Shown one piece after another: positions 1 to 33,346 of a DNA stretch of 33,346 nucleotides. The translations under genes and the position numbers were made by a program. Position 1 is the stretch's first letter, and the number at the start of each line of letters is the position of its first letter. The stretch is from Balneolaceae bacterium (GTDB taxonomy: Bacteria; Bacteroidota; Rhodothermia; Balneolales; Balneolaceae). The notes beneath the pieces were generated by a model, which did no database searches, was not told the DNA's origin, and saw only the letters and a program-made list of their open reading frames with translations. Where the stretch lies: NCBI GenBank assembly GCA_007134085.1, contig SLLL01000164.1, positions 1 to 33,346 on the forward strand. Direction: 5' to 3'.

Positions 1-216
1 AAAGCTGTGGATGATGTGATGAAGTTAGGAATGGCCCACCCGATGGGCCCGCTGCGGTTGGCTGACTTTATCGGGCTTGATGTTTGCCTCGATATTCTGA
101 ACGTTCTTTATGAAGGGTTCAAGGATCCAAAGTACCGGCCTTGCCCGCTTCTTGTAAAAATGGTGGATGCGGGAAAACTTGGCGATAAAACCGGTGAAGG
201 ATTTTTTAGTTATTAA
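1..216 (+). CDS. 3-hydroxyacyl-CoA dehydrogenase, C-terminal part (3-hydroxybutyryl-CoA type), 5' truncated by window edge
   Basis: The frame is open from base 1 and ends with TAA at 214-216, leaving about 71 C-terminal residues. They match the all-helical C-terminal dimerisation domain of short 3-hydroxyacyl-CoA dehydrogenases (Hbd/PaaH/FadB2 type): the stretch [15 protein letters not shown] is followed by a [11 protein letters not shown] segment and the typical ending [11 protein letters not shown]. The family oxidises (S)-3-hydroxyacyl-CoA to 3-ketoacyl-CoA with NAD, in fatty-acid oxidation or butyrate-type metabolism. The NAD-binding Rossmann domain and the catalytic His/Glu lie upstream of the window, so activity cannot be judged. 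The ending right after GFFSY suggests the short stand-alone form, not a FadB/FadJ fusion. Confidence 0.9.
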
Positions 217-245
217 GTTTCCTGAATTCAACATCAGAAATTATT

Positions 246-263
246 AAAGAGTGTTGCTCTTTT
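246..263 (+). terminator. Weak candidate terminator after the acyl-CoA dehydrogenase gene
   Basis: AAAGAG (246-251) and CTCTTT (257-262) can pair over a 5-base loop, with another T and an A following. It lies 30 bp after the stop codon of the upstream gene. The stem is only 6 bp and AT-rich, so this is tentative. Confidence 0.25.
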
Positions 264-278
264 AGAGACTGCGAAATG

Positions 279-338
279 TTGCCACGGAGGAACGGAAATA
301 CACTGAATATTCCGTGCTTTTCCGTGCCTCAGTGGCAA
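279..338. repeat. Extragenic inverted repeat, TTGCCACGG...CAGTGGCAA family, copy 1
   Basis: The ends are 12-base inverted repeats with one mismatch: TTGCCACGGAGG at 279-290 against CCTCAGTGGCAA at 327-338. The whole is 60 bp. A second copy sits at 19838-19899. The right halves of the two copies are closely similar (GAAT.TTCCGTG.TTTT.CGTGC.TC.GTGGCAA), so this is a dispersed family and not a one-off hairpin. No gene overlaps it. Confidence 0.8.
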
Positions 339-405
339 TAAAGCATTCATTAAATTCAACATAGAGCTGAATAAATTCTATATCTCAAAAAAATCATCTA
401 TGTAA

Positions 406-1428
406 ATGATAGATCTTCGAAGTGATACTGTTACAACCCCCACTGAGGGAATGCTACAAGCAATGATGAGTGCCAAAGTGGGGGATGATGTGTTTGGTGA
501 AGACCCCACGGTTAACCGGTTTGAAAAAAAAATGGCCAATCTTTTTGGTATGGAAGCCGGGTTGTTTGTACCAAGCGGAACCATGAGCAATCAATTGTGC
601 CTAAATGTACTCACTTCAACGGGAGACGAGGTGATTATTGATGAGCTTGGGCATGTATTCAATTACGAAACTGGCGCAGCTGCTCATCTCTCATCTGTTC
701 AGTTAAGGCCATTGAATGGCAAAAACGGCAAACTAAGCAGAGAACTGATTGAGCCGGCAATTCGCCCAAAAAATGATTGGGACCCTCACACGAGAGTGAT
801 TGCCCTCGAAAATACTACAAATAAAGGCGGTGGTGATTTCTATTCCATAGAAGAGCTGATCGAGATTAGTAACCTTGCTGATGAGCACGGCCTGTTCGTG
901 CATCTAGATGGCGCGCGAATTTGGAATGCAATGGCCGCTTCGGGGATTGAACCCGAATTTTTTGGAAGCATTGCAGATACCATCTCAATCTGTTTCAGTA
1001 AGGGGCTTGGTGCCCCTGTGGGTTCAATGATGCTGGCGAGTGGCGAGATGATCAAAAAAGCCAGAAGAATGCGGAAAATGCTTGGCGGTGGTATGCGTCA
1101 GGTAGGGTTACTTGCTGCTGCGGCTGAATATGGTGTAGAACATCACTGGCCGCTGCTTGAAAGCGATCATCAAAATGCCAAACGCTTCTCAGAGGCCGTT
1201 TCCCGTAATTCTGAATTCACTATTGATAAAACTTCTGTTCACACAAATATTGTGTTGTTTGATGTGGTGAATGCATCTGTTAAGCAGGTACTTGATACAT
1301 TTGAAAGCAAAGGCATACGAATGGTTCAATTTGGAGCAAAAACCATACGTGCAACATTTCACTTTCAAATAACAGATGAGAATGTGGAAGAGCTTACCTC
1401 CATTACAGAATCGATTACATTCGATTAA
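406..1428 (+). CDS. ltaE: Low-specificity L-threonine aldolase (PLP-dependent)
   Basis: This 340-residue protein matches the beta-eliminating lyase/threonine aldolase family along its whole length. The N-terminus MIDLRSDTVTTPT is the family signature. HLDGAR at 166-171 holds the Asp that contacts the pyridine nitrogen of PLP, and SKGLGAP at 198-204 holds the PLP-binding Lys199. The enzyme cleaves L-threonine or L-allo-threonine to glycine and acetaldehyde in the cytoplasm. The ATG at 406 gives the canonical N-terminus. No Shine-Dalgarno is visible, and a start-stop pair (ATG TAA at 400-405) directly precedes it in the same frame. It faces argJ tail to tail with 44 bp between them. Family assignment is secure; stereospecificity cannot be read from the sequence. 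Confidence 0.95.
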   Translation: MIDLRSDTVTTPTEGMLQAMMSAKVGDDVFGEDPTVNRFEKKMANLFGMEAGLFVPSGTMSNQLCLNVLTSTGDEVIIDELGHVFNYETGAAAHLSSVQLRPLNGKNGKLSRELIEPAIRPKNDWDPHTRVIALENTTNKGGGDFYSIEELIEISNLADEHGLFVHLDGARIWNAMAASGIEPEFFGSIADTISICFSKGLGAPVGSMMLASGEMIKKARRMRKMLGGGMRQVGLLAAAAEYGVEHHWPLLESDHQNAKRFSEAVSRNSEFTIDKTSVHTNIVLFDVVNASVKQVLDTFESKGIRMVQFGAKTIRATFHFQITDENVEELTSITESITFD

Positions 1429-1472
1429 GTAATGGTTCATTAGATAAGCTCTTATGGTTACTGCTTGTTAAC

Positions 1473-2684
1473 TCACGTTGTGTATTCCGCATTGATACGA
1501 ACATATTCATACGAAAAGTCAGAACCCCAGCCAACAGCTTCTCCATCGCCCATATTCAAATCAATCAGAATAATAATGGTTGATGAAGTCATTACTTTTT
1601 TCAGTTGTTCTCTGATGGAAGGCACAGGCTGGCCCTGTTTTACTACTTCATGCATTTTGCCGAGTTCAGTGCCAATGTAGAGATCCACATGGTCGGGGTT
1701 AAAATCAATTCCGGAACGTCCTGCAGCAGCAATGATTCGCCCCCAGTTGGGGTCAGATCCAAAAATTGCTGTTTTAACGAGATTTGAATTCGAAACTGTA
1801 CGTACAACTTGCCGGGCATCGGCCTCTTTTTTAGCGCCTTTTGTTCGATATTCAATCAGCTTCGTAGATCCCTCGCCATCTGAGATAATTAATTTGGCAA
1901 GGTGTGTACAGAGTTTTTCGAGATTAGCCAAAAAGAGATTGTAGCGTGCATCCTTTCTGGTTATCTCTTTATTGCCGGCTCTGCCGTTACACATAATGGC
2001 CACCATATCGTTGGTGGAGGTATCACCATCAACGGTAATCATATTGAACGATTTGTCCACTGCTTTACGAAGGGCTTCATCCAGCAATTTTGGTGTAATT
2101 GCGATGTCGCATACAATAAATGCGAGCATAGTGCCCATATTTGGGTGAATCATCCCTGAGCCTTTGGCAACTCCGCCCATGTTGATCTGAATATCATCAA
2201 TCGAGAAAGATGTAAACCCCTCTTTAGCAAATGTATCGGTTGTTAAGATGGCGTTGGCCGTAAGAGAGCCTGCAATTTCCCGGTTCGATAGTTTTGAAAC
2301 ACACTCTTTGATTCCCTTTATCACTTTTTCAGTAGGGAAGGGCTCACCAATAATGCCGGTTGATGATACAATCACATTGGTCTTGGCAATATTGAGTTCT
2401 GCTGCAGTAGTATCAGCCATAGCTACAGCGCCTTCCCAACCCTGTTTGCCTGTGCAGGCGTTGGCATTGCCGGAGTTCACGATAAACGCCTGGGCTATGC
2501 CATCTTTAATATGCTCACGGCTGATTTTAATCGGCTCTGCACATACCACATTTTTCGTAAAAACAGCTGCAGCTGATGCCGGAACTTCAGAGTAAATGAG
2601 AGCAATGTCTCGTCTTTTGGATTTGATACCCATGTGGGCACCCCAGCATTTAAATCCCCGTACGTGTGTGATATTATTTAACAT
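1473..2684 (-). CDS. argJ: Bifunctional glutamate N-acetyltransferase / amino-acid N-acetyltransferase (ArgJ)
   Basis: The 403-residue protein carries the ArgJ hallmarks. SSTGIIGEP around 107-115 contains the Thr109-Gly110 oxyanion-hole pair. KGSGMIHPNMGTMLAF at 174-189 contains Thr185, the residue at which the precursor cleaves itself and which becomes the N-terminal nucleophile of the beta chain. ArgJ moves the acetyl group from N-acetylornithine to glutamate, closing the cyclic arginine pathway; many members also use acetyl-CoA for the first step. Whether this one is bifunctional cannot be decided by eye. It is last of the four minus-strand arg genes, 279 bp after argC, so it may have its own promoter. 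The ATG start has no clear ribosome-binding site. Confidence 0.96.
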   Translation of the reverse strand: MLNNITHVRGFKCWGAHMGIKSKRRDIALIYSEVPASAAAVFTKNVVCAEPIKISREHIKDGIAQAFIVNSGNANACTGKQGWEGAVAMADTTAAELNIAKTNVIVSSTGIIGEPFPTEKVIKGIKECVSKLSNREIAGSLTANAILTTDTFAKEGFTSFSIDDIQINMGGVAKGSGMIHPNMGTMLAFIVCDIAITPKLLDEALRKAVDKSFNMITVDGDTSTNDMVAIMCNGRAGNKEITRKDARYNLFLANLEKLCTHLAKLIISDGEGSTKLIEYRTKGAKKEADARQVVRTVSNSNLVKTAIFGSDPNWGRIIAAAGRSGIDFNPDHVDLYIGTELGKMHEVVKQGQPVPSIREQLKKVMTSSTIIILIDLNMGDGEAVGWGSDFSYEYVRINAEYTT

Positions 2685-2963
2685 TTGTATTCAAAAATCT
2701 TGTTTGAGTGATGAAAAAATTTTATAAGCGGATAATTTATGAGACGAACTTAGAGGAATCGCCTCAATAAAGAGTGTTTTATACCAGCCTGCCGGGAGGG
2801 GTGGGAAAGCCGGCCGGGCGCAAATTGATGCGGCGGAGCCTGCGTATACAGGAGTTGGTTGATATGTGAGAAGTATGATGTATCATAACCTGACTGATTA
2901 TAAGTAATTTGATCAATAAATAACTCACTAAATTTAAAAACTATTCAAATGAATCTGTTTTAA
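2685..2963. promoter_or_regulatory. argC-argJ intergenic region: GC-rich patch and 14-bp palindrome
   Basis: No gene is supported in these 279 bp. Bases about 2785-2850 are much richer in G and C than the AT-rich flanks. TATGAT-GT-ATCATA at 2874-2887 is a perfect 6-bp-arm palindrome, about 190 bp before the argJ start on the minus strand. It is a possible operator or transcript hairpin, but no known arginine-repressor box is recognisable. Confidence 0.3.
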
Positions 2964-4001
2964 CTACGGATTAAGCGGAATATGCTTTAGCCCGGTTGAT
3001 TCAATTAATCCAAACATAATGTTCATGTTCTGTACCGCCTGGCCAGCAGCTCCTTTTACCAGATTATCTATGGTTGATACTGTGATTACTTTGTTGGTGC
3101 GCTCATCGTAGGTGGCATAAATATCACAATAGTTCGACCCCCGGATGTTTTTTAAGGATGGCGGCTGATCAAATACGCGGACAAAATGCTCTTTCTCATA
3201 CACGGAATGGAACAGTTCTTCTACAAGATCTTTGTTTACAGGCTTTTTGGGAGTGCTGTAAGTAGTGGTCAATATTCCACGGTCTATAGGGAGCAAATGC
3301 GGGGTGAAAAGTACCTCCGTTGAATACCCTGTAAATTTTTGGAGGATATTCTCAATCTCTGGTGTATGGCGATGCCGTACAAGCGAATATGCTGAGAAAT
3401 TTCCAAAAACATCAGGGAAATGAAGCCCTTGTTTGGGTTTAGCACCTGCACCTGTAACTCCACTCTTTGCATCAATTACAATAGAAGAGGGGTGGATGAG
3501 ATTATTTTTGATGAGAGGTGCCAGTGGTAAAATGGCAGAAGTGGGGTAACAGCCGGGATTGGCTACAAGCCTCGCATTTCTAATGGAATGTCTGAACAGC
3601 TCCGGTAAACCATATACCGATTGCTCCATATAGTCCGGTGCAACATGATTTTTTTTGTACCACTCCTCATAAATTCCCCGTGAAGAAAAACGAAAATCAC
3701 CTGAAAGGTCAATGATGGCAAACTTCTCAAGGCCATGCTCTTTCAGGAAACTCATCGAGACACCATGCGGAAGTGCGAGAAATACAACATCAGGTGAGTA
3801 ATTATCAATATCCTTAACGGAAATCAGCTCTATATCTATGATATCGAGGAGATGCGGATGAATTTTCTGAATTTTATCGCCGGCATGGCTTTCGCTGGTT
3901 ATAAATTCAATGGTTACATCGGGATGCTGAGAGAGCAATCGAACCAATTCAGACCCTGTATAACCTGTTGCGCCTATAATTCCTACTTTATGTTTAGGCA
4001 T
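2964..4001 (-). CDS. argC: N-acetyl-gamma-glutamyl-phosphate reductase (ArgC)
   Basis: ArgC reduces N-acetylglutamyl-5-phosphate to the semialdehyde with NADPH, the third step to ornithine. The NADP-binding loop GATGYTGSELVRLL lies near residues 10-23, and VANPGCYPTSA holds the catalytic Cys151 (ATG numbering). The length of 345 residues is normal. A TTG at 4013 would add four residues, but the ATG at 4001 is preferred because GGAGAAG immediately precedes it and the protein then opens MPKHKVGIIGATG, as in the family. That ATG overlaps the end of argD by 8 bases, indicating translational coupling inside an argB-argD-argC operon. Confidence 0.96.
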   Translation of the reverse strand: MPKHKVGIIGATGYTGSELVRLLSQHPDVTIEFITSESHAGDKIQKIHPHLLDIIDIELISVKDIDNYSPDVVFLALPHGVSMSFLKEHGLEKFAIIDLSGDFRFSSRGIYEEWYKKNHVAPDYMEQSVYGLPELFRHSIRNARLVANPGCYPTSAILPLAPLIKNNLIHPSSIVIDAKSGVTGAGAKPKQGLHFPDVFGNFSAYSLVRHRHTPEIENILQKFTGYSTEVLFTPHLLPIDRGILTTTYSTPKKPVNKDLVEELFHSVYEKEHFVRVFDQPPSLKNIRGSNYCDIYATYDERTNKVITVSTIDNLVKGAAGQAVQNMNIMFGLIESTGLKHIPLNP

Positions 4002-5235
4002 TCTTCTCCACAACTTTAATAGATTCTACAAGTACATCAACCACTTTGTCTATTTCATCTTTCGTAATGATAAGTGGTGGCACAATTCTGATCACATTAT
4101 TCGATGCGCAATTAGAAAGCACCCCGCGATTCAGCATCTCTTTTACTACTTCTGCACCGGGAAATGCAAGCTCAACTCCAATCATTAAGCCTTTTCCTCG
4201 TACTTCTTTGATCGCTTTCCAGTTGGTGGAGATATCTTTGATTCGGGTCATCAAATAATCTCCCCGAACCCGTGCCATTTCGCAAATATTTTCGTCTTCC
4301 ATCACATTGAGGGTTTCAAGTGCAACAGCACAAGCAAGTGGATTACCCCCATATGTGGTGCCATGATTACCATGTTCCAAAGCTTTGGCTACGTTCTCTT
4401 TTGCCACAACAGCACCGATTGGAAATCCTGAACCTAACGCTTTGGCAAGTGCAAGAATATCGGGCTCAACACCGTAATGCTGATAAGCAAACATTTTCCC
4501 GGTACGGGCAATGCCGCATTGAACCTCATCAAAAATGAGGGGAATATCGAATTTGTCACACAGATTACTAGCGGTTTTCATGTATTCAGGTGAAGCTGCT
4601 ACGATACCGCCTTCTCCCTGAATTGGTTCAAGAATAATTCCAATGGTTTCCTCGTTCACACTCTCTTGCAATGCTTTAACGTCATTAAAAGGAACTCGTT
4701 TAAATCCGGAAGGCATGGGGTGAAAGCCTGCCTGATACTTATCCTTCCCAAGAGCTATTGTGCCAAGTGTACGCCCGTGAAATGAGTTGTCCATGGAAAT
4801 GATGGTCCCCGTTTTACCCTTATTGAACGCATATTTTCTGGCAAGTTTTATGGAACCTTCAACCGCCTCTGCACCTGTATTACAGAAAAATACCCGGCCT
4901 AACCCTGACAGTTTCACAAGTTTTTCTGCAAGATCACTTTGAGGCTCATTGTAGTAGAAGTTGGAAACATGCATTAGTCTCTCAGCCTGCTTCTGTATTG
5001 TTTTTACAATGCGGGGATGGCAATGCCCCAGGCTGTTTACCGCAATACCTGCAAGGGCATCGATGTATTCGTTTCTTTCATCATCCCATACTTTTGAACC
5101 CTTTCCTTTCACCAAAGCGATGGGGTAGCGCCCGTAGAGGTCAAAGTGGTATTTATCGGCTTTTTTCTTTGCCGGCTGCTTACCAAATACTGTTTTAACG
5201 GTTTTAAATAATTTGCCTGTGATATTTGCTGACAT
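3994..5235 (-). CDS. argD: Acetylornithine aminotransferase (ArgD, class-III PLP aminotransferase)
   Basis: The 413-residue class-III aminotransferase has NTGAEAVEGSIKLAR at 119-133 (phosphate-binding region), EPIQGEGG at 203-210, FDEVQCG at 235-241 with the PLP-contacting Asp236, and LALAKALGSGFPIGA with PLP lysine Lys265. It transfers the amino group of glutamate to N-acetylglutamate semialdehyde, giving N-acetylornithine. The first 25 residues are basic and longer than in many homologues. The family also contains ornithine and GABA transaminases; the position between argB and argC settles the role. It starts 28 bp after argB and its end overlaps argC. Confidence 0.95.
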   Translation of the reverse strand: MSANITGKLFKTVKTVFGKQPAKKKADKYHFDLYGRYPIALVKGKGSKVWDDERNEYIDALAGIAVNSLGHCHPRIVKTIQKQAERLMHVSNFYYNEPQSDLAEKLVKLSGLGRVFFCNTGAEAVEGSIKLARKYAFNKGKTGTIISMDNSFHGRTLGTIALGKDKYQAGFHPMPSGFKRVPFNDVKALQESVNEETIGIILEPIQGEGGIVAASPEYMKTASNLCDKFDIPLIFDEVQCGIARTGKMFAYQHYGVEPDILALAKALGSGFPIGAVVAKENVAKALEHGNHGTTYGGNPLACAVALETLNVMEDENICEMARVRGDYLMTRIKDISTNWKAIKEVRGKGLMIGVELAFPGAEVVKEMLNRGVLSNCASNNVIRIVPPLIITKDEIDKVVDVLVESIKVVEKNA

Positions 5236-5263
5236 CGTTTAGTGTGTAATTAAAGAATTTCTG

Positions 5264-6139
5264 TTAAGGGGTAATGGTTGTGCCAATTGGTTCATCAGAA
5301 AGTAAGATACGCAATAGTGTGCCTTTTTTTGTGCCGTTGATGATATGTGCTGATTTAACACCCTGATCTAAAGCTGTAAAGCAAGCCTCAATTTTTGGAA
5401 TCATTCCACCATTAATTACTGTGCCAAATAAACCTTTAGCCTCATCCATGGTAAGGTGGTGAATGAGTGAGGCTGGATTTTTAAGATTTTCAAGCAATCC
5501 ATCTATGTTTGTAAGTGCGACAAATTTTTCAGCATTCAATGCCCCGGCCAAATGCCCGGCAAACATATCGGCGTTTACGTTAAATGTTTCACCATTACTT
5601 CCGGCTGAAATAGGTGAGATCACAGGCACAATGCCTGAATCCATTAATGTATTGAGCAGGCTTGTATCTGTTTCGATCACATCACCAACAAAACCAAGGT
5701 CAGCAGTGATTTCTTCACCGTTAATGGTTTCTTTGTGAACCCGCTTTTCAGCAATTACCATTTGGGCATCTTTTCCGGAGAGGCCTACCGATTTTATGCC
5801 AGCCTTAGTTAGTAAACTCACCAACTCCTTATTAACACCACCGCTTAATGCCATTTCAATAAATTTAATAGATACAGCATCCGTTTTTCTGTGGCCGCCG
5901 ATAAATTCAGACTTCACGCCTATATCATTAAGGAGATTTTTAATTTCAATACCACCGCCATGTACCAATACAGGCTTTACATTCAGTTTGATGAGTTCTG
6001 CAATCTGATAAACAATTTGCTCCTTAACGACAACATCCGTTAGTGCATTTCCGCCAACTTTGATGCATACAATTTTTCTTGTTAATGATTCAATCAAACT
6101 TTCTGCAAATTCAACTTGTGATGGATTATCATTTAGCAT
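5264..6139 (-). CDS. argB: Acetylglutamate kinase (ArgB)
   Basis: This amino-acid-kinase-fold protein has 291 residues. KVGGNALTD near the N-terminus is the glycine-rich ATP loop, VLVHGGGIEI is the second glycine motif, and a C-terminal segment reads NGGMIPKIEA. It phosphorylates N-acetylglutamate, the committed step of arginine synthesis. It is the first gene of argB-argD-argC on the minus strand. Its 5' region (6140-6350) is shared with a divergently transcribed lipoprotein gene. No strong promoter or ARG-box-like site could be recognised there for argB. The neighbouring argJ suggests the acetylated, not the succinylated, pathway. Confidence 0.96.
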   Translation of the reverse strand: MLNDNPSQVEFAESLIESLTRKIVCIKVGGNALTDVVVKEQIVYQIAELIKLNVKPVLVHGGGIEIKNLLNDIGVKSEFIGGHRKTDAVSIKFIEMALSGGVNKELVSLLTKAGIKSVGLSGKDAQMVIAEKRVHKETINGEEITADLGFVGDVIETDTSLLNTLMDSGIVPVISPISAGSNGETFNVNADMFAGHLAGALNAEKFVALTNIDGLLENLKNPASLIHHLTMDEAKGLFGTVINGGMIPKIEACFTALDQGVKSAHIINGTKKGTLLRILLSDEPIGTTITP

Positions 6140-6280
6140 TTTGGTTTATACGCTGTTTTTCATTCGAAAATTGCCAATCAAAAATAACCTAAAATTAACA
6201 CAACAGTAATTAATGGAATTAAAAAGATGAAAAACCATTAAGAAATTGATAATGAATTGTTTTATGAAATTTGAGCTGAT

Positions 6281-6289
6281 TGGTATAAT
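6281..6289 (+). promoter_or_regulatory. Candidate extended -10 promoter for the tandem lipoproteins
   Basis: TGGTATAAT at 6281-6289 fits the extended -10 form TGnTATAAT exactly. The -35 position (TTTATG, 6261-6266) is poor, as extended -10 promoters tolerate. Predicted transcription would start near 6296, about 55 bases before the first lipoprotein start. Confidence 0.45.
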
Positions 6290-6350
6290 TAATTCGTAGT
6301 TAATAACAACACGACATAAATCATTATAAATCAATTACAAAATATAAGCT

Positions 6351-6902
6351 ATGAGATATTTACTTCTATTCATCATGACAATAAGTATAATTGCCTGTTC
6401 AGACAGCACAACAGGAACAGACGATTCCGATGTTACACCGGGTGAGGGCATCATAACCGTTTCAGGAGACATCCAGGAAGAGCACCAGGGCATTTCCCAA
6501 TATGTTGGCCTCAGAAATAATGATGGAGAATTTTTAAATCTCGCATTGCACGTAAATCAATTAGGGCTCGCTACAGAACAGGAGAGCGATTTTGATTTTG
6601 CAATCAGACTGGTTGGCGGCGAAGGTCCCTTTTCATTGGAAACGGGAGATTATCAAATAGGCGAGTCTAATAATATTGGCATGCTTGCCACCTATTCGAA
6701 CAGGGTGGTTTCAGATAACACCATTACCTATGGATCCACACCCAGCTCCAGTGGAGCGATTACCATTGTGTCAATGACCTCAACAAGTATAGAGGTTGTT
6801 TTTGATGTGACTCTTCACCTGATTGAAGAGGAAGGAAGCATAAATGTCACCGGGGCTTTTAATGCGGAATGTTTAACCGCTGACGCCGGATTTGGATGCT
6901 GA
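6351..6902 (+). CDS. Putative lipoprotein, tandem paralogue 1 (family unknown)
   Basis: I do not recognise a named family. The first 16 residues are a lipoprotein signal ending in the lipobox SIIAC with Cys16 as acylation site, followed by an Asp/Ser/Thr-rich linker. The rest of the 183 residues alternates in a beta-strand-like manner. It aligns along its length with the next gene: TGDYQIG against TGEYNLG, a GAITIVSMTSTSIEV region, and a C-terminal GSINVTGAFNAEC segment. Two cysteines near the end (one in NAEC, one the last residue) occur at like positions in both proteins and could form a disulfide. A small cell-envelope beta protein is likely; the function is unknown. Confidence 0.8.
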   Translation: MRYLLLFIMTISIIACSDSTTGTDDSDVTPGEGIITVSGDIQEEHQGISQYVGLRNNDGEFLNLALHVNQLGLATEQESDFDFAIRLVGGEGPFSLETGDYQIGESNNIGMLATYSNRVVSDNTITYGSTPSSSGAITIVSMTSTSIEVVFDVTLHLIEEEGSINVTGAFNAECLTADAGFGC

Positions 6903-6967
6903 TAATGGCTCTTATGCCTTCGTGTATTCAATCAAAAAAATTGTAAACCTTTTTATCACACTTAACC

Positions 6968-7519
6968 ATGAAAAAGATATACAGATATCCCGCAATCATC
7001 CTTACACTATTGATTCTAATCTCTTGCTCGGATAATGCTGCCGGGCCCGATGGATCGGATTTAAATCAGGGGGAAGGGGCCTTTACTGTAACCGGAGCCA
7101 TAAATGCTGAGCATAGCGGGGAAGCCTGGTACACAGTGGACCCGAGGGATGATGGTACGGTATTTCAGTTATTTGTAAGTGATGTAGAGTTCAGCGCCAA
7201 CCCTGATACAAATGAGAATGTTACCTTCGTGCTTGAATTCAGGCAGGATTTCGGTTCAGATTCTTTTTCAATATCAACTGGGGAGTATAATCTGGGAGCC
7301 AGTGCACCATTTCGCGGCATGTTTGCAGATGTAGCCACTGCTACGGCTTACGAAACCATGGGGAATTCAGGGGGTACTTTAAACATCACATCCTACTCGA
7401 GTGGTTTGGTGGAGGCTGAATTTGAGTTTTCAGCAACGGGACCCGAGGGCGGCAGTGTAACAGTTACCGGTGGATTGCGGGCAAGTTGTATTGGCGGTCA
7501 GTTTAATCCGAATTGTTAA
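6968..7519 (+). CDS. Putative lipoprotein, tandem paralogue 2 (family unknown)
   Basis: This protein has exactly the same length as its upstream neighbour (183 residues) and shares its architecture: a signal peptide ending LILISC (Cys20), an acidic linker with the shared GEG motif, a beta-rich body with TGEYNLG and GGTLNITSYSSG, and a C-terminus GSVTVTGGLRASC ending in a final Cys. Sequence identity is modest apart from these blocks, so the duplication is old or the proteins diverge fast. It lies 65 bp after paralogue 1 with no visible terminator between, so they are probably co-transcribed. Its stop is only 3 bp from the end of convergent tex. No function can be assigned. Confidence 0.8.
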   Translation: MKKIYRYPAIILTLLILISCSDNAAGPDGSDLNQGEGAFTVTGAINAEHSGEAWYTVDPRDDGTVFQLFVSDVEFSANPDTNENVTFVLEFRQDFGSDSFSISTGEYNLGASAPFRGMFADVATATAYETMGNSGGTLNITSYSSGLVEAEFEFSATGPEGGSVTVTGGLRASCIGGQFNPNC

Positions 7520-7522
7520 AAC

Positions 7523-9700
7523 TCAAACCACCTTCAACCCAATCCGTCCGCGCTCGTTGTCGATCGATGTAATTTCGACATTGATGATATCCCCAACTGA
7601 AACCTCATCATGAGGATTTTCAACGCGTTTACCGGTATTGCTCATATTCGAGATATGCAGCAAGCCATCCTGCTTTACACCTATATCCACAAAAGCTCCG
7701 AAATCTACTACGTTTCTAACGGTACCTTCCAGCTTCATGCCGGGGGATAGATCTTCCATTTTTAAAACATCTTGACGTAACAGTGGTTTTGGAAGGGATT
7801 CGCGCGGATCGCGTCCGGGTTTTTGCAGATTTTCGATAATCAGTTCAAGAGTGGGCACGCCCACACCAATTTTTTCAGCAATCTCATTTTTATCAGAGTT
7901 GGCAAAGAGTGATTCAATCTTTTTCTGTTGGCTTGATAAATTTTCCACATCAATACCGAACAGATTACAGAGCTTCTCTGCTGCTTCGTAGCTTTCCGGA
8001 TGGATGGCAGTATTATCAAGCGGATGACGCCCTTCGGGTATGCGCAAGAATCCTGCAGCCTGCTGAAATCGGAAATCACCAACACCCGTGATTGCTTTCA
8101 GCTCATCACGGCTGGTAAAACGCCCTTTTTGATCGCGATATTCAATGATATTACGGGCAACATTTCGGCTGAGGCCGGAGATATGTGTGAGCAGTTCGGC
8201 ACTTGCCGTATTCAGATTCACACCAACATCATTCACGCAGCTTTCTACAACATCATCCAGCTTTTTTGATAGTTGGTTTTGATTGATATCATGCTGATAG
8301 AGGCCAACACCAATCGATTTTGGATCAATTTTTACCAGCTCTGCGAGCGGATCCTGCACTCTGCGGGCAATTGAAATATTACCCCGCTGGGCTGCGTCAA
8401 GATCAGGAAACTCCTCTCTTGCTACAGCAGAAGCCGAGTAAACAGAAGCTCCCGCTTCGCTGATGATCAGGTAATTGAGCGTTTTATCCGGATGGGCTTC
8501 TTTTCGCTTTTGAATCACATCAGCGATAAACATCTCCGTCTCCCGGCTTCCCGTGCCGTTACCGATGGCAATGAGAGTCACCTTGTGCTTGTCGATATAC
8601 CGGTTTACAACCTCAGCGCTTTCAGCAATTTTATTTTGAGGAGGGGTGGGATAGATGGTACTTCCTTCAAGGTATTCGCCGGTTTCGGTAACTATCGCAA
8701 CTTTGCAGCCTGTTCTGTAGGCGGGATCAATGCCCATTACAACCTGGTTTTTAAGTGGTGGCTGCATCAGCAGATTTTTCAGGTTTGTAGCAAAAGTTTC
8801 GATTGCGTGCTGATCTGCCTCAGCGGTTAGCTCATTTCTCAGTTCACGTTCAAGTGAAGGGAACAACAGCCGTTTGTAGGCATCTTCAACCGCATCCTGC
8901 AGCCATGTGGTAAAGATGGAGTGGTCGTTTGTAATAACCACATCATCAATATTTTCGAGTGTGCGTTCCTCGTTGAGCTCCAGATTTACAAAAAGCACAT
9001 TTTCCCGTTCGCCGCGATTTAATGCCAGAACCTGATGCGGCTTAATGTAGGGTACACGGTTTCTGAACTCATAATAATCCTCAAAGTTTGTACGCTCTTT
9101 TATCGCAGGATTCTTTTCTGATGTGATCACTCCATGTTTTCTCATTATGTCCCGCAGTTTATCACGAACTTCAACCGATTCATTAATCCACTCCGCAACG
9201 ATATCGAGGGAAACCTTCAGAGCCGTATCTGCATCGGGGATTTCCTTTTCAGTATTTATGTATTCCCGTGCAATATCCAAAGCATTTCCGGTTTCAGTTT
9301 CCTGCTGCCAGATTAGTTTAGCCAGCGGTTCCAGGCCTTTCTCCTTAGCCATATCGCCGCGGGTTTTCTTCTTTTTCTTGTATGGCAGATAGAGATCTTC
9401 AAGGGTTTTCAGATCTGTACAGGCCTTGATGGCAATTTCAAGTTCCGGCGTTAGTTTATCCTGATCTTTAATTGCCTTTAAAATGGCCTTTTTTCTTGCC
9501 TCCAATGAACGGTGAAACTCCAGAAGGTCACGAACTGCGCGCAGTTTTTCTTCATCAAGTCCACCGGTAGCTTCCTGCCTGTAGCGGGCTAAAAACGGAA
9601 TGGTGGCACCTTCGTCAATAAATGTAGCAACAGCTTGAACTTGTTTAGCTGATAGTGAAAGAGATGTGGATATGGTTGAGATGATTTGGGAATCGGACAT
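7523..9700 (-). CDS. tex: Tex-family RNA-binding transcription accessory protein
   Basis: The 725-residue protein has the full Tex layout: an N-terminal helical Tex domain (about 1-200), a YqgF/RuvX-like RNase-H fold starting at VMGIDPAYRTGCKVAIV (321-337), helix-hairpin-helix repeats (about 495-560, with ISGLSRNVARNIIEYR and ITGVGDFRFQQAAG), and a C-terminal S1 RNA-binding domain (about 655-725, FVDIGVKQDGLLHIS). Tex proteins bind nucleic acid and affect transcription and stress tolerance; the exact role varies between species. The gene stands alone on the minus strand, convergent with the lipoproteins and divergent from the hisN-like gene. No defect is visible. Confidence 0.96.
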   Translation of the reverse strand: MSDSQIISTISTSLSLSAKQVQAVATFIDEGATIPFLARYRQEATGGLDEEKLRAVRDLLEFHRSLEARKKAILKAIKDQDKLTPELEIAIKACTDLKTLEDLYLPYKKKKKTRGDMAKEKGLEPLAKLIWQQETETGNALDIAREYINTEKEIPDADTALKVSLDIVAEWINESVEVRDKLRDIMRKHGVITSEKNPAIKERTNFEDYYEFRNRVPYIKPHQVLALNRGERENVLFVNLELNEERTLENIDDVVITNDHSIFTTWLQDAVEDAYKRLLFPSLERELRNELTAEADQHAIETFATNLKNLLMQPPLKNQVVMGIDPAYRTGCKVAIVTETGEYLEGSTIYPTPPQNKIAESAEVVNRYIDKHKVTLIAIGNGTGSRETEMFIADVIQKRKEAHPDKTLNYLIISEAGASVYSASAVAREEFPDLDAAQRGNISIARRVQDPLAELVKIDPKSIGVGLYQHDINQNQLSKKLDDVVESCVNDVGVNLNTASAELLTHISGLSRNVARNIIEYRDQKGRFTSRDELKAITGVGDFRFQQAAGFLRIPEGRHPLDNTAIHPESYEAAEKLCNLFGIDVENLSSQQKKIESLFANSDKNEIAEKIGVGVPTLELIIENLQKPGRDPRESLPKPLLRQDVLKMEDLSPGMKLEGTVRNVVDFGAFVDIGVKQDGLLHISNMSNTGKRVENPHDEVSVGDIINVEITSIDNERGRIGLKVV

Positions 9701-9856
9701 GAAAATTACGGTGCTTCGTTGTAATGATTTTTTTTATGATAAGGCCGTGAAGATAAACAATCCGTTACTGATTGGAATTACTTTTTGAAATTTTATGCGA
9801 ATCCAAGCTAATACCAAAAATGTGATTAGGCGGTTTAAAATGACTGAGAATAGGCA

Positions 9857-9884
9857 TTGAAAATGGTATCTTACCGGCTATGAA
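9857..9884 (+). promoter_or_regulatory. Candidate sigma70-like promoter of the hisN-like gene
   Basis: TTGAAA at 9857-9862, a 16-base spacer and TATGAA at 9879-9884 give a moderate match to a -35/-10 pair. The start codon follows 21 bases after the -10, so the leader would be very short. Confidence 0.3.
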
Positions 9885-9905
9885 TAAGATTAATGATCTC
9901 ATCGT

Positions 9906-10679
9906 ATGAATATAGATTTACAGCAGCTAATGGATGCAGCCAAAGAGTTTGGCAAAGCCGGCGGCGATTCAACCCTCAACTATTTTAATTCTTCGTTTGA
10001 TCTCGAATTCAAGGGGGATCAATCGCCCGTAACCAACGCCGACCGTGAATCGGAGAGTATCATCCGTAAACTCATCAAAAAGCATTTTCTCGGCCACGGT
10101 ATTATTGGCGAAGAATTCGGGGCAGAGAATGAGGACAGCGAAGTAGTTTGGGTATTAGACCCGATTGACGGTACACAAAGTTTTATCCACGGCGTGCCGC
10201 TTTATACTACGTTGATTGGAATATTGATCAACAATGAGCCAAAAGTTGGGATGATCTATGCGCCCGCAACCGGTGAGTTGGTTGCAGCAGCCCAGGGATT
10301 GGGATGCTATCTGAATGGCGAAAAGTGCAGAGTTCGAGAGTGCAAGAATCTTTCCGACGCCACTTTTTTATCAACAGAAGTTACCACTTTTGATACTTAC
10401 GGATTCATAAAGCCATTCGAAAAACTACTTGATGAAACCCGTATCCACCGGACGTGGGGTGATGCTTACGGGCACATGCTCGTTGCTACCGGCAGGGCAG
10501 ATGTAATGATAGATCCTATCCTAAATCTTTGGGATGCAGCCGCTCTGATGCCAGTAATAACCGAGGCGGGTGGATCGTTTACTGACCTGGACGGAAAACC
10601 AACTATCAAGACGGGCAACGGGTTATCCTGCAACACGTTATTAAAAGAAACTATCTTAACCATTTTCAGTGATAAATAG
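9906..10679 (+). CDS. Inositol-monophosphatase-family phosphatase, probably histidinol-phosphatase (HisN type)
   Basis: The 257-residue protein is an IMPase-fold, metal-dependent phosphomonoesterase. GEEFG at 68-72 (Glu69/70) and LDPIDGTQSF starting at 84 (Asp85, Asp88) supply metal ligands, and LWDAAALMPVITEAGG holds the distal Asp210. The segment WGDAYGHMLVATGRADVMIDP before that Asp resembles HisN histidinol-phosphatases more than SuhB, so histidinol phosphate is the favoured substrate; inositol phosphate or PAP remain possible. No other histidine genes are nearby. The gene is followed 3 bp later by the M1-like protein, so the two are probably translated from one message. A second, more typical IMPase gene lies at 22125. 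Confidence 0.8.
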   Translation: MNIDLQQLMDAAKEFGKAGGDSTLNYFNSSFDLEFKGDQSPVTNADRESESIIRKLIKKHFLGHGIIGEEFGAENEDSEVVWVLDPIDGTQSFIHGVPLYTTLIGILINNEPKVGMIYAPATGELVAAAQGLGCYLNGEKCRVRECKNLSDATFLSTEVTTFDTYGFIKPFEKLLDETRIHRTWGDAYGHMLVATGRADVMIDPILNLWDAAALMPVITEAGGSFTDLDGKPTIKTGNGLSCNTLLKETILTIFSDK

Positions 10680-10682
10680 GCC

Positions 10683-12998
10683 ATGAAAATCTGTATACGT
10701 GCACTACTACTTTCTCTTATTTTGATATCAACCCTTCGGGCACAAAACGGAGATTTTGAAAAATATCCGCAGCTTGATTTTAACATCGGTCATCTTGATG
10801 CCGATATACGCATTCAGGAAAACGGCACCATAGAAGGTAATCTGCGTTATCAGGTGGAAATTACAGCCCACGATTTGCAGGAATTGAGGTTTGATGCCGC
10901 CCGAATGAGTATTCACTCTGTTTCTGTGAATGATGTATCAAAGGATAACCGTTTCGAAGAGCATACTCTCGTTATTGAGCTTAATGAAAGTGCGGAAAGA
11001 GGTGATAAACTGACTGTTCAGATTGTATATGAAACCGTACCGGTATTTGGCATCCATAAAAATGTGAGAGGGGCCCAATTTACATCGCAATTACCTAAAA
11101 CCACGCAGCATTGGCTTCCGGTTATTGATCATCCGCGGGCTGAATTTACAACGGAAATCAACTTCACACATCCAACCGGCTATACCTTCGTTGCATCAGG
11201 TACAAATACAGGTTCAGAACTTCTTAATATTGATGAAGAGACAACATCATTTACATCTTCCACGCCTGTACCTTCCACTGCTCTTTCCTGGGTGATGGGA
11301 ATTTTTGAGCAGATGCTGTCCACCTCAGATAGTGAGCAAGGTATTCAGGGTGTTGATTTTGATACCTTCCGGGCATTTCGGGATGCCGGCAGCAGTGCCA
11401 TTCATTTCTATTCAGAATTTGATGCTGACCTCTCTCCAATTACAAATAGTGCCATTTCAGCCTACTTAAAATTAAAAGATCACTTTAGAGGCAATGCGCC
11501 CCGTGAGGATATCCACATCGTTGTGTTAGAAGATGATTTCTGGGAAACCAAGAATTATGGCGCAGGGGTGATTTTTGTTTACAAAAATGCGGATAACCCC
11601 GAAGATCAGGTAAAAAGAGCACTTTTAGCTCAATGGATTGGTGTAGGGGTACGGGAAATTCAGTGGGCTGATGCCGACGCTATTCTTGCGATTCAGGCTC
11701 TGAAAGCGAATAGTTTGTTTGATGTAACAATGAAAGCAGGTGAAGTATCCAGCATGTATGATGCATTTGGAGCTGTAAACTTTTCGCGGTGGCTGAACTT
11801 TATAGATCAAAAGGAATCACATGCGTTTATTCACGACCTAAGATATGTGATTGATGAGGGAGTTTTAGAAGATCACAACCTGCTAAGCTGGAACAGCCTA
11901 TCAGAACTGATTTATGATGCAACAGGCCAGCCATATTTCGATGGGTTTACACCGGAGCCGGCCATAATCGATGAACCAGAACAGTATGTTTACCGGGTTT
12001 CGGTTGAGTGGGAGGAGGGAGCATCTACTGCACAGATTCGGTTTGAAGCAGAGGGAGATATTATTGATGAACTGGTGAGCGTTGTTGCAACTGAACAGAC
12101 ATTTACCGGCCAGCGAACGCATGATATTACCTTTTCTGGGCGGACAGATGCCGTTGTGATTAATGTGTCGGCAGGTATTGAAAATTTAAAGTTCAGTGTA
12201 ACGGATCGTGATGATATTGAGCTTATTGAATCGAAGCCATTCATGTTTTGGCTGCAACAGCTTCGAGAGAGTGAAGACATTTCAAGAAGGATAGCAGCGG
12301 CTGCCGGAATAGCTGAAGTTTCTGATAACCCCGATCTACAGCTTGCCCTGAATGACCTGCTTCAAATGGAGAGCAACCCCGAAGTATTTGCCGAAATAGT
12401 CCGTTCTATGGGCAAACTGACGAGAGGTGCATCCGGTACGGAAGAGCGGTTTATCCAAAATTCCTCCATCAATCAGCATAGAGCAGTGCAACTTGCCGCA
12501 GTTGAGGCTCTTGGTAATTTTGAGGGTAATCAGCGGGTTATTGGCCGACTCCGAACGGTGATCAATCAAACAGAGTACAGCGATATCCGCAAGGCTGCGA
12601 TTTATTCATTGTTTAATATTACAACCCCGGCAGAATTTCGCGGGGCAGTTCAAAACTTTGTTACAAGAGAGGAAGTTTTAGGTTATGTGCCTCTGATGCT
12701 AGAGCTATTGGCTGAAAAAGGAGAAAGAGAGGCAGCAGTTGATCTTGCAGAAACATTCTTATCACGCGAATTTCCGTTCCAGACAAGAAAAGGCGTACTG
12801 GCCGTAATGCTTTCGGTGGACCAGTCTCCATCAAACTGGAATGATCGGTTACCCGGCCTGCTTTCTGATGCTGACCCAAGAATTCGTTACAAAGCCGCGG
12901 ATGCCTTGCAACGATTAAGTTCTCAACAGCGAAACACAATCATCTCCAACCGTATTGACGACGAATTTGATGTGAGAGTTTACCAAAGACTGCGGTAG
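10683..12998 (+). CDS. Secreted M1-peptidase-like pseudoenzyme with C-terminal HEAT repeats
   Basis: The first 20 residues form a cleavable signal peptide ending LRA-Q. Residues about 30-210 match the M1 N-terminal beta domain, including the diagnostic HWLPVIDHPRAEFTTEI (143-159). The catalytic region is recognisable but dead: where M1 enzymes have HELAHQWFG this protein has RALLAQWIG (312-320), so both zinc His are Arg312 and Ala316 and the catalytic Glu is Ala313. Counting on, the third zinc ligand Glu is Leu335, while the conserved Trp328 and Asp330 remain. The GAMEN exopeptidase motif is reduced to NYGAG (291-295). Residues about 530-771 are HEAT-like helical repeats. A scaffolding or peptide-binding role is inferred. 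The reading frame is intact, so it is not a simple pseudogene. Confidence 0.85.
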   Translation: MKICIRALLLSLILISTLRAQNGDFEKYPQLDFNIGHLDADIRIQENGTIEGNLRYQVEITAHDLQELRFDAARMSIHSVSVNDVSKDNRFEEHTLVIELNESAERGDKLTVQIVYETVPVFGIHKNVRGAQFTSQLPKTTQHWLPVIDHPRAEFTTEINFTHPTGYTFVASGTNTGSELLNIDEETTSFTSSTPVPSTALSWVMGIFEQMLSTSDSEQGIQGVDFDTFRAFRDAGSSAIHFYSEFDADLSPITNSAISAYLKLKDHFRGNAPREDIHIVVLEDDFWETKNYGAGVIFVYKNADNPEDQVKRALLAQWIGVGVREIQWADADAILAIQALKANSLFDVTMKAGEVSSMYDAFGAVNFSRWLNFIDQKESHAFIHDLRYVIDEGVLEDHNLLSWNSLSELIYDATGQPYFDGFTPEPAIIDEPEQYVYRVSVEWEEGASTAQIRFEAEGDIIDELVSVVATEQTFTGQRTHDITFSGRTDAVVINVSAGIENLKFSVTDRDDIELIESKPFMFWLQQLRESEDISRRIAAAAGIAEVSDNPDLQLALNDLLQMESNPEVFAEIVRSMGKLTRGASGTEERFIQNSSINQHRAVQLAAVEALGNFEGNQRVIGRLRTVINQTEYSDIRKAAIYSLFNITTPAEFRGAVQNFVTREEVLGYVPLMLELLAEKGEREAAVDLAETFLSREFPFQTRKGVLAVMLSVDQSPSNWNDRLPGLLSDADPRIRYKAADALQRLSSQQRNTIISNRIDDEFDVRVYQRLR

Positions 12999-13111
12999 AG
13001 CTTTATGAGAAAATAATGTTAGCTAAATTATCTATTGATGAAGAGTGTTCCCCTCCGTTTAAGGTGGAAACCAATAAGGTATAATTAGTGATTTACAAAC
13101 CTAAACAACGT

Positions 13112-13166
13112 TCAGAAGGTCATCCCCATACGTCCGCTTAAGGCGGAATCTCCCCCTTGAAGAGGC
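13112..13166. repeat. GGTCATCCCC hairpin repeat, copy A
   Basis: TCAGAAGGTCATCCCC is followed by TCCGC-TTAAG-GCGGA (13133-13147) and a C-run. It aligns with copy B at 13425-13480, sharing the TCAG.AGGTCATCCCC head and the central hairpin, with drift in the tail. Confidence 0.75.
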
Positions 13167-13207
13167 TGTAAAAAATTTCATCAAATTCATTGTAACCGTG
13201 AATTTTA

Positions 13208-13298
13208 CCACGAAGACACGAGGACGCGAAGGTGCACGAAGTAGAAAAATATCACATCATCAAACTTCGTGAATCTTCGAGACTTTGTGCCCTCGTGG
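13208..13298. repeat. Long imperfect inverted repeat, CCACGAAG...CTCGTGG type
   Basis: The left arm 13208-13241 and right arm 13265-13298 are each 34 bases and complementary at 26 of 34 positions, with a 23-base spacer. Both arms are built of CACGA/CGAAG-like blocks. Repeats of this look (CCACGAAGACACGAAG...) are common between genes in many environmental bacterial genomes; their function is unknown. Confidence 0.8.
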
Positions 13299-13424
13299 CC
13301 AAGAAAAATTGGTTTATGAAATAGTTGCTTGGCAATATTCTTAAAGGCTCTCAAAGGGGGGCAATGGGTGATGAAAAAGGTTTAATTCATGACCAAATCG
13401 TAATTATTTAAGCCAAATCAATAC

Positions 13425-13480
13425 TCAGTAGGTCATCCCCCTAAGTCCGCTTAATGCGGACTCTTCCCCTTCAATGGGGG
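13425..13480. repeat. GGTCATCCCC hairpin repeat, copy B
   Basis: TCAGTAGGTCATCCCCC precedes AGTCCGC-TTAAT-GCGGACT (13444-13462, 7-bp perfect arms), then CCCC-TTCAAT-GGGG (13466-13479). It is the same element as copy A, in the same orientation about 313 bp away. Confidence 0.75.
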
Positions 13481-13558
13481 ACTTTTACATCTCAGAAATT
13501 ACAGACCAAAGCATTACATTCAATTACGGTATTCTTCACAAAACGAAAATACAAAATT

Positions 13559-14851
13559 CTACTGCTTTACCCACTTCAGCAAATCTTTGAAACCTGCTGA
13601 ACTGCCGTAACTTAAGATTCCCACTTTATAAATTTTCGCACTCAGCCACATTGTACCGGTAAAGGTGATAAGCATCAAGAAGATGGCGACGCTTATTTGC
13701 CAAATCGGTACTTCTGTAATTGCGATGCGTGTAATCATCAGGATGGGTGAGAAGAACGGAATCATAGAGCTCACAACGGAGAGAACACTATCGGGGCTTC
13801 TCCAGGTGTGTAGCATAATGAAGTAGGCAATCATTATGGGTGCTGTGATGGGCAGCATTAGCTGCTGGGTGTCTGTGTCTGAGTCGGCTGCCGAACCTAT
13901 CGCTGCGAAAAGTGAACTGTAAAGTAAGTATCCCAGCAGGAAGAAAATGATGAAGAAAATAATCAGCGATGTTTCGATTGTTGGCATATCAAGAAAGAAA
14001 GGCAGTTCAGCCTGAGCTGCGGCAAGATCGCCATCAAGCTGCTGAGTTTGCTGATCCATCAGCGACATTGCCACCGGGCCTGCAATTGCTGATAGCCCCA
14101 AAAATGCGATGATCCAGATTCCAAATTGTGTGATTGCCAGAGCCCCAACCCCCGCCATTTTTCCTGTTAGAAGTTCGATAGGCTTTACTGAGGACGCGAT
14201 TACTTCAATAATCCGGTTGGTTTTTTCTTCAATTACGCCACGGGTTATGTAGCCGCCATAGCTGAAAATGGCTACGAATATGATGATACCCATAAGCATT
14301 CCAACTACTGAGAAGAAGAGGGTATCATCATCCACATCTACGCCTTCGCGGGTTAAACGGCGCGAATCCAGCCCGATACGGGTATCGTAAATAGCTTGTA
14401 TCTCAGGAGAAACTTCAGCCCGGCGTAATCTCTCTTCACGAATCACCTCACGAACATCAGCCTGAACGGATGTGAGTAGCTGTATACCTCCGCTGCCGCT
14501 GTAAATGAGCTCAAGGCTGCGGTTTTCGGTGATGTTATCCTCAGAAATAACTATATAACCGGTAAGCTGTTCCCGCTGAACCATGGCACGAAGTGAGTCA
14601 ACAGGCAGCTCTGAATAGTTGATGTATCGGGCGGCATTGAGCTCAACAAGCGATTCTGCAACCTGGCTTGTTTCATCAAGTATTCCGATTTCGAATGATA
14701 CATCACTCTCCCAAACACTGATAAATACTACGATACCAATAAACGCAGCAAAGCCAACCGGAACCAGAATTGTAGCCCAGATAAAGCCTTTACTTTTAAC
14801 TCTGGTAATATATTCACGCTGTAATACTAAAAATATTTGTCGCCAGTTCAT
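13559..14851 (-). CDS. ABC-2 type transporter permease (NatB-like)
   Basis: The 430-residue membrane protein has the ABC-2 permease layout. One N-terminal helix (about residues 22-46, after REYITRVKSKGF) is followed by a large extracytoplasmic domain (about 50-180). A group of roughly five or six hydrophobic segments follows, starting near DDTLFFSVVGMLMGIIIF, with the cytoplasmic GVIEEKTNRIIEVI motif typical of NatB/YhaP-like permeases. It forms an exporter with the ATPase just upstream, its start overlapping that gene's stop by 4 bases (ATGA). NatAB exports sodium in Bacillus, but many relatives export other things, so the substrate is open. Confidence 0.92.
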   Translation of the reverse strand: MNWRQIFLVLQREYITRVKSKGFIWATILVPVGFAAFIGIVVFISVWESDVSFEIGILDETSQVAESLVELNAARYINYSELPVDSLRAMVQREQLTGYIVISEDNITENRSLELIYSGSGGIQLLTSVQADVREVIREERLRRAEVSPEIQAIYDTRIGLDSRRLTREGVDVDDDTLFFSVVGMLMGIIIFVAIFSYGGYITRGVIEEKTNRIIEVIASSVKPIELLTGKMAGVGALAITQFGIWIIAFLGLSAIAGPVAMSLMDQQTQQLDGDLAAAQAELPFFLDMPTIETSLIIFFIIFFLLGYLLYSSLFAAIGSAADSDTDTQQLMLPITAPIMIAYFIMLHTWRSPDSVLSVVSSMIPFFSPILMITRIAITEVPIWQISVAIFLMLITFTGTMWLSAKIYKVGILSYGSSAGFKDLLKWVKQ

Positions 14852-15774
14852 GCTAAAAGCTCCTCTTTGTTTTTGATGTTATCTTCGCCCACTGTAGAGA
14901 TGAAAATTTCGTTTAATGAAGGTTCAACAAGCTGGAATTTGTGAATTTCAGCATGATTCATCGCTTTTTTGAGAATATCCTGATGGTTTAAATCGCCAAG
15001 TATCCTTATTTCTGCAAAGTTTGTTGAGCGGTTGTTGATTCGCACATTTTCAAGTTCATCAAGAAAGCGGGAATCGCCTTCGAATTCAATGAGTACCGTG
15101 TTCTTGCCAAAATCTTTTTTAACCTGCCTAAGGTTTCCTGCCAGCACCATCTTACCGTTATTAAACAGGCAGATGTCATCACACATCTGTTCAACCTGTT
15201 CCATCCGGTGTGTAGAGAAGAGAACTGTCTTGCCTTTCTCTCGAAGCTCGATGATGATTTGCTTTAACAGCTCGCTATTGATGGGATCGAGGCCACTAAA
15301 TGGTTCATCAAAAATGTATATATCAGGATCGTGAACAATGGTGGCTATGAACTGAATCTTCTGGCTCATCCCTTTTGAGAGTTCCCCAACAGCTTTGGAA
15401 TGCCAGTCGAACGCCCCAAATCGGTTCAGCCAGTATTTAATCTGCTCTTTCGCTTTATCCTTGCTCATCCCCTTAAGCTGAGAGAGATAGATAAGCTGCT
15501 CGCCAACTTTCATTTTCTTATACAGCCCGCGCTCCTCAGGCATGTACCCGATCATCTTCTGTGTTTTAGCGCTAACCGGTAGGCCATTAATTGTTATGGT
15601 GCCTTCATCCTGAGGGATGATGTAATTAATCATCCGGATTGTAGTGGTTTTTCCTGCACCATTTGGGCCAAGCAGGCCGGTTATTCGTCCTTTCTCAACA
15701 TTAAACGATACATCCTGTACGGCTTTTGTTTTGCCGAAATGTTTGGAGAGATGTTCAACAATAATTGTACTCAT
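14848..15774 (-). CDS. ABC transporter ATP-binding protein (NatA-like)
   Basis: The 308-residue nucleotide-binding subunit has Walker A GPNGAGKT at 36-43, signature LSKGMSQK at 132-139, Walker B IYIFDE at 152-157 with its catalytic Glu157, and STH as switch histidine. The C-terminal 80 residues form the extra domain common to NatA/YhaQ ATPases. The signature deviates from LSGGQ in the usual way for this subfamily. It is first of a two-gene operon with the permease, divergent from glgA across 242 bp. The energy-coupling role is secure; the transported substrate is unknown. Confidence 0.93.
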   Translation of the reverse strand: MSTIIVEHLSKHFGKTKAVQDVSFNVEKGRITGLLGPNGAGKTTTIRMINYIIPQDEGTITINGLPVSAKTQKMIGYMPEERGLYKKMKVGEQLIYLSQLKGMSKDKAKEQIKYWLNRFGAFDWHSKAVGELSKGMSQKIQFIATIVHDPDIYIFDEPFSGLDPINSELLKQIIIELREKGKTVLFSTHRMEQVEQMCDDICLFNNGKMVLAGNLRQVKKDFGKNTVLIEFEGDSRFLDELENVRINNRSTNFAEIRILGDLNHQDILKKAMNHAEIHKFQLVEPSLNEIFISTVGEDNIKNKEELLA

Positions 15775-15906
15775 TATGTTTTCCCTGATGAGGTTGTTAG
15801 CATTTAGGCAGTAACTTGCCAGACAAGGGTAAGAAATCCCTGATCATTTGAAAAGTATTAACATAAAAGTTTTTAAGATGAAGCACCTATTTAATACTTT
15901 ATCTTT

Positions 15907-15941
15907 AGGTTATGTTATCTAACTAACATTGCAGATAACCT
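15907..15941. promoter_or_regulatory. Overlapping inverted repeats between natA-like and glgA
   Basis: In the 242-bp divergent region, AGGTTAT (15907-15913) pairs with ATAACCT (15935-15941). GTTATCT (15914-15920) can instead pair with AGATAAC (15933-15939), and ATGTTA/TAACAT (15912-15917 and 15924-15929) forms a third symmetric site. The position between divergent genes suggests an operator; no known regulator box is recognised. Confidence 0.35.
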
Positions 15942-16016
15942 GTTCTTTTCATTAATTCAAAAACGTACTGCCGGGTGCAGTTACGTTATTAAAAAAACAT
16001 TGTTTCAAACGATCAG

Positions 16017-17450
16017 ATGAAAATTATTCACATTACGGCTGAGTGCTATCCGGTTGCAAAAGCAGGCGGTTTAGGGGATGTAGCCGGTGCATTGCCAAAA
16101 TATCTAAACATGGCGGGGGATGAAGCCTCTGTTATTCTGCCACACTACCATAACAAATGGCTTCAGGATGCCGAGACAGAATTACTGCACGAAGGGGATG
16201 CCCCTTTAGGCAGTACATCATTTTATTATCGTGTAAGCCGCTTGAAGAATCCACAACTTGGCTTCGAACTTATACTGATTGACATACCCGGGCGCTTCGA
16301 CAGGCCGGGTGTTTATCTCGATCCATGGTCGGGCTATCCTTATTGGGATGAGAAAGAGCGGTTTTTCAGTTTCCAGATTGCAGCACTGGACTGGATTCAG
16401 GCGCAGGAAAAGAAGCCTGATGTTATTCACAGCCACGACCATCATACATCGCTTGTACCATTTATGCTCACCAAGAGCCACAGGTACGAAAGCATGAAAG
16501 CCATCCCAACGGTTCTTACCATTCATAATGGAGAATATCAGGGCAGATATGATATGGGCAGCTCATCACTGTTGCCGGAATTCGATTTTTTCAATATGGG
16601 TATTCTTGATTGGGACGGAGCGTTTAACTCGCTTGCCGCCGGCATAAAAACTGCGTGGAAAGTAACCACGGTATCGAACGGATATCTTGGCGAACTGAAG
16701 GATTACTGCCACGGGCTTGAGATACTGCTCCGCCAGGAGTCGCCCAAAACATCAGGCATTTTGAATGGAATAGATAATGAAGTGTGGGATCCCGCCACAG
16801 ATAAATATCTTGCTGATAATTATTCACAACGAAATTACAAAGTAGGGAAGGGTGCGAACAAAGCGTTTCTCTGTGATCAATTTAATCTCGATCCTGATAA
16901 ACCGCTTTTCTCATTTATTGGGCGGCTTGTACGTGAAAAGGGTGCCGACCTTATTCCTGACCTCATTAGAGAGTGCAAAGCACAGGGCGTGGAAGCATCA
17001 TTTTTAGTGCTTGGCACGGGCGAACCCTATCTGCATGAAATATTTGAAGATCTGCAGGATAACTACACCGGTTATTTCGATAGCAGGCTGGAGTACAACG
17101 AAGAGCTTGCACATAGAATTTATGCCGGATCAGATTACTTGCTAATGCCTTCACGAGTGGAACCATGCGGGCTGAATCAACTTTACGCCATGCGTTACGG
17201 AACCATTCCTGTTGTTAGAAAAACCGGTGGGCTTGCTGATACTGTAATCGACCGAAGGGAAGAAAATGGCTACGGTTTTGTGTTTGAAAATTTTAACCTT
17301 GATGAAGCAATTACAGCCATAAAACGTGGTGTGGAATTATTCAGTAAAAAGCGGTTATTTGATGCAAACCGACGATATGTTATGGATCTCGACTTTTCCT
17401 GGGTGAAAGCAGCAGAAAACTACAGAACGATGTATAAAACGATGAATTAA
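16017..17450 (+). CDS. glgA: Glycogen/starch synthase, GT5 family
   Basis: The protein has 477 residues and two Rossmann-like halves (GT-B fold). KAGGLGDVAG at 15-24 carries the Lys-X-Gly-Gly motif that binds the ADP-glucose phosphate. SRVEPCGLNQ at 379-388 holds the conserved Glu382 of the C-terminal nucleotide-sugar site, followed by KTGGLADTV (402-410). The enzyme transfers glucose from ADP-glucose to alpha-1,4-glucan ends in the cytoplasm. glgC, which makes ADP-glucose, starts 15 bp downstream. No Shine-Dalgarno is apparent before the ATG; the start is placed by the conserved beginning MKIIHITAECYPVAKAGG. No branching enzyme or phosphorylase gene is in the window. Confidence 0.95.
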   Translation: MKIIHITAECYPVAKAGGLGDVAGALPKYLNMAGDEASVILPHYHNKWLQDAETELLHEGDAPLGSTSFYYRVSRLKNPQLGFELILIDIPGRFDRPGVYLDPWSGYPYWDEKERFFSFQIAALDWIQAQEKKPDVIHSHDHHTSLVPFMLTKSHRYESMKAIPTVLTIHNGEYQGRYDMGSSSLLPEFDFFNMGILDWDGAFNSLAAGIKTAWKVTTVSNGYLGELKDYCHGLEILLRQESPKTSGILNGIDNEVWDPATDKYLADNYSQRNYKVGKGANKAFLCDQFNLDPDKPLFSFIGRLVREKGADLIPDLIRECKAQGVEASFLVLGTGEPYLHEIFEDLQDNYTGYFDSRLEYNEELAHRIYAGSDYLLMPSRVEPCGLNQLYAMRYGTIPVVRKTGGLADTVIDRREENGYGFVFENFNLDEAITAIKRGVELFSKKRLFDANRRYVMDLDFSWVKAAENYRTMYKTMN

Positions 17451-17465
17451 AAGAGGACTAATATC

Positions 17466-18740
17466 ATGGAAGACTCAACAATTGCGATTATTCTGGGTGG
17501 TGGCAGAGGTACCCGTCTCGACCCATTAACCCGCCACAGAAGTAAACCGGCTGTTCCCGTAGCAGGAAAATACAGGCTTGTGGATATTCCCATTTCAAAC
17601 TGCCTGAATTCGCGAATAAGAAAAATATTTGTGCTTACTCAGTTCAACTCAGCTTCTCTGAACAGGCACATCAAAAACACCTACAATTTTGACCTTTTTT
17701 CGCATGGATTTGTAGATATACTTGCTGCTGAGCAAACCCCGAAAAGCCAGAGTTGGTTTCAGGGTACGGCTGATGCCGTAAGGCAGTCGCTGCATCATAT
17801 GTCGAACTACGATTATACACATGTGCTGGTTCTCTCCGGCGATCAGCTCTATCAGATGGATTACCGAAAGCTGCTTAAGGTTCACGAGCGCGATAATGCA
17901 GACCTAACGGTTGCAACTATTCCGGTAAATGCGGAAGATGCTACCGGATTCGGAATTATGAAAACCAATGAAGACGGAACCATCGAGAGTTTTGTTGAGA
18001 AGCCATCGAAAGAAGAGCTTTCTAACTGGTCATCAGAAGTTTCGGATGAGATGAAAGCCCAGGGCAGAAATTATCTTGCCTCGATGGGTATCTATGTGTT
18101 CAGCAAAGATATATTACTGCGCTTGTTCAAAGAAAACCCGGATGCTACTGATTTTGGCAAAGAGATTATACCCAAAGCGATAGATGAGGGAAGCAAGGTT
18201 TCCAGTTATGCGTTCAGCGGATATTGGGAAGATATAGGGACGATCAGTTCTTTCTTCGAGTCGAATTTAAATTTATGCGAAACAATTCCGGAGTTTAATC
18301 TTTATGATAATGAACAGATTATCTATACCCGCGCGCGATATCTGCCGGCTTCTAAATTAGCAGGTACTAATCTTGAGCGCACACTGATTGCTGAGGGCTG
18401 TATCATCGAAGCGAGCCGGATAGAACGGTCGGTGATCGGTATCCGATCGCGGATTGGCAAAGGCACAACCATTGAATCGGCAATTGTGATGGGAAATGAC
18501 CATTTTGCAACGCAGGAAGATTTCGACCTTCAGTCGAGCGAGCGCCCGTTGATGGGTATCGGGCAGCGTTGTTACATCAGTAATGCCATCATCGACAAAA
18601 ATGTGAGAATCGGTAATGATGTGAAAATTACCGGTGGTTCACATATGGAAGATGGTGAGTATGAAAAACACTCGGTTGTAGACGGGCTTGTGATAATCCA
18701 AAAAGGAGCTATTATTCCTGATGGATACACGATCATTTAA
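17466..18740 (+). CDS. glgC: Glucose-1-phosphate adenylyltransferase (ADP-glucose pyrophosphorylase)
   Basis: The 424-residue nucleotidyltransferase begins IAIILGGGRGTRLDPLT, the nucleotide-binding loop, followed by RSKPAVPVAGKYRLVDIPIS with the conserved Lys. It has GTADAVRQ for the nucleotide site, a FVEKP segment (about 177-181), and a C-terminal left-handed beta-helix region with Ile-rich hexapeptide repeats ending IPDGYTII. It converts ATP and glucose-1-phosphate to ADP-glucose, the regulated step of glycogen synthesis. AGAGGA at 17452-17457, 8 bases before the ATG, is one of the few clear Shine-Dalgarno sites in the window. It is second in the glgA-glgC operon and ends at a strong terminator. 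Confidence 0.96.
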   Translation: MEDSTIAIILGGGRGTRLDPLTRHRSKPAVPVAGKYRLVDIPISNCLNSRIRKIFVLTQFNSASLNRHIKNTYNFDLFSHGFVDILAAEQTPKSQSWFQGTADAVRQSLHHMSNYDYTHVLVLSGDQLYQMDYRKLLKVHERDNADLTVATIPVNAEDATGFGIMKTNEDGTIESFVEKPSKEELSNWSSEVSDEMKAQGRNYLASMGIYVFSKDILLRLFKENPDATDFGKEIIPKAIDEGSKVSSYAFSGYWEDIGTISSFFESNLNLCETIPEFNLYDNEQIIYTRARYLPASKLAGTNLERTLIAEGCIIEASRIERSVIGIRSRIGKGTTIESAIVMGNDHFATQEDFDLQSSERPLMGIGQRCYISNAIIDKNVRIGNDVKITGGSHMEDGEYEKHSVVDGLVIIQKGAIIPDGYTII

Positions 18741-18760
18741 CAGTGATCAAAGGACAAAAG

Positions 18761-18794
18761 AAAAGCCGCTCTGACTGTTCAGGGCGGCTTTTTT
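18761..18794. terminator. Bidirectional Rho-independent terminator between glgC and sucD
   Basis: A 14-bp stem (one G-T pair) forms between AAAAGCCGCTCTGA at 18761-18774 and TCAGGGCGGCTTTT at 18779-18792, with loop CTGT. Runs of T follow on the + strand, and A-runs before it give a T-run on the - strand. It can end glgC and convergent sucD transcripts. Confidence 0.92.
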
Positions 18795-18818
18795 AATGGA
18801 ATTGATTTGGGACAATCT

Positions 18819-19685
18819 TTACAGAATTCCCTTTAGGGTAACTCCAATTTCAGCAGGACTTTCTGCAACTGTTACCCCGGCTTCTTTAAGGGCTTTCTTC
18901 TTGTCAGCCGCTGTTCCCTGTCCACCGGAGATAATTGCACCGGCGTGGCCCATTCGGCGTCCCGGAGGTGCAGTGCTTCCGGCAATAAATGCAACTACAG
19001 GCTTGTTTACATGCTTTTTGATGTAAGCTGCAGCCTCCTCCTCAGCAGAGCCGCCAATCTCGCCGATTAGCACAATGGCTTCGGTATCAGGGTCTTCGTT
19101 GAAAAGCTTTACTGCATCGGTGTGGGTTGTGCCAATTACAGGGTCGCCACCAATGCCAATAGCAGTGCTCTGGCCGAGCCCTATTTTTGTGAGCTGATCA
19201 ACCGCTTCGTAGGTAAGAGTACCTGAACGGGAAATGAGCCCGATATTTCCCGGAGAGAAGATCATCGCCGGCATAATGCCAACTTTAGCCTCATCCGGAG
19301 TAATTACACCCGGACAGTTTGGCCCAATTAGTGTAGCTCCATGGCTTACACAAACCTGTTTGGCTTTAACCATATCCTGTACGGGAATCCCCTCGGTGAT
19401 ACAGATAATCACTTCGATGCCTGATATTGCAGATTCAATGATGGCATCCGCAGCAAACGCAGGGGGCACAAAAATAACGGAGGTATTTGCTCCCTCTTTT
19501 TCAACGGCATCGGCTACAGTGTTAAAAACGGGCTTATCAAGATGCTTTTGGCCGCCTTTACCCGGCGTTACACCACCAACTACATTTGTTCCGTACTCTA
19601 TCATTTGGCCGGCGTGAAAGGTGCCCTCACTGCCGGTAAATCCTTGTACAATTAAACGTGTGTTCTTACCAACTAATACACTCAT
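18819..19685 (-). CDS. sucD: Succinyl-CoA synthetase (ADP-forming) alpha subunit
   Basis: The protein has 288 residues. [11 protein letters not shown] at 14-24 is the CoA-binding Rossmann motif, and [14 protein letters not shown] holds His247, the phosphorylated catalytic residue (His246 in E. coli). With the beta subunit it makes ATP or GTP from succinyl-CoA in the citric acid cycle. The beta-subunit gene sucC is not adjacent here, unlike the sucCD order of E. coli. A good sigma70-like promoter lies just upstream (19732-19760). Confidence 0.97.
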
Positions 19686-19731
19686 GAATCAGGTTAATTA
19701 TTTGAATTAATTTTTTTGTTTGAATCTTGTA

Positions 19732-19760
19732 AATATACCATCATTGGCTTTGATTGCCAA
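19732..19760 (-). promoter_or_regulatory. sucD promoter with overlapping inverted repeats
   Basis: On the minus strand TTGGCA (19760-19755), a 17-base spacer and TATATT (19737-19732), preceded by TG, fit a sigma70 promoter with an extended -10. Transcription would start about 40 bases before the ATG. TTGGC-N7-GCCAA (19744-19760) and GCTTTG-N5-CAAAGC (19747-19763) overlap the -35 and upstream spacer, a plausible operator. Confidence 0.6.
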
Positions 19761-19837
19761 AGCAGTGATTGGGTAATAATGGGTAAAATGTTGGGCAGCT
19801 GAGTGGTATCGAGCTTAGATAGTGAGGTTGATTTGGA

Positions 19838-19899
19838 TTGCCACAGAAGCAAAGATTTTCTTTTAGGGAATTCCGTGTTTTTGCGTGCTTCCGTGGCAA
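19838..19899. repeat. Extragenic inverted repeat, TTGCCAC...GTGGCAA family, copy 2
   Basis: TTGCCACAGAAGCA (19838-19851) and TGCTTCCGTGGCAA (19886-19899) are 14-base inverted ends with one mismatch. The right half matches copy 1 at 279-338. It lies between the sucD promoter and dnaG, ending 78 bp before the dnaG start. Confidence 0.8.
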
Positions 19900-19977
19900 A
19901 ATTAAATGGTCCACATTTCTCCCCAATTTAATCCAAACCTCTTTGTTGCACTCTCTGCTTTTCGTTATCATTTCAGT

Positions 19978-21978
19978 ATGATTACGGACGATAAAAAAGA
20001 AGAAATACGCATGGCCGCCGACATCGTTGAGGTGGTTGGTGATTACGTGAAACTCAAAAAGTCAGGGAGTGGATTTACCGGCCTCTGTCCGTTTCATAAT
20101 GAGAAAACACCATCTTTTCATGTAACGCCCAAACTGGGTATTTACAAATGTTTTGGCTGTGGTGAGAGCGGTGATGTGTTCAGTTTTGTGATGGCTCAGG
20201 AGGGAATCAGCTTTCCGGAGTCGCTGCGTACACTGGCCGATCGATATGGCATCGACATCCCCGATGAACACGTAGAGGGCGAAGATGAGCGCACCCGCCA
20301 GCGGGAGGGAATCTTCCATGCATTAAAATTTGCCGGGCTCTTTTTTTACCGCCAGTTGCTGGAAGCTGATGAAGCAGAAAAAGCCCGCAACTATCTCGAA
20401 AAGCGGGGCTACGATAAAAAAATATGGCGGACATTTGGCCTTGGTTATGCACCTCAACATGATGCGCTACTGAAAGCTGCACAGAAAGAGGGCATCGGGG
20501 AGGAGTACCTTGCTGGCGCAGACCTCATCAAACCGAGTACCCGCGGGGATGGATATTACGACACATTTCGAGACCGGCTGATGTTCCCGATTTTTAATCC
20601 ATCAGGCAAAGTCATTGCATTTGCAGGCCGTATTCTGAATGAGAATAAAAAAACGGCAAAGTACATTAACTCTGCGCAGACGCTGGTTTACAATAAAAGT
20701 GAGGTGGTTTATGGTGTAAACTTTGCCAGGAATGAAATCCGAAAAGAGGAAGAGGTGATTCTGGTTGAGGGTTATACGGATGTAATTTCCATGAACCAGC
20801 ACGAGGTTAAAAATGTGGTTGCGTCAAGCGGTACATCACTAACGGCGGGGCAAATTAACATTCTTCAGCGATACGGCAACCGGATTATTATGATTTATGA
20901 TGCCGATTCTGCCGGCCAGACTGCCATGGTACGCGGTATGGACATTGCCCTTGAGCAGGGCATGGATGTAAAACTGATGGAGCTGCCGGAAGGCGAAGAC
21001 CCCGATTCCTTTATCAAACAGTTTGGAAAAGAGTCGTTTCTGGATCTAAAGAAAAAAACTGCTGAAGACTTTGTAACCTTCATTATCCAGAAGGCGGAGA
21101 AAGAGGGAAAAATGGAGAGCCCGGCTGATCGCTCATCAACCATTAAACAGATTCTCGAAAGTATTGCGCTGATCCCCGGCGAGCTGGACAGGCAGGTATA
21201 TGTGCAGCATCTGCATCAAAAAACACAAGTGTACAGAAAGGGTAGCGACAGAGAGCTGTTTCAGCAACTCGGACTGATTTTGAGTGAACGGAAGCGTCAG
21301 GAGGCATTTCGCAGCAGGAGGGCAACTCAGCCACCACAGGCTCCACCGGCCGGCTCCATACCTGTAGGTGATTACTATGATGGTGATGAACGGCGTGAGG
21401 CAAACATCAAACCGGTAAAAAAGAAGCCACATTATGAGAAAGAGGTGATTCGGCTTCTGCTGCAATATGGTGAAAAAATGAGGGAGTTTATAGGGCAAAA
21501 TATTGGAAAAGATCACTTTGAAGATGATGATATCCGATCGTTTTTTATCGATATCATGGAGAGGCACCAAAAGGGCGAAGAGGCCTTGAAAGAGCATTAC
21601 ATAAACCGTGAAGCTCCATTTCCAACCCTGCTTGGTGATGTGCTTCTTGAGCGGTATTCAGTTAGTGAAGGCCTTGCAAAGCGTGTTGGTGGCGAGTACA
21701 GGCGTGATAAAAATCCGGTTCGCACAGCAAAATCGTGCATGAAGTCTCTACGGCTTACGTTTTGTGAAAGAAAACGGCAGGAGGTTACGGAGAAGCTCAA
21801 GACAGCCGAACAGGGCCAAAAAATTAAACTGATTGAGTTGCTCACCAAACTTCAAAAAGAGATATCCAGAATGGAGCAAATGTCGTCCGATGAACTTTTT
21901 GATGATCCTGAGTTTGCCAGAGATGAACCGCAGTTGGGGACGAAAACGTTTGAGTATAAGATGAAGGGGAAAGACTGA
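19978..21978 (+). CDS. dnaG: DNA primase (DnaG)
   Basis: DnaG makes the RNA primers of DNA replication. The 666-residue protein has an N-terminal CHC2 zinc finger with Cys37, His40, Cys58 and Cys61 (LCPFHNEKTPSF ... YKCFGCGESGD). The TOPRIM core has Glu264 in VEGYTDV and Asp308/Asp310 in YDADSAG, which bind catalytic metals. A C-terminal helical region of about 200 residues would contact the DnaB helicase. The frame extends upstream to an ATG at 19906, but the ATG at 19978 is chosen because the protein then opens MITDDKKEEIRMAADIV as primases do and the 24 extra residues have no family counterpart. rpsU and rpoD, its partners in the E. coli operon, are absent. Confidence 0.97.
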   Translation: MITDDKKEEIRMAADIVEVVGDYVKLKKSGSGFTGLCPFHNEKTPSFHVTPKLGIYKCFGCGESGDVFSFVMAQEGISFPESLRTLADRYGIDIPDEHVEGEDERTRQREGIFHALKFAGLFFYRQLLEADEAEKARNYLEKRGYDKKIWRTFGLGYAPQHDALLKAAQKEGIGEEYLAGADLIKPSTRGDGYYDTFRDRLMFPIFNPSGKVIAFAGRILNENKKTAKYINSAQTLVYNKSEVVYGVNFARNEIRKEEEVILVEGYTDVISMNQHEVKNVVASSGTSLTAGQINILQRYGNRIIMIYDADSAGQTAMVRGMDIALEQGMDVKLMELPEGEDPDSFIKQFGKESFLDLKKKTAEDFVTFIIQKAEKEGKMESPADRSSTIKQILESIALIPGELDRQVYVQHLHQKTQVYRKGSDRELFQQLGLILSERKRQEAFRSRRATQPPQAPPAGSIPVGDYYDGDERREANIKPVKKKPHYEKEVIRLLLQYGEKMREFIGQNIGKDHFEDDDIRSFFIDIMERHQKGEEALKEHYINREAPFPTLLGDVLLERYSVSEGLAKRVGGEYRRDKNPVRTAKSCMKSLRLTFCERKRQEVTEKLKTAEQGQKIKLIELLTKLQKEISRMEQMSSDELFDDPEFARDEPQLGTKTFEYKMKGKD

Positions 21979-22011
21979 GGTTGAGTTTGAGGATGAGGTT
22001 AAGGTTGAGTG
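21976..22011 (+). repeat. Six tandem TGAGGT-like hexamers starting at the dnaG stop codon
   Basis: Reading from the TGA stop: TGAGGT TGAGTT TGAGGA TGAGGT TAAGGT TGAGTG. The unit is six bases, so every copy keeps a TGA or TAA in the dnaG frame. It looks like a microsatellite-like expansion in the 3' flank. Confidence 0.75.
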
Positions 22012-22124
22012 GGGCTTAGTTGAAGTACGAATGTTTGAATCTAATATCAGTTTCTTGAAAAGCTCTTAAAGTATTGTATAGCAGTAAGTAATAATATCGA
22101 TATAAAATAATATTACATGATAGT

Positions 22125-22931
22125 ATGAGTAAAGATTTAGAAATTGCGAGGATTGCGGCGCGTGAAGGGGTTCGGGTTATCAAAGAGTATCGGAAGGATG
22201 GGATTACTGTTCAGGAGAAGGGTTTTCATGACCTTGTTACGGATGCCGATCTTGCAGCTGAAAAGGCTATTCTTGCTGTGATCAGGGAGAACTTTCCTGA
22301 TGATGATATTCTGGCGGAAGAATCTGCCGATTATGATTCCCTGAGTGAAAAGCGAACCTGGATAATCGATCCCATCGATGGTACTACCAACTTTGCGCAC
22401 GATTTTCCCATCTACTGCGTATCGGTGGCATTATGGGAAAAGAGAGAGCCAATGGTAGGAGTTGTGATTGAAGTAAACCGTGATGAAGAGTTTACAGCCA
22501 CAGCCGGTGGCGGAGCTTTTCTGAATGGTAAAAAGATTGAAGTATCAACCACTTCAGTTCCAAGAAATGGATTTATAGCTACCGGTTTTCCGTATAATGA
22601 CCTTTCGTTGGTTGACCCCTACCTACGCCTTTTCCGTGTTTTGATGGAAGAGCTGCAAGGCATCCGCAGGCCGGGGGCAGCATCGTATGATCTATGCAAT
22701 GTTGCATGCGGGCGGTTTGATGGATTCTATGAGTACTCATTGCACATTTGGGATTTGGCTGCTGCTGCATTGATTATCCGTGAAGCAGGCGGAATAGTTA
22801 CCGATTGGAACGGCGAGCAAGGTTGGCCCTTCGGGCAACGTGTGATTGCGGGAAATGAATATTTTCATGCGTATCTGCTGGACAAGATTCAGGAGTATAT
22901 ACCGGAAGAATCGCGCAAAAATGTGGGTTAA
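22125..22931 (+). CDS. suhB: Inositol-1-monophosphatase family protein (SuhB type)
   Basis: The protein has 268 residues with the full IMPase signature: Asp40 and Asp42 in VTDADLAAE, AEES with Glu65/66, IDPIDGTTNFAH with Asp82 and Asp85, and a distal WDLAAAALIIREAGG with Asp210, all metal ligands. The family dephosphorylates myo-inositol-1-phosphate and related sugars; in enterobacteria SuhB also joins the rRNA antitermination complex. Substrate cannot be fixed by eye, though this copy is closer to classical IMPase than the one at 9906. It follows dnaG after 146 bp and precedes the LKR-domain gene by 91 bp, on the same strand. Confidence 0.9.
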   Translation: MSKDLEIARIAAREGVRVIKEYRKDGITVQEKGFHDLVTDADLAAEKAILAVIRENFPDDDILAEESADYDSLSEKRTWIIDPIDGTTNFAHDFPIYCVSVALWEKREPMVGVVIEVNRDEEFTATAGGGAFLNGKKIEVSTTSVPRNGFIATGFPYNDLSLVDPYLRLFRVLMEELQGIRRPGAASYDLCNVACGRFDGFYEYSLHIWDLAAAALIIREAGGIVTDWNGEQGWPFGQRVIAGNEYFHAYLLDKIQEYIPEESRKNVG

Positions 22932-23022
22932 AATCCTGAAATTGTGATGAATTAAATAGCCTCTGACCAGTGCGTTGAATTATGGCGTAACACATCAAAA
23001 GTTTTAAAATTAGTTTTAGAAA

Positions 23023-24312
23023 ATGAACAGAATAGGCGTCAGGCACGAAGATAAGTACACGCTGGAAAGAAGAACGCCGCTGGTACCTTCAGACGTGAAA
23101 GATCTGACAAAAAATGGAATAGAAATTCACATTGAAAGTTCAGAAAAAAGAATTTTTGAGGATGAAGATTTTTCCAAAGCCGGAGCTATCGTTTCCGATA
23201 GCCTTGATGATTGTGACGTAATTTTGGGCGTGAAAGAGATGCCTGTAAACTACTTTGTTAAGGATAAAACCTATCTTTTTTTCTCGCATGTGATTAAAGG
23301 ACAACCCTACAATATGCCGATGCTCCGAAACCTGATAAATGCCGGCAGCACACTCATTGACTATGAAAAAATTGAAGATGAGTCCGGAAGGCGGCTTATC
23401 TTTTTCGGGAGATATGCCGGGTTAGCAGGAATGATCAACACACTCTGGGCTGCCGGCCAGCGATTTGCGGTTCTGGGTATAGATCATCCATTCTCGCGTC
23501 TTAAGCAGGCGTACCGCTACAGCTCACTTGCTGAAGCTAAAAGCGACATCGAAGAATCCGCAAAACATCTACAAGAAAAAAGGTTGCCGGAAGGTGGGAA
23601 CCCTTTGGTAATAGCTATCACAGGTGATGGTAATGTATCGCAAGGCGCACTGGAAATTGCTGAACTGCTGCAAGGAAATTCGATTTCAACGGAAGAGTTG
23701 TTGAGAAGAGATACATTCGATTCCAATCCGGTTCAAATTGTTAATATTACCCCCGGTGATTATCTCACTCATATTAACGGAAAAGAGTTTGACCTTGCCG
23801 ATTACATAGCCAATCCCGGGCAATACAGATCATCCATTGAAGAGTTACTGCCGCATATCGACATATTTGTGAATGGCATCTATTGGGATGAACGCTATCC
23901 TAAGCTCATTAAAAAAGAATGGCTGACACAACAAACCCAGGCTGGTGAACTTAAGCTTAAAGTGATCGGCGATATAACCTGTGATGTGCATGGCTCAGTA
24001 GAGTGTACCGAAAAAGCTACCGAGATTGAAGATCCTGTTTTTGTGTACAATCCTTCTGATGATAGTTTTGAGATGGGCTTCAACGGTTATGGCATCGCTG
24101 TTATGGCGGTGGATATTCTGCCAAGCGAACTCCCAAGAGAGGCATCTGAGCACTTTAGTTCTGCACTCAAACCCTATATCTCTGCTCTTGCAAGTGCCGA
24201 TTTCAGTCGGGGTTTCAGCAAACTTGAGCTGCCTTCACCATTGAAAAAAGCAGTTATTGTACATAAAGGAAAACTCACATCTCAGTACAAATATATCGAA
24301 GAGTTTCTTTAG
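23023..24312 (+). CDS. Stand-alone lysine-2-oxoglutarate reductase (LKR) domain protein
   Basis: The 429 residues match the N-terminal LKR half of the eukaryotic bifunctional enzyme AASS. An AlaDH/PNT-like N-terminus (RHEDKYTLERRTPLVPSDV) is followed by VILGVKEMP, FFSHVIKGQPYNMPML (87-102), LIDYEKI, FFGRYAGLAGMINTLWA, the nucleotide loop ITGDGNVSQGALEI (199-212), NGIYWDERYPKL, and an SVECTEKATEIEDPVFVYNP segment near the end. LKR joins lysine and 2-oxoglutarate to saccharopine with NAD(P)H. The saccharopine-dehydrogenase half is missing and is not encoded next door, so a partner gene elsewhere, or another oxo-acid substrate, must be considered. The match is from recalled family sequence. Confidence 0.8.
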   Translation: MNRIGVRHEDKYTLERRTPLVPSDVKDLTKNGIEIHIESSEKRIFEDEDFSKAGAIVSDSLDDCDVILGVKEMPVNYFVKDKTYLFFSHVIKGQPYNMPMLRNLINAGSTLIDYEKIEDESGRRLIFFGRYAGLAGMINTLWAAGQRFAVLGIDHPFSRLKQAYRYSSLAEAKSDIEESAKHLQEKRLPEGGNPLVIAITGDGNVSQGALEIAELLQGNSISTEELLRRDTFDSNPVQIVNITPGDYLTHINGKEFDLADYIANPGQYRSSIEELLPHIDIFVNGIYWDERYPKLIKKEWLTQQTQAGELKLKVIGDITCDVHGSVECTEKATEIEDPVFVYNPSDDSFEMGFNGYGIAVMAVDILPSELPREASEHFSSALKPYISALASADFSRGFSKLELPSPLKKAVIVHKGKLTSQYKYIEEFL

Positions 24313-24339
24313 GGAACCACGTATTTCCAATTTTAACTA

Positions 24340-24381
24340 TTGATCGGCGTTAGATCTTTATTTAGATTTATTCTAAATAAA
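24340..24381 (+). promoter_or_regulatory. futA promoter with perfect 25-bp palindromic operator
   Basis: TTTATTTAGA (24357-24366) and TCTAAATAAA (24372-24381) are perfect 10-base inverted arms around TTTAT. A moderate promoter, TTGATC (24340-24345), 17-base spacer, TAGATT (24363-24368), is overlapped at its -10 and predicted start by the palindrome. This is the layout of a repressor site. A metal-responsive repressor (Fur or DtxR family) is inferred from the iron gene downstream. Confidence 0.6.
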
Positions 24382-24407
24382 ATATTTTACTAAAACTGCT
24401 CTCCACT

Positions 24408-25421
24408 ATGTTTCAAAAGTTTTTTTCAGCACTATTTGTAGTGCTTTTTTTAGCGTCTTGCGCTCAACGTGATGAAGTAAATATCTACTCATCCCGCCAT
24501 TACGATACCGACAATGAACTTTACGACAGGTTTACGGAAGAGACAGGAATCCATATCAACCTCATTGAAGGTTCAAGTGATGAATTGATCGAACGCATCC
24601 GGAATGAGGGCATTAACAGTCCGGCTGATATCGTCATTACAGTTGATGCCGGCAGGCTTTGGCGTGCAAAAGAAGCGGGAATTCTTCAACCTCACAACTC
24701 TGACTTTCTGAACGAAACCATTCCTCAACAGATGCAGGATGCTGAAGGCTACTGGGTAGGGCTTTCAGAACGCACGCGAGGAATAATCTACAACAGAAGC
24801 ACAGTAGATCCTGCAGAATTGCAGGGATACCTTGAACTGGCGGATGAAAAATGGGAAGGGCGAATTTGCATCCGGTCGTCAAATAACATTTATAACCAAT
24901 CACTTGTAGCCTCGATGATTGAAGTTCTTGGTGAAGAGGCTACCGAAGAGTGGGCAGGGCGGTTGGTTCAAAATTTTGCACGTCCTCCACAGGGTGGCGA
25001 TACTGATCAGATTAAAGCTGTTGCTGCCGGTTTGTGTGATGTGGCTCTTGCAAATCACTACTATCTGGCGAGGTTAATGCAGTCATCATCTGCCCAGGAT
25101 CGTGAAGTAGCCGGGCAGGTTGGCATCTATTTTCCACCTGCTGAATATGGCGGTACTCACGTAAACATCAGTGGTGCCGGGATAGCAGCCAATTCGCCAA
25201 ATCGTGAACATGCCGTTCGTTTTCTTGAATATCTGGCTACTGAAGATACACAACTGATTTTCGCGGTTGGCAATAATGAATTTCCGGTTCTCGGCGGACT
25301 CGATCTGCCGGAAGCACTGCTCTCTTTTGGTACGTATGACAGCGATGCTGTAAACGTAACGTATTATGGAGTCAACAACCCCGCAGCCATCCGCCTTATG
25401 GACAGAGTTGGGTGGAGATAA
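24408..25421 (+). CDS. Ferric-iron ABC transporter substrate-binding lipoprotein (FutA/FbpA type)
   Basis: The 337-residue protein has a lipoprotein signal ending LFLASC (Cys18) and the FutA-type iron-binding fold. IYSSRHYDTD at 26-35 gives His31 and Tyr32, NIYNQ gives Tyr162, and NHYYLARL gives Tyr218 and Tyr219. These offsets (0, 1, 131, 187, 188) equal those I recall for the His and four Tyr iron ligands of cyanobacterial FutA1. It captures Fe(III) outside the inner membrane and delivers it to a FutB/FbpB permease, the likely partner being the convergent gene at 25587. The ATPase subunit is not in the window. A perfect palindrome over its promoter suggests iron-dependent repression. Confidence 0.92.
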   Translation: MFQKFFSALFVVLFLASCAQRDEVNIYSSRHYDTDNELYDRFTEETGIHINLIEGSSDELIERIRNEGINSPADIVITVDAGRLWRAKEAGILQPHNSDFLNETIPQQMQDAEGYWVGLSERTRGIIYNRSTVDPAELQGYLELADEKWEGRICIRSSNNIYNQSLVASMIEVLGEEATEEWAGRLVQNFARPPQGGDTDQIKAVAAGLCDVALANHYYLARLMQSSSAQDREVAGQVGIYFPPAEYGGTHVNISGAGIAANSPNREHAVRFLEYLATEDTQLIFAVGNNEFPVLGGLDLPEALLSFGTYDSDAVNVTYYGVNNPAAIRLMDRVGWR

Positions 25422-25434
25422 GTACTAACGATGA

Positions 25435-25509
25435 TCCTGCTTCGTACAATTGGTTTGAGGGATTGAATCATTGATTGGTTGTTTTCGGACGGGGACGTCC
25501 GATCTACGT
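25435..25509 (-). repeat. REP-like composite repeat, unit 1
   Basis: The unit begins TCCTGCTTC, where a degenerate second hairpin lies, and contains the hairpin TCGGACG-GGGA-CGTCCGA (25485-25502). On the minus strand GTAG (25507-25504) sits just 5' of that hairpin, the head tetranucleotide typical of REP elements. Unit 2 lies 86 bp on. Confidence 0.75.
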
Positions 25510-25515
25510 ACTTAC

Positions 25516-25592
25516 GAAGCTCCTGCTTCCTACACTTGGCTTGAGGGGTGTATCACAGATTGGTTTTTCGAACGGGGACGTTCGATCTACGT
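25516..25592 (-). repeat. REP-like composite repeat, unit 2, overlapping the permease stop codon
   Basis: The first hairpin is GAAGC-TCCT-GCTTC (25516-25529), headed on the minus strand by GTAG (25533-25530). The second is TCGAACG-GGGA-CGTTCGA (25568-25585), headed by GTAG (25590-25587). One stem pair differs from unit 1 on both sides, so pairing is kept. The TAG of the last GTAG is the stop codon of the permease gene. Confidence 0.75.
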
Positions 25593-27281
25593 TTTTCTGG
25601 TTCTGGCAATGGATTTGCTGAGGATAAATACGGGTACGAGTCCTACAAGAATAATTGCAAGAGCCGCACCGGATGATTCTGCAAGCCGTTCATCAGAAGC
25701 CAGGCGATAAACCTGCACGGCGAGCGTATCGAAATTGAATGGACGCACAATGATGGTTGCGGGCAGTTCTTTTATCACGTCTACAATTACAAGCATAATC
25801 GCTGCAAACAAACTTCCAGACATCATCGGCACGTGCACTTTGCCGAGTGTTTTCCCGAAACTGTATCCCATACCTTCGGCAGCTTCGTCCATACTTGGGG
25901 TGATTTTGCCAAGGCTTGCTTCAACCGTGTTGAATGCAACTGCCAAAAATCGTACCACATAGGCAAATATCAGCGCAAATATAGTGCCGCTGAGGAGCAG
26001 CCCCGATGAGATTCCAAATGTGCTTCGCAGCCAGCTGTCGATTGTGTTATCCATCCAGCCGAAAGGAATCAGAATTCCTACGGCAATTACAGAGCCGGGG
26101 ATTGCATAACCCATAGAACCGATCCGGGTTGATGCTTTGGTTAAAAAGTTGGGGTTTAACCGAACTCCATAAGCCATGATTAATGCTACAATCAGAGCGA
26201 TTACACCTGCCATTAGTGCAACAAGAATAGTGTTGAGGCTGAACTGCAGAAACCTAGCATCAACCGCGGCGTCGAAATTGGCAATCATCATATCAATAAG
26301 AATAGCAGTTGGTATGATAAAACCGATGAGTACAGGAACAGAACAGAAAGCTGTGCTTGCCCACTTTTTCCAGCCTTGTAGTTTGTAAATGTGGAGGTGC
26401 TTGTACCGGCCGGCAGAGCTCTGTTTCATACTCATCTTATTACGGCTCCACCGTTCAAGAAGAATTAAGAAGAGTATGAAAATCAGCAGAAATCCGGCAA
26501 GCTGTGCAGCAGCAGCACGTTCGCCAAGCCCAAACCATGTTCTGTAAATGCCGGTGGTAAAGGTTTGCACACCAAAGTAATCAACTGTTCCAAAATCGTT
26601 TAGGGTCTCCATCAAGGCGAGAGCCATACCCGCTGCAATAGATGGCCTTGCTAAAGGAAGGGCAATTTTGTAAAAGCTTTGAAGCGGAGAAGCACCGAGG
26701 CTGCGGCTGGCTTCAAGCAGTGATGATGATTGCTCCAAAAATGCTGCCCGGGTTAGCAGATAAACGTAGGGAAAGAAAACGAACGACATCATCAGTATCG
26801 CCCCGCCTATGGACCGAACGTTGGGAAACCAGTAATCACCTAAACCCCAGCCGGTTATATCGCGGATTAATGTTTGCAGGGGGCCGGTATATGCCAGAAA
26901 ATCGGTATAGGTGTAGGCCATCAGGTAAGCGGGAACGGCCATCGGCAGTATCAACATCCAGTTGAACCACTTGCTGCCGGGGAACGAACACATGGTTACC
27001 AGCCAGGCGGTGCCAACCCCAAGAATAAACACACCATTGCCAACGCCCAGCATTAAAATGATGGAGTTTTTCACATAATCGGGCAGTACGGTTGATGCAA
27101 GATGCTGCCATACATCCCCGCTGGGCACAAACAGGTTGGCTGCAACAGTAAAAACAGGAACCCCAACAAGCAGGGCAACAAGGATGGTTAAAACAGTCCA
27201 CCATCCGGAACCGGTACGAGCGGTAGCTGAAGCATTTTTTACAGGCCTGAGATGTTTTGTTTGCAGGATGTTGCGAATCAT
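25587..27281 (-). CDS. Ferric-iron ABC transporter permease (FutB/FbpB type, two fused membrane domains)
   Basis: The 564-residue protein holds two copies of the binding-protein-dependent transport domain, about 12 membrane segments in all. Each copy has its ATPase-coupling EAA loop: EASRSLGASPLQSFYKIALPLARP (190-213, first half) and DEAAEGMGYSFGKTLGKVHVPMMSG (465-489, second half). This fused layout is typical of FbpB, FutB and SfuB ferric permeases. It converges on the binding-protein gene, which is unusual since these are normally one operon; the ATPase gene is elsewhere. Its TAG stop lies inside a REP-like repeat. Residues after GLVPVFILSKS are a short basic tail, RTRKT. Confidence 0.92.
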   Translation of the reverse strand: MIRNILQTKHLRPVKNASATARTGSGWWTVLTILVALLVGVPVFTVAANLFVPSGDVWQHLASTVLPDYVKNSIILMLGVGNGVFILGVGTAWLVTMCSFPGSKWFNWMLILPMAVPAYLMAYTYTDFLAYTGPLQTLIRDITGWGLGDYWFPNVRSIGGAILMMSFVFFPYVYLLTRAAFLEQSSSLLEASRSLGASPLQSFYKIALPLARPSIAAGMALALMETLNDFGTVDYFGVQTFTTGIYRTWFGLGERAAAAQLAGFLLIFILFLILLERWSRNKMSMKQSSAGRYKHLHIYKLQGWKKWASTAFCSVPVLIGFIIPTAILIDMMIANFDAAVDARFLQFSLNTILVALMAGVIALIVALIMAYGVRLNPNFLTKASTRIGSMGYAIPGSVIAVGILIPFGWMDNTIDSWLRSTFGISSGLLLSGTIFALIFAYVVRFLAVAFNTVEASLGKITPSMDEAAEGMGYSFGKTLGKVHVPMMSGSLFAAIMLVIVDVIKELPATIIVRPFNFDTLAVQVYRLASDERLAESSGAALAIILVGLVPVFILSKSIARTRKT

Positions 27282-27372
27282 ATCACGCCAAAAATAGAGC
27301 TTTTAGATGAAGAAATGGCAACTAATCGGGCTAAAATTTGATGGAACATTGTTTTCAATGCTGTTGGATCAC

Positions 27373-28812
27373 TCAACGAATACCAAACTCTCTCTTTAGT
27401 GCAAGATTTGCCGCGTGATACCCACACATGCCATGAACGCCGCCACCCGGTGGTGTTGAGGATGAGCAGAAATAGAGCCCTTTTGCAGGGGTGGCATACG
27501 GGTTTATAAAACTCACAGGACGGGAAAACAGCTGCTGCAAATTCTGCATGCCACCGTTTATGTCCCCGCCGATGTAGTTTGCATTGTACGTCTCAAAATC
27601 GGAACAGTTCATGGTTCGTTTCTCATCAATTACATCCCGAAAACCGGGTGCAAAGCGTTCAATCTGGTTCTCAATCTCCTTTGTCATATCTTTGGTTGAA
27701 CCGTTCGGCACATGGCAGTAGGCCCAAAGAGTGTGTCCGTTTCCGTCGGTTCTTTCCGGGTCAAAAAGGCTTTGCTGTACAACGAGTACAAATGGCTTTT
27801 CCGGATGGCGATCCTCTTTCATCGACTTTTCGGATTCTGAAATCTCCTGAAATGTGCCGCCAACATGAACAGTACCGGCACGTTTGCACTCAGCATCTTT
27901 CCATGGAACCGGCTCTTTCAGGATGTAATCTATCTTGAAAACTCCCGCTCCCAACTTGAAATTACGCAGCTTTTTCTTATATCGGGGCGAAAGAGTATCT
28001 CCGGCAATACGGGCAACCTGTCTTGGAGTGAGGTCAAAAAGAACAGCTTTTGCTTTCGGCAGCTGGGACATGCGCTCAACTTTAAATCCGGTTTCTATTT
28101 CACCACCAAGAGAAGTGAAATACGACGCAAGAGCGTTAGCAATTGCCTGAGAACCACCTGCAGCCAAAGGCCAGCCGTTTGTGTGTGCTGCACCAAAAAA
28201 AACCAACCCTATAGCCGTTGTAGCCATAGAGTTAAGTGGCAGTAAGCTGTGTGCAGCCATTCCTCCGAAAAGTGCTTTTGCCCGTTCAGTTTTGAACCGG
28301 GTTTGAAAAACCGATGCGGGCTGAAGCCCCTTCAAACCAAAAGATGCCAGTTTAAACGGATTGGAAGGAATACGAAGCGGGCCAAGAAAATCACGAGTTA
28401 ATTTTTCCCAGTTTTCGGTGATGGGTTCTGCGACTTTCAGGTACTCTTTTTCATCTTCGTTGAGATGAAAAGCTGTTTCGTGTAGATCATTGTACAGTAT
28501 TGCTGCCGGTTCATCATCCATAGGGTGAGCAGCAGGATGAACGGGATGAATCCATTTCAACCCGAATTTTTCTAACGGCAGTTGTTTGAAAAATGGGGAT
28601 GAAATTCCCATCGGATGAACAGCTGAGCAGATATCGTGTAAGTAACCGGGCCTTATAATCTCTTTGGTACGGGTACCGCCGCCAACTGTATCAGCTGCTT
28701 CAAAAATTTTCACATGCAATCCCTCTTGCGCAAGACGAATGGCAGCTGCAAGGCCATTTGGGCCCGAGCCTACAACGATTGCATCATACGAAATTGAATT
28801 GCTGTTCTTCAA
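27373..28812 (-). CDS. FAD-dependent oxidoreductase, phytoene desaturase/PYROXD2-like
   Basis: The 479-residue protein opens with a dinucleotide-binding motif, DAIVVGSGPNGLAAA with GSGPNG at 16-21, then IFEAADTVGGGTRTKE, the FAD-ribose and GG motif of CrtI-like amine oxidases/desaturases. The C-terminal YFCSSSTPPGGGVHGMCGYHAA completes the FAD site. The family (COG1233) includes carotenoid desaturases and the poorly defined PYROXD2 group; no carotenoid genes are near, so the substrate is open. The start must be a TTG at 28812: an in-frame stop lies 8 codons upstream and no ATG occurs between it and the nucleotide motif. Confidence 0.85.
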   Translation of the reverse strand: MKNSNSISYDAIVVGSGPNGLAAAIRLAQEGLHVKIFEAADTVGGGTRTKEIIRPGYLHDICSAVHPMGISSPFFKQLPLEKFGLKWIHPVHPAAHPMDDEPAAILYNDLHETAFHLNEDEKEYLKVAEPITENWEKLTRDFLGPLRIPSNPFKLASFGLKGLQPASVFQTRFKTERAKALFGGMAAHSLLPLNSMATTAIGLVFFGAAHTNGWPLAAGGSQAIANALASYFTSLGGEIETGFKVERMSQLPKAKAVLFDLTPRQVARIAGDTLSPRYKKKLRNFKLGAGVFKIDYILKEPVPWKDAECKRAGTVHVGGTFQEISESEKSMKEDRHPEKPFVLVVQQSLFDPERTDGNGHTLWAYCHVPNGSTKDMTKEIENQIERFAPGFRDVIDEKRTMNCSDFETYNANYIGGDINGGMQNLQQLFSRPVSFINPYATPAKGLYFCSSSTPPGGGVHGMCGYHAANLALKREFGIR

Positions 28813-29002
28813 TGTTTTGAATTGATTTAAATACTGTCAGAAGGTACATAAATAACCATCAAACAAGAAGAGAGATTCAATTAGTTCAATGTGAATAACC
28901 GTCTAAACCTGGATAGTATAAATTGAATGGTACATAGAATTATTGCTATACTCAGCCCATGACCCAAAATAATGTGATGTAAGATATATCCAGTGGTAGT
29001 TC

Positions 29003-29308
29003 TTATCCTTTCATTTTGATCGGGTTCTGTCGTGCATCAAAAAAGTCAGTGACGTAAATAATGTTATCTACAACCCGGTATATGATCTTTATATTATTCT
29101 CAATTATTCTGCGATGCCCAAGATTCAGATGAATCAAATGTTCCTCTAATTGTCCGCTATAAGGATTGTGAACTAAATTTTCAGCTTTGTTTAATAGCAG
29201 TGATTTTATTTCAACTACTTTTTCGATAGGAATCTCTTGTCCTTCGATCAAAAAACGCAAAGTTTCTGTAAGACTTACAAGCGCTTGCTCTGTATAAAGT
29301 ATTTTCAA
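29003..29308 (-). CDS. RelE/ParE-superfamily toxin
   Basis: This is a 101-residue basic protein of RelE/ParE fold. An N-terminal strand (MKILYTEQALVSL) leads into a helical pair, then the conserved core LGHRRIIENNIKIIYRVVDNIIYV and the ending TDFFDARQNP. ParE members poison gyrase and RelE members cut mRNA on the ribosome; the sequence does not decide between them. It starts with TTG overlapping the antitoxin stop (TTGA, 4 bases), so translation is coupled to the antitoxin, as in many type II modules. The pair sits in a low-GC patch between unrelated genes, which fits lateral gain. Confidence 0.82.
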   Translation of the reverse strand: MKILYTEQALVSLTETLRFLIEGQEIPIEKVVEIKSLLLNKAENLVHNPYSGQLEEHLIHLNLGHRRIIENNIKIIYRVVDNIIYVTDFFDARQNPIKMKG

Positions 29309-29532
29309 ACCCCAAGCTTTTCCTTAAGATTGCTTTCAAAACTTTCCCTGTCTAATGTTTTTCCTTGAGCAATATTATCTTCAGATTTTAGTGCTCTTGA
29401 TGTTAGTTTATTTCGCAATTCAGGGTCTAAAGCAGTTTTATTTAATAATGTTTTGATCGCTTCAAGTATATGTGGATCTGCTTCGTTATCAATCAACTTT
29501 TTCACTTCTAATCTTAAATCTGCTGTATTCAT
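29305..29532 (-). CDS. Putative type II antitoxin of the RelE/ParE-like module
   Basis: The 75-residue protein is charged and mostly helical (LEVKKLIDNEADPHILEAIKTLL, then a C-terminal part rich in Lys, Asp and Glu). Size, composition and position directly upstream of the toxin with a 4-base overlap identify it as the antitoxin. It resembles short antitoxins paired with RelE-like toxins in Bacteroidota-type genomes, but no specific DNA-binding fold is evident by eye. The ATG at 29532 is preceded by an AT-rich region without a clear Shine-Dalgarno. Confidence 0.75.
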   Translation of the reverse strand: MNTADLRLEVKKLIDNEADPHILEAIKTLLNKTALDPELRNKLTSRALKSEDNIAQGKTLDRESFESNLKEKLGV

Positions 29533-29856
29533 TATTGGGTGTTGATTTTAATGCTATAGATTTTACACATAACGAAAGTACCAATTATTAGGTGTGCTTT
29601 CAGATACATTCAATATGTTTAAAATAGGCCATCAAATGCAATCTGCGAATCTACTCTGACTAAGCAGGTATTTATAACTCTGTTCTTCTGTGCCCAGGAC
29701 AAAAATCAACTATCCACCACGGCCGTATTTTAAAAGCATCCAATCCCGCTTTAAAGATTGTAAAGGAAATCAATCGCCCGGTATAACCGTTAATACTTTA
29801 TCACATATTCGTTATCTTGGAAACGCTTCTGAAATCATCATCACCAAAACAACTTT
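29533..29856. other. 324-bp gene-free region upstream of icmF and the antitoxin
   Basis: This is a divergent intergenic stretch, AT-rich on the antitoxin side. The only frame, 29690-29878, starts with GTG, overlaps icmF and shows no recognisable sequence. A candidate icmF promoter lies at 29758-29787. No cobalamin-riboswitch core was seen. Confidence 0.6.
29758..29787 (+). promoter_or_regulatory. Candidate icmF promoter
   Basis: TTGTAA (29758-29763), an 18-base spacer and TATAAC (29782-29787) form a sigma70-like pair. The predicted start is near 29794, giving a leader of about 63 bases. Confidence 0.4.
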
Positions 29857-32800
29857 ATGTCAGACGCTACAAAAATAAGCACTAAAAAATCGGGCAAAAA
29901 TAACCGGGTAAATGGCGCAGCCAAAAACGAGAAAATTACAACTACTCATAAGGTACGCTTTGTTACAGCGGCAAGCCTTTTTGACGGGCATGACGCCAGT
30001 ATCAACATCATGCGCCGCATTCTGCAGGCTACAGGAGCAGAGGTAATTCATCTCGGGCATAACCGCTCTGTGAATGAAATTGTGAACTGCGCCATTCAGG
30101 AAGATGCGCAGGGAATAGCGATCAGTTCGTATCAGGGAGGGCATGTTGAGTACTTTAAGTATATGATCGATTTATTGCGCGAAAAGGGTGCATCTCATAT
30201 CAAAGTTTTTGGCGGTGGCGGTGGTGTGATTGTGGACCGAGAGATCAAAGAGCTGCACGATTATGGCATTACCCGAATATTCTCTGTTGAAGACGGCAGT
30301 AATATGGGCCTTCAGGGGATGATAAACTTCATGATGGAAGAGTGCGATTTCGATACTACGAAAGTTGCACCTGAAGATTATCAAGATGTAATAACTCAGA
30401 ACATAAACGCCATCTCAAGAACCATTACTGCGCTCGAAAATGGTGCAAGTGAAATTGCCGAGTTTGATGGATCAACTCTTTTCTTACAGGGAGAAAAAGT
30501 TGAAAAGAGCACCAAACAGATACCAATTCTCGGAATTACTGGTACAGGTGGTGCAGGAAAGAGTTCTTTGACGGATGAGATTATCCGAAGATTTCTTACC
30601 GAATTTAATGATCTGACAATAGCCGTAATTTCCATTGACCCGTCTAAGATTCGTACAGGCGGTGCACTACTGGGTGACCGCATCCGAATGAACAGCATTG
30701 ATACCGATAGGGTATTTATGCGGAGCATGGCAACCAGGGCATCGAATAAGTCAATCAGCGACGCAGCAAAGGGGGCTGTTGCCGTTTGTAAGGCGGCCGG
30801 TTTTGATCTGATTATCGTAGAAACAAGCGGAATCGGGCAAAGCGGTGTGGAGATTACTGAGCTTTGCGATATCCCGGTTTATGTGATGACCCACGAATAT
30901 GGAGCGGCTACCCAGCTTGAGAAGATTAATATGCTTGATCTTGCCGATCTTGTGGTTCTCAATAAGTTTGATAAAAAAGGCTCGTTGGATGCTCTGCGCG
31001 ATGTGCGCAAACAGATGCAGCGCAATCGGGGTGATTGGCACATAAAGCCTGAAAAGATGCCGGTTTATCCAACTATTGCGGCACAATTTAATGACGAGGG
31101 AGTCCATCGCCTGTTTGCTGCTATTGTGAATCGCATCAACGATTCGTTTCCGCTTCAATGGAAAACAGAACTTTACACCAACGCCGAGCCCGCCGAAAAC
31201 CTTCACATTCAGGCTATCATCCCGGGCAAGCGTCAACGATATCTCTCTGAAATTTCCGAAACCATTCATAACTACCATCAATGGGCAGAGCAGCAGGTCG
31301 AGATTGCATCAAAACTGGACCAGGTTAGGGGTACCATCGAGCAGATAAAAAATTGGAACCCTGATGACCGTGTACTGCTTTTGTCCCGGCTCGATGAGAT
31401 GGAGAGCCACTGGTCAACAGAGCTCGATACGTTGCCGGCAAAAATTCTGGATGGCTGGGATGAACTGTACGAAAAATATAAGGCTGATCATTTTAGTGTA
31501 AAGATTCGGGATAAAGAGATCAAAAACGAGCTTTACAGAGAGTCTTTGAGCGGTACAAAAATCCCCAGAATTTCGCTGCCTAAGACAAAGAACCTGGGCG
31601 ACAGGCTCCGTTTCGCGCTGAAAGAGAACTTGCCGGGCTACTTTCCATACACAGCAGGCGTGTTTCCGTTTAAACGCGAGGGGGAGGATCCCACCCGAAT
31701 GTTTGCTGGAGAGGGAACTCCTGAGCGTACAAACAGGCGCTTTCATTACGTGAGTGAGGGGATGCCGGCAGCCCGGCTCTCCACAGCATTCGATTCGGTA
31801 ACGCTCTATGGTGAAGATCCCGATCACCGCCCGGATATCTACGGAAAAATTGGGAACTCCGGTGTGAATATTTGCACGCTGGATGATATGAAGAAACTCT
31901 ACTCCGGGTTTGAACTTACGGCTCCAACCACATCCGTTTCGATGACCATCAACGGCCCGGCACCAATGATTCTTGCCATGTTTATGAACACAGCGATTGA
32001 CCAGGAGGTGGAGCGGTATCTGAAATCACAAGGAGAATGGGAGAGTGCCCAAAAGAGGGTGGAGGCTTATTTCAAAGAGAGGGGGCTGCCGGTTCCTCAA
32101 TATGCCAATGAACTGCCTGCAACCAACAATGGCTTTGGGCTTGGCCTTCTTGGCCTGAGTGGTGATAAGCTGCTTGAAAACGAAGTGTATGAGAAGATTA
32201 AGCGTGATGCCATTAAAGTTGTGCGCGGTACCGTTCAGGCGGATATTCTGAAAGAAGACCAGGCTCAGAACACCTGCATATTTTCAACGGAGTTTGCCCT
32301 GAAAATGATGGGGGATGTGCAGAGCTATTTTACAGCAAACCGGGTTCGTAACTACTATTCTGTTTCAATTTCGGGGTACCACATAGCAGAAGCCGGTGCC
32401 AACCCGATAACCCAGGCAGCGTTTACGCTCTCCAATGGCTTCACGTTTGTGGAGTATTACCTATCGAGAGGTTTGAATGTGGATGACTTTGCACACAATC
32501 TTTCTTTCTTCTTCAGCAACGGGCTTGATCCAGAGTATGCGGTGATTGGCCGGGTTGCCCGCCGTATCTGGGCCATTGCGATGAAGCATAAGTACGGAGC
32601 TAATGACAGGTCCCAAAAGCTGAAGTACCATATCCAAACCAGCGGGCGGTCGCTTCATGCGCAGGAGATTCAGTTTAATGATATCCGAACCACGCTTCAG
32701 GCTTTGATGGCCATCTATGATAACTGCAACTCACTGCATACCAATGCGTTTGATGAAGCGATTACCACGCCGACGGAAGCATCTGTGAGGCGGGCACTGG

Positions 32801-33327
32801 CTATTCAGCTCATCATCAACAAAGAGATGGGGCTTGCGAAGAATGAGAATCCGCTGCAGGGCTCCTTCATTATCGAAGAGCTGACAGATCTTGTGGAAGA
32901 GGCCATCCTTGCTGAGTTCGACCGGCTAACAGAACGAGGCGGTGTGCTTGGTGCAATGGAGAGCATGTATCAGCGCGGAAAGATTCAGGAAGAGAGCCTC
33001 CATTACGAATCGCTGAAACACTCCGGCGAACTGCCAATTATTGGCGTAAATACGTTTATGAGCGAGAAAGATCAGGATACGCTTGAGAATGAGATCGAAC
33101 TGATCCGGTCAACAGAAGAGGAAAAGCTTCAGCAGATAGATAACCTCAATGCTTTCAAGAAAGTGAATGAGAAAGAAGCTGAAGTAGCTTTGAACCGTTT
33201 AAAACAAGTGGCGAGAGCAAACGGAAACCTCTTTGAAGAGTTGATGGAAACCGTAAAAAGTGCTTCACTCGGACAGATCTCTCACGCCCTTTACGAAGTA
33301 GGCGGCCAATATCGCCGGAATATGTAA
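29857..33327 (+). CDS. icmF: Fused isobutyryl-CoA mutase (IcmF): B12 domain, MeaI-type G-protein chaperone, mutase barrel
   Basis: The 1156 residues hold three parts. The N-terminal B12 domain has [12 protein letters not shown] at 40-51 with the cobalt-ligating His45. A MeaI-like GTPase follows, with its P-loop GTGGAGKS at 229-236 and NKFDKKG as the guanine-specificity motif. The C-terminal (about 570-1150) is the acyl-CoA mutase domain. By eye against methylmalonyl-CoA mutase, its Tyr of QYAG is Phe616 (RMFAGEG) and its Arg of VRNTYI is Gln804 (AQNTCI); this Phe/Gln pair is the isobutyryl-CoA signature. It interconverts isobutyryl- and n-butyryl-CoA using adenosylcobalamin, the GTPase guarding cofactor loading. 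Related fused mutases act on pivalyl/isovaleryl-CoA, so substrate needs testing. Confidence 0.95.
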
Positions 33328-33346
33328 GGGTTGCGGCGGCAAATAT

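Follow-up and report, generated by a model that had tools for sequence, protein, structure and literature searches.

The 33,346-nucleotide stretch analysed here (the window) is contig C91 of a Balneolaceae draft assembly (G000; 3.1 Mb, 261 contigs, 91% complete). It contains two convergent ABC transporter genes, encoding a substrate-binding protein (24408-25421, plus strand) and a permease with two BPD_transp_1 stretches (25587-27281, minus strand). Their description as iron-transport genes in the first-pass annotation is not established, as the best NCBIfam matches of both are 2-aminoethylphosphonate transporters, below threshold. Between these genes, at 25422-25590, lies an array of two tandem, partly decayed REPIN/BIME units; an Rfam scan of the window returned no match.

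Unit 1 (86 bp, GTAC...CTAC, 25422-25507, plus strand) starts directly 3' of the TAA stop codon of the substrate-binding protein gene, with its ends defined by other copies in the genome and by the orthologous site in the relative G002. It comprises a decayed B-type REP hairpin on the plus strand (TAACGATGA-TCCT-GCTTCGTAC, 25426-25447) and an A-type REP on the minus strand (GTAG-A-TCGGACG-TCCC-CGTCCGA, 25485-25507), the latter reading on the plus strand as TCGGACG-GGGA-CGTCCGA (25485-25502) followed by CTAC (25504-25507), the complement of the minus-strand GTAG. Across the junction CTACGTAC follows unit 2 (83 bp, GTAC...CTAC, 25508-25590, plus strand), a tandem copy. Its B-type REP on the plus strand (GTAC-TTAC-GAAGC-TCCT-GCTTC, 25508-25533) retains the hairpin core GAAGC-TCCT-GCTTC at 25516-25529, with an outer stem that is decayed relative to intact B copies in the genome. 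The A-type REP of unit 2 (GTAG-A-TCGAACG-TCCC-CGTTCGA, 25568-25590, minus strand) reads on the plus strand as TCGAACG-GGGA-CGTTCGA (25568-25585), then CTAC (25587-25590), again a minus-strand GTAG.

Both units thus share one layout: a B hairpin on the plus strand with loop TCCT, about 55 bp later an A hairpin on the minus strand with loop TCCC, and a terminal CTAC. With 0.05 occurrences expected, the two A cores of the window are not due to chance. The hairpins and their GTAG-tagged REP type had been recognized at first pass, together with the composite two-hairpin unit, and all of these stand. The accompanying description of a single orientation does not, since B, judged by the conserved TCCN loop and the GTAG head, lies on the plus strand and A on the minus strand. 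Nor is B preceded by GTAG on the minus strand: the CTAC at 25530-25533 lies on the wrong side, where intact copies read GCTTCGAAAA, and the unit-2 B hairpin has its own head, GTAC, at 25508, as in the copies on contig C218.

Searches of the host genome recover a dispersed family, with the B pattern at 29 places (reversed control, 0) and the A pattern at 32 (reversed control, 5). Together, about 35 A and 33 B hairpins (~68) are found on 13 contigs, numbers that rest on pattern searches and individual contigs and depend on mismatch limits. Adjacent A/B pairs within 130 bp are inverted in 47 of 47 cases, with the GTAG heads outward; the head-to-head centre distance across the join is 28 to 30 bp in every case, and the inner distance ranges from 47 to 114. 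The GTAG head is present in 25 of the 35 A and 22 of the 33 B hairpins, the remainder being mostly GTAC, GTAA, or decayed. Canonical arrays on contigs C9, C73, C152, and C177 repeat the unit GTAGATCGAAGC-TCCC-GCTTCGA-spacer-CCGGACG-GGGA-CGTCCGG-TA-CTAC, with CTACGTAG as the join between units. Compared with these, the units in the window are more decayed and resemble the C218 copies, with a GTAC head on B and a partly unpaired outer stem. All arrays are intergenic at the loci examined, and five of them start no more than about 20 bp from a stop codon. The copy number is modest for REPs. We also observe that, within a REP array, the right end of C9 is identical to the left end of C152 over more than 60 bases; these contigs are probably adjacent and part of one array, and REP arrays appear to break the host assembly.

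Pairing within the stems has been maintained through mutation. Among 40 distinct A hairpins, the base pair at which the two window copies differ is GC in 20, AU in 14, GU in 2, CG in 1, and UG in 1, and changes on both sides occur at four of the eight stem pairs. In the A stem, 50 cells are changed on both sides against 17.5 in shuffles; in the B stem, which varies less, the corresponding values are 21 and 6.9. For these covariation scores, none of 500 shuffles reaches the observed value and slid controls also fall far below it, bearing in mind that related sequences can exceed shuffles. The compensatory G-C/A-T change pointed out in the window A stems at first pass is therefore real and general. 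An unpaired GTAG 5' of a short hairpin, a stem selected for pairing, and many dispersed extragenic copies characterize the family as GTAG-tagged REPs, and the inverted two-REP repeating unit with outward heads as REPIN/BIME. The first-pass annotation had named a lack of further copies, or copies devoid of GTAG and pairing, as the outcome that would count against it; neither was observed. Single units fold into two separate hairpins rather than one long hairpin, and the heterodimer form of BIME-2 fits them better than a REPIN in the strict sense, where the REPs pair with each other.

The permease gene takes its TAG stop codon (25587-25589, minus strand) from the array, namely from the GTAG that heads the A-type REP of unit 2. 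In three relatives with no recognizable REP (G008, G025, and G016), the permease runs a few codons past this point before its stop; in the window, the outer REP head has taken the place of the gene's own stop. G002, the closest relative, with a permease that is 96% identical, carries a single decayed 88-bp unit, GTAG...CTAC, at exactly the same site, so the element and its place are older than the split between the host and G002, with one unit either gained by the host or lost by G002. Most other relatives whose intergenic region was examined have other sequence there. At the orthologous site by the permease in G015, G012, and G005 (L264, L267, and L268), we find a different inverted repeat, GACATGGTATTTTT ... 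AAAAATACCATGTC, which suggests that this site is prone to palindromic insertions.

The position between convergent stop codons raises the question of whether the array is primarily a bidirectional terminator of the two genes, its likeness to other copies being secondary. Co-option of REPs as terminators is known, and a terminator-like match does lie at 25568-25585 on the plus strand. However, such matches number 1 against 0.3 expected, and the T run of this one falls in the neighbouring coding sequence. In addition, units of this kind also separate gene pairs that are orientated differently (C23 and C177), and most relatives whose intergenic region was examined lack a recognizable A/B unit. 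We therefore regard this explanation as improbable, although a terminator role is compatible with a mobile origin; any role in transcription termination or at mRNA ends may be secondary.

A mobile origin is supported by RAYT genes in relatives of the host. G068, a member of the same family, encodes a 207-aa RAYT with A and B hairpins, headed GTAG or GTAA, on both sides. The protein displays the motifs SNHVH, FWQYESYDRVIR, and YTLYNP, and thus an HuH and Y1 core with REP-recognition residues, and it keeps the WQ....DR..R pattern that has been linked to GTAG recognition (PMC6006769). It scores over the cut-off for PF01797 and just below that of 80 for NF047646 (E 3e-21, 75.8 bits), and the sole PDB match of its clade is TnpArep 4er8. 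PF01797 on its own overlooked class-2 RAYTs or gave them too low a score; finding them took NF047646 and, after that, the G068 protein as query. A second relative, G036, harbors a frameshifted RAYT of this clade with an A hairpin upstream and B and A hairpins downstream; the two RAYTs are mutual best matches (74% over the C-terminal piece and 59% over the N-terminal piece). A RAYT bordered by the same hairpins, which the first pass had suggested looking for, is thus present in these two relatives, whereas the host assembly holds no RAYT of the G068 clade at E<=1e-10. That it is absent from the host is not thereby proven: the assembly reaches 91% completeness, and one contig or more (C73 among them) breaks off inside an array.

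Across 245 relatives, the RAYT clade is present in 24. Hairpins lie within 250 bp on both sides at 15 of 23 loci examined (0 in base-shuffled flanks), and at 8 of 23 two different hairpins are joined at a TACGTA core. The flanking hairpins differ by genome, with, for example, AGCGGGTC and CTCGGCTC in G063 and GCCGGACA and AACGGGCA in G005 and G007. The exact B core is nearly restricted to the host's family, which accounts for 16 of the 17 genomes that have it among 245 of the class. It is most abundant in the host itself (22), G063 (21), G068 (12), G005 (10), and G015 (8), with 0 to 2 per genome in reversed controls. Although G063 has 21, different hairpins border its RAYT. On contig C11 of G063, B hairpins are regularly spaced at 3.7 to 4.1 kb, and the ORFs between them differ. 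The heads also vary within this one RAYT clade: some genomes have GTAG, others GTAC or GTAT (L197, L201, L207, L213, and others). In a Stenotrophomonas REP, introducing GTAC abolished cleavage (PMC8266576). RAYT residue 95 is Q or H, and Q is found with both GTAG and GTAC, so a correlation of this residue with the head tetranucleotide is suggestive at most. Separately, G002 encodes a RAYT of another type (YLHKNP; C41, 1220-2060, L143) bordered by inverted GTCTGGCGCAAGCG-TCCC-CGCTTGTGCC hairpins, which share the TCCC loop with the window REPs and differ in stem and head.

The host genome does contain other Y1 and RAYT-like genes: two IS200-like Y1 genes on C151 and C235, whose YIKNQ..HH motif is that of subclass 1.2 (PMC6006769), and three genes with weak resemblance to RAYTs, on C188, C228, and C154. 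We found no direct A/B hairpin border at any of the five. The C151 protein could in principle have mobilised the repeats in place of a RAYT, given that its gene (C151:7367-7711) has an A/B array on either side (6567-6785 and 8399-8535). Gene and arrays are nevertheless kept apart by several hundred bases that belong to a different repeat family (GCCCCAACGGGGC ... GCCCTGAAAGGGC), no A/B hairpins occur within the examined flanks of the C235 gene or the G063 Y1 loci, subclass 1.2 has been reported to lack REPs (PMC6006769), and the protein does not resemble the G068 RAYT to any meaningful degree. Mobilisation by this protein is accordingly very unlikely. As a candidate for the predicted RAYT, the C151 gene was likewise rejected, belonging to subclass 1.2 and carrying its own repeats, as were the genes on C188, C228, and C154, none of which is bordered by A/B hairpins and the last of which has no HuH motif.

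Some of these genes show features of their own. The C151 gene sits among several copies of a compound repeat, GCCCCAACGGGGC...ATAGTGCGAAGCGCTAT...GCCCTGAAAGGGC (6800-8400, L060), and CCCCG/CGGGG palindromes also surround the second subclass-1.2 gene of the host (L061), though the subclass is described without REP-like flanks. Within the RAYT-like gene on C188, a GTAGGGGC...GCCCCTAC hairpin lies in frame (1438-1466, L159), as described for subclass 2.4. The C154 product (L189) and a counterpart in G068 (C172, L191) are Y1-like proteins of about 185 aa that match the RAYT profile and have CILPDRILLL and VILPDRILLM, respectively, with no HuH motif; they are perhaps domesticated, inactive derivatives. 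In G036 and G009, similarly sized matches to the profile adjoin a succinyl-CoA synthetase beta-like gene.

Finally, local tandem duplication of a chance hairpin, with no mobile DNA involved, would account for the two window units being direct repeats (~84% over 43 nt), and tandem growth did occur, but the same units on more than ten host contigs and in other genera of the family refute it as an origin.

We conclude, with a probability of roughly 0.9, that the array is a member of a GTAG-tagged REP family in BIME/REPIN form, non-autonomous and, by analogy, moved by a RAYT. The family, its orientation, its ends, its covariation, and its presence at the RAYT genes of two relatives are direct observations. 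The unit measures about 80 to 140 bp and consists of two different hairpins in opposite orientation, with GTAG heads outermost and a variable inner spacer, where B is TCGAAGC-TCCN-GCTTCGA and A is CGNACG-TCCC-CGTNCG plus 2 to 3 variable outer pairs. E. coli TnpAREP cuts single-stranded REPs at CT by the hairpin and requires GTAG (PMC8266576), and the window's family would, by analogy, be cleaved in the same way. A RAYT, as an HuH/Y1 enzyme, would recognise head and hairpin on single-stranded DNA and cut and rejoin there, spreading the unit to intergenic sites in trans; the RAYT that moved the window copy may be one such enzyme. Tandem growth would proceed via the palindromic CTAC|GTAG junction. 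The window holds a pair of such copies, arranged in tandem and partly decayed, where the two convergent genes end.

While the kind of element, a REP/BIME moved by a RAYT, is well known, the family in Balneolaceae is new, and no paper in the literature library searched joins "repetitive extragenic palindromic" with "Balneola". For this lineage, our analysis contributes a REP/BIME family with clear limits, together with the RAYT clade that belongs to it. The clade could serve for testing how RAYTs recognise DNA, since hairpin pairs and heads vary from one related RAYT to the next. More tentatively, and at somewhat less than even odds, one Balneolaceae RAYT clade may keep two different partner hairpins, sometimes abutting at a palindromic TACGTA core, while the pair and the guide tetranucleotide (GTAG, GTAC, or GTAT) vary by genome; if true, this would offer a natural series for reading the RAYT recognition code, in which the element itself would demand two sites. 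For annotators, the arrays matter in that they end contigs and create spurious ORFs.

Among known systems, the family resembles E. coli BIME-2 with yafM/TnpAREP (PMC2817692, PMC8266576) in having a pair of unlike GTAG-headed hairpins that face opposite ways, intergenic arrays in tandem, and both kinds of hairpin around a RAYT gene, as with the Y and Z2 REPs around yafM (PMC2817692). In contrast to BIME-2, the hairpin sequences are unrelated, with perfect stems and a TCCN loop in place of bulged stems; the junction is the palindromic CTAC|GTAG, copies are far fewer, the RAYT was not found in the host assembly, and the RAYT in relatives belongs to another clade of about 207 aa, with D and R replacing E100/H101. 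The REPINs of Pseudomonas fluorescens (PMC3116915) share the inverted REP doublet as unit, the outward heads, and the RAYT-associated clusters, whereas here the two REPs are not identical and the doublet therefore folds into two hairpins instead of one long one. With GTAG REP families 1-24 (PMC3733652) the elements have in common the GTAG tag, a 6-9 bp stem, a short loop, head-out heterodimers, and a location downstream of genes. The hosts of GTAG repeats listed there are Proteobacteria, Cyanobacteria, Chloroflexi, and the PVC group, with no Bacteroidetes-type host among them; Bacteroidetes appear for CGTC repeats only. By motif comparison, the G068 RAYT resembles subclass 2.7 (PMC6006769), with which it shares NHVH, WQ, the D100/R101 pattern, a length of about 213 aa in that subclass, and GT[AG]G-headed REPs, while the Y motif is YTL[YN]NP here and YI[LR][NQ]NP there.
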